From NCBI GenBank assembly GCA_029264355.1, contig JARIBW010000052.1, positions 1 through 59,607 of the forward strand: a stretch of 59,607 bases of DNA, written 5' to 3'. How positions within the stretch are numbered: position 1 is the first letter of the stretch; each line of letters starts with the position of its first letter. Below are positions 1 through 59,607 of the stretch, one piece after another. The stretch is from Collinsella sp. (GTDB lineage: Bacteria; Actinomycetota; Coriobacteriia; Coriobacteriales; Coriobacteriaceae). The notes beneath the pieces are model-generated. The model had not been told where the DNA came from. It was given only the letters and a program-made list of their open reading frames with translations, and ran no database searches. A program made the position numbers and the translations under genes.

Positions 1-65
1 GTGCCTCACTCGCCCCCATGCTAAAATGAGCCGTTGTCCCGTCCTTCAACCGAGGAGCGTTGCTC

Positions 66-890
66 GTGGCAAACACCACCACCGCATCCGCTGATATTCA
101 GCCGTTCGCAAAAACCGAGCTCGACAAGAACCGCTTCATCCTCAAGCAGCTCGTCACCAAGGACTTCAAGCGCAAATACCGTCGCAGCGTCCTCGGCATC
201 GCATGGTCGGTCCTCAACCCCCTCATGATGATGATCGTCATGAGCATCGTGTTCTCGTTCATATTCAGGGCTGACATCGAGAACTACCCGCTCTACCTCA
301 TCCTGGGCAACATCACGTTCTCCTTCATGTCGGAGTCCACCAGTCAGGCGCTCATGTCCTTCCTGGACGCCGCGCCGCTGCTCAAGAAAGTCCGGGTGTC
401 GCGCTTCGTCTTCCCAGTCCAGAAGGTCCTGTTCGCCCTCGTGAATTTCACCTTCTCGCTCGTCGCCGTCGCAATCGTCATGCTATGGTTCCGCGTCATG
501 CCCACTTGGCACATCATCTGGCTTCCGGTCTGCCTGTTCCTGCTCGTGCTCTTCTGCTCCGGCATCGGCCTTATCGTCGGCTCCCTCGCCGTGTTCTTCC
601 GCGACATCGTGCACCTCTGGAGCGTCGTCCTCACCGCATGGACCTACCTCACGCCCATCTTCTGGGTTCCCACGCAGCTCGCTCAAAACGGCGCTCCCTC
701 TTGGATCATGTCCATCGTGGAGCTCAACCCCATGTACGGCTTCGTCACCTTCATGCGCGATATCTTCTTGTGGAACCAAAACCCCTCGATCCAGACGCTC
801 GCGCTCTGCGCCGCTTGGGCGATCATCATGCTCGCCATCGGCATTTACGTCTTCCGCAAGACGCAGCGCAAGTTCATCCTGTACATCTAA
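66..890 (+). CDS. ABC-2 type export permease (Wzm/TagG-like)
   Basis: This is a membrane permease for export of a polysaccharide or polyol-phosphate polymer (teichoic acid or O-antigen type). The 274-residue product has a cytosolic N-terminus with the basic stretch KDFKRKYRRSVLG, followed by about six hydrophobic segments, as in the ABC2_membrane family. The GTG at 66 is preferred over the TTG at 60 because the AGGAG at 52-56 is correctly spaced only for the GTG. The matching ATPase lies about 100 bp downstream, so the two form one transporter. The exported glycan cannot be told from the sequence, and no glycosyltransferases are inside the window. Confidence 0.85.
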   Translation: MANTTTASADIQPFAKTELDKNRFILKQLVTKDFKRKYRRSVLGIAWSVLNPLMMMIVMSIVFSFIFRADIENYPLYLILGNITFSFMSESTSQALMSFLDAAPLLKKVRVSRFVFPVQKVLFALVNFTFSLVAVAIVMLWFRVMPTWHIIWLPVCLFLLVLFCSGIGLIVGSLAVFFRDIVHLWSVVLTAWTYLTPIFWVPTQLAQNGAPSWIMSIVELNPMYGFVTFMRDIFLWNQNPSIQTLALCAAWAIIMLAIGIYVFRKTQRKFILYI

Positions 891-993
891 AGCGCGCCAT
901 CGCCGCTCGAGGCCCATCGCGCTCCGCCAAACCTCGAGCCAGCCGGCTGCCCGCAGCCGAGAAACCCGTCCGCACTACCTAAGGATCGCCTCC

Positions 994-1749
994 ATGGGAA
1001 AGCCCGCCCCTTCTGAATACGCCATCGAAGTCAACGATGTCACCATGATCTTCAACATGGCGTCTGAACAGCTCAACAACCTCAAAGAGTATTTCATCAA
1101 GCTGATGAAGCACGAGCTGTTCTTCACCGAGTTCCGTGCCCTCAAGCACATCTCCTTCAAGGTCAAGCCCGGCGAAGTCGTGGGTCTGGTCGGCACCAAC
1201 GGTTCCGGCAAGTCCACCATGCTCAAGATCATCGCCGGCGTGTTGGAGGCCAGCGAGGGAGAATGCATCGTCCGCGGCAACATCGCCCCGCTCATCGAGC
1301 TCGGAGCGGGTTTTGACCTCGAGTTGACCGCGCGGGAGAACATCTATCTCAACGGATCGCTCCTCGGCTACACCGAGGAGTTCATCGACGCTCATTTCCA
1401 GGAGATCGTCGACTTCGCCGAGCTGCCCGACTTCGTCGACATGCCCATGAAGAACTTCTCCTCCGGCATGGTCGCGCGCATCGCGTTCGCCATTGCCACC
1501 ATCACCGAGCCCGATATCCTCATCGTGGACGAGACCCTCTCCGTCGGCGACGTGTTCTTCCAGGAAAAGTGCGAGCGGCGCATCCAGCACTTCATCGAGG
1601 ACGGCAATGTCACCGTCCTGTTCGTGAGCCACTCCATGGACCAAGTCGAGCGCATCTGCCAGCGCGCGGTCTGGATCGAGAAGGGCGACCTGCGCATGGA
1701 CGGCCCCGTCGGCGAGGTCTGCAAGGCATACCGCGCGCAGTTCGCGTAA
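994..1749 (+). CDS. ABC transporter ATP-binding protein (Wzt/TagH-like)
   Basis: This is the ATPase partner of the preceding permease, powering glycan or teichoic-acid export. The 251-residue protein has Walker A GTNGSGKST (residues 67-75), a signature region FSSGM and Walker B ILIVDE. The insertion before Walker A (FNMASEQLNNLKEYF...) is typical of the TagH/KpsT/Wzt branch. It ends soon after the nucleotide-binding domain and lacks the long carbohydrate-binding C-terminal domain of some Wzt proteins, so substrate selection probably rests with the permease. The start ATG follows AAGGATCGCCTCC. Confidence 0.88.
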   Translation: MGKPAPSEYAIEVNDVTMIFNMASEQLNNLKEYFIKLMKHELFFTEFRALKHISFKVKPGEVVGLVGTNGSGKSTMLKIIAGVLEASEGECIVRGNIAPLIELGAGFDLELTARENIYLNGSLLGYTEEFIDAHFQEIVDFAELPDFVDMPMKNFSSGMVARIAFAIATITEPDILIVDETLSVGDVFFQEKCERRIQHFIEDGNVTVLFVSHSMDQVERICQRAVWIEKGDLRMDGPVGEVCKAYRAQFA

Positions 1750-1780
1750 ACGCCGTGCAAATCCGGAAGGTTTTTATAAC

Positions 1781-1913
1781 TGTACGTTTTGGGGCAAGTT
1801 TTCCATCGTTTCTCGCGCAACGCGAGCACTCGCCACAGGAAAACACCAGCTCGCGACAAAATCGCCCTACCCATAAAGGGCTCGCGACTTCAAAACCTTC
1901 CCCAAAACGTACA
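1781..1913. repeat. 133-bp terminal-inverted-repeat element, copy A
   Basis: A 22-bp terminal repeat beginning TGTACGTTTTGGGG (1781-1802) recurs inverted at 1892-1913 with two mismatches. The same ends, again spanning exactly 133 bp, occur at 58903-59035. The interior has its own small hairpin (CTCGCG-CAA-CGCGAG near 1812-1826) and is not alignable with the other copy. It lies in the gap between the ABC transporter and the Rrf2 gene and carries no ORF. It could be a miniature mobile element, a REP-like palindrome family or a bidirectional transcription or regulatory element. Confidence 0.8.
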
Positions 1914-2036
1914 CTTTCATTTTCCAGGTAAGAGCGGAACCAACTTCCTTGCATGTTTTCGAGAGATTTAGATGAGTCTCTGCATAAGTTCGAAATCGAT
2001 CGTTGAACAGGGCGCCGTACCGCGAGACCCGCAGGC

Positions 2037-2576
2037 CTACAGCTCGATACTCACCTTAATCTCCGGCACGTGCGCGAGCTCAGCGAGGGTCACACCGTCG
2101 ACGTACGCATCGATCGTCTCCTCAAGGCCCGTCCAGAACTTCACCGTGGAACACAAATCGCTCCTGCAGCAAGTACCTTCGAGTCCCTCGCACGCGACGG
2201 TCGAGCGCTCGCCCTCCGCAGCGCGCAAGATATCACCCGCGCGCACTTCAGCCGCGGGCTTGGCCAGCACATAGCCGCCGCCCTTTCCGCGCACGCTCCG
2301 CAACAGGCCGGCATTCATGAGCGGACGAACGAGCTGTTCCAGATACTTCAAGGATATCCCCTCGCGCTCCGCAACTTCGCGCAGGGAGACCTTGACCTGG
2401 GGACGCGTTGCGGCGCGAGCTTTGGCCTTGACGACATTGCCGGGAAAGTCGGCGTCAATCGAACCGCTTTCGGCCACATCGTCTGCAGCTACGCCCTCCC
2501 CCACAGGGTCGCCGCCAATGGCAGCGATGTAGATCATCAACTTGAGCGCATAGCGGCCCTTGGAGGAAATGAGCAT
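2037..2576 (-). CDS. Rrf2-family transcriptional regulator (IscR/SufR-like) with N-terminal insertion
   Basis: This is a winged-helix regulator that probably controls the divergent suf operon. The 179-residue product starts with the classic Rrf2 MLISSKGRYALKLM and has the recognition region SLREVAEREGISLKYLEQL and the wing RGKGGGYVLAKP. Cysteines at 129, 136, 137 and 142 fit a possible Fe-S cluster site. Unusually, about 40 residues (roughly 21-62, acidic and alanine-rich) separate the first helix from the helix-turn-helix, where relatives have only a few residues. The ATG is preceded by AAGGGGG. The suf operon starts 217 bp away on the other strand, the standard arrangement for a SUF repressor or sensor. 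Confidence 0.85.
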   Translation of the reverse strand: MLISSKGRYALKLMIYIAAIGGDPVGEGVAADDVAESGSIDADFPGNVVKAKARAATRPQVKVSLREVAEREGISLKYLEQLVRPLMNAGLLRSVRGKGGGYVLAKPAAEVRAGDILRAAEGERSTVACEGLEGTCCRSDLCSTVKFWTGLEETIDAYVDGVTLAELAHVPEIKVSIEL

Positions 2577-2680
2577 GGACGAACCCCCTTGTGGTAAACC
2601 ATGTGAAGCAAGGCGAGCACCGATGAAACATCGGAATATTCTCCCAGAAATCGGCTATCATCGTATCGTTAATCCGAGTG

Positions 2681-2693
2681 AACTTCTAGAGTT
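2681..2693. promoter_or_regulatory. Candidate operator palindrome in the rrf2-suf divergent region
   Basis: The 13-nt stretch AACTTCTAGAGTT reads nearly the same on both strands and sits about 100 bp upstream of sufC and of the Rrf2 gene. It is a possible binding site for the adjacent Rrf2 protein. It does not match the E. coli IscR consensus, and no convincing -35/-10 pair could be assigned in this 217-bp region. Confidence 0.22.
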
Positions 2694-2793
2694 TAGCGCG
2701 GATCGCACATCAGCCGTATGCCACCTCGCCGCGCAAGTGCGCAAAAGGGTCGGCACTCATCCGGCACATCCGCGCATCTCGAAAGGATTTGAT

Positions 2794-3708
2794 ATGAGCG
2801 CAACACCTTTGCTCGACATCGCCGGCCTCACCGCCTCCGTGGACGAGAAGACCATCCTCCAGGGCATCGATCTCGCCGTCGGCGCGGGAGAGACCCACGT
2901 CCTGATGGGCCCCAACGGCGCGGGCAAGTCCACCATGGGCCATGTCATCATGGGCGACCCGGTATACACCGTGAACGAGGGCACCATCACCTTCGACGGT
3001 GCGGACATCACCGACCTCTCCCCCGACAAGCGCTCTCGCGCCGGGCTCTTCCTCTCCTTCCAGGCCCCCGTCGAGATCCCTGGAGTACCGCTGTCCAGCT
3101 TCCTGCGCGCAACGGTGGCCGGCCGCCCCGGACTGGAGATGAAGGGCAAGGAGTTCCGCCGTCGCGTGAAGGAACTCGCAGCCGAACTCGATATGGACAC
3201 CGCCTACCTCAACCGCGAGCTGGGCGTGGGCTTTTCCGGCGGTGAGAAGAAGAAGGTCGAGATGCTGCAGCTCCTTCTGCTCCAGCCCAAGCTCGCCATC
3301 CTCGACGAGACCGACTCCGGCCTGGACGTCGATGCGCTCGGCGTGGTCTCCCGCGGCATGGACGCCTACCGCAAAAGCACCGACGGATCGCTTGTGATCA
3401 TCACCCACAACACGCGCATCCTCGAGCACCTCGACGTCGACCGCGTCCATGTCATGGTCGGCGGCCGGATCGTCCGCGAGGACGATGCCTCGCTCATCCC
3501 GTGGATCGACGCGAACGGCTTCGACTCCTTCGAACGCGAGGCGGCCGCCCAGCTCGCCGCCGAGCGGGAGGCAAAGCCCGCGGTCGCGGTGGATCCCGTG
3601 CGTGCGGCCTCGATGAACCTGGGCGCGGGAATGGTGCAGTCCCTGCGCGCCACGCTCGATGCGAATGGAGCCGCCTGCGGTTCCGCAAGCACCGGCACCG
3701 CGCAGTAA
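2794..3708 (+). CDS. sufC: Fe-S cluster assembly ATPase SufC
   Basis: This is the cytosolic ABC-type ATPase of the SufBCD scaffold that builds Fe-S clusters. It has Walker A GPNGAGKST (39-47), signature FSGGEKKKVEM and the SufC-specific Walker B LAILDETDSGLD. The ATG at 2794 follows GAAAGGA. At 304 residues it is about 50 longer than typical SufC, because a low-complexity alanine- and glutamate-rich tail (from about residue 250) follows the usual end of the fold. It is the first gene of sufCBDSU, and sufB starts 10 bp later. Confidence 0.95.
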   Translation: MSATPLLDIAGLTASVDEKTILQGIDLAVGAGETHVLMGPNGAGKSTMGHVIMGDPVYTVNEGTITFDGADITDLSPDKRSRAGLFLSFQAPVEIPGVPLSSFLRATVAGRPGLEMKGKEFRRRVKELAAELDMDTAYLNRELGVGFSGGEKKKVEMLQLLLLQPKLAILDETDSGLDVDALGVVSRGMDAYRKSTDGSLVIITHNTRILEHLDVDRVHVMVGGRIVREDDASLIPWIDANGFDSFEREAAAQLAAEREAKPAVAVDPVRAASMNLGAGMVQSLRATLDANGAACGSASTGTAQ

Positions 3709-3718
3709 GGAGCCTGTG

Positions 3719-5131
3719 ATGGCAAAGAACCGCACCGAGGTCGCGGACATCGACCGCAGCCTCTACGACTTTAGCTACGGCGAGGAGGGCTTCGAGCGCC
3801 TTGACGCCGGCCTCACGCCCGACATCGTGCGCGAGATCTCCGAGCGCAAGGACGAGCCGGCCTGGATGCTCGAGCGTCGCCTCAAGTCGCTCGAGATCTA
3901 CCACAACATGCCCAACCCCACCTGGGGCCCGGGTATCGAGGGCCTGGACATGGATCACATCGTGACCTACGTCAAGCCAAACACCGACCAGAAGAACGAC
4001 TGGGAGTCCGTCCCCGACGACATCAAGGACACGTTCGAGCGCCTCGGCATCCCCGAGGCCGAGCGCAGCTATCTCGCGGGCGTCGGCGCGCAGTACGACT
4101 CCGAGCTCGTCTACCACAATATGCAAGACACCGCCGCCAAGATGGGCATCGTCTACTCCGGCATCGAGGAGGCCCTCCAGGTCCCCGAGTGGGAGGCCAT
4201 CATCCGCGAGAAGTTCATGACGCTCATCCCGCCCACCGACCACAAGTTCGCAGCCCTGCACGGCGCGGTATGGTCCGGCGGCTCCTTCGTCTACGTGCCG
4301 AAGGGCGTCAAACTCGACTTCCCGCTGCAGAGCTACTTCCGCCTCAACGCCAAGGGCGCCGGCCAGTTCGAGCACACCCTCATCGTGGTCGAGGATGACG
4401 CGGACTTGCACTTCATCGAAGGTTGCTCCGCCCCGAAGTACAACGTGGCGAACTTGCACGCGGGGGCGGTCGAGCTCTTCGTGGGCAAGCGTGCGCACCT
4501 GCGCTATTCGACCATCGAAAACTGGTCGAAGAACATGTACAACCTGAACACCAAGCGCGCCCGATGCGAGGAGGAGGGCGAGATCGAGTGGATCTCGGGC
4601 TCCTTCGGCAGCCACGTGGGATATCTCTACCCCATGAGCGTCCTCGCGGGCCGCAAGAGCCGCTCGAGCTTCACCGGCATCACGTTCGCCGGATGCGGCC
4701 AGAACCTCGACACCGGCTGCAAGGTCGTTCTCGGCGCGCCCGACACCACCGCGACCGTGGAGACCAAGTCCATCTCCAAGGGAGGCGGCATCTCCACGTT
4801 TCGCAGCTCCATCGTGGCCACCCCGGCCGCCGAGGGTGCCGCGGCCAGCGTTTCATGTCAGTCGCTCATGCTCGACGACATCAGCCGCTCCGACACCATC
4901 CCGGCCATGGACATCCGAGCCAAGAACGTGGACATCGGGCACGAGGCCACCATCGGGCGCATCGGCGACGACAAGGTCTTCTACCTCATGAGTCGCGGCA
5001 TCTCCGAGGAGGAGGCCCGCACGATGATCGTGAACGGCTTTGCGAACCCCGTGTCCAAGGAGCTCCCGCTCGAGTACGCCGTCGAGATGAACAACCTGAT
5101 CAAGCTCGAGATGGAAGGGGCGATCGGATAA
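3719..5131 (+). CDS. sufB: Fe-S cluster scaffold protein SufB
   Basis: This is the scaffold subunit of SufBCD, on which sulfur and iron are assembled into a cluster before transfer to apoproteins. The 470-residue length is normal for SufB. The C-terminal beta-helix is recognisable from WSKNMYNLNTKRA, GSFGSHVGYLYPMSVL and the typical ending ISEEEARTMIVNGFANPVSK. The ATG at 3719 has TAAGGAG six bases upstream, so the in-frame extension to 3659 is rejected. The stop overlaps the sufD start in TAATG, indicating translational coupling. Confidence 0.95.
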   Translation: MAKNRTEVADIDRSLYDFSYGEEGFERLDAGLTPDIVREISERKDEPAWMLERRLKSLEIYHNMPNPTWGPGIEGLDMDHIVTYVKPNTDQKNDWESVPDDIKDTFERLGIPEAERSYLAGVGAQYDSELVYHNMQDTAAKMGIVYSGIEEALQVPEWEAIIREKFMTLIPPTDHKFAALHGAVWSGGSFVYVPKGVKLDFPLQSYFRLNAKGAGQFEHTLIVVEDDADLHFIEGCSAPKYNVANLHAGAVELFVGKRAHLRYSTIENWSKNMYNLNTKRARCEEEGEIEWISGSFGSHVGYLYPMSVLAGRKSRSSFTGITFAGCGQNLDTGCKVVLGAPDTTATVETKSISKGGGISTFRSSIVATPAAEGAAASVSCQSLMLDDISRSDTIPAMDIRAKNVDIGHEATIGRIGDDKVFYLMSRGISEEEARTMIVNGFANPVSKELPLEYAVEMNNLIKLEMEGAIG

Positions 5132-6393
5132 TGAAGATGCCAGGTATGACCATCCGCCACGCGTCCGCCATGCCCGCCCCCACCTGGAGCTGGCTCAAGA
5201 TGAACGACGTCGCGATCCGGATCCCCGACGACCTCGAGCGCAACTGCCAGGTCGAGATCGAGGCGGGCGACGCGCTCGACAACACCACCAGCTTCGAGGG
5301 CTCCGTCGCCGCGCTCCAGGAGCGCATAGATGCCGAGCGCCAGGGCGGGCAGGCCGATGGGCGGGCCATGATCACCGCCGCCACCGGTGCCGATCGCGGA
5401 GCCGAGGAACTCGACATCCCCGCACTCTCCACCTACGAGCATCGCGCCGTGCTCTCCGAAGTCTCGTGCGACATCGCATCCGATTTCGAGACCGGCGTGG
5501 GCGTCGACATGCGCGCTTATCTCAACTTCCTCGCAGGGGGTACCGCCGTGCTCGCCGCCGAGGAGGGCGAGAAGGCCGCGGCCACGGTCCGCGTGACCAC
5601 GCACGAGGGGGAGGCGTCGGGCGCCAGCTTCGATATCGTCGCAGCGCCCCGCTCCACCTTCTCCGTCGTGCTCTCCCTCGACAGCGCCGCCGACGGACCC
5701 GCATTCATGGGCTCAACCATGCGCGTGTTCGCCGGAGCCGACTCCCGCGTCGACATCACGGTGTATCTCACCGCCTCCGATGCCGTCACCTGCGTCGAGG
5801 ACTCCGGCTTCGTCCTGGACGAGGGTGCGCGCGTGAACGTGCGTCACGTGGTCCTGGGCGGCGCCTTCACGGCGACCGGCCTTGCCGCCGACCTGCGCGG
5901 CGACCGCTCCCGCATCGATGTCGACACCAGCTACCTCGCTGCAGGAGAGCAGCAGCGCGACTTCAACTACATCATCCGCCATCGCGGTCGCAAGACGGTT
6001 TCCAACATGGATGCCAACGGCGTGCTCACCGGCACGTCCCGGAAATGCCTGCGCGGCACCATCGACCTCATCCACGGGGCCAAGGGCGCCCAGGGCAATG
6101 AGCGCGAGACCGTGCTGCTCGCAAGCAAGGGCGTGGACAACAAGACCGTCCCCAACATCCTGTGCGACGAGGACGACGTGGCGGGCAACCACGGCGCCAC
6201 CATCGGTCACGTGCGGCCCGAGCAGCTCTTCTACGCCGCCTGCCGCGGACTGTCCCAGAAGCAGGCCGAGGCCCTGTTCCTCTCCGCAAAACTCGAGGAC
6301 GCCGCCCTGCAGGCACCCAACGACGAGGTGCGCGCCAACGTCGTGCGCCTCGGCAACCAGATCATCCCGCATTTTGAGGAGGAGATCGCGTGA
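5131..6393 (+). CDS. sufD: Fe-S cluster assembly protein SufD
   Basis: This is the second beta-helix subunit, pairing with SufB in the SufBC2D complex. The 420-residue protein shares the SufB-like C-terminal region: YLAAGEQQRDFNYIIRHRG, the downstream HGAT motif (GNHGATIGHV) and a C-terminal helical segment ACRGLSQKQAEALFLSAKL. The start chosen is the ATG overlapping the sufB stop by one base; ATGs at codons 3 and 6 are alternatives. The N-terminal half is divergent, as is usual for SufD. Its stop overlaps the GTG start of sufS. Confidence 0.93.
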   Translation: MKMPGMTIRHASAMPAPTWSWLKMNDVAIRIPDDLERNCQVEIEAGDALDNTTSFEGSVAALQERIDAERQGGQADGRAMITAATGADRGAEELDIPALSTYEHRAVLSEVSCDIASDFETGVGVDMRAYLNFLAGGTAVLAAEEGEKAAATVRVTTHEGEASGASFDIVAAPRSTFSVVLSLDSAADGPAFMGSTMRVFAGADSRVDITVYLTASDAVTCVEDSGFVLDEGARVNVRHVVLGGAFTATGLAADLRGDRSRIDVDTSYLAAGEQQRDFNYIIRHRGRKTVSNMDANGVLTGTSRKCLRGTIDLIHGAKGAQGNERETVLLASKGVDNKTVPNILCDEDDVAGNHGATIGHVRPEQLFYAACRGLSQKQAEALFLSAKLEDAALQAPNDEVRANVVRLGNQIIPHFEEEIA

Positions 6394-7733
6394 TCGATAC
6401 CGAGAACGTGCCGTGCGACACCTGCACGGCTCCCTCTGAGTTCGTCTTCGACGCTTCCGACGAGGTCAGCCGCGGCTGGCCCCGAACCGATATCGAGCTC
6501 AACCCCTTCAAAGGGGACTTCCCCCTGCTCGCCGAGCACCCCGATATCGCCTTCTTGGACAGCGGTGCCACCGCACAGCGCCCAAGCTGCGTGCTCGAGG
6601 CCCAGAAGCGCTTTTACGAGACCATGAACGCCAACCCGCTTCGCGGCCTGTACTCGCTCTCCGTCGAGGCGACCGAGGCCATCGCGCGCGTCCGCGCCCA
6701 AATCGCCGAGCTCATCGGCGCCGTGGACGAGCGCGGTCGCGCCCGCGCGAGCGAGGTCGTCTTCTGCCGTAACACGAGTGAGGCCCTGAACATCGTGGCC
6801 AAGGGCTTTGCCCCGCACGTGCTCGGGCCCGGCGACGAGGTGGCCATCTCCATCATGGAGCACCACTCCAACCTCATCCCCTGGCAGCAGGTCTGCCGTG
6901 AGACCGGCGCGACGCTCGTGTATCTCTACCCCACCCCCACCGGCCAGATCACCGACGAGGAGATCGCCGCCAAGATCGGCCCCAAGACCAAGATCGTCTC
7001 CTGCGCCCACGTGTCGAACGTCCTCGGCGTCGAGAACCCCATAGCCGAGCTCTCGCGCGCCGCGCACGCCAACGGAGCGTACATGGTGGTCGATGCCGCC
7101 CAGTCCATCCCGCACATGGCGCTCGACGTGAACGCGCTCGGTGCCGACTTCCTCGCCTTCTCCGCCCACAAGGCGCTCGGGCCCATGGGCGTCGGCGTGC
7201 TTTGGGGACGCGCGGAGCTGCTCGACATGACCGACCCCGTCTACACCGGCGGAGAGATGATCGACTCCGTCACCGAGCAGGGCGCCACCTGGGCCCCCGT
7301 ACCCGAGAAGTTCGAGGCCGGGACGCAGGACGCCGCCGGCATCTACGCCGCGGGCGTCGCACTCGATTACCTTGTGAACAAGGTCGGATACGAAACGGTC
7401 GCCGAGCGCGAGCGCGCGCTCGTCCATTACGCCATGAGCCGCATGGTCGAGCTCCCCTTCGTCGACATCGTCGGGTCCATCTACTGGGATCGGCACCACG
7501 GCGCCATCAGCTTCAACATCCGCGGCATCCACCCGCACGACGTCGCCAGCATCATGGATATGGACGGCGTGTGCATCCGTGCGGGCCACCATTGCGCCCA
7601 GCCGCTGCTCACCTGGCTGCAGGTCGAGAACCTCGCCTGTTGCCGCGCCAGCATCGCCTTCTACAACGACAAGAACGATATCGACCGCTTCATCGAATCG
7701 CTGAATCACGTCTGGAGTGTCTTCCATGGGTAA
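6390..7733 (+). CDS. sufS: Cysteine desulfurase SufS
   Basis: This PLP enzyme converts cysteine to alanine plus an enzyme persulfide that feeds the SUF scaffold. The PLP lysine is K261 in AFSAHKALGP and the catalytic cysteine is C402 in RAGHHCAQP, both characteristic of group II desulfurases. The GTG start overlaps the sufD stop. At 447 residues it is about 40 longer than usual SufS: the N-terminus carries an extra segment with a CDTC motif (C9, C12) before the family fold begins near NPFKGDFP. The sulfur acceptor SufU is encoded immediately downstream and overlaps its end. Confidence 0.95.
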   Translation: MIDTENVPCDTCTAPSEFVFDASDEVSRGWPRTDIELNPFKGDFPLLAEHPDIAFLDSGATAQRPSCVLEAQKRFYETMNANPLRGLYSLSVEATEAIARVRAQIAELIGAVDERGRARASEVVFCRNTSEALNIVAKGFAPHVLGPGDEVAISIMEHHSNLIPWQQVCRETGATLVYLYPTPTGQITDEEIAAKIGPKTKIVSCAHVSNVLGVENPIAELSRAAHANGAYMVVDAAQSIPHMALDVNALGADFLAFSAHKALGPMGVGVLWGRAELLDMTDPVYTGGEMIDSVTEQGATWAPVPEKFEAGTQDAAGIYAAGVALDYLVNKVGYETVAERERALVHYAMSRMVELPFVDIVGSIYWDRHHGAISFNIRGIHPHDVASIMDMDGVCIRAGHHCAQPLLTWLQVENLACCRASIAFYNDKNDIDRFIESLNHVWSVFHG

Positions 7734-8148
7734 CCTCTACAGCTCCGCATCGTTCATGGAGCACAGCTCGCACCCCGACTACAAATACGAGATGGCCGCC
7801 CCCACGCATGCGCACGATGGCATCAACCCGAGCTGCGGTGATGAGCTGACGCTCACGTTGCGCGTCGAGGATGGCGTCATCGAGGAGGCCTCGTTCACGG
7901 GGCATGGATGCGCCATCTCCCAGGCTTCCGCCGACATCATGGCCGACCTCATCACCGGTGAGAGCGTCGGGGAGGCCCGGCGCCTCTCCGGGCTTTTCCT
8001 TGCCATGATCCGCGGGGAGGAGCTCTCCGAAGAGGATTACGATGATCTCGATGAGGCGGCGCAGCTCAAAGACATCTCGCACATGCCCGCCCGCGTGAAA
8101 TGCGCCGAGCTCGCGTGGCGCACGCTCGACGGCATGCTCGACGCCTAA
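7726..8148 (+). CDS. sufU: SufU, zinc-dependent sulfur transfer protein
   Basis: This 140-residue protein is the partner of SufS that accepts persulfide sulfur. The predicted zinc ligands and acceptor are C37 and D39 (NPSCGDE), C62 (GHGCAIS) and C126 (RVKCAELAW), the SufU pattern that distinguishes it from IscU. The ATG at 7726, inside the last codons of sufS, is preferred to the GTG at 7717 because GGAG at 7714-7717 is correctly spaced. It is the last gene of the suf operon; no terminator is evident in the 39 bp before the next gene. Confidence 0.94.
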   Translation: MGNLYSSASFMEHSSHPDYKYEMAAPTHAHDGINPSCGDELTLTLRVEDGVIEEASFTGHGCAISQASADIMADLITGESVGEARRLSGLFLAMIRGEELSEEDYDDLDEAAQLKDISHMPARVKCAELAWRTLDGMLDA

Positions 8149-8187
8149 CCTCCCGCTCGCCCCACTCCGTCCCTTTTCGAGGCAACG

Positions 8188-8841
8188 ATGATTCAGCAGA
8201 TTGCGACCTATTTCTCAGAGAATGGGAGCGAATGGCTTCGCATGGTGGCAGATCATCTCGCCATCAGCGGCATGGCTCTCGCCCTGGCGCTCGTCATCGC
8301 CGTGCCGCTCGGAGCCATCTGCTCCGGGCGTGCCTGGAGCGAGCGACTCGCGACCGGGGCCGCTGGGATCCTGCGCGTCATCCCGAGCCTCGCCATACTC
8401 ATCATCTGCGTTCCGTATTTGGGTGTCGGAACCCTTCCCGCCGTCGTCGCGCTCGCCATCCTCGCCGTGCCGCCCATCCTGATCAACACCGCGGTGGCGC
8501 TCAGAAGCGTGCCCGCAGACATCGTCGAGGCGGCGCTTGGCATGGGCATGGGGCCGGTGCGCCTATGGCTGACCATCAAGGCCCCCCTCGCATTCCCCCT
8601 CGCATTCTCCGGTGTCCGCACGGCCGCGTCCGAGGTGATAGCGTCCGCGACGCTCGCAGCGTATATCGGCGCGGGCGGCCTGGGCGTTCTCATCTACTCC
8701 GGACTCGGTGCGCTCCGAAACGACCTCCTGTGGATCGGCGGTATCTCCGTCGCGGCCCTCTCCCTGCTCGTCAACCAGGCCCTCGCCCTCGTGCAGCGGC
8801 GCATCCGCTCCCATGATCGCGCAGGGTCCCCCAATCGCTGA
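8188..8841 (+). CDS. Osmoprotectant/quaternary amine ABC transporter permease (OpuCB-like)
   Basis: This is an inner-membrane permease of an OpuC/ProW-type importer for glycine betaine, carnitine, choline or related compounds. The 217-residue protein has about five hydrophobic segments and the cytoplasmic permease loop around DIVEAALGMGMGPVRLWLTIKAP, the EAA motif that contacts the ATPase. It opens a four-gene set (permease, lipoprotein, ATPase, permease) lying 39 bp after sufU, so some read-through from suf is possible. Substrate cannot be assigned from sequence alone. Confidence 0.88.
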   Translation: MIQQIATYFSENGSEWLRMVADHLAISGMALALALVIAVPLGAICSGRAWSERLATGAAGILRVIPSLAILIICVPYLGVGTLPAVVALAILAVPPILINTAVALRSVPADIVEAALGMGMGPVRLWLTIKAPLAFPLAFSGVRTAASEVIASATLAAYIGAGGLGVLIYSGLGALRNDLLWIGGISVAALSLLVNQALALVQRRIRSHDRAGSPNR

Positions 8842-8872
8842 CCCACCACCACCTTCACGAAAGGAACTTCCC

Positions 8873-9784
8873 ATGAACACTCCCCTCACTCGCCGTGGCG
8901 CCCTGGCCCTGTTCGGCACCTCCGCGCTCTCCCTCCTGGCCGTCGCCCCCCTATCCGGATGCGGCGCCTCGAACGGCGGAAAAGACGCCATCACAGTAGG
9001 ATCGAAGGCATTCACCGAGGGCGTCATCCTCTCCGAGCTCTACTCCCTGGCACTCGAGCACGCCGGCTTCACCGTCAATCGCTCGTTCGAGATCTCGGGA
9101 TCTCTCATCCACACCGCACTGGAAAACGGGGATATCGACCTGTATCCCGAGTACACCGGCACCGGGCTCATCTCCGTCCTCAAAATGGACCCCATGACCG
9201 ATCCCGAAGAGGTCTACGAGACGGTCAAGGATGAATATGCCAAGCGCTTCGACCTGATCTGGCTGGATAAATCCGAGGCGACCGACGGACAGGGCCTCGT
9301 CATCCGCAGCGAGGCGGCCGGGGAGCTCGGCATCAAGACCATATCCGACCTTCAGCTCCATGCACCTGAGCTGCGGTTTGCCAGCCAAGGGCAGTTCGAC
9401 GAACGTCCGGACGGCCTTCCCGCGCTCGAGGCGGTCTACGGTCCCTTCGACTGGCAGAGCCGGGCGATCTACGACGAGGGGCTCAAGTACGAGGTGCTGC
9501 GCAACGACGAGGCGGACGTCACGCCGGCCTACACCACCGAGGCCCAACTCACCGACGCCGCCTTCACCCTGCTGGAGGACGACAAGCACGTGTGGCCGCC
9601 CTACAACGTGGCCCCCGTCGTCCGCGCCGAGGTCCTCGACGCCCACCCGGGAATCGCCGAAGCGCTCAACCGCGTGGATGCCGCCCTCACCACCGCGGAG
9701 CTCACGCGCCTCAACGCCCGCGTCGACATCGACAAAGAGGAGTACGAGGACGTCGCGAGGGAGTACTTCGACTCCATCGCGTAG
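8873..9784 (+). CDS. Osmoprotectant ABC transporter substrate-binding lipoprotein (OpuCC-like)
   Basis: This is the extracellular binding protein of the OpuC-type importer. The 303-residue precursor has a signal sequence with a twin arginine (LTRRGALALFG) and a lipobox LSGC (Cys30). The mature part begins ITVGSKAFTEGVILSELY, typical of the OpuAC/ProX-like family, and contains DLYPEYTGTGL. The ATG at 8873 follows GAAAGGAACTTCCC. The ligand is probably a quaternary ammonium compound, by family. The twin-arginine pair may reflect Tat export or be incidental. Confidence 0.88.
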   Translation: MNTPLTRRGALALFGTSALSLLAVAPLSGCGASNGGKDAITVGSKAFTEGVILSELYSLALEHAGFTVNRSFEISGSLIHTALENGDIDLYPEYTGTGLISVLKMDPMTDPEEVYETVKDEYAKRFDLIWLDKSEATDGQGLVIRSEAAGELGIKTISDLQLHAPELRFASQGQFDERPDGLPALEAVYGPFDWQSRAIYDEGLKYEVLRNDEADVTPAYTTEAQLTDAAFTLLEDDKHVWPPYNVAPVVRAEVLDAHPGIAEALNRVDAALTTAELTRLNARVDIDKEEYEDVAREYFDSIA

Positions 9785-9821
9785 CGCCGATGTGAACATC
9801 CGAGCGAATTGAGGAGCCCAC

Positions 9822-10583
9822 ATGATCCCGGCCGTCGAATTCATACACGTCACCAAGCGCTTCCCCGGTGCCGCGGCGCCCGCCCTCGACCACGTCGATC
9901 TCGTCATCGAGCCAGGTGAGCTCGTATGCGTGCTCGGCACCTCGGGCGGCGGGAAGACGACTCTCATAAAGCTCATCAATCGCTTGCACGACCCCGACTC
10001 CGGAACCGTCCTGGTGAACGGCGAGGACATCTCGCGGGCCGATCCGGTCGAACTGCGCCGCGGTATAGGCTACGTAATCCAGCAGACCGGCCTGTTCCCG
10101 CACATGACCGTCGCCGACAACATCGCCTGCGTGCCGAAGATCCTCAAATGGGACCGCCAACGCATCGACGCACGGGTGGATGAGCTGCTGGAGCTCGTCC
10201 ACCTCGATCCCGCGGATTTCCGCGACCGCTACCCCTCTCAGCTCTCCGGCGGGCAGCAGCAGCGCGTCGGCCTGGTGCGAGCGTTGGCGGCGTCGCCCGC
10301 GATCATGCTGCTCGACGAGCCCTTTGGCGCCATCGACGCCATCACCCGGGCCAACCTCCAAGACGAACTGCTGCGCATCCACCGCGGCAACGGCAAGACC
10401 TTCATCTTCGTCACGCACGATGTCACCGAGGCGCTTAAACTCGGTACTAAAGTGCTGGTCATCGATGCGGGCAGGGTCCAGCAGTACGCCGCGCCCGAGG
10501 AGCTTCTCCGCAATCCCGCGACCCCCTTCGTGCGGGAGCTGCTCGCCACGCAGGGCTACGCGGCCGGCGGCAGGAGGCTCTGA
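9822..10583 (+). CDS. Osmoprotectant ABC transporter ATP-binding protein (OpuCA-like)
   Basis: This is the ATPase of the quaternary amine importer. It shows Walker A GTSGGGKTT, the Q-loop region YVIQQTGLFPHMT, signature LSGGQQQR and Walker B IMLLDEPFGAID. At 253 residues it ends after the nucleotide-binding domain and lacks the paired CBS domains that act as an ionic-strength sensor in many OpuCA/ProV proteins, so osmotic gating may be absent or different. Its stop overlaps the start of the second permease. Confidence 0.9.
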   Translation: MIPAVEFIHVTKRFPGAAAPALDHVDLVIEPGELVCVLGTSGGGKTTLIKLINRLHDPDSGTVLVNGEDISRADPVELRRGIGYVIQQTGLFPHMTVADNIACVPKILKWDRQRIDARVDELLELVHLDPADFRDRYPSQLSGGQQQRVGLVRALAASPAIMLLDEPFGAIDAITRANLQDELLRIHRGNGKTFIFVTHDVTEALKLGTKVLVIDAGRVQQYAAPEELLRNPATPFVRELLATQGYAAGGRRL

Positions 10584-11230
10584 TGGGGGTTCTCTCCTAT
10601 ATGGCATCGCATGCCGACGCCCTGCTCAAGGCCACCGGGGAACATCTCTCGCTCCTGGGCGCCACCATGCTCGCGTCCTGCGCGATCGCGGCGCTCCTCA
10701 CCCTGCTCTGCCTGCGCAGCAGGCGCGTGGAGGGCATCGTCGTCGAAGCGCTCGGGGCCGCATACGCCATTCCCAGCCTCGCGCTGTTCGCCCTGCTCAT
10801 TCCGCTGACCGGCCTCGGCTTCACGAGCGCGGTCATCGTCATGGTCGCCTACAGCCAGTTCATGCTCGTGCGCAACGCGCTGGAGGGGATTCACGACGTC
10901 GACCCCGCCCTCGTCGAGGCCGCCCGCGGTATGGGGTTCAGTGAGCGTCAGATACTCCTGAAGATCCAGTTGCCGCTCGCCCTCCCCGCGATCGTCGCCG
11001 GCATGCGGCTCGCCGCGATCTCGACGGTGGGCATAGCCACCATCGCCGCGACCATAAATGCGGGAGGGCTTGGCGGCATCCTCCTGAGCGGGCTGAGGAC
11101 CATGAACGTCGACAAGATCCTCGCGGGAACGACCTGCTGCGCCTTGCTCGCCCTCCTCCTCGACGGCCTCATGCGCGCCCTCGAAAATCGACTCCGAGCC
11201 TCCGTCTCGCACGGCCCCACCGGAATCTGA
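10583..11230 (+). CDS. Osmoprotectant ABC transporter permease (OpuCD-like)
   Basis: This is the second permease of the OpuC-type system. The 215-residue protein has five or so hydrophobic helices and the EAA loop DPALVEAARGMGFSERQILL, followed by the conserved GIATIAATINAGGLG. The start ATG overlaps the ATPase stop (TGATG), showing coupling. It completes a heterodimeric permease with the gene at 8188-8841. Confidence 0.88.
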   Translation: MGVLSYMASHADALLKATGEHLSLLGATMLASCAIAALLTLLCLRSRRVEGIVVEALGAAYAIPSLALFALLIPLTGLGFTSAVIVMVAYSQFMLVRNALEGIHDVDPALVEAARGMGFSERQILLKIQLPLALPAIVAGMRLAAISTVGIATIAATINAGGLGGILLSGLRTMNVDKILAGTTCCALLALLLDGLMRALENRLRASVSHGPTGI

Positions 11231-11373
11231 GGCGGGCATCGCGACCGGGTACGATCGATCTGGTCCGAGCGGGACGATCGAACCCGACGGGCATGTCTGG
11301 CACCGCGGGCACATGACGCTCGCCGACTGAATCGAGCCGTTCGCGGAAAGGCCCTCGATCGACCGAGCGGCAT

Positions 11374-11421
11374 CTCGATTTACTGCTATATTCGGGTGAG
11401 TTCGAGAGGTTACCTCTTTTT
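11374..11421 (+). promoter_or_regulatory. Candidate LicT-type ribonucleic antiterminator (RAT) overlapping a terminator
   Basis: The leader of the beta-glucoside operon contains TTACTGCTATATTCGGG, resembling RAT elements bound by BglG/LicT proteins. It is closed by a 5-bp stem CTCGA (11374-11378)/TCGAG (11402-11406). The downstream arm overlaps a small terminator AGAGG-TTA-CCTCT (11405-11417) running into TTTTT (11417-11421), so the two structures exclude one another. This is the layout expected for substrate-induced antitermination by the LicT-like protein encoded next. The terminator stem is short, which limits confidence. Confidence 0.5.
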
Positions 11422-11512
11422 GGGCCTATACCGAGCTCCTGCCAAATAGCATGGCCATCCCAAGCGTACGTACGGATATCGCCATGCGCATGCTTCAGGA
11501 GAGGAGGACGGT

Positions 11513-12364
11513 ATGCAGGCCATTCGAAGCATCAACAACAATATCGCCATCTGCATAGACAGCTCGGGCAACGAATGCGTCGCCATGGGCAAGGGAATCG
11601 GCTTCGGCAAGATGCCGCACGAGGTCGCCCTCGCTCAGATCACGCACACCTATTACAGTGTCGATAAGCACTACCTCGACGGAATCCGCGAGATCCCCGA
11701 GGACGTCATCGCCTTCGCCGCGGAAGCGGCCGAGCACGCACGCGAGGAGCTTCCCTACGCCCTGAGCCCCAACATGGCGTTCTTGCTCGCCGACCACATC
11801 GCGTTCGCCATCAAGCGCGCCCGTGAGCATCTGCAGGTCCGCATGCCGCTCGCCTACGATGTGGAGCAGAACTACCCCGAGGAATATAAGGTGGGCAAGC
11901 GCCTGGTCCGGCGCATCCGCAAGGAGTTCCTGATCGACCTGGGCGACGACGAGGCCGCGGGTATCGCCATGAACCTGGTGAACGCCCGCCTCGAGAGCGC
12001 ATCGGAACAGGATGCCGCGCGGTCGCAAGGGGACGAGCTGATGCTCGAGGAGATCACCGAGATCGTCGAGGACGAGCTCGGCATGCGCGTCGACCGATCG
12101 TCGTTCGCCTTCTCACGCTACGCCACGCACCTCCACTACCTGTTCGAGCGCATACATCGCGACGAGGTCCTCCATGCCGATGAGTTCGGCTGCTACCGGG
12201 ACCTGTTCGAGCGCTACCCGAAGGGACTCGCGTGCGTCGAGCGCATCGCCGCGCACATCCAGCGGTCCTGGGGCGTCTCGATCGATGACGATGAGAAGCT
12301 CTACCTCGTGGTCCATATCGGCAGGATCTGCGTAAAGGAGGGGAAGCGCGTCGAACGCGCCTGA
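11513..12364 (+). CDS. licT: BglG/LicT-family transcriptional antiterminator
   Basis: This is an RNA-binding antiterminator for the beta-glucoside PTS operon. The 283-residue protein starts with a CAT RNA-binding domain (about residues 1-55, with MGKGIGFGKMP). Two PTS regulation domains follow, with conserved histidines in AEHAREEL and DHIAFAIKRA (PRD1) and HLHYLFERI and HIGRI (PRD2) that are phosphorylated by HPr or EIIB in the family. An AGGAGAGGAGG lies just before the ATG. A candidate target RNA sits about 100 bp upstream, implying autoregulation of the whole operon. Confidence 0.93.
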   Translation: MQAIRSINNNIAICIDSSGNECVAMGKGIGFGKMPHEVALAQITHTYYSVDKHYLDGIREIPEDVIAFAAEAAEHAREELPYALSPNMAFLLADHIAFAIKRAREHLQVRMPLAYDVEQNYPEEYKVGKRLVRRIRKEFLIDLGDDEAAGIAMNLVNARLESASEQDAARSQGDELMLEEITEIVEDELGMRVDRSSFAFSRYATHLHYLFERIHRDEVLHADEFGCYRDLFERYPKGLACVERIAAHIQRSWGVSIDDDEKLYLVVHIGRICVKEGKRVERA

Positions 12365-12398
12365 TTCCCCGACCCGTCACAAATGAAAGGTCTCAACC

Positions 12399-15313
<2,915 letters not shown>

Positions 15314-15355
15314 GCCCGTCCGAGCCGGTAGACGAGCGACGAGAGGGAGATTCTC

Positions 15356-15892
15356 ATGGGATTGTTCGACAAATTCAAGAGGAAGCCGATGCCCGAGTCT
15401 CAATCGGCTCCCGAACCGATCGAGACTCGCCGCGAGGCGGATGAGCTCTGCGCCCCGGTGAGCGGAAAGCTCATCGAGATGGTCCAGGTTCCCGACCCGG
15501 TGTTCTCGAGCGAGATGCTGGGCAAGGGATGCGCCATATGGCCCGAGGGCGATATCGTGTACGCCCCGGTCCCCGGCACGGTGACCGTGACCATGGGGCA
15601 CGCCGTGGGAATCATGTCCGATGACGGCGTCGAGGTGCTCGTCCACGTCGGCATCGACACCGTCAATCTGCAGGGCAGGGGGTTCACCGGCTATGTCTCC
15701 CAGGGGGAGAGGGTCGCAGCCGGCCAGCCCATCATCAAGATGGACCGCACCGCCATCGCATCCGCCGGATACCGCGACTGCGTGGTGCTCGCCGTGTCCA
15801 ACTCCGCGGAGTTCGGAGCGATCGAGCTGACCTCGGAATCCGGCTCGGCCGTCGAGGCGGGCGCGCCCGTCGTCAAGCTGAGTCGCGCGTAG
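15356..15892 (+). CDS. PTS EIIA-Glc-type protein of the beta-glucoside operon
   Basis: This is a soluble phosphocarrier passing phosphate from HPr to the EIIBC of this operon. The 178-residue protein has a basic, probably flexible N-terminus (about 1-25). The EIIA-Glc fold follows, with the phosphorylated histidine H97 in VLVHVGIDTV and its partner H82 in MGHAVGI. It lies 42 bp after the glucosidase gene and is followed by a terminator, so it closes the operon. Confidence 0.93.
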   Translation: MGLFDKFKRKPMPESQSAPEPIETRREADELCAPVSGKLIEMVQVPDPVFSSEMLGKGCAIWPEGDIVYAPVPGTVTVTMGHAVGIMSDDGVEVLVHVGIDTVNLQGRGFTGYVSQGERVAAGQPIIKMDRTAIASAGYRDCVVLAVSNSAEFGAIELTSESGSAVEAGAPVVKLSRA

Positions 15893-15941
15893 GGGCTCCC
15901 GGCGATCGCCGGACGCGTCGCGGGACGAACGACAGACATCG

Positions 15942-15972
15942 AAGGGGCGGGGCGGACGACCCGCCCCTTTTT
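15942..15972 (+). terminator. Rho-independent terminator of the beta-glucoside operon
   Basis: Stem AAGGGGCGG (15942-15950) pairs with CCGCCCCTT (15961-15969), and a T run reaches 15972. It lies 49 bp after the EIIA stop. Confidence 0.82.
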
Positions 15973-16093
15973 CCAACCGCCCCGACGCATAGCCTTCTTG
16001 TGCATCGCCCCAATCCGGGCGCGGCCCCGTCCGGGACGGGTACACTGTGTACGCGGCCGCGCACGCGACCCACAATGCATCACGGAGGCAAAC

Positions 16094-17488
16094 ATGACGT
16101 CGAACAACGACCGCGAACGGGAGCGCCCGGCGACGAAAAAGACACCTGACGCCGCCGCGCTACCGCGCGAGCGGCGCGCGCCGAAAATCTCCGTGGGCGA
16201 CGTCTCCGCCGTGGAGGACCGTAAGGCCGACAGCACCTCTATGAGACAGGTGCGCACCACCTTCATCTTCCTCGCCATCCTCGCCATCGGCTATTGCGCG
16301 TATCTCGTCATGAGCGGCCAGATCGACGACTTCGTCCGCGCGCTCGTCGGCGTCGACCCGAGATGGATCCTCGCGGGCGTCCTGTGCTTCCTGTGTTACT
16401 ACGTCTTCGGCGTCCTGGCCTACGCCGCGATCGTCGTCATCGACCACGACTCCCCCGTCGGCTTCCGCGACCTCATGAGCGTCGAGGCGTCGGGCGTGTT
16501 CTTCATGCGCCTCACCCCCGGCGGCGCGGGCGTCATCCCCTCGCAGATATACCGCCTCACGCGCGCGGGCCTGTCCCTGCCCGACGCCTCTGCCCTGCAG
16601 TTCGTCCGCTTCACCCTCTACGAGGCGGGCGAGGGCATCTTCGCCGCGATCATGCTCCTGCTATGCGGGAACTACTTCCTCGAGACCTTCGCCGATGTGA
16701 AGATCATCGGGCTGGATGTGACCTGGATCGGGATCTTCATGTTCGGGTTCAAATTCGTCCAGGTCGGCGGTGTGCTGCTGCTTTGCCTGCTGCCCGGCCC
16801 CATCCAAAAGCTCGGACACCTCGGACTTGCGCTCGGTCGGGCGCTGCACATCTTGAATGAAGAGCGTTACGAGCGCTACCTGGAATTCCTCACCACGCAG
16901 GTGACGACGTTCTCCCAGGCCTTCCGCTCGGCTGCGTCCAACTGGCACGTCCTGCCCGTCGTCGAGCTCCTCACGCTGGTGCAGCTCGGCTGCATGTACG
17001 CGCTGCCCTACTTCGTGCTGCGAGCTTTCGGACTCGAGGCCGACCTGCTCATATGCCTTGCCTCCGGCTCCATGGTCGAGCTGCTCGTGAACGCCATCCC
17101 GCTCCCCGGCGGCGCGGGCGGGGCCGAGGTCGGCTTCACCTACCTGTTCCGCGACATGTTCGGGTGGCACCTCTCCGCGGGCCTGGTCATCTGGCGAACC
17201 ATCGAATACCTGCTGCCCGTCGTGATAGCGGCCCCATGCATGGGAATGCGCTCGACGACCGGGGAGAGCATCTACCATCGCTGGAATCGCAGGCTGGACA
17301 ACACCGTGCACGTCGCCCATGGCGACTGGGGGAACGTCAAACGCCCCGCGGGCATCGCCTACAGGCCTCCGACGCCCCAAAACGGGACCCACGACGGCAC
17401 GATCACCCGCACGGCCTCCGGCGACCTCACCGTGAAGATGCCCAAAACACACCGCGGCGCCGCAAAGGAGCGGGACCGTAGGTCGTGA
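16094..17488 (+). CDS. YbhN/MprF N-terminal-like integral membrane protein (LPG synthase TM domain)
   Basis: This is a polytopic membrane protein of the lysylphosphatidylglycerol synthase TM family (UPF0104), members of which act in lipid flipping or transport. The 464-residue product has a charged N-terminal cytosolic segment (about 1-50), then about eight hydrophobic helices. Typical motifs are LTPGGAGVIPSQIYRL and PLPGGAGGAEVGF. The tail of about 80 residues is hydrophilic. There is no C-terminal aminoacyl-transferase domain, so it is not a complete MprF. The ATG at 16094 follows CGGAGG. The lipid substrate is unknown. Confidence 0.82.
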   Translation: MTSNNDRERERPATKKTPDAAALPRERRAPKISVGDVSAVEDRKADSTSMRQVRTTFIFLAILAIGYCAYLVMSGQIDDFVRALVGVDPRWILAGVLCFLCYYVFGVLAYAAIVVIDHDSPVGFRDLMSVEASGVFFMRLTPGGAGVIPSQIYRLTRAGLSLPDASALQFVRFTLYEAGEGIFAAIMLLLCGNYFLETFADVKIIGLDVTWIGIFMFGFKFVQVGGVLLLCLLPGPIQKLGHLGLALGRALHILNEERYERYLEFLTTQVTTFSQAFRSAASNWHVLPVVELLTLVQLGCMYALPYFVLRAFGLEADLLICLASGSMVELLVNAIPLPGGAGGAEVGFTYLFRDMFGWHLSAGLVIWRTIEYLLPVVIAAPCMGMRSTTGESIYHRWNRRLDNTVHVAHGDWGNVKRPAGIAYRPPTPQNGTHDGTITRTASGDLTVKMPKTHRGAAKERDRRS

Positions 17489-17737
17489 AGCCGCTCCCAC
17501 CGCGACCGCTTTAAATCGCTTCAATTGCACAATTGGCGCGCCATGCATCGAAATTCGTCACGAAGCCTGGACACTTAGCGTGGTTTCCTTGATATTGAAA
17601 CGCTCCACAGGCCTTTTTCCACCGTTCGCAGAATACCGGGTGGACAAATAGCGTTAGAATGAATCTGCATGTCAGGTTTGCCCGTCGAGCGACGTCTGAT
17701 CGCATGACGGACACCAACTACGAAAGAGAGGAGAGGC

Positions 17738-18472
17738 ATGCAGTACTCACAGGAAGTGGAGAACATGTGCCCCGTCGCCAAGGGTGCATACCACGGTCCC
17801 GCGCCCATCCCTGAGGAGGGCAAGTGGGTCCAGGCCAAGGAGATCAAGGATATCTCCGGCCTCACGCACGGTGTGGGTTGGTGCGCCCCCCAGCAGGGCG
17901 CCTGCAAGCTCACGCTGAACGTCAAGGAGGGCATCATCGAGGAGGCCCTCGTCGAGACCATCGGTTGCTCGGGCATGACCCACTCCGCCGCCATGGCCTC
18001 CGAGATCCTTCCCGGCAAGACCATTCTCGAGGCCCTCAACACCGACCTCGTCTGCGACGCCATCAACGTGGCCATGCGTGAGATCTTCCTGCAGATCGTC
18101 TACGGCCGCAGCCAGACCGCGTTCTCCGAGGGCGGCCTGCCCGTGGGCGCCTCCCTCGACGACCTCGGCAAGGGCCTTCGCTCCCAGGTCGGCACCATGT
18201 TCGGCACCAAGGCCAAGGGCGCTCGTTACCTCGAGCTCGCCCAAGGCTACGTGACCCGCATGGCTCTCAACGCCAACAACGAGATCATCGCGTTCGAGTT
18301 CATGAACCTCGGCAAGTTCACCGACGCCCTCAAGGCCGGCAAGACCCCCGAGGAGGCCATCGCCGGCGCCATGGGCCACTACGGCCAGTGGGAGAACGCG
18401 GCCAAGTACATCGACCCGCGCACGGACGAGGAGACCCACACGGTCGCCAACGTCTTCCCGGTCCACGAGTAA
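17738..18472 (+). CDS. NifU/IscU-like scaffold protein paired with GGGtGRT protein
   Basis: The 244-residue protein has an IscU/NifU-like fold signature: KLTLNVKEGIIEEALVETIG, then CSGMTHSAAMASEIL. Cysteines are at 11, 49, 56, 77 and 106. The aspartate normally beside the first ligand is not evident, so cluster-binding geometry may differ from SufU. The second half (RYLELAQGYVTRMALN onwards) is unique to this subfamily. It begins after GAGAGGAGAGGC and is 21 bp upstream of the GGGtGRT gene. The pair recurs in anaerobes, as far as I recall, but its role is not established. Assembly or repair of an oxygen-sensitive cofactor is only an inference. Confidence 0.75.
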   Translation: MQYSQEVENMCPVAKGAYHGPAPIPEEGKWVQAKEIKDISGLTHGVGWCAPQQGACKLTLNVKEGIIEEALVETIGCSGMTHSAAMASEILPGKTILEALNTDLVCDAINVAMREIFLQIVYGRSQTAFSEGGLPVGASLDDLGKGLRSQVGTMFGTKAKGARYLELAQGYVTRMALNANNEIIAFEFMNLGKFTDALKAGKTPEEAIAGAMGHYGQWENAAKYIDPRTDEETHTVANVFPVHE

Positions 18473-18493
18473 CGAAAGGGAGGGACTATAACC

Positions 18494-19498
18494 ATGGCTG
18501 TTACTTTCGAAGGTTACGAGCGCCGCGTTGAGAAGATCAACGCCTGCCTCGCTGAGAACGGCATCGCCTCCCTCGAGGAAGCCGAGCAGATCTGCCTCGA
18601 TAAGGGCGTGAACGCCCGCGAGATCGTGCACGACACCCAGTCCATCGCGTTCCAGAACGCCGAGTGGGCCTACACCCTGGGCTGCGCGCTGGCCATCAAG
18701 AAGGGCGCCAAGACCGCCTCTGAGGCTGCCGCCATCATCGGTGAGGGCATCCAGGCCTTCACCGTCCCGGGCTCCGTCGCCGAGGACCGCAAGGTCGGTC
18801 TGGGCCACGGCAACCTGGGCGCCATGCTCCTGTCCGACGACACCGAGTGCTTCGCGTTCCTCGCCGGCCACGAGTCCTTCGCCGCCGCTGAGGGCGCCAT
18901 CAAGCTGGCCCTCAACGCCAACAAGGCCCGCAAGACGCCGCTGCGCGTCATCCTGAACGGCCTCGGCAAGGACGCCGCCCAGATCATCGCCCGCATCAAC
19001 GGCTTCACCTACGTGAAGACCCAGTTCGACTACTTCACGGGCGAGCTCAAGGTCGTCGAGACCATCCCCTACTCCGATGGTCCCCGCGCCGCCGTCAACT
19101 GCTACGGCGCCGACGACGTCCGCGAGGGCGTTGCCATCATGTGGCACGAGAACGTGGATATCTCCATCACCGGTAACTCCACCAACCCCACGCGCTTCCA
19201 GCACCCCACCGCGGGCACCTACAAGAAGGAGCGCCTCGAGGCCGGCAAGAAGTACTTCTCCGTGGCCTCCGGTGGCGGCACCGGCCGTACCCTGCACCCG
19301 GACAACATGGGCGCCGGCCCCGCCTCCTATGGCATGACCGACACCATGGGCCGCATGCACTCCGACGCCCAGTTCGCCGGTTCCTCCTCCGTGCCTGCGC
19401 ACGTCGACATGATGGGTCTCATCGGCATGGGCAACAACCCCATGGTCGGTGCCACCGTCGCCTGCGCCGTCGCCGTGAACGCCGCCATCAACGAGTAG
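18494..19498 (+). CDS. GGGtGRT protein (family of unknown function)
   Basis: The 334-residue protein carries the family-naming motif SGGGTGRTLHPDNMGAG near residue 255, plus an alanine- and glycine-rich C-terminus ending AVNAAINE. It has no signal peptide or evident membrane helix, so it is probably cytosolic. It follows the NifU-like gene in one transcription unit and precedes a strong terminator. Codon use is strongly biased to C/G-ending codons in both genes of the pair, suggesting high expression. The biochemical function is unknown; the glycine-rich motif could form a phosphate or cofactor loop. Confidence 0.88.
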   Translation: MAVTFEGYERRVEKINACLAENGIASLEEAEQICLDKGVNAREIVHDTQSIAFQNAEWAYTLGCALAIKKGAKTASEAAAIIGEGIQAFTVPGSVAEDRKVGLGHGNLGAMLLSDDTECFAFLAGHESFAAAEGAIKLALNANKARKTPLRVILNGLGKDAAQIIARINGFTYVKTQFDYFTGELKVVETIPYSDGPRAAVNCYGADDVREGVAIMWHENVDISITGNSTNPTRFQHPTAGTYKKERLEAGKKYFSVASGGGTGRTLHPDNMGAGPASYGMTDTMGRMHSDAQFAGSSSVPAHVDMMGLIGMGNNPMVGATVACAVAVNAAINE

Positions 19499-19528
19499 CA
19501 TTCACGCCGCACGCATAGACTCGGCATG

Positions 19529-19563
19529 ATAATGGCCGTCACCTTCGGGTGGCGGCCATTATT
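19529..19563. terminator. Strong bidirectional terminator hairpin with UUCG loop
   Basis: A 15-bp stem (19529-19543 with 19548-19562, one G-T pair) is capped by TTCG. It lies between the GGGtGRT gene and the convergent D-lactate dehydrogenase gene and has A/T runs on both flanks, so it can terminate both. Confidence 0.85.
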
Positions 19564-19615
19564 CGTTTGGACAGATGGGGCGCCCTCATCGACGGCCGCC
19601 GCTCACCGCCCGATC

Positions 19616-20605
19616 CTACAGCTCCGTGGCGCACTCCCCCGCCGTCATGGCGATGACACCGCGGATGCCCTGCTCGACCATGCTGTCGACATCGACGTCC
19701 GTATAGAAGGCGATGTGCTGCGTCAGGATGACGTTGGGGAACTGGCGCAGGTACGCCATGTTGCGATTCGACAGGATGTCGTGCGTGCGGCTCACGTGGT
19801 AGATGCCGTCCTCGTCCGGGAAGACGTCCATGGCAAGGGCGCCGATCTTCTCGCTCTCGATACCCTCGATCAGGGCGTCGACGTCCATGAGTTCGCCTCG
19901 GCTCACGTTCACCAACACCACGCCGTCGCGCATCATGGCAATCGCCTCGCGGTCGATGATGCCTCTCGTGGAATCCGTGAGCGGGATGTGCACCGTCACG
20001 AGATCGCTTTGGGCATACAGCTCGTCAAGCGCCACATAGGAGACATCGCCGCGGGCGGAGAGCTCCTCGTTGGGAAACGGATCATATGCGAGGATCTTGC
20101 AACCAAAGCCGCGGAGATAATCGATGACGGCTCGGCCGATGCGACCGGTCCCCATGACGCCCACGGTGAGGGTGCGCAGCTCACGGCCGCGCAATCCCGC
20201 AAGAGAGTAGTCGTTGACCTGCTGGCGCCACATGGCTGGTTTGTAATTGCGCAATGCCATGAGCATGAGCATGACGGCGAACTCGGCCACGCCATAAGGC
20301 GGATAGGTCGTGTTGCACACATGGATCCCAAGCTCCGCGGCGGCGTCGATATCGATATGGTTGAAGCCGATGCTGCGCGTCGCGACATAACGGACCCCGC
20401 GATCGCTCAGGTCGCGAAGCATATCGGCATCCAACGGGCTCTTGTTGACGATGACGACCCCCTCAGCCCCGTCCAGCGCGTCCAACGTCGCGCTCGTGAG
20501 CGTATCGGCCGACCAAGACACCTCGTAGCCGGCGGGCAGTTCTCCGACGACACGGTCATACGCGGCGCGTTCATCATCTCGAAGCTCGAAAACCTTGATC
20601 TTCAT
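19616..20605 (-). CDS. D-lactate dehydrogenase (D-2-hydroxyacid dehydrogenase family)
   Basis: This cytosolic NAD-dependent enzyme probably reduces pyruvate to D-lactate in fermentation. The 329-residue protein has a Rossmann motif GTGRIG (152-157) and the family's catalytic triad: R236 in NVSRGELMD, E265 in FPDEDG and H297 in TQHIAFYT. These sequences match D-LDH/VanH relatives better than phosphoglycerate dehydrogenases. The start is the ATG of MKIKVFELRDD; longer in-frame readings run into the divergent neighbour's upstream region and lack homology. L-lactate dehydrogenase is also encoded in this window (55487-56437). Confidence 0.88.
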   Translation of the reverse strand: MKIKVFELRDDERAAYDRVVGELPAGYEVSWSADTLTSATLDALDGAEGVVIVNKSPLDADMLRDLSDRGVRYVATRSIGFNHIDIDAAAELGIHVCNTTYPPYGVAEFAVMLMLMALRNYKPAMWRQQVNDYSLAGLRGRELRTLTVGVMGTGRIGRAVIDYLRGFGCKILAYDPFPNEELSARGDVSYVALDELYAQSDLVTVHIPLTDSTRGIIDREAIAMMRDGVVLVNVSRGELMDVDALIEGIESEKIGALAMDVFPDEDGIYHVSRTHDILSNRNMAYLRQFPNVILTQHIAFYTDVDVDSMVEQGIRGVIAMTAGECATEL

Positions 20606-20854
20606 AACATCCGTCCCATCTTCGGGCAAACTTGTAATGGCAGCACTATACCCGATGCGCAAAGCGGCGGAGCGTCTCGCCACAAAGGCGGCATCCATCC
20701 CTTCTGGACGTTCCTTCGTCACCGGCGCCTTCCTCCCATGGCAGCAAGGTCCGATCGACCGTTCATGGGCCTCCCGAGCGCGTATTCCGGGCCATCGGTT
20801 GTCATGTGAGGACAAGACGTCTACGCTTTTGACAGTCTGCGAGAAGGGATGAGC

Positions 20855-22441
20855 ATGCGTGAGCAAACCGACGTCCTCGTGATCGGCGGGGGCATCGCCG
20901 GCATCGTCTCCTCCATCGAAGCGGCACGGGCGGGCGCACAGGTGACCATAGCCTGCTGCGGTCCCCTCTTCGGTGGGTCGAGCTTCTACCCCGGCACCTG
21001 GGGTCTGGGGCTCATCGGACCGAACGACGATGAAGACGAGGCCGACCTCATCGCCGCCATCGAATATGTTGGTTGCGGCGTCGCCGACCCCGCCCTCGTC
21101 GAGACGTTCGTTCGCAACATCCGTCCCGCGATCCAATGGCTTGAAAACGAGCTCGCCGTTCCCCTCAAGCGTCCCGCCAGCACCGAAAGTGCACGAGAGG
21201 TCGCATTCATCCCCTGTTTCGACCATGCCAATCGCCTTTGGCGGGGCATAACCCGCGAGGCTTTCGAGCGCGTTGCCGGAGCCGAGGTCGAACGGCTCGG
21301 CATCGAGGTCCTGCAAAACTGCGAGCTCATGAGACTCGTGCGCACCGGAAACGGCGAGGGGGCGATTGCCGGGGCGATCCTGTTCGACGGGAAAGACAAG
21401 AGGTTCGTCGCCCGACCCGCGCGCACCGTCATACTCTCGACGGGCGGCACCGGCGGCCTGTTCGAGCGGAGCCTCACATCGCCTGACGTGCCGAGCTCGG
21501 GCCATGGCATCGCCCTCGACGCGGGTTGCTCGCTTGTGAACATCGAATTCATGCAGATGATGCCCGGGCTTGTCTCACCTGCCCGCGGCATCGTCTTCAA
21601 CGAGAAGACGTTCCGATACGCGGCGTTCGAAGATTTCAGCGGCATCCTGCCGACGCATCGCAACGAACTCGCGGAATTGCTCGAGATGCGTTCCGGACAC
21701 GGACCGTTCACGAGCCGTCTGGGCGATGAGACGGTCGACATGGCAATCGATGCCGCAGGTGAGGACGGGATCGCCGTCCGTTACCACTTCCCCGAGGAAG
21801 GCGCGCCGGAGTTCGTGCAAGCATTCGCACGATGGATGGAGGATGAGCTGGGAATCGCCCCCGACGACGAGCTGCGCATCGCGATGTACGCGCACGCGGC
21901 GAATGGCGGCATCATGATCGACGAGCGAGCGCGAACGGGCGTCCCGGGATTGCTCGCATGCGGCGAAGCGACCGGCGGCATGCACGGCGCCGATCGCATC
22001 GGCGGTCTTTCCAGCGCCAACGGACTCGTATTCGGCAGGATCGCCGGAAAAGAGGCGGCCGAATATGCCAGCGATGCGTCGCGAGGACGCGCAGAGGAAG
22101 GCGAGCCCCTGGATACGGCCCTCAAATGCATCCGGATGACCGAAGTCCCCATGGATGACATGGATGCGGCGCGCATAACCCGAGACATGCGCGCCACCAT
22201 GAGCGCCCACGCGATGATCTACCGGACTGAAGAGGGCCTCGCAAAGGCCCTGTGGGACATCGAGCGCCTGCAGCGCGAATCCCAGTTCCATGGCGACTGC
22301 CGTGGCTGCGTCATCCCGACAGACGCCTCACTTGCACGGGGCATCCGCATCAAATCGCAACTCAAGCTCGCTCATGCGATGTTGACCGCGATGCGACGCC
22401 GTCGTGAGAGCCTCGGATCGCACTACCGAGCCGATTCATAA
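20855..22441 (+). CDS. FAD-dependent oxidoreductase, fumarate reductase/L-aspartate oxidase-like
   Basis: This flavoprotein of 528 residues has an N-terminal dinucleotide motif VIGGGIAGIVSSIEAARAG and a C-terminal FAD-contact region GLLACGEATGGMHGADRIGG. These are characteristic of the succinate dehydrogenase/fumarate reductase/NadB superfamily. No signal peptide or FMN or cytochrome domain is present and no iron-sulfur subunit gene is adjacent, so it probably acts as a soluble enzyme. The substrate is uncertain; nadA and nadC are not nearby, which weakens an aspartate oxidase call. The ATG at 20855 suits GAGAAGG better than the ATG at 20849. Confidence 0.78.
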   Translation: MREQTDVLVIGGGIAGIVSSIEAARAGAQVTIACCGPLFGGSSFYPGTWGLGLIGPNDDEDEADLIAAIEYVGCGVADPALVETFVRNIRPAIQWLENELAVPLKRPASTESAREVAFIPCFDHANRLWRGITREAFERVAGAEVERLGIEVLQNCELMRLVRTGNGEGAIAGAILFDGKDKRFVARPARTVILSTGGTGGLFERSLTSPDVPSSGHGIALDAGCSLVNIEFMQMMPGLVSPARGIVFNEKTFRYAAFEDFSGILPTHRNELAELLEMRSGHGPFTSRLGDETVDMAIDAAGEDGIAVRYHFPEEGAPEFVQAFARWMEDELGIAPDDELRIAMYAHAANGGIMIDERARTGVPGLLACGEATGGMHGADRIGGLSSANGLVFGRIAGKEAAEYASDASRGRAEEGEPLDTALKCIRMTEVPMDDMDAARITRDMRATMSAHAMIYRTEEGLAKALWDIERLQRESQFHGDCRGCVIPTDASLARGIRIKSQLKLAHAMLTAMRRRRESLGSHYRADS

Positions 22442-22518
22442 GATGTGACAGGGACGAAAGCGGCTTCCCAACGCACCGGCTAAGTACCTGTCCGTGCTTC
22501 ACACTGTGTTGAGATATG

Positions 22519-22540
22519 AAAACAGCCCCAAACGGGGCTG
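22519..22540 (-). terminator. Terminator of the tRNA-His/tRNA-Lys transcript
   Basis: On the minus strand a 7-bp stem CAGCCCC/GGGGCTG with a 4-nt loop runs directly into TTTT, ten bases beyond the tRNA-Lys CCA end. The flavoprotein gene on the other strand ends about 80 bp away. Confidence 0.85.
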
Positions 22541-22550
22541 AACGAATCAA

Positions 22551-22627
22551 TGGTGGGCGATCAGGGATTCGAACCCTGGACCTTGGGATTAAGAGTCCCC
22601 TGCTCTAGCCAGCTGAGCTAATCGCCC
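22551..22627 (-). tRNA. tRNA-Lys (anticodon CTT)
   Basis: A full cloverleaf is visible on the minus strand. The acceptor GGGCGAT pairs with ATCGCCC, the D-arm contains AGCTCAGCTGG, the anticodon loop is CTCTTAA and the T-arm contains GGTTCGAATCC. CCA is encoded. The G27-A43 position at the top of the anticodon stem is a mismatch. It is co-transcribed downstream of tRNA-His. Confidence 0.95.
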
Positions 22628-22652
22628 CTTGCATCTGCAGTGTGAAAGGAAA

Positions 22653-22730
22653 TGGGGTGGGTAAAGGGACTCGAACCCTCGACCTACGGGACCACAACCC
22701 GTCGCTCTAGCCAACTGAGCTACACCCACC
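22653..22730 (-). tRNA. tRNA-His (anticodon GTG)
   Basis: This is a cloverleaf on the minus strand with anticodon loop TTGTGGT and T-arm GGTTCGAGTCC. An extra G at position -1 sits opposite discriminator C73, the identity element of tRNA-His. CCA is encoded. It lies 25 bp upstream of tRNA-Lys under a shared promoter. Confidence 0.96.
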
Positions 22731-22753
22731 ATGTCTGTCACACAGCGAAGAGT

Positions 22754-22782
22754 ATTATGCATTCTTATCAAAAACAATGCAA
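22754..22782 (-). promoter_or_regulatory. Sigma-70-type promoter of the tRNA-His/tRNA-Lys operon
   Basis: On the minus strand TTGCAT (22777-22782) and CATAAT (22754-22759) are separated by 17 bp, placing the transcript start about 15 bp before tRNA-His. Confidence 0.7.
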
Positions 22783-22794
22783 GGGGTATTTTCG

Positions 22795-22824
22795 AAAAAT
22801 TTGGCGATGGGAGGACATCGCCAA
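22795..22824 (-). terminator. Terminator downstream of the VanZ-like gene
   Basis: On the minus strand a perfect 9-bp stem (22801-22809 with 22816-22824, TTGGCGATG/CATCGCCAA) is followed by TTTTT. It begins about 25 bp after the VanZ-like stop codon. Confidence 0.85.
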
Positions 22825-22848
22825 AACCGAACCCCGCGTTTCCGCCCT

Positions 22849-23331
22849 CTAAACGCCGCGCTCGGGTCCCCGGCAACGGCTCCATCGCACCAACGCGTTC
22901 CTGATGATCGTGGCGAGGAGAGCCCCGCTGCAGTCGATCAGCACATCGGCCACCCGACCGCAGCGCGCCGGCACAAACAGCTGGATCGTCTCGTCGATCG
23001 ACGAGACCAGCACGCATAGCACGAGCGTGGCCGCGATGCCCTCAGACCCCGCGCCGCGCTTCGGATCAAACGCGTGGGATGAGAGGAGCGCCAAAATGAA
23101 GTACTCCGTGAAGTGGGCCACCTTGCGGATCAGGAAATTCGTGACCCAGGCGAAGGGAAGCCCCAGCGATTGCAGGAGCCCTTGGACCCAAGCCATGACC
23201 CCCGCGCTCAAAGAACCGCTGCCCTCGCCCGCAACAAGGGAATTGCCCCAGATCACGCTGATGAACACCACGACGAGAACGAGCCCCGGAATGCTCACCC
23301 GCTCCCTTATGTCTCGTAAGAGGGAGGACAC
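22849..23331 (-). CDS. VanZ-like integral membrane protein
   Basis: The 160-residue protein has about four hydrophobic segments. The VanZ-like signature is visible in NFLIRKVAHFTEYFILALL and SSIDETIQLFVPARCGRVAD, where the K-H-F-x-E-Y and D-E-x-x-Q motifs are the conserved polar residues of the family. VanZ of enterococci gives low-level teicoplanin resistance, but most family members have unknown roles and no van genes are present here. It starts 3 bp after the upstream hypothetical gene and is followed by a terminator. Confidence 0.85.
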   Translation of the reverse strand: MSSLLRDIRERVSIPGLVLVVVFISVIWGNSLVAGEGSGSLSAGVMAWVQGLLQSLGLPFAWVTNFLIRKVAHFTEYFILALLSSHAFDPKRGAGSEGIAATLVLCVLVSSIDETIQLFVPARCGRVADVLIDCSGALLATIIRNALVRWSRCRGPERGV

Positions 23332-23334
23332 GCG

Positions 23335-24363
23335 CTACGCCTCCGCCAACTGACGGGCGTCGAGCGCCGCCGTGCCGCCCTCGATGACCTTGAGATACTC
23401 ATGGGCGACGGCATGGACGCTCTTGGACTCGACCTTGTCGAACTCATCCTCGATCATCGCGTTGACACGCGCGTGCATCTTGGTCGCATTGCCCCCCTCG
23501 GCGAGCGCCGCCATGCGGTCCGCGCCGACGCAAACCGTCCGATCGCCCTGAGCGAGCCCGGGCGTGCCCTCCTCGGCCAGAATGGCGAGGGCACGGGCCC
23601 ACATGCCCTCATGACCCGAGTAATCCGCCATGGGGACTTCGACGTCCTCGGCTCTCGCAGAGGCGGCGGCCTGCATGGACGGGGCGGGGACGGGCGCGGC
23701 GGTGGGCTGCATCTTGGGAAGCACGGGGACACCGGACGTGCGCGCGGCCGCGCTCCCGTACAGAGACGCCATGGCCTCATCCCGGCCGATGACATCCTCA
23801 CACTCGTCGGCCGTTATGGTCGAGGCGCGAGCAGCCTCCTGGGCTTTCACCCGGTCCGTACGGCGAAGCTCCTCGAGCGCGATTTGATACATATCCTTCG
23901 AACGCGCAGGATCGCAGCTGAACGGGGAATCGCCGCTGAACATGGCATCGATCTCCGCCCAAGCCTCGGCCTCGTCGAGGGCATCGACGGCACGGGAGAT
24001 GACCGGAACGCCTTGCGGGGTGACCGGCTTGCTGCTTCGATGGCCGCGCATCCGAGAACCGGCCTGAGGCGCATGCGTGGAGCAAGCCGAACGGGTATCG
24101 GAGAACACGGACCTGAAGCGATCGGCCTCGGACTGCTCCTCGGCGAGACGCTCCGCGCGCGCATCCATGAGATGACCGGATATGGCGAGCATGCAGACGC
24201 CGGCGAGCGAGCCCACGGCAAGCGGAAGGATGTCGGGGCGAATCGCCTCATTGACCCCATCGAACGGCAGGCTCGCGGCATATGCGGCCAACGGCAGCGC
24301 CACACCCAGCCCCGCTGAGATGGCAATCGCCCCTTTGCGATACCCTATGCTCTCGACAGCCAT
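23335..24363 (-). CDS. Hypothetical membrane-anchored protein
   Basis: I do not recognise this 342-residue protein. Two hydrophobic stretches near the N-terminus (about residues 10-30 and 40-60) suggest a hairpin or signal-anchor. The remainder is hydrophilic and helical, with alanine- and proline-rich linkers (PTAAPVPAPSMQAAAS) between acidic helical segments. The start at MAVESIGYRKG has AAGGAG upstream. It is co-transcribed with the VanZ-like gene (3-bp gap), so the two may act together at the membrane. Confidence 0.7.
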   Translation of the reverse strand: MAVESIGYRKGAIAISAGLGVALPLAAYAASLPFDGVNEAIRPDILPLAVGSLAGVCMLAISGHLMDARAERLAEEQSEADRFRSVFSDTRSACSTHAPQAGSRMRGHRSSKPVTPQGVPVISRAVDALDEAEAWAEIDAMFSGDSPFSCDPARSKDMYQIALEELRRTDRVKAQEAARASTITADECEDVIGRDEAMASLYGSAAARTSGVPVLPKMQPTAAPVPAPSMQAAASARAEDVEVPMADYSGHEGMWARALAILAEEGTPGLAQGDRTVCVGADRMAALAEGGNATKMHARVNAMIEDEFDKVESKSVHAVAHEYLKVIEGGTAALDARQLAEA

Positions 24364-24682
24364 GACGCGCTCCTTCGTCACCCTCGCAAACGTGCCCTAA
24401 ACAACGATGACCGGCGCGGAGGCACCGGTTCGCGATCAGTCGGATGGAAAAGATGAAGTGTGACGTGCGGGGAAATGACCCCGGCAACGGTTGGTAGTGC
24501 GTTTCATCTGCGTTTTCCGTCGCGATCTTCGTTGCATTATAAAGAGAACTCGCAGGTATTTGCAAGTGTCAACCGCTGGCGACGACGAATCGGTCCATCT
24601 GTTGCAAACGCGCGCTTTAGGGAACAAGTACTTCAGCATTTCGTCTCATCCGCAAACGGATCGTCTATGTAAAGGAGCGGGC
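24364..24682. other. Divergent intergenic region between the hypothetical/VanZ operon and the SDR gene
   Basis: This 319-bp stretch has no convincing gene. It is more A/T-rich in its middle third than the flanks. It contains a plausible promoter for the minus-strand operon at 24536-24565, and AAAGGAG before the SDR start. A plus-strand promoter could not be assigned. Confidence 0.5.
24536..24565 (-). promoter_or_regulatory. Candidate promoter of the hypothetical/VanZ operon
   Basis: On the minus strand a perfect TATAAT (24536-24541) has TTGCAA (24560-24565) 18 bp upstream. It would give a leader of about 160 nt before the hypothetical gene. Confidence 0.45.
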
Positions 24683-25459
24683 ATGACACGCATCGCCATC
24701 GTCACGGGGGCAAGTTCGGGACTCGGCCGCGAGTTCGTCAAACAGCTGGATGCCGGCGCAGCCGGGAAGCTCGATGAGATCTGGGTCGTCGCCCGCCGGG
24801 CCGATCGACTCGAGGCCCTGTGCCGCACGTGCGACACACCCGTGCGTCCATTTTGCCTGGACCTGACCGATCCCGCATCGTTCGATGTGATCGAGGGCGC
24901 CCTCGCCGAGACTCCGACCGCCGAGGTCGCGCTGCTCATCAACAACGCGGGCTTTGGAACATTCGGGCCGATCGCCGCCCAGAAACCCTCGGACGGGGCA
25001 AGTATGGCAAAGCTGCTCGTGGTCGCTCCCGTCGAGCTCATCTATCGCACGCTCCCCTATTACCGAGCCGGGTCGCGTGTCATCAACGTCGCGAGCGTGG
25101 CCGCCTTCCTCCCACAGCCCAAACTCGCGGTCTATTCGGCTGCCAAGCGCTTCATCCTCGACCTGTCCCGTTCACTCAACGCCGAGCTGGGAGAGGCGGG
25201 CATCCACATCACCGCGCTATGCCCCAAGTTCATGCACACCGAATTCCTGGATCGACCCGGCGACCAAGCCGCCGCAAGCGCCATGTGCGCCATCGGATTC
25301 GAGCGCGCCGGGGATGTGGCCAAGTCGGCCCTGCGCGCCAGCAATCGAGGCAAGGACCTCTGCATCCCCTCCCTCGATATGAAGGCCTACTATGCCGCAT
25401 CGCGCATCCTCCCCTACAAGGCGGCCCTTGCCGTGGAGCGAGCCCTGGGAATCCTCTAA
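24683..25459 (+). CDS. Short-chain dehydrogenase/reductase (classical SDR)
   Basis: This NAD(P)-dependent oxidoreductase of 258 residues has the cofactor motif TGASSGLG (8-15), the structural NNAG motif (87-90), and the catalytic serine S138, tyrosine Y151 and lysine K155 (YSAAK). The C-terminal region (YAASRILPYKAALAVERALG) is common in the DltE/YqjQ-like branch of unknown substrate. The start follows AAAGGAGCGGGC. It appears monocistronic; the next gene is convergent. Confidence 0.85.
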   Translation: MTRIAIVTGASSGLGREFVKQLDAGAAGKLDEIWVVARRADRLEALCRTCDTPVRPFCLDLTDPASFDVIEGALAETPTAEVALLINNAGFGTFGPIAAQKPSDGASMAKLLVVAPVELIYRTLPYYRAGSRVINVASVAAFLPQPKLAVYSAAKRFILDLSRSLNAELGEAGIHITALCPKFMHTEFLDRPGDQAAASAMCAIGFERAGDVAKSALRASNRGKDLCIPSLDMKAYYAASRILPYKAALAVERALGIL

Positions 25460-25501
25460 AACGGCATCGCAGTCCCAAACAACGGCCCCACGCCAAATGA
25501 A

Positions 25502-25536
25502 ATCCCCCTTGCCCGCGTAAAAGCGGCAAGGGGGAT
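25502..25536. terminator. Inverted repeat between convergent SDR and rho
   Basis: A perfect 12-bp stem (25502-25513 with 25525-25536, arms ATCCCCCTTGCC/GGCAAGGGGGAT) lies between the convergent SDR and rho genes. Neither flank has a long T run, so it is a weak or processing-type terminator usable in either direction. Confidence 0.55.
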
Positions 25537-25649
25537 GTGTGAGGGACCGCCCATGCCCCCGGTCCGGCCATATGCCGCCAGGGGGCTTTTCAGGCAACAC
25601 GGGCAGCGCCCCAAGGATTCACATGATCGCAGCCGCGGGTCAGCTGGAC

Positions 25650-28058
25650 CTACAGGGCCTCGGGGTGATCGGCGGCCTTCTTAGCCGTGCGAATCAGGAA
25701 ATCCTGATTGGAATTGGTGCCCTTGAGCCCCTTGATGAAGGACGCGGCGGCGCGCTCCGTATTGTTCATGCCGGCCAGGATGCGGCGGATGCCCCACACG
25801 AAAGGACGCATCTGCTCGTCGACCAGCAAATCCTCGTTGCGGGTTCCCGAACAGACCGGGTCGATGGCCGGGAAGATACGGCGATCGGCAAGGTCGCGAT
25901 CGAGCTTGAGCTCCATGTTTCCGGTGCCCTTGAACTCCTCGAAGATCACCTCGTCCATCTTGGAGCCGGTATCCACGAGCGCGGAGGCCAGAATCGTGAG
26001 CGAGCCGCCGTTCTCGATATTGCGCGCGGCGCCCAGGAAGCGCTTGGGCGGATATAGGGCGGCGGAGTCCACACCGCCGGAGAGGATTCGACCCGACGCG
26101 GGAGCGGCGAGGTTGTACGCACGGGCGAGGCGGGTGATGGAATCGAGCACCACCACGACGTCGCCGCCGAGCTCGACGATGCGCTTGGCGCGCTCGATCA
26201 CGAGCTCCGAGACGCGCGTGTGGTTGTCGGCGGGCATGTCGAAGGTCGAGGCCACCACATCGCCCTTGATGGAGCGCTGCATGTCCGTGACTTCCTCGGG
26301 GCGCTCATCGACCAGCAGGCAGATGAGGTGCACCTCGGGGTTGTTGATCGAGATCGACTGGCAGATCTTCTTCAAGATCGTGGTCTTGCCGGCCTTGGGA
26401 GGCGAGACGATCAGACCTCGCTGACCCTTGCCGATGGGGCTCACGATATCGATCGCACGACCCGTGATGGAATCCTTGCCGTGCTCCATCTTGAGCGGTT
26501 CGTTGGGGTAAATCGGCGTGAGGTCTGCGAACTTGGGACGGTGCTTGACCTGCTCGGGCTCGAGGCCGTTGACCGAGCGAAGCTTTGCGAGCCCCGGCAG
26601 CTTATCGTTGGCGCGCATCGGGCGCAGGGTGCCGGCGATCAGGTCGCCGGCGCGGAGTCCCGCGGCGCGGATCATCTGCGCGGGGACGAACGCATCGTCG
26701 CGGCTGGGCATGTAGCCGTGCGCGCGAATGTAGCCAAATCCCTGGTTGTCCATGTCGAGAATGCCCTCGATGTCGCGGAAGCCCTCGGCTCGGGCGGCGG
26801 CGGCGTAAATCATCTCGACCAGATCGGCCTTTTTGACGCCCGTCGGATCGAGCTCCAGGGAGCGAGCCTTCTCGCGAAGCTCGGCGACCTTCATGGCCGT
26901 GAGCTCCTCGCGCGTGAGCGAGGGCTCGGTCGGGGCAAAGCGATTGTTGCGCTGCTTGCGGTTGTTCTGCTGGCGCTCACGGCGTTCACGACGGGCATCG
27001 GCCTTGGGAGACGAAGCCTCACCGCGCTCGGCGCGCTCGCCATCGCGACGCTCCTTGTGATTACGGCGAGTCTGCTTTCCGGAGGTCTTCTCCTCGGACT
27101 TCCCCTCCGCTTTATCAACCGGTTGCTCGGCCTTGCCCGACGCCCCGTCCGCGGTCTTTCCGCGAGACGGACCCTCTTCCCTGGGCTTGGCTCCGTCCTC
27201 GTCGGCACCCGCCTTGGAGGCATCTTCCCGCGCCGCTTTCATCGCACGGGAAGCGCGCCCGGGACGGGCGTCCCTCTTGGCCGCGGCCCCTTTATCGGAA
27301 GTCCCCTCGACCGGCGCGTCGGAGGCGGACTGCGCGGATTCAATGGGGGCATCCTCGGCCTTCTCGGCCCGAGCGCCCGGGTCGAAGTCGGGCTTCTGGG
27401 AGCCCTTCTCGGCGGACTCCGCCGCCTTCGACGCATCGCGAGCCGCCATCAAAGCGGCCTGCTGCGCCGCCAGGGCCGCAGCCGCGGCCTTTTCGGCCTC
27501 GACGTAGGCCTTCGGCTTGCGACCGCGACGGTGCGGACGCAGCGCGGGGTCGACCAGCGGGGCTTCCATCTTGACTTCTTGCACGTCCACAGCCGGCTCG
27601 GGCGCGGAGAGCACCTCTGCCGCACGCTCTGCGGCGCGGCGCTGCCTGCGAACGACGGACGCCTGGCTGATCTGCGCGAGGGCACGGGCCTGCATGACCT
27701 CCGCGGTGGCCGCAGGGGCCTCGGCGTCGTCCTCGGCGGCCTTGGGTTTCCGACCGCGGCGCTTGGCCGGCACCTCCACATCCTTGGGTTCCGCGACGGT
27801 GCGTGCACGGCGACGAGGCGCTTCGGGGTTCTCGGCCGAGTCGGCCATCTTGCGCGTACGACGCTTGGGCTTCGTCTCGGGATCCTGGGCAACCGAAACG
27901 GCCACGGGCTCAGAGGCCTTTTCCACCCGGGAGGCTTCCACCTCAGGGGAAGCGCCCGCCTCTCGGGCGTTGGGGGCTGCGGGCACGTGGGAAGCCACGA
28001 CTTCGAGCTCACGGTCTTCCTTGTTCGGAGCGTTGTCGATATTCACTTCTTCAGACAC
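25650..28058 (-). CDS. rho: Transcription termination factor Rho with long N-terminal extension
   Basis: This is a hexameric RNA-dependent ATPase that ends transcription. The conserved core (about residues 380-802) has the Rho_N helix region (LTREELTAMKVAELREKA), the RNA-binding cold-shock-like domain (ILDMDNQGFGYIR), the P-loop SPPKAGKTTILKK and the Walker B VVVLDSITRLAR. Before it lie about 370 residues that are low-complexity, rich in Ala, Glu, Lys and Arg, with repeated RRGRKPK/KRRGRKPK AT-hook-like patches. Long insertions of this kind are known from high-GC actinobacterial Rho proteins and can add RNA binding. The ATG is followed by an acidic start (MSEEVNID). Confidence 0.95.
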   Translation of the reverse strand: MSEEVNIDNAPNKEDRELEVVASHVPAAPNAREAGASPEVEASRVEKASEPVAVSVAQDPETKPKRRTRKMADSAENPEAPRRRARTVAEPKDVEVPAKRRGRKPKAAEDDAEAPAATAEVMQARALAQISQASVVRRQRRAAERAAEVLSAPEPAVDVQEVKMEAPLVDPALRPHRRGRKPKAYVEAEKAAAAALAAQQAALMAARDASKAAESAEKGSQKPDFDPGARAEKAEDAPIESAQSASDAPVEGTSDKGAAAKRDARPGRASRAMKAAREDASKAGADEDGAKPREEGPSRGKTADGASGKAEQPVDKAEGKSEEKTSGKQTRRNHKERRDGERAERGEASSPKADARRERRERQQNNRKQRNNRFAPTEPSLTREELTAMKVAELREKARSLELDPTGVKKADLVEMIYAAAARAEGFRDIEGILDMDNQGFGYIRAHGYMPSRDDAFVPAQMIRAAGLRAGDLIAGTLRPMRANDKLPGLAKLRSVNGLEPEQVKHRPKFADLTPIYPNEPLKMEHGKDSITGRAIDIVSPIGKGQRGLIVSPPKAGKTTILKKICQSISINNPEVHLICLLVDERPEEVTDMQRSIKGDVVASTFDMPADNHTRVSELVIERAKRIVELGGDVVVVLDSITRLARAYNLAAPASGRILSGGVDSAALYPPKRFLGAARNIENGGSLTILASALVDTGSKMDEVIFEEFKGTGNMELKLDRDLADRRIFPAIDPVCSGTRNEDLLVDEQMRPFVWGIRRILAGMNNTERAAASFIKGLKGTNSNQDFLIRTAKKAADHPEAL

Positions 28059-28203
28059 GCGGTTCTACTTTCTTCTCGCGTTAGTACAAGCACGGCGCCG
28101 TTGCACGCCGTTATATCACTTGTTTAAAAATATAGGTAAGAAAAATGAAAGCGCAGGTCGCACTGGGTTGAATATACCACAATGCAAGCGTGCCGCATAG
28201 AAG

Positions 28204-28236
28204 AAATGCCCAGATGCGAAGGCATCCGGGCATTTT
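28204..28236. terminator. Terminator hairpin downstream of argS
   Basis: A 14-bp stem (28204-28217 with 28222-28235, one G-T pair) with T-rich flanks lies 32 bp beyond the argS stop and upstream of rho. It probably separates argS from rho transcription. Confidence 0.75.
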
Positions 28237-28267
28237 CATTCGATCGAGAACCGACGAGGGGATCGAT

Positions 28268-30121
28268 TTACATCGCGGTGGGCGCGGAAACGCCGATGAG
28301 GCTCAGCACCAGCTCGAGCACGGAGCGGACGGCGTCGCATGCGGCGAGGCGCGCGCGGGACAGCTCGGCATCGACCGGACGGCCCTCGCTCGGCAGGACC
28401 TGGCAGGCCTGGTAGAAGCTGTGGAAGCCGGCGGCGAGCTCCTCGGCGAAGTGAGTCAGGCGGAAAGGCGCGCGATCGCGGGCGCAGCTCGCGATGAGGT
28501 CCTCGAGCTCGGAGATCTTGCGGGAGAGCGCGAGCTCGGTGGGATCGGTCAGCAGTGCGTAATCGACGTTGTCGCCGATCGCCTTGGCGGCCACGGCCTC
28601 CATGCCCATCTCGGAGGCCTCCTCCGGCGTGACGCCGGCGGCCTTGCGCAGGATGGAGCAGATGCGGGCGTGGGCATACTGCACGTAGTACACGGGGTTG
28701 TTCTGGCTCTTCTCCTTGACGGCCTCGATATCGAAGTCGATGGCCTGGTTGGAAGAGCGGGAAATCAGGGTGTAACGGGTGGCGTCGGCACCGACCTCAT
28801 CGACGAGCTCCTGGAAGGTGACCATGGTGCCCTTGCGCTTGGACATGCGAATCGGCTTGCCGTTGCGGAGCAGGTTCACGAACTGACCGAGCAGGACCTC
28901 GAACCGGCCGGGGTAGCCCAAAGCGTCGCAGACGCAGCGCACGCGGTTGATGTACCCATGGTGGTCGCAGCCCCAGATGTCGATGACATGGTCGACGCGC
29001 TGGAACTTATCCCAGTGATAGGCGACATCGGAGGCGAAGTAGGTGTACTCGCCGTTGGCCTTCACCAAAACACGGTCCTTGTCGTCGCCCAGGTCGGTGG
29101 AGCGGAACCACAGGGCGCCGTCCTTGTTGTAGAGGTAGCCCATCTCATCGAGCTTGGCAAAGGCGCGATCGACGGCGGAAGTGCCGGCGTGCTCGCCCTC
29201 GGTGTCCTTGATGTAGACGGTGCGCTCGGAGAACCACTTGTCAAAGTCGCAGCGGACGTCATGGCACAGCTGGCGCATGTTGTCGACCATCTTGGCGTAG
29301 CCCTCCTCGCGGAAGTGGAGCATGCGCTCCTCGTCCGTGACATGGGCCCACTTATCGCCATCGGCCCGGTAAAAGGCCGCCGCCTCATCGATGATGTAGG
29401 TGCCCCCGTAGGCGTTGCCGCCCAGGCCCTTGGTGAAGGCGTCCATATAGGGGTGGGAATCGAGATGCTCGTCGGCCTCGTCCTGGACGAAGTTGTCGCG
29501 GTCCTGGGCCAGGAAGTCGCGGGCGCCGTCGATATCGAGGCCCTCTTTCTCCATGATCTCGATGAGCTGCATGTAGCGGTAGGAGATGGAATTGCCGAAC
29601 ACGTCCATCTGGGAGCCGTGGTCGTTGATGTAGAACTCGCGCTGGATGTCATAGCCGGCGTGACTCATGACACGGCAGAGGGAGTCGCCGAGCGCGGCCC
29701 AGCGGCCATGGCCGACGTGCATCGGGCCGACGGGATTGGCGGAAACAAACTCGACCTGGGTCTTCAGGCCCTGGCCGACATTGGATTTGGCGAAGTCCAT
29801 GCCCTCCTTGCGGGCGACGTCCAGGATGGCGTTGTTCGCGGCCGCGTTCAGATAGAAGTTGATGAAGCCGGGGCCGGCGACCTCGACCTTGGCGATCTCG
29901 GCGCTCTCGGGCATGTGGGCGACGATGGCGTCGGCGATCTTCTTGGGTGCGCAGTGGGCCAGTTTGGCGGACTTCATCGCGCAAGTGGAGGTCCACTCAC
30001 CGTGAGAAGTGTCGGCCGGTCGCTCCATACCACAATCCTCAAGCTCGAACGCGGGCAGGTCGCCAGCCTCCTGAGCAGCGGTGAGGGCAGCGCGCACCAA
30101 CTCTTCGATCTTCTCCGGCAT
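28268..30121 (-). CDS. argS: Arginyl-tRNA synthetase
   Basis: This class I aminoacyl-tRNA synthetase charges tRNA-Arg. The 617-residue protein has the HIGH-equivalent GPMHVGHGR and a KMSKS-equivalent RMSKRKGTMV, in which the second lysine is replaced as in many bacterial ArgRS. The N-terminal Arg-tRNA-synthetase domain (VEVAGPGFINFYLN) and the C-terminal DALR anticodon-binding domain (from about residue 490) are present. The start at MPEKIEELV has GAGGAGGA upstream; in-frame extension to 30184 is rejected. Confidence 0.96.
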   Translation of the reverse strand: MPEKIEELVRAALTAAQEAGDLPAFELEDCGMERPADTSHGEWTSTCAMKSAKLAHCAPKKIADAIVAHMPESAEIAKVEVAGPGFINFYLNAAANNAILDVARKEGMDFAKSNVGQGLKTQVEFVSANPVGPMHVGHGRWAALGDSLCRVMSHAGYDIQREFYINDHGSQMDVFGNSISYRYMQLIEIMEKEGLDIDGARDFLAQDRDNFVQDEADEHLDSHPYMDAFTKGLGGNAYGGTYIIDEAAAFYRADGDKWAHVTDEERMLHFREEGYAKMVDNMRQLCHDVRCDFDKWFSERTVYIKDTEGEHAGTSAVDRAFAKLDEMGYLYNKDGALWFRSTDLGDDKDRVLVKANGEYTYFASDVAYHWDKFQRVDHVIDIWGCDHHGYINRVRCVCDALGYPGRFEVLLGQFVNLLRNGKPIRMSKRKGTMVTFQELVDEVGADATRYTLISRSSNQAIDFDIEAVKEKSQNNPVYYVQYAHARICSILRKAAGVTPEEASEMGMEAVAAKAIGDNVDYALLTDPTELALSRKISELEDLIASCARDRAPFRLTHFAEELAAGFHSFYQACQVLPSEGRPVDAELSRARLAACDAVRSVLELVLSLIGVSAPTAM

Positions 30122-30444
30122 AGAGGTCCTCCTCATCCTATGGCCCTGAGATGTTCTTCTCGCAGGGCTCACGTACAGACGCACTGTAATCTAGCACAGC
30201 GCAGCAGGTTACGGGCGTGAAATCCCTGAAAACATGCGATAATCCGCTTTTTGCGAGTCCAAATCTACCGAAAAACGCATAGAAAGATACGGAATTTAAA
30301 TTAGACAATCGTCCTATTCAGGCATTTTGACAATCCCATATTCATTGCAATTTGAATCAACCAGCAAGACGTCTGTATGTTTTCCCATATAGACGTGCTA
30401 TTATTGATGTTATTGAGTGTATCGCGTATTCATTTGGAGGAAGC
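30122..30444. other. A/T-rich promoter region between argS and the CarD-like gene
   Basis: This 323-bp divergent spacer is markedly A/T-richer than the surrounding DNA. It holds a TTGACA at 30327-30332 without a good -10, and an 11-bp dyad followed by TATTAT (listed separately). No ORF in it is convincing. It must carry the argS promoter on the minus strand and the carD promoter on the plus strand. Confidence 0.6.
30369..30404 (+). promoter_or_regulatory. Dyad and -10 box upstream of the CarD-like gene
   Basis: Arms ACGTCTGTATG (30369-30379) and CATATAGACGT (30386-30396) are inverted with one mismatch and a 6-bp spacer. The -10-like TATTAT (30399-30404) begins two bases later, so a protein bound to the dyad would cover the -35 zone. 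A strong -35 hexamer is absent, which fits a regulated or activator-dependent promoter. The transcript would start about 35 bp before the GGAGGA of the gene. Confidence 0.4.
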
Positions 30445-30954
30445 ATGTTTGAAATCGGACAGCACGTCATTCATCCCGGCCAAGGAGTCTGCACAGTCAC
30501 CGGGTTCACCGAGGACGCCGCGCACCCCATGATTTTGCTCCGTGCCAAATCCGGCCACTCCGAAACCCATCTCATGTATCCCCTCGCGCAGCAAAGCCGC
30601 CTCCATGCGATCATCTCCCGTCAGGACGCCGAAGATCTGATCGACTCCTATGCCGACTTGCCGATCGATTCCTTCACCGAGCGCAACAGCGCACTCGAGG
30701 AGTCCCATTTCAAACAACAGCTCAAACTCGGTGCTCCCGAGACGCTGCGCGTGGCAAAGACCATGCGCCACCGCATCGCAGAGGCGGAAGCGCGCGGAAA
30801 GAAGCCGAGCAGCTACTACTCGCGCATGCTCAAGGAGGCCCGCCGCCGTACACTCGAGGAGCTCTCCGTCGCTCTCGGCGCCGATGAAGACATCGTTGAA
30901 GAGCGATTCAGGGAAGCCATCATCCAGGCGGACGAGGTTCCGGCGCTCAACTAG
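30445..30954 (+). CDS. CarD/CdnL-family transcriptional regulator
   Basis: This is an RNA-polymerase-binding regulator. The N-terminal Tudor-like interaction domain is recognisable from MFEIGQHVIHPGQGVCTVTG; the helical C-terminal part (from about 75) has basic patches (RHRIAEAEARGKK). At 169 residues it is close to CarD of mycobacteria. In relatives it stabilises open complexes at rRNA and other promoters. The ATG at 30445 follows GGAGGAAGC; the in-frame extension to 30352 runs through the promoter. Confidence 0.9.
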   Translation: MFEIGQHVIHPGQGVCTVTGFTEDAAHPMILLRAKSGHSETHLMYPLAQQSRLHAIISRQDAEDLIDSYADLPIDSFTERNSALEESHFKQQLKLGAPETLRVAKTMRHRIAEAEARGKKPSSYYSRMLKEARRRTLEELSVALGADEDIVEERFREAIIQADEVPALN

Positions 30955-31050
30955 CGAGCACTTCCTCGATCGCCCGCTTCGATTTGGGGGCAGACCTTCA
31001 ATCGGTGTCTGAAACCACTTGCCCTCATATTTTTCAATCCCCTCTTCTCA

Positions 31051-31079
31051 TTGAGAGAGCTGCTCCATCACGCTATAGT
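31051..31079 (+). promoter_or_regulatory. Sigma-70-type promoter of the HD-domain gene
   Basis: TTGAGA (31051-31056) and TATAGT (31074-31079) are separated by 17 bp, 35 bp before the ATG and its AAGGAGG. Confidence 0.7.
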
Positions 31080-31113
31080 GGTCGCATGGTCAAATCGATA
31101 AGGAGGTTGCCCC

Positions 31114-31713
31114 ATGGCGTCCCTTTCCGCATGCATGACGCGTGATGCCGCATTCGATCTGCTCAAAGAGCACAACAAGGACCCGTTCCACATCGAACAC
31201 GCCGAGACGGTCGAGCAGACCATGCGTTATTTTGCGCGTGAGTACGACCCCGAGAACGAGGAGTTCTGGGGCATCGTGGGGCTTTTGCACGACCTCGACT
31301 GGGAAGAACACGACGACGACCCGATGAACCACACCGTCTACGCGGCGAAAGACATCGAGGCCGCCGGGGGTTCCGCCGAGCTCATCCGCGCAATTCAGAC
31401 GCACACGAGCGATTACAACACCGACCTGCCCAAGCCCGAACTCCAGATGGAGAAGATCCTGTTCGCCACCGAGGAGCTCACGGGCCTCATCGGCGCCGCC
31501 GTGGTCATGCGCCCCTCCAAGAGCGTCATGGACTTCAACGTGAAGTCACTCAAGAAAAAGTTCAAGGACAAGCGCTTCGCCGCCGGTGTCTCACGCGACG
31601 TGATTCGCTCCGGTGCCGAGATGCTCGGCTGGGAACTCGACGAGCTGTTCGCGCGCACCATCGAGGCCATGCAGTCCTTCGCCCCGGATCGCGACACGTT
31701 CCAAGCCGAATAA
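31114..31713 (+). CDS. HD-domain phosphohydrolase-like protein
   Basis: The 199-residue soluble protein has an HD metal-binding pattern: H29 (HIEHAETVE), the H59-D60 doublet (LLHDLDW) and later histidines (AIQTHTSDY). Such proteins are usually metal-dependent phosphohydrolases acting on nucleotides or phosphoesters; the substrate here is unknown. It has its own promoter and terminator, so it is monocistronic. The C-terminal third (SKSVMDFNVKSLKKKFKDKR) is basic and conserved in small HDIG-type proteins. Confidence 0.82.
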   Translation: MASLSACMTRDAAFDLLKEHNKDPFHIEHAETVEQTMRYFAREYDPENEEFWGIVGLLHDLDWEEHDDDPMNHTVYAAKDIEAAGGSAELIRAIQTHTSDYNTDLPKPELQMEKILFATEELTGLIGAAVVMRPSKSVMDFNVKSLKKKFKDKRFAAGVSRDVIRSGAEMLGWELDELFARTIEAMQSFAPDRDTFQAE

Positions 31714-31784
31714 GAGAGTGAGAGGCCAAGGCCTCGATAGAGAGCATTGAGAGCGGACCGGTTTGCACCGCACTATCTGCTTTG

Positions 31785-31818
31785 CCGGCGGGCCCCGTAT
31801 GCCCGCCGGATCATTTTT
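31785..31818 (+). terminator. Rho-independent terminator of the HD-domain gene
   Basis: A perfect 9-bp stem CCGGCGGGC/GCCCGCCGG (31785-31793, 31801-31809) is followed by ATCATTTTT. Confidence 0.82.
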
Positions 31819-32109
31819 GGGAAAGTAGGAGCACGGGGGTCAGAAGCTCAAAACCCCGTGCGTCGACGGTTTGACGGTCGGGCGCGTTCAAAAGCTCGCC
31901 GACATCGGGGAGGGGCGAACGGCCCGCAACGCCGCGGATCGCATTGCGAAACACCGCTCCCTGCCACACCTCGATTCACCATGGGGCTGCCCCCCTGAAA
32001 ATGGACATTGGATCCACTTCCAAAAAACAACTAATTAAAATGTAACAATTTTGGCTTCCGCCCCGTGTATAGGGCAAGGGGGTGGGGCACATGAAACGAG
32101 AAGCACCAC
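31819..32109. other. Non-coding stretch before the sigma-factor remnant
   Basis: Nothing gene-like is supported in these 291 bp. A small hairpin (CACGGGG...CCCCGTG, about 31832-31860) is present. From about 32010 to 32055 the DNA becomes A/T-rich and may carry the promoter of the sigma/membrane-protein pair. No ECF sigma region 2 is found in any frame before 32091. Confidence 0.45.
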
Positions 32110-32421
32110 ATGTCAGCAGGCCTCTTCGATCCGAGGCGTTTATGGAGCATGCAATGGAGCGACACCGCGGTGCGGTTATCCGACAAACTGCGATGCACGC
32201 TGCACCTGCATTATGTCGAAGGATGCAGCATAACCGAAGTTGCCGAAATCATGGGGTGCACGGAGGCGGCGACCCGAACGCGCCTGCATCGCGGGCGTAA
32301 GAAACTGGCCACCGAACTTGTAAAACTCGGCTATACGTCACATTCGACAGCCGCAACGCAAAGAGCCGCGGTTCATCCAGGCAGCCCCACCGATACCACA
32401 TCGCAATCAGCCGCACACTAG
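32110..32421 (+). pseudogene. ECF sigma factor reduced to region 4 (probable remnant)
   Basis: The 103-residue reading frame contains a good sigma-70 region 4 (RLSDKLRCTLHLHYVEGCS, then a helix-turn-helix ITEVAEIMGCTEAATRTRL and RGRKKL). There is no region 2, which every functional ECF sigma needs for the -10 element and core binding. An in-frame TGA at 32092-32094 blocks extension upstream. In the frame starting ATG at 32091, a sigma-N-terminus-like peptide (EAFMEHAMERHRGAVIR) is readable, so a deletion plus frameshift may have joined region 2's start to region 4. It could alternatively be a region-4-only regulator. A membrane partner gene follows 13 bp later. Confidence 0.55.
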
Positions 32422-32434
32422 GGAGGAGATTGAA

Positions 32435-33385
32435 ATGACACAGCCCCTTATGGACGATTACATCCGCACCATGAAGCGCGTGGGAGATGACGAAGCGTCA
32501 CGCGAGCACATCGCGCGAGCCGTCGACCGGGAGCGCATCCGCTTCGCATCCGCCTCCGTCGCGGTATCCGCATGCACTGCGTCCACATCTGAGCGCACAC
32601 CCCGACGCGCTCTGCACATTACCGCAATTGCCGCATGTGCGGCACTCCTCGCAATCGGTGGCGCAATCGCGCTGCCTCGATTGGCGGACAATGGCAAGCT
32701 CGCAACCCCGATGAAAGGAATGCAAGGATTCGCACTCGCCGCCTACGCCGATGGAAGCCCCGTCGAGGGCGCCAGCGATACCGTTATGACCTCGACCGAC
32801 ATCATCATGGGCTCGAGATCTTGGAGCGAGGGTGACGACGGCAGTTACGAAACGGAGTACACCATCGACCCCAGCGTGATCGGCAACGATGTGGTCTCGG
32901 TCGAATATCGCTCGACCAACGAGAACGTAGTGCTCGAAGGAATGCGCGACCGCAGAAAGGTACGCCCGGGCGAGAGCCCGGGGACCGAGTACCTCTCATC
33001 GATAGTCGTGGGCGGACCGGACGCAACGCTACCGGACCTCCACCAGCTCGACCTGCGCGTCACCGTACCCGCGACCGATGCAATTAAGGAGGCAAGCGAA
33101 ATAAGCAGAGGGCTGTCATCCGCGGGCACATACGATGAAAAAGCGAGTGACCGCTTGAGCTTCGAGGTCGAGCGCGCCTGCGCCGAGGAGCTCGCGTCGG
33201 GAACCCTCGAGATCACCGCGACTTTCGAGAACGGCGGCACGCAGACGCACGCCTACCGCATCGTGCCCGTCCGGGATTTCGAAGAGCTCTGGCAACGCGA
33301 TCAGGCGGCATTCCGGGCCTCGCTCGAAAACGGCGGCAACGATTACGAACCCGAACAGCTCTACGCCCTACAGCAGATTCAATAG
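32435..33385 (+). CDS. Membrane-anchored anti-sigma-like protein
   Basis: The 316-residue protein has a short cytosolic N-terminus (about 1-50), one transmembrane segment (ITAIAACAALLAIGGAIALP, about 52-72) and a large extracytoplasmic domain. This is the layout of anti-sigma factors that sense the envelope. It follows the sigma region-4 gene, with GGGAGGAGAT before the ATG. I do not see a zinc-binding anti-sigma (ZAS) motif in the N-terminus. If the sigma gene is dead, this gene may be an orphan. The extracytoplasmic part matches no domain I can name. Confidence 0.65.
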   Translation: MTQPLMDDYIRTMKRVGDDEASREHIARAVDRERIRFASASVAVSACTASTSERTPRRALHITAIAACAALLAIGGAIALPRLADNGKLATPMKGMQGFALAAYADGSPVEGASDTVMTSTDIIMGSRSWSEGDDGSYETEYTIDPSVIGNDVVSVEYRSTNENVVLEGMRDRRKVRPGESPGTEYLSSIVVGGPDATLPDLHQLDLRVTVPATDAIKEASEISRGLSSAGTYDEKASDRLSFEVERACAEELASGTLEITATFENGGTQTHAYRIVPVRDFEELWQRDQAAFRASLENGGNDYEPEQLYALQQIQ

Positions 33386-33400
33386 CGTCCGAGTAAGCCG

Positions 33401-33437
33401 AGACCTCAATTTGGGGACTGCCCCCAAATTGAGGTCT
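33401..33437. terminator. 16-bp perfect inverted repeat between convergent genes
   Basis: Arms AGACCTCAATTTGGGG (33401-33416) and CCCCAAATTGAGGTCT (33422-33437) with a 5-nt spacer lie between the anti-sigma-like gene and proA. They run two bases into the proA stop codon. It probably terminates both transcripts. Related half-sites with TTTGGGGGCAG occur at about 30985-31000, hinting at a small dispersed palindrome family. Confidence 0.65.
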
Positions 33438-34701
33438 ACGGCCGCACCTGGCCCGTACCTCGAAGTTCATACTTATAAGTCGTGAGCGCCTCGGCGGCAA
33501 ACGGGCCGCGGGCGTGTAACTTCTGAGTCGAGATTCCAATCTCGGCACCCAAGCCGAACTCACCGCCATCGGTGAAGCGCGTGCTCGCGTTCGCGTACAC
33601 GGCAGCCGCATCGACCTCGCGCAAGAAACGCTCGCAAGCCGCCTCGTCCTCGGCGACGATCGCCTCGGAGTGACCCGTGCCATAGCGGTTCACATGCGCT
33701 ATCGCCTCGTCAATGCCGCTCACGACCTTCACGCTGATCTCCAGCGCAAGATACTCGCGTCCCCAGTCCTCTTCCGTCGCGTCGACGAACTCCCCGGCAA
33801 AGGCGACGCCGCGAACGTGCTCGTCCCCATGGATGACCACGCCGGCGGAACCGAGCTCGGAAAGGGCCTCGGGCAGGAAGGCATCGGCAATCGCCTCGTC
33901 GACGAGCAGGGACTCGCAGGCATTGCACACGCCCACTCGCTGGGTCTTGGCGTTCATGATGATCGCCCGCGCACGGGGGAAGTCGGCGCTTTCATGCACA
34001 TAGATATGGCAATTTCCCGTGCCCGTCTCAATGACCGGCACCAGGCTCTCGCGCACGCAGCGCTGGATGAGACCGGCGCCCCCACGCGGGATCAGGACAT
34101 CCACCACACCGCGCAACGCCATGAGCGCCCCCGTCGCAGCGCGATCGGTCGTCTCGATGATGGACACCGCCGCTCGGTCGAACCCGCTCTCCTCGACGGC
34201 ATCCGCCAAGATATGGGCGATCGCGACGCAACTGTTCTGAGCGATGGAGCCGCCCCGCAGGATGCAGGCGTTACCCGTGCGGATGCAGATACCCGCGGCG
34301 TCGGCGGTCACGTTGGGACGCGCCTCGTACACCATCGCGACAAGCCCCAAAGGCACGCTCACGCGCCTCAGATGGACGCCTTCGCTGATATCGCGCTCAT
34401 CGAGCACGCGCCCCACGGGATCGGGCAGGTCGGCGAGCTTATCGAGACCCGCGGCCATGCCCTCGACGCGCTCGGGCGTGAGCAGCAAACGGTCGAGCAG
34501 GCCCTCGGACGTGCCCGCGGCGCGGGCGGCATCCATATCGATGGCATTCGCCTCGAGAACCTCATCGACTCGCCGGCGAAGTGCGGCGGCCATGGTGCGC
34601 ACGGTGGCACACCGGGCCTCGTCGGAGGCAAATCCCAATGAACGCGAGGCGGCCTTTGCCGCGCGGGCGAGATCTTCAACATATACGGCGATATCGCTCA
34701 T
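33436..34701 (-). CDS. proA: Gamma-glutamyl phosphate reductase
   Basis: This is the second enzyme of proline synthesis: NADPH-dependent reduction of glutamyl-5-phosphate to the semialdehyde. The 421-residue protein has the aldehyde-dehydrogenase fold, with catalytic Cys259 in RVGVCNACESLL and the typical phosphate-binding region VYEARPNVTADA. It lies 63 bp downstream of proB on the same strand, forming a pncB-proB-proA cluster. Its last codon overlaps an inverted repeat that likely ends the transcript. Confidence 0.96.
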   Translation of the reverse strand: MSDIAVYVEDLARAAKAASRSLGFASDEARCATVRTMAAALRRRVDEVLEANAIDMDAARAAGTSEGLLDRLLLTPERVEGMAAGLDKLADLPDPVGRVLDERDISEGVHLRRVSVPLGLVAMVYEARPNVTADAAGICIRTGNACILRGGSIAQNSCVAIAHILADAVEESGFDRAAVSIIETTDRAATGALMALRGVVDVLIPRGGAGLIQRCVRESLVPVIETGTGNCHIYVHESADFPRARAIIMNAKTQRVGVCNACESLLVDEAIADAFLPEALSELGSAGVVIHGDEHVRGVAFAGEFVDATEEDWGREYLALEISVKVVSGIDEAIAHVNRYGTGHSEAIVAEDEAACERFLREVDAAAVYANASTRFTDGGEFGLGAEIGISTQKLHARGPFAAEALTTYKYELRGTGQVRP

Positions 34702-34764
34702 GGCGAACTCCTCACATGAAAGCGCGTGGGCGCTGCGATGGCGTGCGGCAGACGATGACCGGCG

Positions 34765-35886
34765 CTACGCGAATACGATCAGGTTGTCACGGTGAATGGC
34801 GGGCTTGTCTGCGAGGGCGGCGAGCAGTCGGTTGCCGGCGATGTCCTCCTGACGGCGGCCCGCTGCGAGCTCGAGCACGTCCCGGTCAGCCTCGGCGATA
34901 CCGCGGGCGAGCACGAAACCATCCGCATCGCGAACGTCGAGGATATCCCCCTCTGCAAAATCGCCATCGACGGCCTTGATGCCCACCGGCAGCAGCGATC
35001 CGCCACCATCGACCAGCGCCTTTGCGGCGCCGGCATCGACCGTCACCGAACCGTGAGCCGAGTCGCCCAGTGCGATCCACAACTTGCGCGGAGCGATCTC
35101 CAAGCGGCCCGCGGGCGGCACGAACCGCGTGCCCACCTGCTCGCCTGCGGCAAGGCGCACCAGCGGGCGCTCCTCGGCGCCCGAGCAGATGACGCTCTCG
35201 ATGCCGGCCGTCATGAGGATGCGGCAGCTGCGGATCTTGGTGATCATGCCTCCCGTGCCGACAGAGGTGGTGGAGTCGCCGGCGGAACCGATGATCGTCG
35301 CGTCGATCTTGTCCACGCGCGGAACGAATTCCGCGTTCGGGTCGATCGAGGGGTTCGCCGTGTACAGGCCATCGATATCGGAGAGCGTCACGCACAAGTC
35401 GGCGGAGACCAGGCAGCTCACAAGGGCGGCAAGCGTGTCGTTGTCGCCGAATTTGATCTCGTCGACGGCGGTTGTGTCGTTCTCATTCACCACGGGCACC
35501 GCGCCCAGCTCGAGTAGGCGCGTGAGCGCGTCGCGCGCGTGCAGGTACGAGGAACGGCGGGCGGTGTCGCTTCGCGTGAGCAGCACGAGCGACGTCAGTA
35601 TGTCCACGGCGTGGAACTCCTCATCATACGCGGCGGACAGCACGCACTGCCCCACCGACGCGCAGGCCTGCAGGCTCGGCATGTCGGTCGGGCGCCTGTC
35701 AAACCCAAGCAAAGGCGCCCCGCAGGCGATCGCACCCGAGCTCACCACCACGAGGTCCCAACCGGCATCGCGCAGGTCACGGGCCTGCGACGCGAGGGCA
35801 GCTATGAAATCGCGGCGAAGCTCACCCTCCTCCACCAACGTGGAGGAGCCGATCTTCACTACCATGGTCTTGCGTTCGTTCATCAT
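34765..35886 (-). CDS. proB: Glutamate 5-kinase
   Basis: This enzyme phosphorylates glutamate at the start of proline synthesis and is normally feedback-inhibited by proline. The 373-residue protein has an N-terminal amino-acid-kinase domain (VVKIGSSTLVEEG, VNENDTTAVDEIKFGDND) and a C-terminal PUA domain (about 280-373, starting GRLEIAPRKLWIALG). The ATG overlaps the stop of the nicotinate phosphoribosyltransferase gene by four bases (ATGA), so the two are translationally coupled. Confidence 0.95.
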   Translation of the reverse strand: MMNERKTMVVKIGSSTLVEEGELRRDFIAALASQARDLRDAGWDLVVVSSGAIACGAPLLGFDRRPTDMPSLQACASVGQCVLSAAYDEEFHAVDILTSLVLLTRSDTARRSSYLHARDALTRLLELGAVPVVNENDTTAVDEIKFGDNDTLAALVSCLVSADLCVTLSDIDGLYTANPSIDPNAEFVPRVDKIDATIIGSAGDSTTSVGTGGMITKIRSCRILMTAGIESVICSGAEERPLVRLAAGEQVGTRFVPPAGRLEIAPRKLWIALGDSAHGSVTVDAGAAKALVDGGGSLLPVGIKAVDGDFAEGDILDVRDADGFVLARGIAEADRDVLELAAGRRQEDIAGNRLLAALADKPAIHRDNLIVFA

Positions 35887-37391
35887 TTAGCCTTCCAGGG
35901 AAGTACGGAGGACGTGGCCGCCATGCGCTCGCGCACGAGGCCGTCGCGCAGGGCGGCGAGCCCGCGCTCCATGCCCACCACGTAGGATTGCGGATACAAA
36001 AAGCGCTTATAAGCGTCATCAAGCGAAGCGAGAGATGAGGCGCAACGGGCTCGGGCGAGCTCGATGTCCTCGCGGGGAACGGCCGCGGAACCCTCGCGCA
36101 CAACCGGCTCCAGCAACTCTCGGAACCTGAATCCCGACACATCGGTCACCAGCGCCGCGTCGTTCACCGCCACGAGCGTGTGACCGAACGTCCCGTCCCC
36201 AGACGGCGAGGACTCGTCCCAAATCATGTCGCACACGGGGCTTCCCGTGTGGTCAACGTAGCGACGCACCTGCTGAACACCCGGAATCGTGCGCTTGTAG
36301 GGTTGCTCGGAGAACTTCATGACGGGCGTCCAGGCTTCCGAGGCGCGGGCGCGGCGGGCCGAGAGCTTGTACACGCACCCGAGCGCGGGCTGATCATAGC
36401 AGGTGGCCAGCTTGGTGCCCACCCCGAACGCGTCGACCGGGGCGCCCTGGCCCAACAGGGAGCTGATCGTATGTTCATCGAGATCGTTCGACACGACGAT
36501 CTTCACGTAGCCGAGACCCTCCTCATCGAATCGGCGGCGGGCGTAGGCGGACAGCTTCGCCAGGTCGCCCGAATCGATGCGGATACCGGAAAGGCGCTCG
36601 CCGGCGGCCTCCATCTCACGCGCCACGGTGATGGCGTTCTCGACGCCCTCACGAACGTCGTAGGTATCGACGAGCAGCGTGCAGTTCTTGGGGGAGCTCT
36701 TCGCAAAGGCGCGGAAGGCCTCGAGCTCCGTCGGGAAGCTCAGGACCCAGCTATGGGCGTGCGTTCCCGAAACGGGGATGCCGTAGCGGCGCCCCGCAAG
36801 GACGTTCGAAGTCGAGGCGCATCCCGCGACGTAGCTCGCGCGTGCAACCGCGACGCCGCCATCGGGGCCTTGGGCGCGGCGCAAACCGAACTCCGCCACC
36901 GGACGGCCTTGCGCCGCCTGAACCACACGCGCGGTCTTGGTGGCGACCAGCGTCTGAAAACCGATGATATTGAGCAGCGCCGTCTCCAAAAGCTGGCAAT
37001 CGAGCATGGGACCCGTCACGCGGACCATCGGCTCGCGGGCGAACACCAACTCGCCTTCGGGGATCGCGTCGATATCCACCCGAGGACGGAAATCGGCGAG
37101 GAATCGCAGGAAGGCCGGCTTGAACAACAAGCCGCCGCCAGGTGCCTCGAGGTCGGAGAGGTAGGCGATATCCTCCTCGGTGAAACGGAAGTTCTCGACG
37201 AACTCCCCAAGTTCGGCGGTGCCGCACATGACCGCGTAGGAATTGCCGAACGGCGCCTCCCGGAAGAACGCCGTGAAGCACCCCTGCTCCTCGGTCTTGC
37301 CGTTCTCCCACAGCCCCTGGGCCATAGTCAGCTCGTACAGGTCGGTGTTCATGGATGCGTCGGTCGGACGCGTGACGTCGGTCAAAGCCAC
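35883..37391 (-). CDS. pncB: Nicotinate phosphoribosyltransferase
   Basis: This is an NAD salvage enzyme converting nicotinate and PRPP to nicotinate mononucleotide. The 502-residue protein starts near the family signature NTDLYELTMAQGLWENG and contains SGTHAHSWVLSFP and the phosphate-binding IRIDSGDLAKLS. The GTG start at 37391 is chosen because GAAAGGGG lies just upstream; the longer in-frame reading is low-complexity and unlikely. Coupling to proB is unusual in function and may simply reflect operon packing. Confidence 0.93.
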   Translation of the reverse strand: MALTDVTRPTDASMNTDLYELTMAQGLWENGKTEEQGCFTAFFREAPFGNSYAVMCGTAELGEFVENFRFTEEDIAYLSDLEAPGGGLLFKPAFLRFLADFRPRVDIDAIPEGELVFAREPMVRVTGPMLDCQLLETALLNIIGFQTLVATKTARVVQAAQGRPVAEFGLRRAQGPDGGVAVARASYVAGCASTSNVLAGRRYGIPVSGTHAHSWVLSFPTELEAFRAFAKSSPKNCTLLVDTYDVREGVENAITVAREMEAAGERLSGIRIDSGDLAKLSAYARRRFDEEGLGYVKIVVSNDLDEHTISSLLGQGAPVDAFGVGTKLATCYDQPALGCVYKLSARRARASEAWTPVMKFSEQPYKRTIPGVQQVRRYVDHTGSPVCDMIWDESSPSGDGTFGHTLVAVNDAALVTDVSGFRFRELLEPVVREGSAAVPREDIELARARCASSLASLDDAYKRFLYPQSYVVGMERGLAALRDGLVRERMAATSSVLPWKAK

Positions 37392-37470
37392 GGGAGGGCC
37401 CCTTTCCGAAATGACATGCGCCGCGCGGACGGGCGCGCACGACGCGGCGGAGGCGGAAACATCGACGACG

Positions 37471-37881
37471 CTAGCGCGTGACGGTGTAGATGATGAAGAC
37501 GGCCACGGCGACGAGGGCGACGGCGATGATGATCTTCTGCGCGACGGGCATCGTGGGGATGCCGTCGTCATCCACGGCGCTGGATGTCACCATGCGCTCG
37601 CCGAAGGTCTTCTCCTTGGGACCGGGCGCGGACGCGGCCTGGGTCCCCGGACGAGGCGCGGCGCCCTTCGCCGTGGAGGCCCGCTTGGCGGCGCGTTCCT
37701 CGGCGGCGCGCTCGGCCAGGATCTCGGCATCGACGCGCCCCTGCTCCGCTCGCAAGGCCTCGAGCTCCTCGCGCTCCACACGGGCACGCTCCTCCTCAGC
37801 GCGACGCGCCTTCTCGGCACGCAGGGCCTCGAGCTCCTCGCGCTCCTCGTCCGTCAGCGGCGTGGCAGTTTGATCGGCCAT
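37471..37881 (-). CDS. Small coiled-coil protein with C-terminal membrane anchor
   Basis: I do not recognise a named family. The 136-residue product has a long charged helix of EELEALRAE-type repeats (about residues 10-70, two near-identical LEALRAE units). A flexible Ala/Pro linker follows, then one hydrophobic segment at the extreme C-terminus (KIIIAVALVAVAVFIIYTV). This is a tail-anchored topology with the coiled coil in the cytosol. It lies 79 bp upstream of the pncB start on the same strand. Confidence 0.7.
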   Translation of the reverse strand: MADQTATPLTDEEREELEALRAEKARRAEEERARVEREELEALRAEQGRVDAEILAERAAEERAAKRASTAKGAAPRPGTQAASAPGPKEKTFGERMVTSSAVDDDGIPTMPVAQKIIIAVALVAVAVFIIYTVTR

Positions 37882-37971
37882 AGGGGAATCCTCCCGATAT
37901 CAAGGGCAGGCGACCGCACCGCCCGTCCCTCATGCATATATGTGCGGGTTGTAGTATACCCGTTCGCACCC

Positions 37972-38916
37972 CTAGCCTGCAGACGCCGGGCGCAGCACGC
38001 CCGTGGTGTCGAACGCGGGCGTGAAACTCTCATCCACCGCGCCGCCCTCCTGCCAGAACATCTGAGTGAACCCCACATCATCGGCATGGTCGAGCACGAG
38101 CTCGTACTCGTCTTCCGTGACCGGGCGTGACAGCGCTCCGCCCGATGCGCGCATCCGGGCATTCGGCGTGTACTGGTTCATGACCGAGATCGGCACGTCC
38201 CCGGCCACATCCCAAATCCGATCGAGCACGCGGCACGAATCGTCAGCGTGACCGGGAAGCACCAGATGCCGCACGATCACACCACGCCGCATCATGCCCT
38301 CCGCATCGACGAGCTCTCCCCCGCGGGCGGCGACCGCGCGGCACATGCCGGATAGCGCACGCGCCGCCGTCTCGGGGTAGTCGGCGACATGTGACAGCGC
38401 GCGGCCCAGATCGGCGGCGGCGTATTTATAGTCCACGAGCCAGACGTCGACCAAGTCGACGAGCTCCGCGACGGCCTCGGCGCGCTCGTAACCGCTCGTG
38501 TTGTAGACGATGGGGATCGACAGGCCCCTTCGACGAGCCTCGCCGATCGCGTCGGGGAGCAGATGCGCGTAATGCGTCGCGGTGACGAGGTTGATGTTGT
38601 GCGCACCCTGCCCTTGGAGCTCGAGCATGATCTCGACCAAGCGCCCAGGCGCGACCTCGATGCCGAAGCCACCCGTCGAGATCTCGTGGTTCTGACAGTA
38701 CACGCATTTGAGGGGACACGCGGAAAAGAAGATCGTGCCCGACCCGCGCTCACCCGAGATGGGCGGCTCCTCCCAAAAATGCAAAGCCGCGCGGGCGATC
38801 TTGAGGGAGCCGCCCGCCCCGCACACGCCGCGCGCGCCCGCCGCGCGATTCGCCCCGCAGCGGCGCGGGCAGAGTTCGCAGTGGTCGAGCGAGGTAGATT
38901 CGAGCAGGTTCGTCAT
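37972..38916 (-). CDS. Radical SAM protein, PflX-like (pyruvate formate-lyase activase homologue)
   Basis: The 314-residue protein has a radical SAM [4Fe-4S] motif CPLKCVYC and a second cysteine cluster at the N-terminus (CELCPRRC...C), as in the PflX/AmmeMemoRadiSam-type family annotated as putative pyruvate formate-lyase activating enzymes. These usually lack a known glycyl-radical partner. The start at MTNLLEST has GGAGGGG upstream. No glycyl radical enzyme is in the window, so the substrate is unknown. Confidence 0.87.
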   Translation of the reverse strand: MTNLLESTSLDHCELCPRRCGANRAAGARGVCGAGGSLKIARAALHFWEEPPISGERGSGTIFFSACPLKCVYCQNHEISTGGFGIEVAPGRLVEIMLELQGQGAHNINLVTATHYAHLLPDAIGEARRRGLSIPIVYNTSGYERAEAVAELVDLVDVWLVDYKYAAADLGRALSHVADYPETAARALSGMCRAVAARGGELVDAEGMMRRGVIVRHLVLPGHADDSCRVLDRIWDVAGDVPISVMNQYTPNARMRASGGALSRPVTEDEYELVLDHADDVGFTQMFWQEGGAVDESFTPAFDTTGVLRPASAG

Positions 38917-39004
38917 GGCGAGCGCCCCTCCAATGTGCATCGCGAAGACGGCATCTCCGCACGCATTCATCCCTACGGGGTCGGCGGCATCGTCGACCGA
39001 TATG

Positions 39005-39027
39005 AAAAAGGCCCCGTTACCGGAGCC
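39005..39027 (-). terminator. Terminator of tRNA-Ala
   Basis: On the minus strand a 7-bp stem GGCTCCG/CGGGGCC (one G-T pair) with loop GTAA runs into TTTTT, about 14 bp after the tRNA CCA end. Confidence 0.85.
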
Positions 39028-39041
39028 TAATCAAAATCCTG

Positions 39042-39117
39042 TGGTGGAGACGAAGGGGATCGAACCCTCGACCTCCTCGATGCGACCGAGGCGCTCTCCC
39101 AGCTGAGCTACGTCCCC
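39042..39117 (-). tRNA. tRNA-Ala (anticodon CGC)
   Basis: This is a complete cloverleaf on the minus strand. The acceptor GGGGACG pairs with CGTCTCC (one G-T pair). The anticodon stem CCTCG/CGAGG encloses loop GTCGCAT, and the T-arm has GGTTCGATCC. CCA is encoded. It has its own promoter and terminator. Confidence 0.94.
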
Positions 39118-39130
39118 AGGACAAGTGAAT

Positions 39131-39158
39131 ATTCTAGCAACCATGCGCGTAGTGTCAA
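39131..39158 (-). promoter_or_regulatory. Strong sigma-70-type promoter of tRNA-Ala
   Basis: On the minus strand a perfect TTGACA (39153-39158) and TAGAAT (39131-39136) are separated by 16 bp, with the -10 ending 13 bp before the tRNA. Confidence 0.8.
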
Positions 39159-39243
39159 CGACAAAATGATGAAGAATTTCACATCGCAGCGCGGGCACGG
39201 CTCCCGCACCGCATCGCGCCGCCCGCAGACGCTGGCGCGATAC

Positions 39244-39414
39244 AAAAAAACCGCCCCCCACTTCACGAAAATGAACCCACCTCTGCAAGGTGGGTGCCCT
39301 CATCGCTCGGTTCCAGCTTCCTTAACAACGAAGGATTCCTGTACTGCGCTCGACTTCTCGGGCTCCCTAAATAAACGCGACGGTTCACCCAGTTGCTCCG
39401 CGGGGGGCGGAACA
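39244..39414 (-). ncRNA. ssrS: Probable 6S RNA
   Basis: This minus-strand RNA of about 170 nt is closed by complementary ends CCGCCCCCC (39402-39410) and GGGGGGCGG (39251-39259), the latter running into seven T residues. Near the 3' side is an 8-bp hairpin ACCCACCT/AGGTGGGT in the context GAGGGCACCCACCTTG. By recollection this resembles the conserved 3' hairpin of 6S RNAs. CCGAGAAG lies in the middle. TATGAT (39420-39425) fits a -10 box just upstream. 6S RNA mimics an open promoter and sequesters the housekeeping RNA polymerase. The family assignment is by pattern memory, without a covariance search. Confidence 0.6.
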
Positions 39415-39483
39415 TCTTTATCATAGGGCATGCGATTTGCGATACCAGTCTTGACTTCGAAAAAGTGTTGTCGGACGATGGTG

Positions 39484-39510
39484 GAAAGCCGCGCGTCATG
39501 CGGCTTTCTT
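39484..39510 (+). terminator. Hairpin with T-rich tail in the rlmD-like gene leader
   Basis: Perfect stem GAAAGCCGC/GCGGCTTTC (39484-39492, 39500-39508) with a 7-nt loop is followed by TT. It lies 142 bp upstream of the methyltransferase and about 30 bp after a TTGACT on the plus strand. It could be a leader attenuator, or block antisense reading from the divergent 6S region. Confidence 0.5.
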
Positions 39511-39652
39511 CATGTATGACGACGAGGAATTCGCAGGTGACTCGCACATTTGCGTGCAATGGCTGCGATACTGGAGACACCTGGGTCGCACCTTGCGACG
39601 AACGGTCTCCGACAACCGCACATCCCCGATCGGAAAGGGCACGGGAGGCGCC

Positions 39653-40966
39653 ATGAGGCTCACCATCGAAACAATGACATACGGACCGGACGGCCTCGCC
39701 CGAACGGACGAGGGCAAGGCCGTTTTCGTCTCCGGCGGCCTGATCGGCGATACCGTCGATGCCCGCATAACCGACGACGGCCCCTCGTTCTCGCGCGCCG
39801 TGGTCGAAAAGGTTTTGGAGCCCTCGGCCGAACGCGTCCAGTCGCCCTGCCCCTTCATCGGCGTCTGCGGCGGCTGCCCCTGGGGCGGGCTCTCCCACGA
39901 AGCCCAGCTCGCGGCCAAAGAGGAGAATCTGCGCAGCGCCCTCGCGCGCATCGGCAAGTTCGCCCCCGCGGAGGTCGACGAACTCATGCGTCCCATCCGT
40001 CACGCCAAGGAGCCCTGGGGGTATCGCAACAAAGTCGAGCTCGCCCCGGTGCGCGAGGGCGGCAAATTCCGCTTGGGCATGCATGGGCGCGACGCCAGCC
40101 AAGTCGTCAAAGTCGATTCCTGCCCGTTGTTCGACAAGAAGCATGCCAAGGCCATCAAGGCCGTGACGGGCGCGCTCGGCTTCCTCGGCAACTCGCGCGA
40201 CCTCGAGCTCGAGCGCGTGGGAATCCGCTCGAGTCGTCGCACCGGAGCCCTCGAGATAGCGCTGTGGACCCCCACGGGGGCCTTCCCGCGTGCCCAGGTC
40301 TCGCGGGTCCTGAACGACGCCGTGCGTGCGACGAGCGTGGTGCGCGTCATGTCCAAGGGCGAGAAGCGCGCCCGCCGCGTCGCCGGCGTCGAGGCCCTCG
40401 CGGGCGAGGGTTCCTGGACCGAGAAGATCGGCGAGGAGGGCATGCGCCTGTCCGCACCCTCGTTCTTCCAGGTGAACACCAAGGCCGCTGAGATACTCAT
40501 CGACCTCGTCATGGAGGCGCTCGACCCCCAGCCCGACGAGCTCGGAATCGACCTGTATTGCGGCGCCGGAACTTTCACGCTTCCGCTCGCACGTCGCTGC
40601 GACTTCGTGAGCGCCGTCGAGTCCTATGGTCCGGCCGTGCGCGACCTGCGCCGGAACCTCGATATCGCCAACCTCGCCAACGTCGACGTGATTGGAGGCG
40701 ACGCCGTGCGCGAATTTCCCGACGAGGATGCCGACGTGCTCGTGGTGGACCCGCCGCGGGCAGGTCTGGCGCCCGAGGCGATCGACCTCATCGCGTCCAC
40801 GAGCGCACGTGACGTGGCCTACGTCTCCTGCGATCCCGCCACTTTGGCCCGCGACCTGCGTCGCTTCGTGGATGAAGGCACCTTCCGCCCCGTCTGGGCG
40901 ACACCGGTCGACCTGTTCCCCCAAACCTTCCATTGCGAAACCGTCGTGAGACTCACCCGCGCATAA
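39653..40966 (+). CDS. 23S rRNA (uracil-5-)-methyltransferase, RlmD/RumA family
   Basis: This SAM-dependent enzyme methylates uracil C5 in rRNA (or tRNA). The 437-residue protein has an N-terminal TRAM-like beta domain, a [4Fe-4S] cysteine set CPFIGVCGGCPW plus a later cysteine in VDSCPLFD, and the SAM motif DLYCGAGTFTLPLA. The catalytic region is VVDPPRAGL and YVSCDPATLARDL. The exact target base (RlmD, RlmCD or TrmA-type) cannot be fixed from sequence. The ATG at 39653 follows GGGAGGCGCC. Confidence 0.9.
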   Translation: MRLTIETMTYGPDGLARTDEGKAVFVSGGLIGDTVDARITDDGPSFSRAVVEKVLEPSAERVQSPCPFIGVCGGCPWGGLSHEAQLAAKEENLRSALARIGKFAPAEVDELMRPIRHAKEPWGYRNKVELAPVREGGKFRLGMHGRDASQVVKVDSCPLFDKKHAKAIKAVTGALGFLGNSRDLELERVGIRSSRRTGALEIALWTPTGAFPRAQVSRVLNDAVRATSVVRVMSKGEKRARRVAGVEALAGEGSWTEKIGEEGMRLSAPSFFQVNTKAAEILIDLVMEALDPQPDELGIDLYCGAGTFTLPLARRCDFVSAVESYGPAVRDLRRNLDIANLANVDVIGGDAVREFPDEDADVLVVDPPRAGLAPEAIDLIASTSARDVAYVSCDPATLARDLRRFVDEGTFRPVWATPVDLFPQTFHCETVVRLTRA

Positions 40967-41038
40967 AGCGGCTGATACGCGCGAGGGCGAATCGGGTATA
41001 ACTCCGGCATCGCTGCATCCCGAATGAGAGGATTTGCC

Positions 41039-41584
41039 ATGGCCGGAGTTGCCGTACTTGCCGCCGATGGTTTTGAGACCATCGAATGTCTGACCGTCGT
41101 CGATGTCCTGCGCCGCGGCGGCGTCCACACCGCCCTCGTCTCGATCATGGACACGCGCGACGTCGTGACCTCCCAACAGATACCCGTCACATGCGACGTC
41201 ACGTTCGATGAGGTCAATTTCTCCGAATACGACTACGTCGTACTGCCCGGCGGCCTGCCCGGCGCCACCAACCTCCGCGCCGACGAGCGCGTCTGCAAGC
41301 TGGTGCGCGAGTTCGCGGCAACCAAGCACGTCGCCGCCATTTGCGCCGCCCCGTTCATCCTGGCGGAGCTCGGCGCCCTCGAGGGCCGCAAGGCAACGTG
41401 CTTCCCCGGCTTCGAGACCGCCTTCCCCGAGGGATCCTTCGCGGGCGACCGCACCGTGGTGGTCGATGGCAACGTGATCACCGCCTCCGGCATGGGACAG
41501 GCCCTGCCCTTCGCCCTCGCCATCTTGAACGACATCGCCGGAGGAGTCGCCGTCGAAAAGGTGAAGGACGGTATCCAGCTATGA
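41039..41584 (+). CDS. DJ-1/PfpI-family protein
   Basis: The 181-residue protein has the DJ-1 fold signature: the N-terminal AVLAADGFETIE with the conserved glutamate, VLPGGLPGA, and the nucleophile-elbow cysteine in AAICAAPFILAE. Members include deglycase-like, chaperone and redox-sensing proteins; function here is unassigned. The ATG at 41039 suits GAGAGGA; the ATG at 41024 is less likely. Its stop overlaps the maf start (ATGA). Confidence 0.9.
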   Translation: MAGVAVLAADGFETIECLTVVDVLRRGGVHTALVSIMDTRDVVTSQQIPVTCDVTFDEVNFSEYDYVVLPGGLPGATNLRADERVCKLVREFAATKHVAAICAAPFILAELGALEGRKATCFPGFETAFPEGSFAGDRTVVVDGNVITASGMGQALPFALAILNDIAGGVAVEKVKDGIQL

Positions 41585-42132
41585 TCCTGGCCTCCCAATC
41601 GCCCCGGCGCATCGAGTTGATGCGCGAGGCGGGTTTCGACATCCGCATCATGCCCGCGGACATCGATGAGTCCGCCCTGCCCGGAGAGGGGCCGTTCGAC
41701 CTAGTCGAGCGCCTGGCCCGCGCCAAAGCGGCGGCGGTGGCAGACGGGTGCGCCGGAGCCGGCGAGACGGTCGTGGCAGCCGATACCATCGTCGCGCTCG
41801 ACGGGGAACCGCTGGGCAAACCGGCAGACGAAGCCGACGCGCGCCGTATGCTCCGCGCGCTTTCCGGTAAAACCCACCAAGTCGCCACGGGCGTCTGCAT
41901 CGCGTGCGATGGTCGGTCGGAATCCTTCGTCGACATCACGGATGTCACGTTTTACGAGCTCTCGGATGAAGAAATCGATGCCTATGTCGCCACGGGCGAA
42001 CCGATGGACAAAGCCGGTGCCTACGGCATCCAGGGCCGGCGCGGCCGCATGCTCGTCGAGAAAATCGAGGGAGATTTCTATAACGTCGTGGGCCTCCCCA
42101 TCTCAAAAGTCGTTCGCGCGCTGTCGCGGTAA
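41581..42132 (+). CDS. maf: Maf-family nucleoside triphosphate pyrophosphatase
   Basis: This house-cleaning enzyme hydrolyses dTTP, UTP or modified pyrimidine nucleotides to monophosphates and can slow septum formation when overproduced. The 183-residue protein starts with the Maf signature LASQSPRR. The catalytic ADTIV motif and the conserved AYGIQG region follow. It overlaps the DJ-1 gene by four bases, indicating coupling. Confidence 0.94.
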   Translation: MILASQSPRRIELMREAGFDIRIMPADIDESALPGEGPFDLVERLARAKAAAVADGCAGAGETVVAADTIVALDGEPLGKPADEADARRMLRALSGKTHQVATGVCIACDGRSESFVDITDVTFYELSDEEIDAYVATGEPMDKAGAYGIQGRRGRMLVEKIEGDFYNVVGLPISKVVRALSR

Positions 42133-42213
42133 CGGGACTCTCGAGACGGACATATAAGACCCACTGTCCAAGCAGCCCCGATCGCACGGCAAACCAGAAC
42201 GGAAGGAAGCGCG

Positions 42214-43227
42214 ATGCCCAAGCTCGCCCCCATCTCCATTACCGAGATCCCCGGATTCAGATTCGGCCACTTCACGGACCGCGCGGGCGGGACGGGATGC
42301 ACTGCGATCGTCGCGCCCGACGGCGCCGTCGGCGGCGTCGATGTACGTGGGGCGGCGCCGGCATCTCGCGAGACGGATCTGCTCAGACCGGAGAACACGG
42401 TCGAAGAGGTGCATGCCGTCATGCTGAGCGGAGGATCGGCCTTTGGCCTCGACGCCGCCTCGGGCGCCGCCAACGAGCTCGAAAAACACGGCATCGGTCT
42501 TGATGTGGGCTGCGGGCACGTGCCCATCGTATGCTCGAGCTGCCTGTTCGACCTTGCTTTCGGCGACGAGCGGGCTCGGCCCACGAGCTTCGACGGGGCC
42601 ATGGCGGTCCGCGAGGCGCTCATCGCGCCGGAACCCCCCTCCCTCGCCGAAGGGTGCGTGGGCGCGGGCACCGGGGCAACCGTCGGCAAACTCGGCGGAC
42701 CCGGGCGCTGCATGAAATCCGGTCTCGGCGCGCGCGCCTTCCAGCTCGGCGCCCTGCAGGTGGGTGCGGTGACCGCCGTGAACGCCGTCGGCAACGTAGT
42801 CGACCCGGCCACCCTCGAGCCGATCGCCGGCATGCGCGCCACCGCGGACGGGGCCGAGATCGTCGACATGGAAGAGGCGATGCTCGCCATGGGAGAGCAG
42901 GTCACCATGCCGCTCGACCGCACGAACACCACCATTTCCTGCATCGTCACCAACGCATGCCTCACCAAGGCGCAGGCGACCAAGGTCTCCCAGATGGCGG
43001 CCGACGCCTATGCGCATGCCATCCGCCCCACGCACACCACCAACGACGGCGACACCATCTATGTTCTCGCAAGCGGCTCGCTGGGCGCCGAGGCCTCCGC
43101 GCGTATCCCACTCGACCTGATCGGGCTCGTCGCCACTCGCGCGCTTGAGGCGGCCATCGTCGCCGGGTGCACCGAGGCAACCGCCCTGCACGGGCTTCCC
43201 GCTCACCGCGACGTATCTCGCAATTAA
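42214..43227 (+). CDS. P1-family peptidase (DmpA/NylC-like Ntn hydrolase)
   Basis: The 337-residue protein belongs to the DmpA aminopeptidase/NylC (peptidase S58/T-type) family. These proteins self-cleave to expose an N-terminal nucleophile. The predicted cleavage is N238-T239 in RTNTTISCIV, as in NylC, giving alpha and beta chains. The glycine-rich region MLSGGSAFGLDAASG is also typical. There is no signal peptide, so it is cytosolic. The natural substrate is unknown; relatives act on D-amino-acid or beta-peptides and nylon oligomers. Confidence 0.88.
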   Translation: MPKLAPISITEIPGFRFGHFTDRAGGTGCTAIVAPDGAVGGVDVRGAAPASRETDLLRPENTVEEVHAVMLSGGSAFGLDAASGAANELEKHGIGLDVGCGHVPIVCSSCLFDLAFGDERARPTSFDGAMAVREALIAPEPPSLAEGCVGAGTGATVGKLGGPGRCMKSGLGARAFQLGALQVGAVTAVNAVGNVVDPATLEPIAGMRATADGAEIVDMEEAMLAMGEQVTMPLDRTNTTISCIVTNACLTKAQATKVSQMAADAYAHAIRPTHTTNDGDTIYVLASGSLGAEASARIPLDLIGLVATRALEAAIVAGCTEATALHGLPAHRDVSRN

Positions 43228-43335
43228 GCCGACTCTACCGAAATCCAGACATACCGTCCCTCAAAATCGGATAGGATGGCCGTATCTGCATGTGCGCCGC
43301 GATGCGGGCGCACCGATCTCAACGGGAGGTAACCA

Positions 43336-43893
43336 ATGAGCTTTTTCTCCAACATCATCAGCGTGTTCCATAACACCGAGAACACCGAGATTCCCGTTTC
43401 CGCCACATTCGCATCCCGAAAGGACACGGTTTACGCGCCCATCTCCGGCATGCTCGTCGACCAAAAGGAAATCAACGACGAGGTCATCTCCCAAGGTCTG
43501 CTCGGCAAGGGCTACGGCATCTTGCCCGTCGGCAACGTCGTGTATGCCCCGGTGTCCGGCCGCGTCGACGTCGTGACCGTCACCAATCATGCCATCGGTA
43601 TCCTGTCCGAAACGGGGGCCAAGGTCCTCATCCACGTGGGCTTGGACACCATCGACATGGACGGCAAGGGCTTCGTCCGCTATGTCGAGGCGGGCGACAT
43701 CGTCTCGGCCGGCCAGCCCATCCTCTCCTTCGACGACGAGGCCATCAAGGCCGCCGACCACGACGACATCGTGACCTGCGTGGTGAGCAACCCGCAAGAG
43801 ATGGAGGAAGTCCACGCGATCGGCTCCTCCAGCACCCTGCTCGGCGGTCGGCCGCTCGTGAAGGTCGGAGATCCGCTGATCGTCACCAAGTAA
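43336..43893 (+). CDS. Orphan PTS EIIA-Glc-type protein
   Basis: This soluble phosphocarrier of 185 residues has the EIIA-Glc fold. Phosphorylated H100 lies in VLIHVGLDTI and partner H85 in TNHAIGI. No EIIBC gene is adjacent, so it may serve permeases encoded elsewhere that lack an A domain. It differs clearly from the EIIA of the beta-glucoside operon (15356-15892). A strong terminator follows. Confidence 0.92.
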   Translation: MSFFSNIISVFHNTENTEIPVSATFASRKDTVYAPISGMLVDQKEINDEVISQGLLGKGYGILPVGNVVYAPVSGRVDVVTVTNHAIGILSETGAKVLIHVGLDTIDMDGKGFVRYVEAGDIVSAGQPILSFDDEAIKAADHDDIVTCVVSNPQEMEEVHAIGSSSTLLGGRPLVKVGDPLIVTK

Positions 43894-43934
43894 ACCGTGG
43901 GGCGCGTCGGCCACGATCCATCCCCATATGACGC

Positions 43935-43971
43935 AAAACCCCGGAAGTCCGTGCGGGCTTCCGGGGTTTTT
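43935..43971. terminator. Strong bidirectional terminator
   Basis: A 13-bp stem AAAACCCCGGAAG (43935-43947) with CTTCCGGGGTTTT (43958-43970) has A and T tracts built into both arms. It ends the EIIA gene on the plus strand and can stop the DUF4430 operon arriving on the minus strand. Confidence 0.9.
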
Positions 43972-44107
43972 CGTACGGAGATTCAGGCGAAGCGGGATGG
44001 GCGGGACATCGGGCCCCGATGAGAGCGCCCACGCCCAAAACCACCGGTCGGTCCCCTCGAAATCGCCAGCTGGTCCGTTTCAGGGATACCGACCGCTTGG
44101 TTCAAAA

Positions 44108-44896
44108 CTACTGGCCGGTCACATAGCGCCACAGGATGGAATCGCCGTCGCCGAGCTTGTAGGCGCTGCACGCCACATTGGGCTGGCTCCCATTGACCGC
44201 ATACATCCAACCGCTCGACGGGCCATACTCCTTCTCGCTCAAGCCGTTGATGGAACTCACATACACCCCATAGACGCCGTCTTGCGACCCGATGCCGAGC
44301 CCCAGGGCGCATAGGGCGTCGTAGACCGTGGCACCCTCCTCGAAGGTGAACGTAGCGCTCGCCGAAACCGGACCGCCGACCGAGCTGGAATCGACCGAGA
44401 TGGAGACGGTGACGGTCTTGGGGGCGGGTTTTTGCGCATCGGCGGCCGACTTGTCGACCTGGCCTCCCCCGTCCCGCTGAGGAGAACCGCCTGCAGAATT
44501 TGAATTCGGGGCATTCGACCCGTCGGCGAAATCAGCGGAATCCCCGCTTGAGGAGTCAGATGGGCCACCGGTCGATCGGCCGTCCGAATCTTCGGGCGAA
44601 GCCTCGGCCACGGCGACATCGGAGGCATCCCCATCCGCATCGGATCCCATGTGGACGGCGGGGGCTCCGCCGTCCACGGCCATCGCATCGGGATTGAGGG
44701 CGAAGTACCCTGCAGAGCCCAGGACGAGTGCGAGCGAAACACCCGCAAGCGCGAGCTGGGCCCCCCTCCGACGACGATCGGAACGATCGACCATGCGCCC
44801 TTCGTCTGCCGGAGCGTTCGTCACGACGTCGCGACAGGACACCCCCGCGCCATCCGCAGGCGAATCCGACGGGGCGGGTCTCTTCTCGTCTGCCAT
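44108..44896 (-). CDS. Membrane-anchored DUF4430 (transcobalamin-like) protein
   Basis: The 262-residue protein has a cytosolic N-terminus (about 1-45), one transmembrane helix (about 46-67, GAQLALAGVSLALVLGSAGY) and a long Ser/Asp/Gly-rich extracellular linker (about 70-150). A C-terminal DUF4430 domain (about 155-262) follows. Its diagnostic parts are TVYDALCALGLGI, GVYVSSINGLSE, SSGWMYAVNG and LGDGDSILWRY. DUF4430 is related to the C-terminal domain of intrinsic factor and transcobalamin. The ATG follows AGGAGGTTTGAT, one base after the stop of the large upstream gene, so both belong to the riboswitch-controlled transcript. Confidence 0.85.
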   Translation of the reverse strand: MADEKRPAPSDSPADGAGVSCRDVVTNAPADEGRMVDRSDRRRRGAQLALAGVSLALVLGSAGYFALNPDAMAVDGGAPAVHMGSDADGDASDVAVAEASPEDSDGRSTGGPSDSSSGDSADFADGSNAPNSNSAGGSPQRDGGGQVDKSAADAQKPAPKTVTVSISVDSSSVGGPVSASATFTFEEGATVYDALCALGLGIGSQDGVYGVYVSSINGLSEKEYGPSSGWMYAVNGSQPNVACSAYKLGDGDSILWRYVTGQ

Positions 44897-44897
44897 A

Positions 44898-47800
44898 TCA
44901 AACCTCCTGGCGACGGCGCGTGAACGCCATCCACAAGCCCGACACCACAAGTCCGGTCACACCCACGGCGCCAGCCGCAAAGGCGATATGAACGGCCATC
45001 GACGGGTCTTGGGTCATATCGACCTGGGCATTCGCAGCGCTTTCAAATACGGCGGGGGCGTCCGCACCCTCGCTCCGCGCCGCACCGTCCTTCTTATCAG
45101 CCCTCCCGTTTGCGATGGGTCTGGCGCTCCCCGGTACGAAACCGGCCACTGGGGATTTCCCACCAGGCCTGGCGGGATCGACGCTGCCGAAAGTCGGGTT
45201 GTCGGATGCACCCGCGTTGGGACCGGATTGACCGCCACCGTCACCGCCGATCCCGTTACCTTGACCGACCCCGCTCGACGCGATCTTGAACAAGTGACCG
45301 GAGTCGTTGGTGTAATAGAGGTTGCCCTCCTCATCGCAGATGACCGACGCCATGCAGTACTCGATCTGCCCCGGACCGGGCTGGAACAGAAGAGATGCCT
45401 CTTCATCGCCCAGGCGGTAGACATACACGCTTCCGCCCCTTGTATATGTCGGGAAGCCTTCGACGCCGTTCACCGTGAAATACACGTAGGTCTCCGACCC
45501 CTGGACGGATACGAGGGGCGAACTTTTGATATCGTCGGGGATCTTCTCACCGTCTGCCCTCAGCACCTGCCGGACGCTCATGCTCTCAAGATCGACCACG
45601 GCCAGTACGCCGTTCTTGTCCCTCCAATTGCCCTTGAGTCCGCCGATAAAGGCATGGCCGCCGCTGATTGTGGGCGTCGAGGTCGACGTATCGGCAAACT
45701 TGGCCGAACCGAGCTCCTTCACACGGCCCTCTCCATCCACGCGCAGCTTATGCAACGTACCGTCTTGCCGCGACACCGCATAGACGAATCCACCGGACTG
45801 AACAAGCGTGGTGCGGATCGAGGCGCTTGCGATCTTGCAACTCGAAACCTCGTTCGCGAGGTCCGCCGTGAACACATGCACCGTTCCCTGATCGTCACCG
45901 ATAACGAAGTAATCGCCGACCACGACACCGCCGGCCCAGTAGTAACCGGACGCTTCCGTACGCACTTCACCGGCGGAGGCACCCGTGCGGATGTTGAAAC
46001 GACGCACCGAGCCGCCCACCGCCAGCTCCCCCTGCATGGAATCGAACGTCGACACGTAGACATAGCCATCGTGGACCGTGAGCGTGCACAGGGATTGCCC
46101 TGCAGAAAGCGCGGGAACGACCCAGAGTGTCTCCAGCTTCTTTGCGGAAACTGCCTGCAAGTACCCACCGGACAGCGGGATCACGATGATGCCGTCTGAG
46201 TACACGGGACGGCAGGTGCTATCCATGGTGGCGCCCAACGGGACCTCTCGCTCAACTTTGCCGGTCGCGCGATCGATAACCTGAAGGCGGGCAAGGCTGT
46301 GAATCGAGCTCCATGTGTTCGGATCCGTTGTGACCGCAGCCGTCACGATATATATCTTGCCGTCGATGATAAGCGGGTCGGAAGCGGTGAGCTTCCCTTT
46401 CGCCTTGATCTCATCGGGCGTAAGCAGGTTCTCGGCCCATGCGAGTTCGCCGTTGCCCGTCGGCGTCGGGGCATCGGTCACCGCACCCATCCCGCCGTTA
46501 ACGAAGCCGTCCCACTCAGAGTCGAGATGCGGGTGCTCGGCATCGGGCTTGACGGTCACGCCCCCCTGGGGCACCACGGTCGCGCCCTCGTCGAGATAGC
46601 GTAACTCGATGGTCATACCATCCCGAAGCGGGCAGGTCGTGGCGGCACCCTCGTCTCCTTGGCCGTAGGTTCCATTGATGAAGAACGCCCAATAGCGATA
46701 GGGCCAGTTGAAGTCGCTATCGAACGTGAGACCATCGGGCGAGGTGATGCTCGTAGGTCCGGCTTGGTTCAACTCATAGGTGTAGCCGGCCTTGCTCAAC
46801 AGGTCGGCGAACACGTCCCAGGCAGTGGTATCGTCTTCTGCGGGAAGCGTCACCTCGGTGAGCGGTATCCAATCGCGCTGCTCGCGCTTGCCGTCGTCCT
46901 TGGCCGCATCCAAACCGATCACGCGCGCATGCACCGTGAGCGTGCGACCGGGCTCGGGGTTCACGGCACCGATTGATCCCAGGACGGTGTACATCGCGCT
47001 GACAGGCTGATTGACGAGCTTCTGAAGCTTGCCGTTTTGCGGATGAGCCTTGGCAAGAGACTCGAACGCCTTGTAGGTGAGCGCCGAATCGATGCGGACT
47101 TGGGTGTTGTACGCAGGCTGCGTGACGAGCAGGTTCTCGTGCGTCACGACGGACGTGCGCGACGAGCGGAACACGCGCCACCGTGTCGTGCCCATGGAAT
47201 CGTAGCCGGGTAGGTCCACGGGCACGACGCCCGCGTCGTCGTCATCATTGGAGGTTCGCGCCCACGTGATGGAGCCATCCGGCGCGGGAGAGGCGCTCTG
47301 GAATGGGTCGAGGTTCTTCTCCACCCGATCGACCGAGGCATTATCGCCCAGCAGAGCCGCAGCGTAGCCGGCCTTCACCTGACCCATGAAGGCGACGGCG
47401 GCATCGATCTCGTCGTTCGTGACCACGGTAGGCGTGAAGGTGCCCAGATCGCGCTTGACGGTCACATCCCCATAGGTAAGAGAGGCGGTGATCGTCGCGG
47501 GACGGGGCTTCTCACCCTCGAGGCTGCGCGTCACAACGCCGCGATAGTCGTTGATGCGGATTGCCGCGGGGTCGCTGCTCTCGTAGGAGAGCTTGTACAC
47601 CTTGCCGTCGACGCCCAGGCTCCTCGGGTTCGGGAGCTTGAGGTCGCCCGAAACCGCCGCGGGATCCAGGGCGCCGCCCTCCATCAGGGAAACCTCGGCC
47701 TTGGCGAGCACGGCGGACAACTCGCGCTTGGTTTGCTCGGCCGTGGCGGCAGAACGGGGCTCGACCGTAAGGTGGTGCTCCACGCTCACCGCCTTGTCGG

Positions 47801-49565
47801 ACAGGTCCGGGGCACCGGCCATCTTGACCGTAGCGGTGAGCACCACATCGGCGGGCGCGACGGGATGCGTGAAGGAAACCGAAGCGACGTCATACGACGA
47901 GGTGACCTTGGCGATCTTGGTGTTGGATGAGGCCCAGTCGATGCGCGCGACGGGCTTTCCCGTCTTGGGGTCCGTGATTTTGACCGGCAGGTCGAGCTTC
48001 GCGGTGGCCTCGGGGACGGAGCCCTTGGTGAATTCGCTTGGGAGCTCGATATCGGCGGAGGCACGGGAGAGGTATTCCCCCACTCGCGCATCGTCCCAGG
48101 GAAGCATAGAGGTTCGCTTGGGTGTGAACGTGTCGGTCGCGTCGCCGCAGGTCAGACGGTACGTAGGATGGAAACGGCGCAGCAGCGTGTAATCGGTGCC
48201 GCCGGTACGCTCGGTGAGCGACAGGAAGAAGAACTCTATGTCACCGTTGGAGGCGCCATCCGAGGTATCAATCGAGCCACGCGCGGCAGGCTCGTACTTT
48301 TCCATGCCGGAGCCGATCACATGGCTCGCAACGCCTGTCACCCCCAACTTGGCCAGACGTGCCTCGATCATGGTGTTGAGGTTCGTGTCGGTACCGAACT
48401 CGGGCTCAGGCCGATAGCCGTTGAAACCATCGCCCTCGAGCGCCGCGATCGCGGCGGCGAGCTTGGCCTCGTTCTCAGCCGAACCCGCGGCGGCCACAGG
48501 CCCCACCACGTCGGACGTCACGGCATTGCGAGAGGTCGCCTCCACCTTGATATAACTGCCGGCAAGCGCGGCATCGAGCGTGAGCTCAGAGGCGGTCTCA
48601 TCGGCGATGGGGGCGAACTCGCCCGTGGCGCTCGGGCCCGCCAGCCAGCGGTACGTCACGCCGCCCGAGACCTCCTGCTCGTCGAAATATTCGTCCTGCT
48701 CGAATGCAGTGGCACGCAGAACGGCGCCGACCTTGGTCTTTCCGGAGACCTCGACACGGAGCAGATCGGTCTTGCCGTCGGTCACCTGAGTACTCGAACT
48801 CGACACCCATACCACGCCGCCGCCGGGGTTGACCACGCGCGCGGCGAGGCACTTGCCGGTGAGACTCGCAGGCACGGTGAAGAAGCGTTTGTTCGCGCCC
48901 TCGATGGGCGTGTAGCCCTTGGCCTTCCATTCGGCATCATCGGAAAGATTCGAGACCTTCTGCTCGCCCTCGTACCACTGGAAGGTCATTCCCTCGTAGT
49001 CGCGCTCGGTGAAATCATACTCGTCGCCCCACTCGGGGTCCATATACCTAGCGTCAACGCGCAGCTCCTGGCCCACGCCGATCTTGTTGAGACCAGAGCC
49101 GTTCTTGTCGTGGATGTAGATGCAATCGGCGTCGAGGCCCCCGCGCGCGGCATGGGCCTCCGCGTCCGATGCGGAATCTCCGGGCGCGGCGGGGGCAGCC
49201 GTGTGATCGACATCCTCGGCTACGACCTCGGGAGCATCGGCGGACTCGGTCACCGCGGCCGAGGGCTCGGTCGCCGGCGCAGCGGGCTCGGCGCCTTCGG
49301 CCGCATCTTCCGTTGATGCGGGGGCCTCCCCGCCGTCCTCCCCCGCAACGGGTGCCGTGGCAACATCCGTATGGGGTTCCTGCACATCGGGCGCAACCTC
49401 GGCGATCTGTGCCAGGGCGCCCTGCGCATCTTCAACGGCCTGCGCCCACGCGGGCACAGGAACGCCGCCCATCATCAAAGAAAGCGAAAGTGCCGCCACG
49501 AGCACCTGGCGGCACACGGGCACCTTATATCCGTCGCGTGGCTGACGGAAATTACGTCCGACCAT
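44898..49565 (-). CDS. Giant surface protein: DUF4430-like domain plus beta-propeller-like repeats
   Basis: The 1555-residue protein has a signal peptide (about 1-41, cleavage after AWA). An acidic, alanine-rich linker extends to about 130. Several Ig-like or bacterial-surface domains follow (about 135-890). A DUF4430-like domain lies at about 900-1000 (AWDVFADLLSKAGYTYELNQ, then RYWAFFINGTYG). A PQQ/WD-like propeller spans about 1040-1430 (repeats such as YVYVSTFDS, FVYAVSRQDGTLHKL, YVYFTVNGVEG, NLYYTNDSGHLFK). A Gly/Pro/Ala stalk and a C-terminal transmembrane helix with RRRQEV tail end the protein. No LPXTG motif is seen. Context with a cobalamin riboswitch suggests corrinoid capture at the surface. 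Confidence 0.8.
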   Translation of the reverse strand: MVGRNFRQPRDGYKVPVCRQVLVAALSLSLMMGGVPVPAWAQAVEDAQGALAQIAEVAPDVQEPHTDVATAPVAGEDGGEAPASTEDAAEGAEPAAPATEPSAAVTESADAPEVVAEDVDHTAAPAAPGDSASDAEAHAARGGLDADCIYIHDKNGSGLNKIGVGQELRVDARYMDPEWGDEYDFTERDYEGMTFQWYEGEQKVSNLSDDAEWKAKGYTPIEGANKRFFTVPASLTGKCLAARVVNPGGGVVWVSSSSTQVTDGKTDLLRVEVSGKTKVGAVLRATAFEQDEYFDEQEVSGGVTYRWLAGPSATGEFAPIADETASELTLDAALAGSYIKVEATSRNAVTSDVVGPVAAAGSAENEAKLAAAIAALEGDGFNGYRPEPEFGTDTNLNTMIEARLAKLGVTGVASHVIGSGMEKYEPAARGSIDTSDGASNGDIEFFFLSLTERTGGTDYTLLRRFHPTYRLTCGDATDTFTPKRTSMLPWDDARVGEYLSRASADIELPSEFTKGSVPEATAKLDLPVKITDPKTGKPVARIDWASSNTKIAKVTSSYDVASVSFTHPVAPADVVLTATVKMAGAPDLSDKAVSVEHHLTVEPRSAATAEQTKRELSAVLAKAEVSLMEGGALDPAAVSGDLKLPNPRSLGVDGKVYKLSYESSDPAAIRINDYRGVVTRSLEGEKPRPATITASLTYGDVTVKRDLGTFTPTVVTNDEIDAAVAFMGQVKAGYAAALLGDNASVDRVEKNLDPFQSASPAPDGSITWARTSNDDDDAGVVPVDLPGYDSMGTTRWRVFRSSRTSVVTHENLLVTQPAYNTQVRIDSALTYKAFESLAKAHPQNGKLQKLVNQPVSAMYTVLGSIGAVNPEPGRTLTVHARVIGLDAAKDDGKREQRDWIPLTEVTLPAEDDTTAWDVFADLLSKAGYTYELNQAGPTSITSPDGLTFDSDFNWPYRYWAFFINGTYGQGDEGAATTCPLRDGMTIELRYLDEGATVVPQGGVTVKPDAEHPHLDSEWDGFVNGGMGAVTDAPTPTGNGELAWAENLLTPDEIKAKGKLTASDPLIIDGKIYIVTAAVTTDPNTWSSIHSLARLQVIDRATGKVEREVPLGATMDSTCRPVYSDGIIVIPLSGGYLQAVSAKKLETLWVVPALSAGQSLCTLTVHDGYVYVSTFDSMQGELAVGGSVRRFNIRTGASAGEVRTEASGYYWAGGVVVGDYFVIGDDQGTVHVFTADLANEVSSCKIASASIRTTLVQSGGFVYAVSRQDGTLHKLRVDGEGRVKELGSAKFADTSTSTPTISGGHAFIGGLKGNWRDKNGVLAVVDLESMSVRQVLRADGEKIPDDIKSSPLVSVQGSETYVYFTVNGVEGFPTYTRGGSVYVYRLGDEEASLLFQPGPGQIEYCMASVICDEEGNLYYTNDSGHLFKIASSGVGQGNGIGGDGGGQSGPNAGASDNPTFGSVDPARPGGKSPVAGFVPGSARPIANGRADKKDGAARSEGADAPAVFESAANAQVDMTQDPSMAVHIAFAAGAVGVTGLVVSGLWMAFTRRRQEV

Positions 49566-49772
49566 ATCGGATCCCTTCCCCAGGGTCGGCGCCCCTCATT
49601 GAAGGGCACGCTCAGATGGGAGGCGATCCGACTTGTCGTCATCCGGCTGCTCGCGCCGTCCGATCTACGGCGTTCACGGCACAGCCGTCCGAGTTACGGT
49701 TACTGGTATAGCCGGGGACTTGCACCCCGATTCCCCTGGACGCCCAATGCGCCCGCGCGTCTCCGCGCCACC
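49566..49772 (-). promoter_or_regulatory. Cobalamin riboswitch
   Basis: The minus-strand leader of the giant surface gene contains the hallmark cobalamin motifs in the right order. GGGAATCGGGGTGCAAGTCC comes first (family: GGGAA...GGTGAAAATCC), then ACCAGTAACCGTAA (family: CCCGCAACTGTGA). AAGTCGGATCGCCTCCC (49618-49634) follows (family: AAGTCGGAAGACCTGCC). After it come a hairpin GCCCTTCAATGAGGGGC and GGGAAGGGA next to the ATG, so regulation is probably at translation initiation through ribosome-site occlusion. High cobalamin would repress the two DUF4430 genes. Confidence 0.85.
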
Positions 49773-49778
49773 ATCTCG

Positions 49779-49807
49779 ACCATATTGTTGTATCCGAAAT
49801 ATCGTAA
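49779..49807 (-). promoter_or_regulatory. Candidate promoter upstream of the cobalamin riboswitch
   Basis: On the minus strand TTACGA (49802-49807) and TATGGT (49779-49784) are spaced by 17 bp. A start near 49772 would include the complete aptamer in the leader. Confidence 0.5.
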
Positions 49808-49823
49808 CACGAGACTCCCGCGG

Positions 49824-50828
49824 CTATCGGTTCTCGATGCTGCCGATGTTCCTCAACTCGATGGAGATCAACCCGTTCGGCTCGTTGACGAACTGCACGT
49901 AGTCCGTGTCCTTGAGCATCTCGGCGGGAAAACTGATCTCGATGCCGGTATCGGTGCGGATCTTATGGTTGCGCACGGGTGCGCGCTCCACCACGGCGCG
50001 CTCCACGGCCACGCGCTCGGGCAGGCGCTCCTCGCGCACGCGTTCCTCGACGCGCTCCTTGAGCACGGGCTCGTCCTCGAAGATGTCCTCCGCGATGTCC
50101 CACGGGGCGATCTCCTCGTCCGCCTCGACCTTCTCGGCCACGGCGGACTTGGCACGGGCAAGAGCCACGGCCGTGTTGGCACCGTGCTCCTCTGCAACCT
50201 CCTCGACGATGCGCGTCACGGTCTCGATGACCTCCTTGCCCGAGACGCCGCCCTCGCACTGGAGCAGGCCGTCGGGGATGATAAACGTATCCTCACCCAT
50301 GATCTTGCGCTTCTTGTCCACGTAAAACGCCTCCATGGAGCTCGCACGCACGAGAGCGTAGGAGCTCACCTTCTGAGAGGGTGCGGGCAGGATCGCGTAG
50401 CGCCTGGCGATATCGTTTCTGACCTCGCCCGCCTCGCGTGCGACCTCGTGCATGAAGGCGGTGCGGCTCGCCATGAGCAGCACCGCGAACCAGCGCACGT
50501 CGTCATCGTCATCGAAGTCGGCCACGAGCACGTCGGTGGACTCCATCTTGTCGGCCTTGGCGAGCTCCGCTCCAAAGAACTCCGCGATCTGCTGCGACAG
50601 GTCCACGAACTCGCGATCGCCGAAGAAATATCCCTTAAGCTCACCGGCGAAGGCGCTCTCCTCCGAGAACGCCGCGCGCCGATTGTCCACACTCGTGCGG
50701 GCGCGACGCAGATGCGAGCTCACGAACGAGCGAACGGCGCGGGTATCGAGGTCCAGCTCGCGTTCACTCATCACGTTGACGGCGGAATCGAAGTCGAGGA
50801 TATGCAGGATGGCATGGTTGATCTTCAC
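49824..50828 (-). CDS. Nucleoid-associated protein, NdpA/YejK family
   Basis: The 334-residue protein begins VKINHAILHILDFDS and matches the 37-kDa nucleoid-associated protein family by length and by the C-terminal FVNEPNGLISIELRNIGSIENR, close to the family's usual ending. Family members bind the nucleoid and have no enzymatic role known. A charged Glu/Arg-rich stretch (about 255-300) is expanded. The GTG start at 50828 is chosen for its AAAAGGAG; longer in-frame readings overlap the divergent rhodanese genes. Confidence 0.85.
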   Translation of the reverse strand: MKINHAILHILDFDSAVNVMSERELDLDTRAVRSFVSSHLRRARTSVDNRRAAFSEESAFAGELKGYFFGDREFVDLSQQIAEFFGAELAKADKMESTDVLVADFDDDDDVRWFAVLLMASRTAFMHEVAREAGEVRNDIARRYAILPAPSQKVSSYALVRASSMEAFYVDKKRKIMGEDTFIIPDGLLQCEGGVSGKEVIETVTRIVEEVAEEHGANTAVALARAKSAVAEKVEADEEIAPWDIAEDIFEDEPVLKERVEERVREERLPERVAVERAVVERAPVRNHKIRTDTGIEISFPAEMLKDTDYVQFVNEPNGLISIELRNIGSIENR

Positions 50829-50991
50829 GGGCGGCTCCTTTTGATGCGCTTGAACCTGGCCATTATACCCGTGCCCACACGAGGTCGCTTTTGGTGACGA
50901 AGTCACAGACCCGAGCCGCACCGGGCCATATGGTGTATGTCGAACGAGAAATGCGGGCGAGGCGCCCGCGATCGAAGGAAAGGCACCCATC

Positions 50992-51315
50992 ATGTCCCTC
51001 TTCTCCGGCATCTTCGGCCCCGGCATCGACGAGCTCGCCGTCCAGGCGCGCGAGACGCCCGGCAGCGTCGTGATCGACGTCCGCACCCCCGAGGAGTATC
51101 GCGACGGCCACATCGAGGGGGCCCTGTGCATCCCGCTGGCCTCCATCCCGGCCACCGCCTCAACGCGCCTCCCCGACAAGAGCGCGCCGATCTTCGCGTA
51201 TTGCCTGTCCGGAGCTCGCAGCGCGCAAGCCGTTCGCGAGCTTGAACGCCAGGGATATGCCAACGTCGTGAACATGGGCGGCATCGGCCGCTGGTCCGGA
51301 CCGCTGGTCCGCTGA
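50992..51315 (+). CDS. Single-domain rhodanese
   Basis: This 107-residue sulfurtransferase domain has active-site C71 in AYCLSGARS and the upstream VVIDVRTPEEYRDGHIEGA signature. It carries persulfide sulfur to or from small thiols or proteins. It is the first of a three-gene group with a CoA-disulfide-reductase/rhodanese fusion and a Crp/Fnr regulator, pointing to handling of sulfane sulfur or thiol redox state. Confidence 0.92.
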   Translation: MSLFSGIFGPGIDELAVQARETPGSVVIDVRTPEEYRDGHIEGALCIPLASIPATASTRLPDKSAPIFAYCLSGARSAQAVRELERQGYANVVNMGGIGRWSGPLVR

Positions 51316-51369
51316 CACCGTCTCGCACGCACTCCGATCCACACGCATCTCACCGAAGGGAACCCCACC

Positions 51370-53067
51370 ATGAAAATCATCATCGTCGGCGGCGTCGCCG
51401 GAGGAGCGACCGCGGCGGCGCGCCTGCGCCGACTGGACGAAAACGCGCAGATCATCATGATCGAGCGCTCCGGTTACGTGAGCTATGCCAATTGCGGTCT
51501 GCCCTACTACATCGGCGGCACCATCACCGATCGCTCCAAGCTCACGCTGCAGACGCCGCAAAGCTTCCGCAACCGCTTCGATATCGACGCCCGCGTGCGC
51601 CAGGAGGTCGTGTCGATCGACCGCGCGGCCCACACCGTCACCGTGCGCCGTCTCGACGATGGCACGGAATACGTAGAAGGCTACGACAAGCTGATCCTCT
51701 CCCCCGGTGCACGCCCCGTGACACCCGACCTTCCCGGCATCGACGCCGATCGCCTGTTCACGCTTCGCACCGTCGAGGACACCTATCGCATCGCAGAGTT
51801 CATCGAACGCGAGCGGCCGCGGCGCGCCGTGGTCGTGGGCGCCGGCTTCATCGGCCTCGAGATGGCCGAGAACCTGCGCGACCGCGGCATCGAGGTCACC
51901 GTCGTGCAGAGGGGCGAGCACGTCATGCCCGTCTTCGACGCCGATATGGCCTCGCTGCTCCACAACCATCTCCGCGAGCACGGTGTCGAGTTGCTGCTCC
52001 AAGCCGACGTCACCGGCTTTGAGGAGGGCGTGGGTGCGATCTCGACCGCCCTCGCAGATGGGCGCGTCCTCGAGAGCGACCTCGTCATGCTCTCCATCGG
52101 CGTGGCTCCCGAATCGACGCTCGCACGCGAGGCAGGGCTTGAACTCGGCCTGCGCGGAAGCATCAAGGTCGATGCCGCCATGCGCACGAGCGACCCGGAT
52201 ATCTACGCCGTCGGCGATGCCGTCGAGGTCATCAACGTGGTGACCGGCTCCCCCGCGCTTATCGCACTCGCCGGCCCCGCCAACAAGCAGGGGAGAATCG
52301 CGGCGGACAACATCTGCGGCCGAGCGAGCGAGTTCAAAGGCTCCCAGGGATCTTCCGTCCTCAAGCTGTTCGAGCTCGACGCCGCCTCCACCGGCCTCAC
52401 GCTCAGCGCGGCACGCGCCGCGGGGCTCGACGCGGACGCCGTGATTCTCTCCCCCGCCAATCACGCCACATACTACCCGGGTGCCGAGACCATGACCCTC
52501 AAGGTCGTCTACGAGCGCGGGAGCGGGCGCATCCTGGGCGGGCAGGCCATCGGACGCGGCGGTGTGGACAAGCGCATCGACGTGCTCGCCGTGGCCATCC
52601 GCGCACGCATGACCGCCGCCGACCTCACTGAGCTCGACCTCGCCTACGCCCCTCCGTACTCCTCTGCCAAGGACCCCGTGAACATGGCCGGCTTCATGAT
52701 CGAGAACATCCTCGACGGCCTGGTCGACCAGGTCACGTGGGATGAGGCGCTCGAACTTATCGCCGAGGACGGAAACGCGACCCTGCTCGACACGCGCACC
52801 GCGAGCGAGTGCTCGCGCGGCGGCATCGAGGGCGCGGTGCGCATCCCCGTGGATGAGCTTCGCGAACGTCTGGGCGAGCTGCCCCGTGATCGGCGCCTGC
52901 TCGTTTTCTGTGCAAGCGGCCTGCGCAGCTACGTCGCCTGCCGCATCCTCTCCCAACATGGTTTCGCCTGTGCCAATGTCGCCGGGGGCCATGGCTTCCA
53001 CGCGCAAGTGAGACGCGGTGGCGCCGTACCCCACACCTGTGTGGGCGATTGCGGCCTGCCCGTCTAG
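51370..53067 (+). CDS. CoA-disulfide reductase-like flavoprotein fused to rhodanese
   Basis: The 565-residue protein has an N-terminal FAD domain (VGGVAGGATAAARLRRLDE) with a single redox cysteine C42 in SYANCGLPYYIGG. An NAD(P)H domain (VVGAGFIGLEMAENL) and a dimerisation domain (LAYAPPYSSAKDPVNMAGF) follow. The C-terminal rhodanese has C514 in VFCASGLRSY. The architecture equals CoADR-RHD enzymes, which reduce CoA disulfide, persulfide or polysulfide. A short cysteine-bearing tail (HTCVGDCGLPV) is extra. It lies 54 bp after the small rhodanese and ahead of a terminator. Confidence 0.92.
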   Translation: MKIIIVGGVAGGATAAARLRRLDENAQIIMIERSGYVSYANCGLPYYIGGTITDRSKLTLQTPQSFRNRFDIDARVRQEVVSIDRAAHTVTVRRLDDGTEYVEGYDKLILSPGARPVTPDLPGIDADRLFTLRTVEDTYRIAEFIERERPRRAVVVGAGFIGLEMAENLRDRGIEVTVVQRGEHVMPVFDADMASLLHNHLREHGVELLLQADVTGFEEGVGAISTALADGRVLESDLVMLSIGVAPESTLAREAGLELGLRGSIKVDAAMRTSDPDIYAVGDAVEVINVVTGSPALIALAGPANKQGRIAADNICGRASEFKGSQGSSVLKLFELDAASTGLTLSAARAAGLDADAVILSPANHATYYPGAETMTLKVVYERGSGRILGGQAIGRGGVDKRIDVLAVAIRARMTAADLTELDLAYAPPYSSAKDPVNMAGFMIENILDGLVDQVTWDEALELIAEDGNATLLDTRTASECSRGGIEGAVRIPVDELRERLGELPRDRRLLVFCASGLRSYVACRILSQHGFACANVAGGHGFHAQVRRGGAVPHTCVGDCGLPV

Positions 53068-53148
53068 GACGCCGGGCGCAGCCCACGGCCCACTCGGCCT
53101 CGCCCGTGCGACACCCCCTGCCCCGCCAGTGGACACCGCGCCCTTCCA

Positions 53149-53182
53149 GGCCCCGCCGCGCCCCTCCCTCCGCGGCGGGGCC
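53149..53182 (+). terminator. GC-rich hairpin terminating the rhodanese/CoADR operon
   Basis: A perfect 12-bp stem GGCCCCGCCGCG/CGCGGCGGGGCC (53149-53160, 53171-53182) with a 10-nt loop lies 81 bp after the stop. The T tail is short (TT), so termination may be partial. Confidence 0.6.
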
Positions 53183-53267
53183 TTCCCCATCCCGATTTAA
53201 GACCGGCCCGATCGAAACGTCCGATACCATAGGAGGGGGATACGTCGGATGCGAAAGGACGCCGGTG

Positions 53268-53954
53268 ATGATGACGGGAACGATGTCGGATATCGGGCAA
53301 AGCCTAGGCGAGCTCGTTCCGTTTTGGGAGCAGCTCGAATCAGACCAGCGGACTTATCTCACGCAGCGCAGCCGTCGCATGCGGTTCGACGCGGGAAGCC
53401 ACGTCCAGGGCGCGGGCGTGGGCTGCGCCGGCGTGGTCTTCGTCCGAAGCGGGCGCCTGCGTGCATTCATGCTCTCCGACCAGGGACGCGAGATCACGCT
53501 CTTCCATGTGCAGCCCGGTGAGTGCTGCGTGCTCGCAGCCTCGTGCATCCTGCCCATGATCACCTTCGACATCGCGCTGGACGCAGCTGAGGATTCCGAC
53601 CTGCTCATCATCGACTCGCAGGCCTTCGGAACGGTCTCGCAAGAGAACATCCACGCCGAAGCGTTCACCTACCGCCAGGCAACCGAGCGCTTCAGCGACT
53701 GCATGTGGGTCATGCAGCAGGTGCTGTTCATGGGCCTCGACACGCGTCTCGCCATCTGGCTGCTCGATGAACTCGCCCGCAGCGGCTCCAAGGTCCTCTT
53801 CGCCACACATGACGAGATCGCTCGCCACCTCGGCAGCGCGCGTGAGGCCGTCAGCCGCATGCTCAAGTACTTCGCCCGAGAGGGGCTCGTCGAACTCTCC
53901 CGTGGATCGGTCGAGCTCATCGACGTCAAGCGCCTGCGCCGTCTGACCACCTAG
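53268..53954 (+). CDS. Crp/Fnr-family transcriptional regulator
   Basis: The 228-residue protein has an N-terminal cyclic-nucleotide-like beta-roll (FDAGSHVQGAGVGCAGVVFV) and a C-terminal winged helix (THDEIARHLGSAREAVSRML). Cysteines at HVQPGECCVLAASC and the single C in FSDCMW could sense redox or sulfur species. There is no Fnr-type N-terminal cysteine quartet. The ATG at 53268 or the GTG at 53265 both suit AAAGGA. It follows the rhodanese/CoADR genes and probably regulates them. Confidence 0.88.
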   Translation: MMTGTMSDIGQSLGELVPFWEQLESDQRTYLTQRSRRMRFDAGSHVQGAGVGCAGVVFVRSGRLRAFMLSDQGREITLFHVQPGECCVLAASCILPMITFDIALDAAEDSDLLIIDSQAFGTVSQENIHAEAFTYRQATERFSDCMWVMQQVLFMGLDTRLAIWLLDELARSGSKVLFATHDEIARHLGSAREAVSRMLKYFAREGLVELSRGSVELIDVKRLRRLTT

Positions 53955-54049
53955 GGGGATGCCCGGGAAAGCCACGTGGCGTCGCGCTCCGTCTCAATCG
54001 GAACCCCTCATCGCCCGGGAGCCCCGCAGCCGCATATGCAACGACCGGT

Positions 54050-55279
54050 CTACTTCTGCTCTCCGCGATCCCACTCGCCCGTGCGTTTTTTGATTGCGGC
54101 GATCGCCGGACCGGCTGTCTTGATCGAGTCGATGATGCCGCTCGCCGCGTCGGCGGCGCGCTCGACCGTCGCGGTCTTCACAAAGGACACGATCACGTCT
54201 TTGACGAATTGCTGCAGATCGTCGTCGAGCGCCTCGATGGCCTTGAGCATAAGCGGCACGCTCGTCTTGCGGTCGGCCATGATGTCCGAGAAATGCGCGG
54301 CGCCCGTCACACCGATGACGTCGAACAAGGCATCGACGAAACGGCCTCGCTCGTCCAGCGTGTACTTGTCCATCCATGCATCGAGGGTCGCGTTGAAGAA
54401 ACGCGACGAGGCCGTGTAGCCTTCGGCGCGCACGAACTCCGCCGCCTCGACGTCAACCATCCACAGAAACGGGTTGTGCTGGAACATCGAGATGCCGTCG
54501 CTCTCCACGATCGCCGGCGCGAAATCGGGCGCCTCCGAGAGCACCGCCCCGATCATGGTCGACTTGGGCACCGTCTTTTCCATGATGGGCATGATGCGTC
54601 GATAGGGGTCGCCCGCGCAAAACTCGCGGTGAAATCCGGGACCGTCATGGGAGAAGACGCGCCTGATACGCGCACGATGCCGCGGCGCGCACATCGCCGC
54701 GGCATAGACGGCGAGGTTTCCGCCCTTTGAATGGCCGCCCACATACAGCTCGCCCGGCGTGCGGTCCGCCACTTCACCCAGATATGCGGCCGCCTCCTCT
54801 TGCGCCGGCACGGGGCTCAGATAGGTCATGTTGAAATCTTCCTTCCAGCCCACGACGGTGGAATCCGTGCCGCGAAACGCGATGTAGGATGTACCGTCGG
54901 GCAAACGGAAGGTCATGGCGGCGAACTGTTCCTCGCTCACCTTATCCGTTCGAAAGCGCAGGTCGCACAAGCGGCAGGAACGGAATCGCGGGCTCGCGCA
55001 CACCGCGAACAGCAGATCGCGACTGCCCTGCTCATCCCAGCTCGATCCGAACATATCGCCGAAATCCTCCGCACGCAGCAGCTCGTGCAACGCGATGCCG
55101 CGCACGGTACCGGCGCGCGCGAGCTCCGCGCCGATATGGGTGTAGGAGAGCCAGGAGAACACGAGGCTATCGACCGCGCACAGCGGCCGCTCGTCGAACG
55201 TGTCCATGCGCTTCCGCACATATTCCAGGAAGTTACCAGCGGGCTTGGCCTTCAGCGGCAATCTCCCCTTCTCCTCCAT
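54050..55279 (-). CDS. DUF2974 (Mbeg1-like) alpha/beta hydrolase
   Basis: The 409-residue protein has a lipase-type nucleophile motif GGHSKGGNLAVYAA and an oxyanion-region AFRGTDSTVVGWKEDFNM, matching the DUF2974/Mbeg1-like family of predicted hydrolases. No signal peptide is seen, so it is probably cytosolic. The C-terminal about 70 residues form an alpha-helical tail. The start at MEEKGRLPL follows AGGGTGGA. Substrate is unknown; the family is common in gut Firmicutes and Actinobacteria. Confidence 0.82.
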   Translation of the reverse strand: MEEKGRLPLKAKPAGNFLEYVRKRMDTFDERPLCAVDSLVFSWLSYTHIGAELARAGTVRGIALHELLRAEDFGDMFGSSWDEQGSRDLLFAVCASPRFRSCRLCDLRFRTDKVSEEQFAAMTFRLPDGTSYIAFRGTDSTVVGWKEDFNMTYLSPVPAQEEAAAYLGEVADRTPGELYVGGHSKGGNLAVYAAAMCAPRHRARIRRVFSHDGPGFHREFCAGDPYRRIMPIMEKTVPKSTMIGAVLSEAPDFAPAIVESDGISMFQHNPFLWMVDVEAAEFVRAEGYTASSRFFNATLDAWMDKYTLDERGRFVDALFDVIGVTGAAHFSDIMADRKTSVPLMLKAIEALDDDLQQFVKDVIVSFVKTATVERAADAASGIIDSIKTAGPAIAAIKKRTGEWDRGEQK

Positions 55280-55406
55280 GACGCATCCACCCTTTCGCCG
55301 ATCCTTCGTTTGGACCATTCTATCCCCTCGATCGGACGCGGAAGGTGGACGCGGACGGAGAACGCGCCGCTCAACGCGAACGGCGCGTGAATCCGACTCA
55401 ACCGAC

Positions 55407-55438
55407 AAAAAAGCCCCCGGTCCGTGCGAACCGGGAGC
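55407..55438 (-). terminator. Terminator of L-lactate dehydrogenase
   Basis: On the minus strand a stem GCTCCCGG.../...CCGGGGGC with loop TTCGCACGGA runs into six T residues, about 50 bp after the ldh stop. Confidence 0.85.
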
Positions 55439-55486
55439 AAGGTGGGGCGGAATGCGACGACGAATCCGCTGCGATGATATAAAGGG

Positions 55487-56437
55487 CTAGTCGTTCAGGC
55501 CGGACTCGTCGACGATGGCCTTGAGGGCGGCGGCGGACTTCTGGAACTCGGCGTTCTCCTCATCGGACAGGGAGACGGGCACGCGCGTGACGACGCCATT
55601 GCGGCCGACGACGGTCGGCACCGAGATGCACAGGTCGTTCAGACCGTACTCGCCCACCATGAGGCTGGAGACGGGCAGGACGCAGTCCTCATCATGCATG
55701 ATGGCGGTGCAGATGCGACGGACGGACATGGCGATGCCGTAATAGGTGGCGCGCTTCTTCTCGATGATCTCGTAAGCGCTGTTCTTCACCTCGTCGGCGA
55801 TGCGGCGCTCGGACTCCTCGTGGTTGTAGTGACCGTGCAGCTCGCAATACGTGGACAGGGGCACGCCGGCGACCGTGGCGCTGGACCACGCGGCGACCTC
55901 GGAGTCGCCATGCTCGCCCATGATGTAGGCATGGACGTCGCGCGGGTCGACATCGAGATGCTCGCCGAGCATATACTTGAGACGGGCGGTGTCCAGCACG
56001 GTACCGGAGCCGATGACCTGGCCCTCGGGCAGGCCGCTCATCTTGATGGCGGCGTACGTGAGGACGTCGACCGGGTTGGAGACGATGAGCAGGATGCCGT
56101 TGAAGCCGCTCTCGCGGATCTGCGGGATGATGCTGCCGAAGATGGAGATGTTCTTGTTCACGAGGTCGAGACGGGTCTCGCCGGGCTTTTGGGCGGCACC
56201 GGCGGTGACCACGATCACCGCGGCATCGGAGACGTCGGAGTAATCGCCGGCGTAGATCTTCATGGGATTACCGAACGAAACGCCGTGGGCGATGTCGAGG
56301 GCCTCGCCCTCGGCGCGGGCGCGATCCACATCGATCAGGACCATCTCGGAGAACAGGCCGCTCTGCATGAGCGCGAAAGCCGAGGAGGAACCGACGAAGC
56401 CGCAACCGACGACGGCAACCTTGCGATCGTTCACCAT
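55487..56437 (-). CDS. ldh: L-lactate dehydrogenase
   Basis: This NAD-dependent fermentative enzyme reduces pyruvate to L-lactate. The 316-residue protein has the Rossmann motif VVGCGFVGSS, catalytic H176 in MGEHGDSE, and substrate arginine in NPVDVLTYAA and LDTARLKYML regions typical of bacterial L-LDH rather than malate dehydrogenase (TAGAAQKPGETRLDL). The start at MVNDRKVAVV follows GGAAGAG. It has its own promoter and a strong terminator. Confidence 0.96.
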   Translation of the reverse strand: MVNDRKVAVVGCGFVGSSSAFALMQSGLFSEMVLIDVDRARAEGEALDIAHGVSFGNPMKIYAGDYSDVSDAAVIVVTAGAAQKPGETRLDLVNKNISIFGSIIPQIRESGFNGILLIVSNPVDVLTYAAIKMSGLPEGQVIGSGTVLDTARLKYMLGEHLDVDPRDVHAYIMGEHGDSEVAAWSSATVAGVPLSTYCELHGHYNHEESERRIADEVKNSAYEIIEKKRATYYGIAMSVRRICTAIMHDEDCVLPVSSLMVGEYGLNDLCISVPTVVGRNGVVTRVPVSLSDEENAEFQKSAAALKAIVDESGLND

Positions 56438-56507
56438 GTTTACTCTTCCTTTCCCCCATCGCATTGATGGGCGATACAGTCTGCCCGCTTTGGACAGGCC
56501 ACGGGAT

Positions 56508-56560
56508 ATTCGGCATCGTTCGCCGAATTATCCTTGTGTTTAGGCGTTAACTCGATTATA
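56508..56560 (-). promoter_or_regulatory. Promoter and inverted repeat upstream of ldh
   Basis: On the minus strand a perfect TATAAT (56555-56560) lies about 120 bp before the ldh start; a good -35 is lacking. An inverted repeat ATTCGGC-N7-GCCGAAT (56508-56528) follows about 20-40 bp downstream of the expected start. It may act as an operator or leader hairpin. It does not match the Rex consensus. Confidence 0.45.
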
Positions 56561-56578
56561 GAACAATCCGTCGCCAAG

Positions 56579-57745
56579 CTAGCCCAAAATACCCGCTTCT
56601 TCAATCGAGGCGACCGCGCGCTCGAGCCCCTCGGGAGGCAGCACGAGGGCCATGCGGACATATCCCTCGCCATGGGGGCCGAAGCTCGCACCCGGGGTCA
56701 CGATAACGCCCGCCTTCTCCATGAGCTCCTCGCAAAACGCCATCGAATCGACACGCCCTCCGGGCAGCTTCACCCACACGAACATGGAGCCATGCGCGTT
56801 CGGACGCTCCCAGCCGAGTCGCTCGAGACCGTCGCACAGAGCGTCGCGACGCTCCTGGTACTTGAGGCGCTGCGCCTCGACCTCCTCGAGCGGGCCCTCG
56901 AGTGCGGCGATCGCCGCCTTCTGGATCGGGAAGAACATGCCGAAATCGATCTGGCTGCGCAGCTTGGCGAAGGCGGCGACCACATCGGGGCGTCCCACCA
57001 GGAAGCCGATGCGCGCGCCCGTGACGTTGAAGGACTTGGAGAGCGAGAAGAATTCCACACCCACCTCGAGCGCGCCGGGATGCGCGAGGAACGTGCCGCC
57101 GGCGGGGCCGTCGAAGACGATGTCGGAATAGGCGTTGTCATGCACGATGAGGAGGTCGTGCTCGCGGGCGAAGGCGATGATCTCGTCGTAGAGCTCGTCG
57201 TTGCCCACCGACCCCACGGGGTTGGCGGGGAGCGAGACGATCATGTATTTGGCTCGGTCGGCCACCTCGGGGTCGATACCACCGACATTGGGAAGGAAAT
57301 CGTGCTCGGCATCGAGCGGATAATAGGAGAGCTCGGCATCGGCGATCTTGGCGCCCGCCTCAAAGACGGGGTAGCACGGGTCGGGAACGAGGATCGTGTC
57401 ACCGGGGTTCAGCAGCGCCAAGCCCAAGTGGCCCACGCCCTCCTGCGTGCCGTTGCAGGAGGCGACCATATCGGGGGTGATGCCGGGCACGCCGAACCGA
57501 CGCTCATAGTACTTGCAAACCGCCTGCTTGAGCTCGGGCAGGTCGCGCAGGGAGTACTTCCACATCTGCGGGTCCCGGGCGGCTTCGGTCAACGCCTCGA
57601 CCACGTGCGGGTACGGGGCAAAATCGGGAGTGCCGACGGAGAGGTTGTAGATCGTGCGACCCTGCTCCTCCAGCGCGACACGGCGGGCGTTCAGGGAGGA
57701 GAAGACCTCGGAGCCGAATCGGGCGAGGCGGTTTGAAGGCTGCAT
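56579..57745 (-). CDS. Class I/II PLP-dependent aminotransferase
   Basis: The 388-residue fold-type I aminotransferase has the PLP lysine in SLSKSFNVTGARIGF, preceded by VHDNAYSDIVFDG and the substrate loop NGTQEGVGHLGLAL. It resembles the LL-diaminopimelate/alanine/aspartate aminotransferase group; the exact amino acid is not determinable. The start at MQPSNRLARF has AAAGGA upstream. It lies 141 bp upstream of ldh and probably has a separate transcript. Confidence 0.86.
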   Translation of the reverse strand: MQPSNRLARFGSEVFSSLNARRVALEEQGRTIYNLSVGTPDFAPYPHVVEALTEAARDPQMWKYSLRDLPELKQAVCKYYERRFGVPGITPDMVASCNGTQEGVGHLGLALLNPGDTILVPDPCYPVFEAGAKIADAELSYYPLDAEHDFLPNVGGIDPEVADRAKYMIVSLPANPVGSVGNDELYDEIIAFAREHDLLIVHDNAYSDIVFDGPAGGTFLAHPGALEVGVEFFSLSKSFNVTGARIGFLVGRPDVVAAFAKLRSQIDFGMFFPIQKAAIAALEGPLEEVEAQRLKYQERRDALCDGLERLGWERPNAHGSMFVWVKLPGGRVDSMAFCEELMEKAGVIVTPGASFGPHGEGYVRMALVLPPEGLERAVASIEEAGILG

Positions 57746-57878
57746 GGACGGGTCCTTTCTCAGGGCGGCTACGGTCATGACGATAGTAATCATATGAGAA
57801 AAGGGGCCGAAAGCCCCCCTCCTTGACTATACGCCATGTATCTCGCCGAAGCCACGGTTGTCCGGCGATAGGTCCCCC

Positions 57879-58811
57879 CTACTTCACCAAGCGGACATCG
57901 ATCCCCTTCTCGTATTCCTCGACATGGGCGAAATCGCCCAGGCCGGCGCATTCGACCACATTGGCGCCGGTTGCCATGGAGCGTCGCAATGCCTCGTCCA
58001 CGCGGTCGCGCTCGGAGAACCAGATGGACAGGAACGCCGCGAGCGAAGAGTCGCCGGCGCACACCGTTGAGCGAATCTCGACATCGAAGGTGCGATGGGC
58101 GAACCAGATGTGCTCGCCGTTCGAGAAATACGCGCCCGACCCACCGAGGGTAAGCAGGACATTTTGCGCTCCGCGAGCATGCAGATCGGCCATGGCCGCG
58201 GCAACGGACCCATCGTCTCCACCTTGGACGTCGGTACCGAAGATGTCGCGCAGCTCATCATCGTTGGGCTTGATGAGCAGGGGCTCAAGCCCGAGCAAGT
58301 CGGCAAGCTGTGGGCTTGAAATGTCGAGCACGAACTGCGCCCCACGGGCGCGGACGCGCTCGATGACACCTCGAAGGAAGCCTTCGGAGGCGTTCGGCGG
58401 GAGCGAGCCCGAGATCGCCAGGCAATCGAGGCTCTCGAGCCCGTCGATGAGCCCGAACATGGCCCTCTCGTCCGCGTCGGTGATGGCGGCACCGGAATTC
58501 ACCATGTTGTATTCGACATCGGGACCCGCGTTCAGGAAGACGTTGACACGCGTGATGCCCTCAGTCCAGACGGGATGGACGTCGACACCGAGCCCGCGCG
58601 CGCCATCGACGATGTAGCGACCCGAAAAGCCGGCGAAAAAGCCGAGGATAGCGGTGTCCACACCGTAGTGATCGAGCGTGAAAGAAACATTCAATCCCTT
58701 GCCGTTTGGCGTGTACACGGCGTCGCGCGTTCGCGTGACCGTATTGGGCCGCAGACCGTCGCAGGAGATGTTGTAGTCGATGGCGGGATTGGGGGTGAGC
58801 GTGTAAATCAA
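57879..58811 (-). CDS. fruK: 1-phosphofructokinase (PfkB family)
   Basis: This kinase converts fructose-1-phosphate, delivered by a fructose PTS, to fructose-1,6-bisphosphate. The 310-residue protein starts IYTLTPNPAIDY and has the PfkB signatures LNVSFTLDHYG and the C-terminal catalytic loop STVCAGDSSLAAF, in which the usual GAGD is CAGD. The TTG start at 58811 is preferred because GAAAGGGA lies just upstream; an ATG exists at 58844. Upstream on the same strand is a PTS EIIA-bearing gene, which supports a fructose operon. PfkB relatives (tagatose-6-P kinase) are an alternative. Confidence 0.85.
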   Translation of the reverse strand: MIYTLTPNPAIDYNISCDGLRPNTVTRTRDAVYTPNGKGLNVSFTLDHYGVDTAILGFFAGFSGRYIVDGARGLGVDVHPVWTEGITRVNVFLNAGPDVEYNMVNSGAAITDADERAMFGLIDGLESLDCLAISGSLPPNASEGFLRGVIERVRARGAQFVLDISSPQLADLLGLEPLLIKPNDDELRDIFGTDVQGGDDGSVAAAMADLHARGAQNVLLTLGGSGAYFSNGEHIWFAHRTFDVEIRSTVCAGDSSLAAFLSIWFSERDRVDEALRRSMATGANVVECAGLGDFAHVEEYEKGIDVRLVK

Positions 58812-58860
58812 GGTGTTCCCTTTCTCGGTGCTGCTGCGAATCATTAAACGAAGGGGTCAT

Positions 58861-58892
58861 GGGGCGCCCGGCCCCATGGATCCGGGCGCCCC
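58861..58892. repeat. 11-bp inverted repeat in the fruK leader
   Basis: Arms GGGGCGCCCGG (58861-58871) and CCGGGCGCCCC (58882-58892) can form a very stable hairpin about 50 bp before the fruK start. There is no T run, so it is more likely an mRNA-stability or processing element than a terminator. Confidence 0.6.
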
Positions 58893-58902
58893 AAAACATA
58901 TC

Positions 58903-59035
58903 TGTACGTTTTGGGGCAGGTTTTGAGGCATCTGGAGGATATGCGCCGCTCGAACGCCAACGTTTCCGCAGGAAAGACTTTTCAAGGATGGGCTCCCCGA
59001 AGGAAATCCCTCCAAAACCTGCCCCAAAACGTACA
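58903..59035. repeat. 133-bp terminal-inverted-repeat element, copy B
   Basis: The 22-bp ends starting TGTACGTTTTGGGG (58903-58924 and 59014-59035) are perfect inverted repeats. The total length, 133 bp, equals copy A at 1781-1913. The interior is different from copy A. It is wedged between a terminator hairpin after the PTS gene and the fruK leader hairpin, with no ORF inside. Confidence 0.85.
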
Positions 59036-59073
59036 GTTTGCCCGGCGGCACGGCGGGGCACCGCCGGGCAAAC
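59036..59073 (-). terminator. Hairpin downstream of the PTS EIIA-domain gene
   Basis: A perfect 13-bp stem GTTTGCCCGGCGG (59036-59048) with CCGCCGGGCAAAC (59061-59073) starts 11 bp after the PTS stop codon. On the minus strand it is followed immediately by the TTTT-containing end of the inverted-repeat element, so it may terminate or attenuate transcription into fruK. Confidence 0.65.
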
Positions 59074-59084
59074 CCGCTGACCGT

Positions 59085-59607
59085 TTACGCGAGGCGCTCG
59101 TTGATGAGCCCGGCAATCGCGGCGGGATCGTCAGTCGACTTGACTGCGGAGCGGAAGCCCTCGTCGGTCAAAGCCGTAGCCACCTTGGAAAGGATCTGCA
59201 GGTGAGAAGTGCCGGCCTCGGACTCGGGAACGAGCAGGGCGATGGCGCAGGTGACAGGGGACTCGTCCATGGTCTCCCAGGAGGCTATCCCCTCAGAACT
59301 CTTGAGCACCATGACCTGAGCGGTCTTCACCGTATCGGACTTGGCATGCGGGATGGCGAATCCCTCGACCATGCCCGTAGTACCCTCGGCTTCGCGCTTG
59401 AGGAAGGCGGCGTACAGGGCGGCAGAATCCTCGGCGACACCAGCCTCGACAGCACGCTCGGCGATGAGGGACAAGGCGACATCGCGATTCTCGACCGCCT
59501 GGACGCAGAACACATTAGAAGCCTTGACGAAACCCTCGCCGGAAACTCGCTCGGCATCGATGGCAGCCCCTGACGCGGCAACTTCGGTCTCGGAGGCCTT
59601 CTGGGCA
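59085..59607 (-). CDS. PTS fructose/mannitol-type EIIA domain, C-terminal part of a larger protein (partial)
   Basis: Only the 3' end is in the window; the frame stays open to the edge. The visible 173 residues comprise an Ala/Glu/Ser-rich linker (about 1-30) and a PTS_EIIA_2 domain with the phosphorylated histidine in GFAIPHAKS. The linker suggests fusion to upstream PTS domains (FruA-type EIIBCA). It lies upstream of fruK on the same strand, consistent with fructose uptake. Residues before the edge are unknown. Confidence 0.85.
   Translation of the reverse strand, partial: AQKASETEVAASGAAIDAERVSGEGFVKASNVFCVQAVENRDVALSLIAERAVEAGVAEDSAALYAAFLKREAEGTTGMVEGFAIPHAKSDTVKTAQVMVLKSSEGIASWETMDESPVTCAIALLVPESEAGTSHLQILSKVATALTDEGFRSAVKSTDDPAAIAGLINERLA

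Follow-up and report, generated by a model that had tools for sequence, protein, structure and literature searches.

Paired inverted repeats in the window and across the genome

The window, a stretch of 59,607 nucleotides that corresponds to contig C34 of the Collinsella sp. genome studied here (G000), encodes two elements of 133 bp each. Copy A (1781-1913) lies between a gene for what we take to be a TagH-like ABC transporter ATPase (994..1749, +) and a convergent gene (2037..2576, -) presumably encoding an RrF2-type regulator. Copy B (58903-59035) has downstream of it a gene at 57879..58844 (-) and upstream of it a gene at 59085..59606 (-), which we assume to encode a 1-phosphofructokinase-like protein and a PTS EIIA-like protein, respectively. 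Both copies carry TGTACGTTTTGGGG at both ends in inverted orientation. These arms are located at 1781..1802 (+) and 1892..1913 (-) in copy A, where 20 of 22 positions pair and the remainder are mismatched, and at 58903..58924 (+) and 59014..59035 (-) in copy B, where pairing is perfect over 24 bp. A preliminary description of this DNA had reported same-length pairs with inverted ends 57 kb apart, and these are real, given four end matches within the window compared with 0.17 expected from shuffles.

We searched the whole G000 genome (1.56 Mb, 53 contigs) for the exact 14-base end. The 18 matches form nine inverted pairs and nothing else, and the backward control gave none. Seven pairs, including copies A and B, face inward and span 132-133 bp. 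The other two face outward, with a gap of 36 bp between the 14-base ends and an outer span of 64 bp, or 80 bp if whole arms are included. With up to two mismatches allowed there were nine extra matches, versus 16 in the backward control, and solitary ends are therefore at chance level in G000, with no excess. The genome-wide check of spacing and pairing that the preliminary description had called for thus bears out its observation, as every end is paired and the inward span is constant to within a base pair. The full arm site is longer than the 22-bp end, about AAGTGTACGTTTTGGGGMAGGTTTTG, and the left arm of copy A extends outwards by AA[G/C] to about position 1778.

A core at the centre of the element

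A third fixed part occurs at the dyad, a core of the form C-(C/A)-(C/G)-C-A-G, and copies can be oriented by this middle. In copy A the core is CACCAGC (1844..1850, +; CACCAGG in Collinsella intestinalis), 63 bp from each outer end, so that the interior (1803..1891) comprises two 41-bp spacers of free sequence flanking the core. In copy B it is CCGCAGG (58966..58972, +), of the GTTT form and identical in C. intestinalis; in two other C. intestinalis copies the first base of the core is G. All 15 inward copies (seven in G000 and eight in the C. intestinalis genome, G015) have 63 bp between the core and the right outer end, and 62 or 63 bp between the core and the left one. In all four outward copies the core is 28 and 29 bp from the ends of the 14-mers. 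The element thus consists of two mirrored, inverted arms of ~26 bp and a core of 7-16 bp at the dyad, placed at base-pair-exact distances with free spacers between them. The earlier statement that the interiors do not align holds for the spacers, which are nearly unrelated between different copies in one genome (30% identity in register versus 25% for shuffles), but it overlooked the fixed core, as well as the outward pairs and the genus-wide class described below.

Conserved and drifting parts between two species

Among 43 Collinsella genomes, the 14-base end is found only in G000 and C. intestinalis, and a relaxed paired pattern searched against 84,980 named species matched C. intestinalis alone. 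All nine G000 elements have orthologues at the same places in C. intestinalis. The latter has a tenth element, e10, whose place in the window is 22436..22550, and in G000 this element is absent or a decayed trace. A tRNA-Lys gene that lies beside e10 in C. intestinalis is a tandem duplicate there (L046:1302-1578) and single in the window (22551-22729).

Across the nine orthologous pairs, the 22-bp arms are identical at 370 of 396 positions (93%) and the 7-base cores at 57 of 63 (90%), compared with 390 of 628 (62%, ungapped) for the spacers. The pairs e1 and e8 retain arms and core with spacers that are close to chance level; the C. intestinalis e8 spans 132 bp. At position 15 of the arm, 16 of the 18 G000 arms have C and 17 of the 20 arms extracted from C. 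intestinalis have A (the extraction behind this count got one arm wrong). This contrast recurs across copies, and the arms have therefore shifted together, in a concerted change. Fixed spacing, with ends and core retained in place between two species as the spacers drift, supports the preliminary suggestion of selection on geometry.

A genus-wide class of sites

The core RCAAAACCSCAGGTCG (at most one mismatch) is present in all 43 Collinsella genomes, with 245 matches versus 13 in the backward control by our own sum. We examined 86 of these matches with their flanks, picked for spread over genomes and with loci L216-L221 left out. Inverted arms (score of at least 12) surround 45 of the 86, compared with 1 of 86 for shuffled flanks, and 41 are without strong arms. 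Because core matches were sampled by pattern, the core consensus outside the TGTACG arm family is partly imposed. The arms belong to many lineage-specific families, several per genome; C. intestinalis, for example, has a second family, TTGAGGTTTTTCGTA. Thus, the arms vary by lineage and the core stays.

A genome that is without TGTACG arms, G017, was scanned over 400 kb for repeated inverted words, and this recovered inverted pairs that have a different arm, GAATTCGGTTCAATT, around the same core. A core-centred scan of G017 added a third arm type, with spacers of 71/71; three pairs scored 15-17, compared with 10 for the best reversed-core control, and the top score of 22 was set aside as an asymmetric match with a weak core. 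Among the 45 elements, the right spacer exceeds the left by 0-3 bp in 24 and by 11-12 bp in 20, and falls short of it by 20 bp in one, although these are not independent counts because many elements are orthologues or members of one family. The two spacer classes have means 10.5 bp apart, which corresponds to a single B-DNA turn. A literature search with the exact arm motif returned no paper, and one with the exact core motif returned unrelated papers only. The 15-mer arm of another family (family d) gave 57 matches, judged to be about chance level, and was rejected.

Comparison with mobile and extragenic repeats

The elements might represent several MITE-like, non-autonomous families that share a central core, the arms being terminal inverted repeats and each family having its own transposase. 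They resemble MITEs in their terminal inverted repeats starting with TGT, in a length of 133 bp and in containing no transposase. The TGT...ACA ends, the several arm families per genome with lineage-specific copies, and a multi-copy family with conserved interior in another genome, G038, are also in line with such an origin. We nevertheless consider it distinctly unlikely. By eye, the flanks of the seven inward copies contain no direct repeat, and mostly the inverted AAG/CTT continues, so the target-site duplications proposed as a check in the preliminary description are not apparent. In addition, the interiors of paralogous copies are unrelated despite identical arms and fixed length, and all nine elements are conserved in place, with no movement since the species split. 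MITE families would also not be expected to include an outward arrangement with the same core, and they offer no reason for the exact centring or the helical classes.

REPIN and BIME sequences are extragenic, occur as inverted pairs, are lineage-specific in sequence and persist vertically. The Collinsella elements share these traits, but differ in that their arms are not themselves palindromic, their spacers are unconserved and they have a core at the centre. A RAYT partner (Y1 transposase, PF01797) was considered and rejected, as none is found in C. intestinalis and one in G000.

Genomic neighbourhood

All nine G000 elements are intergenic: by our own reading, three lie between convergent genes, the rest between genes that run in the same direction and none between divergent genes. 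No integrase gene was seen adjoining any of the nine; the flanking genes look like housekeeping genes, and no function common to them was found. With respect to the nearest gene, our own reading gives five cores in each orientation. Eight of ten elements fall on one replichore, a bias that by our own estimate is not significant. Two RNA features were noted in the course of this survey, an AdoCbl-II riboswitch in the window (49678-49753, minus strand) and, between element e5 and ileS, a T-box-like leader (L009:1221-1380) that scores below the Rfam cut-off (E 1e-7).

One alternative is that the arms are operators of a looping transcriptional regulator and that the core binds an architectural protein, in which case phages would merely reuse the core. 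GalR-HU provides the comparison for looping of an operator pair with an architectural protein. The spacing of the arms, near 110 bp centre to centre, the helical spacer classes and the concerted arm change are all consistent with an operator pair. However, positions downstream of stop codons or between convergent genes are as common among the elements as positions near gene starts, and the several arm families per genome, as in G017 and C. intestinalis, would need several regulators. The lack of common neighbours likewise argues against a simple regulon, and we regard the looping regulator as unlikely.

A probable double-stranded DNA site

Across the dyad, the two spacers show no complementarity (24.8% at register 0), and RNA folding compared with spacer shuffles yielded no consistent signal beyond the arms (z from -3.4 to +0.9). 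In G000, departures from the arm consensus are confined to one arm in four cases and affect both arms in none; in C. intestinalis the numbers are 12 and two. For the d/e arms, a mixed family in other species, the picture is less clear, with 35 single versus 27 double changes. Because arm changes are mostly one-sided and the spacers are unpaired, we interpret the element as a double-stranded DNA site and not a hairpin RNA. Taken together with the balanced core orientation, these features fit a double-stranded site that is read equally from either strand. They also speak against the paired transcript end that the preliminary description had suggested; its other suggestion, a protein binding both ends, is the kind of explanation that we favour. 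No Rfam family was identified at the elements at gathering or lax thresholds, and miR-430-like matches are long hairpins below the cut-off.

A structured non-coding RNA, such as an antitoxin RNA of AbiF (Abi_2) type that has spread as orphans, would be another explanation. AbiF systems have an RNA antitoxin upstream (PMC12373285). The core occurs in sense at a fixed upstream place in 4 of 30 Abi_2 loci, and in one Abi_2 subfamily the region upstream of the gene has the core with inverted arms. However, the Abi_2 gene is absent from G000 and C. intestinalis, where elements are present, and the abiF covariance model of Rfam (RF03085) has no match. Compensatory arm changes number zero in G000 and account for two of the 14 changed pairs in C. 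intestinalis, and the unpaired spacers and random core orientation are equally at odds with an RNA. We therefore judge this explanation to be quite improbable. In the subfamily itself (L454, L455, L458 and L459, from G026, G038, G013 and G004, respectively), the core lies ~140 bp upstream of the Abi_2 gene, between inverted arms GCAAGCCGCC/GGTGGCTTGC. Core and arms are near-identical across species in this subfamily, which is therefore recently mobile.

The core in phage genomes

The exact core occurs in 88 stretches of IMG/VR, many of them from low-GC, marine-looking phages, and many of these matches are probably due to chance. Gene neighbours were inspected for 25 of the 88. In L320, L329, L360, L319 and L359, an identical core lies 12-107 bp past the 3' end of an integrase gene; these genes were assigned to a PHROGs integrase family (E 1e-21 or better), with weak or no Pfam matches. 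The core of L335 adjoins both an integrase gene and a tRNA end.

We identified 11 loci related to the integrase of L329 (contig 3300032038_005721), L329 included. CGCAGGT is found 25-52 bp past the integrase gene in all 11, compared with a background of 17 in 366 windows. Ten also have one GGGACG at +6 to +22, the other (L471) having a reverse copy at +30, and all 11 have two GGGACG copies at +154 to +203 that are spaced exactly 11 bp. On the basis of sequence, a CGCAGGT core with GGGACG repeats past an integrase gene is the anatomy of a putative attP. The core of the Collinsella elements thus also lies, in gut phages, within an attP-like stretch next to the integrase gene. Two forms, AAAACC and GTTT/TTTCC, are seen among the phage cores, and both also occur in G000. 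The phage arm GGGACGC is found in only 1 of the 45 host elements. Searches of viral, phage and plasmid sequences with the TGTACG arm gave nothing convincing, and the arms of families c and b have one and three matches in viral contigs, respectively, with no core nearby.

These observations raise the possibility that the elements are relics of excised or trimmed integrative elements, with different integrases that acted on one common core. Such an origin would account for a constant core with varying arms and for the match to phage attP. We consider it highly improbable, as the spacers drift but arms and core stay conserved at their positions, which argues against mere relics. Moreover, integration leaves attL and attR sites with one arm side each, not a single core with arms on both sides.

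Relationship to attachment sites

We tentatively propose, as a reading that is possible and still open to doubt, that copies A and B belong to a genus-wide class of double-stranded, attachment-site-like nucleoprotein sites with an arm-core-arm organization. The 133-bp element probably serves a recombinase-like protein complex as a place to land or bind, rather than being a transposon in decay. A protein multimer would occupy both arms and join them to a core-bound factor along a single face of the helix. Arms and core may be used much as a heterobivalent tyrosine integrase uses arm sites plus a core site, and temperate phages may rely on this core for their own attachment.

Similar to a lambda-type attP, the host elements have a core between putative arm-type sites at fixed, helically phased distances, and the core is also found past phage integrase genes. 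They differ from such an attP in that the chromosomal Collinsella copies are dispersed and conserved in place, have symmetric, inverted arms, and lack an adjoining integrase gene, which is seen in phages only. The crossover site of a tyrosine recombinase should have a second, inverted half-site across an overlap of 6-8 bp. Inverted core half-sites are visible by eye in GGTAG-type cores, although not in the consensus of the 45 elements, and a second half-site is not conserved at the core of the 133-bp copies. Given these two differences, the missing integrase gene and the second half-site, we do not classify the host elements as attP, and both count against the attachment-site reading. So do the rarity of phage arms among the host elements and the core matches without strong arms, and also the persistence of the elements, since mere records of past integration should decay.

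A more specific version, which we consider rather unlikely as it stands, is a dispersed network of solo attachment-like sites, in which inverted arms surround one invariant core of integrase type. Selection would maintain this network, and a recombinase-like complex resident in Collinsella would act on it. Its arms would turn over by lineage, and phages of gut bacteria would keep the core as their attachment core. The elements are a clean natural case of DNA geometry that is conserved without sequence, with three short parts at base-pair-exact, helically quantised distances and a core shared across the genus. They hint at an undescribed system for DNA bridging or recombination in Collinsella, and offer a directly testable approach to the way in which gut actinobacterial phages may select their place of integration.

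Other repeats in the genus

The G017 stretch of 400 kb contains a separate paired repeat of ~60 bp in about five places (e.g. C3:24348-24406), composed of AACAGTCCTGCGCAAGACGGAG followed by the reverse complement of CGCGCAGTTCCGCACGCAAAG. At one C. intestinalis locus (L427:7140-7300; C3:1183214), the core occurs beside direct repeats, GGCAACTA, and ~84 bp upstream of a Schlafen AlbA_2 / HATPase gene; an association of the core with AlbA_2 was dropped, as this is a single locus.

G038 has at least 20 copies of a different element (loci L130-L149, e.g. L131:217-496), with a core, GGTACCTTATGAATAG, that among the 43 genomes occurs in numbers only there. Tandem arms of ~20 bp, TCAAATAATCGCTTAGTGC, are spaced 29-34 bp apart on both sides of this core. 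The element is asymmetric, with up to four and three arms; the spacing of the inner arms is mostly 137-138 bp and the interior is partly conserved. It looks like a multi-arm, attachment-type repeat.

Follow-up and report, generated by a model that had tools for sequence, protein, structure and literature searches.

An initial annotation of a 59,607-nucleotide contig from Collinsella sp. (hereafter the window) described a single 1555-residue protein combining Ig-like modules, a DUF4430-like domain and a beta-propeller, and noted that propeller lipoproteins in Bacteroidota and transcobalamin-like domains in animals bind cobalamin, raising the question of what such a protein does at the surface of a gut actinobacterium. 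The gene is encoded on the minus strand, where the frame from 49565 to 44898 runs through 1555 codons without an internal stop, shows a GC content by codon position resembling that of the neighbouring genes and is preceded by AAGGGA as the ribosome-binding site ahead of the start at 49565. On the plus strand, several stops interrupt this interval; since the coding composition and the homologues belong to the minus-strand frame, two plus-strand ORFs of 516 and 382 amino acids overlapping this GC-rich gene were rejected as antisense shadows. The window neighbours that we scanned (proA, proB, a nicotinate phosphoribosyltransferase and a radical SAM protein) revealed no link to B12. The source genome is a 1.56-Mb assembly, 97.6% complete. 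A match to the large protein was found in 49 of the 67 genomes of the family, and the genome-contig scan showed that Collinsella aerofaciens, listed as needing B12 for growth (PMC6593275), carries the large-gene system.

The domain order proposed by the initial annotation (signal peptide, Ig, DUF4430, propeller, stalk and C-terminal helix in one protein) was confirmed (Table 1). It had been called unusual, which is overstated, since one scan of genome contigs returned 190 relatives and the fusion of DUF4430 (SLBB) to a propeller was described in 2007 (PMC1796856). Residues 130-875 were modelled as several mostly beta domains (pLDDT 88.5) whose mutual orientation is uncertain (pTM 0.54), and include, besides the first Ig-like domain, a second Ig-type domain at residues ~607-715 with a fold match to a domain of the arabinanase AbnA in the AlphaFold model (Z 11.2), the same domain that Pfam recognises as aBig_2. 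At the other end of the protein, the hydrophobic C-terminal helix and its basic tail are kept in all 20 homologues inspected, and LPxTG is found neither in the large protein nor within the C-terminal 120 residues of the other 19. This agrees with the earlier proposal of anchoring in the absence of a sortase motif, and we infer that the helix serves as membrane anchor. In several homologues (L034, L039, L047), propeller and stalk are separated by a Listeria-Bacteroides repeat domain (Flg_new, PF09479), a repeat missing from the large protein of the window.

Table 1. Features of the two-gene operon and its leader, in coordinates of the window
Feature	Coordinates	Strand	Basis
AdoCbl-II cobalamin riboswitch aptamer (RF01689)	49678..49753	minus	38.7 bits vs gathering score 36.5
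Predicted hairpin, candidate translational off-switch	49566..49632	minus	minimum-free-energy fold
Large gene, surface DUF4430-propeller protein, 1555 aa	44898..49565	minus	ORF scan and homologues
Signal peptide, residues 1-41, AWA-QA site	49443..49565	minus	inferred from sequence and hydropathy
Ala/Glu/Asp/Pro-rich linker, residues 42-145	49131..49442	minus	composition
Ig-like domain, residues ~269-361	48483..48761	minus	fold match to the SCAB1 Ig domain in the AlphaFold model, Z 12.3
aBig_2 (PF20578, atrophied bacterial Ig), residues 631-706	47448..47675	minus	E 1.6e-6, 28.3 bits vs cut-off 27
DUF4430 / transcobalamin-like SLBB beta-grasp, residues 875-992	46590..46943	minus	profiles and AlphaFold model
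PQQ/BamB-type beta-propeller, residues ~1013-1431, ~34 strands, closest folds eight-bladed	45273..46529	minus	profile and model
Gly/Ala/Pro-rich stalk, residues 1432-1522	45000..45272	minus	composition; pLDDT <50 at stalk start
C-terminal membrane helix, residues 1523-1541, then short basic tail (RRR)	44943..44999	minus	hydropathy 1.99
Partner gene, 262 aa, N-terminal membrane anchor (residues 48-66), C-terminal DUF4430	44108..44896	minus	PF14478 E 2.3e-18, 66.8 bits
DUF4430 domain of the partner	44120..44335	minus	69.7 bits, E 4e-19

The DUF4430 domain had been placed at residues ~900-1000, nearly where relatives, profile comparison and model now locate it. Checked against PF14478, the protein itself stays below the Pfam cut-off of 23.8 bits (13.8 bits for the whole protein, 18.6 for the domain alone), but each of the 25 relatives aligned reaches E <= 0.01 (best 1.3e-12), and among full-length relatives E values go down to 6e-26, several scoring well over the cut-off and some possessing two copies. 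A profile-profile comparison with the clear DUF4430 domain of the partner gene product gave a probability of 98 (E 8.9e-14). By these sequence comparisons, the large protein carries a divergent DUF4430 copy. In the domain model, strands 14-24 and 33-47, helix 54-64 and strands 68-72, 75-80, 86-88, 96-102 and 124-131, all with high pLDDT, follow the order expected, as judged by element order alone, for a beta-grasp carrying a beta-hairpin insertion behind the helix. Profile searches against solved structures placed transcobalamin-2 and -1 closest to the DUF4430 domain of the large protein, and RUMGNA_00854 (3u7z) and transcobalamin-1 closest to that of the partner. The transcobalamin matches in the PDB being weak (E 0.08-0.14), the homology between DUF4430 and transcobalamin rests mainly on the published SLBB analysis (PMC1796856); the fold-search list for the whole head model was filled by the propeller and is uninformative on DUF4430.

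The propeller was also nearly correctly delimited by the initial annotation (~1040-1430). Its profile matches BamB (E 1.6e-16) as well as PQQ alcohol dehydrogenases, and its model superimposes best on YxaL (Z 40.8, rmsd 2.0 over 338 residues), followed by BamB (Z ~34), with the designs Cake8 and Tako8 also among the fold matches listed, all four being eight-bladed propellers. An AlphaFold model of the head comprising DUF4430 and propeller (residues 862-1452, 48 sequences) predicted both the propeller and the beta-grasp (pLDDT 91.5, pTM 0.90), this high pTM suggesting that the two domains are packed at a fixed mutual orientation. BtuG, the B12-binding propeller of Bacteroides, is absent among the profile and fold matches listed, whose best rows are eight-bladed; since BamB and PQQ propellers fill this listing, the absence is weak evidence. 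A viral fold library returned generic propellers only. One close fold match to the head, 9p3f, is the mycobacterial propeller Rv3035 solved with FecB, another actinobacterial propeller pairing with a binding lipoprotein.

The most direct indication of function lies upstream of the gene, where the aptamer of an AdoCbl-II cobalamin riboswitch is found on the same strand, 112 bases ahead of the start codon. The RF01689 match has an E value of 1.1e-5 over the whole window and 5.3e-8 on the leader alone, and is the sole one in the source genome; the broader Cobalamin model (RF00174) scores 30.7 bits at 49601-49776, just below its cut-off of 31.5. Across the family, 43 of 67 genomes (source genome included) have one AdoCbl-II match each; seven of these reach the gathering score, the remainder resting on E-value and position, and the match in the source genome ranks among the best-scoring. 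All 43 lie upstream of a DUF4430 gene: 37 directly precede, on the same strand, a homologue of the large gene, five precede a small DUF4430 gene followed, where the contig extends, by ECF transporter genes (G001, G002, G003, G046), and one (G008) stands ahead of a DUF4430 ORF that the contig end truncates. As the strict filters of Infernal miss weaker riboswitches, a 17-base core pattern was searched in addition. This core motif, GCTRTACCAGYAACCGT, added eight family genomes in which it lies upstream and which Infernal had missed. It also stands near the 5' end in 40 of the 77 complete homologues in named genomes and, as an exact match, in 83 of 156 fetched loci (some overlapping) against 0.001 expected by chance. 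Two clostridial relatives (L118, L122) have an RF00174 riboswitch (88.5 and 77.3 bits) just upstream of the same gene. Many loci of Slackia, Olsenella and Atopobium are without the core motif, and an Rfam search of four of these loci yielded nothing above the gathering score, so that regulation by the riboswitch cannot be called universal.

How the riboswitch could act is suggested by the predicted fold of the leader (-57.9 kcal/mol, z -2.69), in which the 3' core of the riboswitch, GUCGGAUCGCCUCCC, forms a hairpin with the stretch containing the ribosome-binding site and start region, GGGGAAGGGAUCCGAU. Both halves of the hairpin occur in the leaders of relatives, which together with the fold suggests that translation is repressed when cobamide is bound, a prediction drawn from a single fold.

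Two side observations concern riboswitches in the family. A classical Cobalamin riboswitch (46.8-48.2 bits) occurs in three genomes, and in both loci inspected (L143:1594-6117, L144:6421-10944) it precedes a 1507-aa protein for which FIVAR was the only Pfam match (one of the two was scanned), possibly a further B12-regulated surface protein. At G023:C3:573010-573787, the riboswitch is followed by an open frame of just 223 aa that has the DUF4430 portion and no propeller match.

The second gene of the operon begins 1 base past the stop codon of the large gene, and its homologue is the next gene in nearly all relatives. A second SLBB paralogue beside a secreted SLBB protein, as in the operon type defined in 2007, is thus present here; neither a CbiO-like ATPase nor a CbiQ-like protein was found in the operon within this window, and most Coriobacteriaceae likewise have no transporter behind the two genes. 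In Eggerthellaceae, Atopobiaceae and Clostridia, the operon continues to an EcfT-like protein, a duplicated EcfA and an S component; the order large gene, small DUF4430 gene, EcfT-like gene and duplicated EcfA gene was found in about 40 of 80 named loci, joined by an S component in those inspected for it, and other loci (L050, L071/L072) continue as a standard S-A-T set. Six of 14 EcfT-like members match CbiQ (best 2.3e-9), and the S components encoded by the operon in relatives match PF12822 and PF07155, families of the vitamin-carrier type. The source genome has four CbiQ matches genome-wide, and the L050 set has its closest counterpart there in an S-A-T cluster on contig C26 (29, 41 and 47% identity), which by sequence similarity is a candidate only for the ECF partner of the receptor. 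At two loci (L138:5850-8561, 903 aa; L141:3189-5546, 785 aa), downstream of an AdoCbl-II riboswitch and a small DUF4430 gene, two ABC_tran domains are followed by an ECF S-type domain in what is apparently one fused protein. The riboswitch and the ECF operons of relatives make the link to cobalamin far stronger than the initial annotation could know.

Taken together, the surface protein, the B12 riboswitch, the ECF operon of relatives and the transcobalamin-like domain make corrinoid capture the best-supported reading. We thus propose, with good confidence, that the two-gene riboswitch-controlled operon captures corrinoids (B12 or relatives) at the cell surface for hand-over to an ECF transporter. 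At low cellular cobamide, the riboswitch would leave the ribosome-binding site open and both proteins would be made, plentiful B12 presumably keeping the operon repressed. The 1555-residue protein would be exported and held by its C-terminal helix, with the Ig modules and the stalk carrying the DUF4430-propeller head through the cell wall. The corrinoid would be bound by the head, probably on or close to the DUF4430 face equivalent to the B12-binding face of transcobalamin, the propeller providing either a second wall of the site or a docking surface. The ligand would then pass to the small membrane-anchored DUF4430 protein and on to the ECF transporter, encoded in the same operon in many relatives and putatively elsewhere in the source genome, for example in the contig C26 cluster. 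An outer-membrane transporter such as BtuB is not expected in a Gram-positive lineage.

The identity of the ligand leaves some room for another reading. It could be cobinamide, another cobamide, cobalt or a cobalt complex, taken up in connection with cobamide status, instead of complete cobalamin: cobalt, too, is transported by ECF modules of the CbiQ/CbiO type (PF02361), and 3u7z was deposited as a putative metal-binding protein. In addition, the B12-dependent enzymes tested are absent from the source genome: we found no PF02310 B12-binding protein, no B12-dependent ribonucleotide reductase (the enzyme present is of class I according to NCBIfam), no QueG, no EutB and no PduO-type adenosyltransferase. 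We nevertheless regard this alternative as rather unlikely, as the S components adjacent in relatives belong to vitamin-carrier type families; uptake of a cobamide or cobinamide would, moreover, still be corrinoid scavenging.

The missing enzymes bear equally on whether the operon is a leftover in the source genome, an uptake system decaying or without catalytic use after the loss of B12-dependent enzymes. PF02310 is present in 61 of the 67 family genomes; five others share its absence with this small genome, four of these five match the large gene, and one of the PF02310-less genomes (G023) retains only the 223-aa ORF, matching residues 878-1028. Against decay, both genes are intact, with normal codon composition and one of the better-scoring riboswitches of the family, which argues for ongoing selection, and the apparent lack of enzymes concerns an incomplete assembly and the families named above, to which diol dehydratase and the CobA-type adenosyltransferase do not belong. 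We therefore consider a leftover improbable. Either the source genome has a B12-dependent enzyme of another family or within the missing 2-3%, or the receptor was kept after enzyme loss.

That the large protein is instead a surface adhesin or cell-wall scaffold, its Ig modules and propeller binding host or wall glycans and DUF4430 being structural only, seems very unlikely to us. Gram-positive surface adhesins typically possess Ig modules and a long flexible stalk, and Burroughs et al. raised the possibility of accessory domains tethering to polysaccharides of the wall (PMC1796856), but an adhesin is not expected to share an operon with a B12 riboswitch and ECF genes, and the riboswitch also occurs on short DUF4430-ECF operons without propeller and Ig modules. 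A quinoprotein enzyme or BamB-like assembly factor, as the BamB and PQQ alcohol dehydrogenase hits of the propeller profile might indicate, is scarcely credible and the enzyme was set aside, because the best fold match, YxaL, is no dehydrogenase, the riboswitch and ECF context does not fit, and BamB acts in outer-membrane assembly, this lineage being Gram-positive.

Within the corrinoid-capture reading, a more specific and tentative idea, which we hold to be possible without favouring it, is that DUF4430 together with the eight-bladed propeller makes up a single rigid, composite corrinoid site, in which the propeller replaces the alpha/alpha toroid of the animal carriers, making the protein an ECF-linked counterpart of BtuG in Gram-positive gut Actinobacteria and Clostridia. 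Should the head bind B12 tightly, it would act as a Gram-positive competitor for B12 in the gut, where Gram-positive extracellular capture is poorly known compared with the BtuG/BtuB system of Bacteroides; the beta-grasp domain in common with human B12 carriers would then represent a shared inheritance with a different partner domain.

Several known systems can be compared with this operon. Burroughs et al. (2007) named the SLBB domain, reported its fusions to Ig and beta-propeller domains (Clostridium), described this clade as transcobalamin-like, noted a paralogous second SLBB protein and CbiO/CbiQ neighbours, the latter as general but not universal in such operons, and predicted B12 scavenging (PMC1796856). 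The large protein is a further case of that architecture, sharing the DUF4430/SLBB domain, the Ig and propeller fusion and the paralogous partner. It differs from the 2007 description in its Coriobacteriia host, in the cobalamin riboswitch ahead of the operon (the word "riboswitch" is absent from PMC1796856), in ECF genes that are mostly non-adjacent in Coriobacteriaceae and in a C-terminal helix without LPxTG. No experimental study of a DUF4430-propeller protein turned up in our search of the open-access literature. The riboswitch and the Coriobacteriia-wide survey add to the earlier prediction, and the occurrence of the former across Coriobacteriaceae, with the full ECF operon of relatives, turns it into a specific system testable in Collinsella, Eggerthella, Slackia and other common gut bacteria.

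The operon resembles ECF-CbrT of Lactobacillus in ECF-type B12 import by a Gram-positive bacterium (PMC5997447); ECF-CbrT is described there without an extracellular SLBB-propeller receptor, and the S components found here are only putatively comparable to CbrT. YxaL (Bacillus velezensis) and BamB share the PQQ-type propeller fold but are without DUF4430, and neither is known to have a link to B12. The beta domain of transcobalamin, haptocorrin and intrinsic factor belongs to the same SLBB clade (PMC1796856), transcobalamin-1 and -2 being the nearest, weakly, by profile; it is joined to an alpha/alpha toroid in animals and to a beta-propeller here. In Bacteroides, BtuG is a surface lipoprotein with a seven-bladed propeller, encoded in riboswitch-regulated loci, that has femtomolar affinity for B12 and works with the outer-membrane BtuB (PMC6143338). 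The large protein is likewise a surface-exposed propeller from a B12-riboswitch-regulated locus, which for BtuG is a B12 transport locus, but its propeller matches the eight-bladed YxaL and BamB, carries DUF4430 and would serve an ECF transporter. The convergent design proposed by the initial annotation may thus hold for one half of the protein: a B12 role shared by the eight-bladed propeller and the seven-bladed BtuG would be convergent, whereas DUF4430 belongs to the same SLBB clade as transcobalamin.
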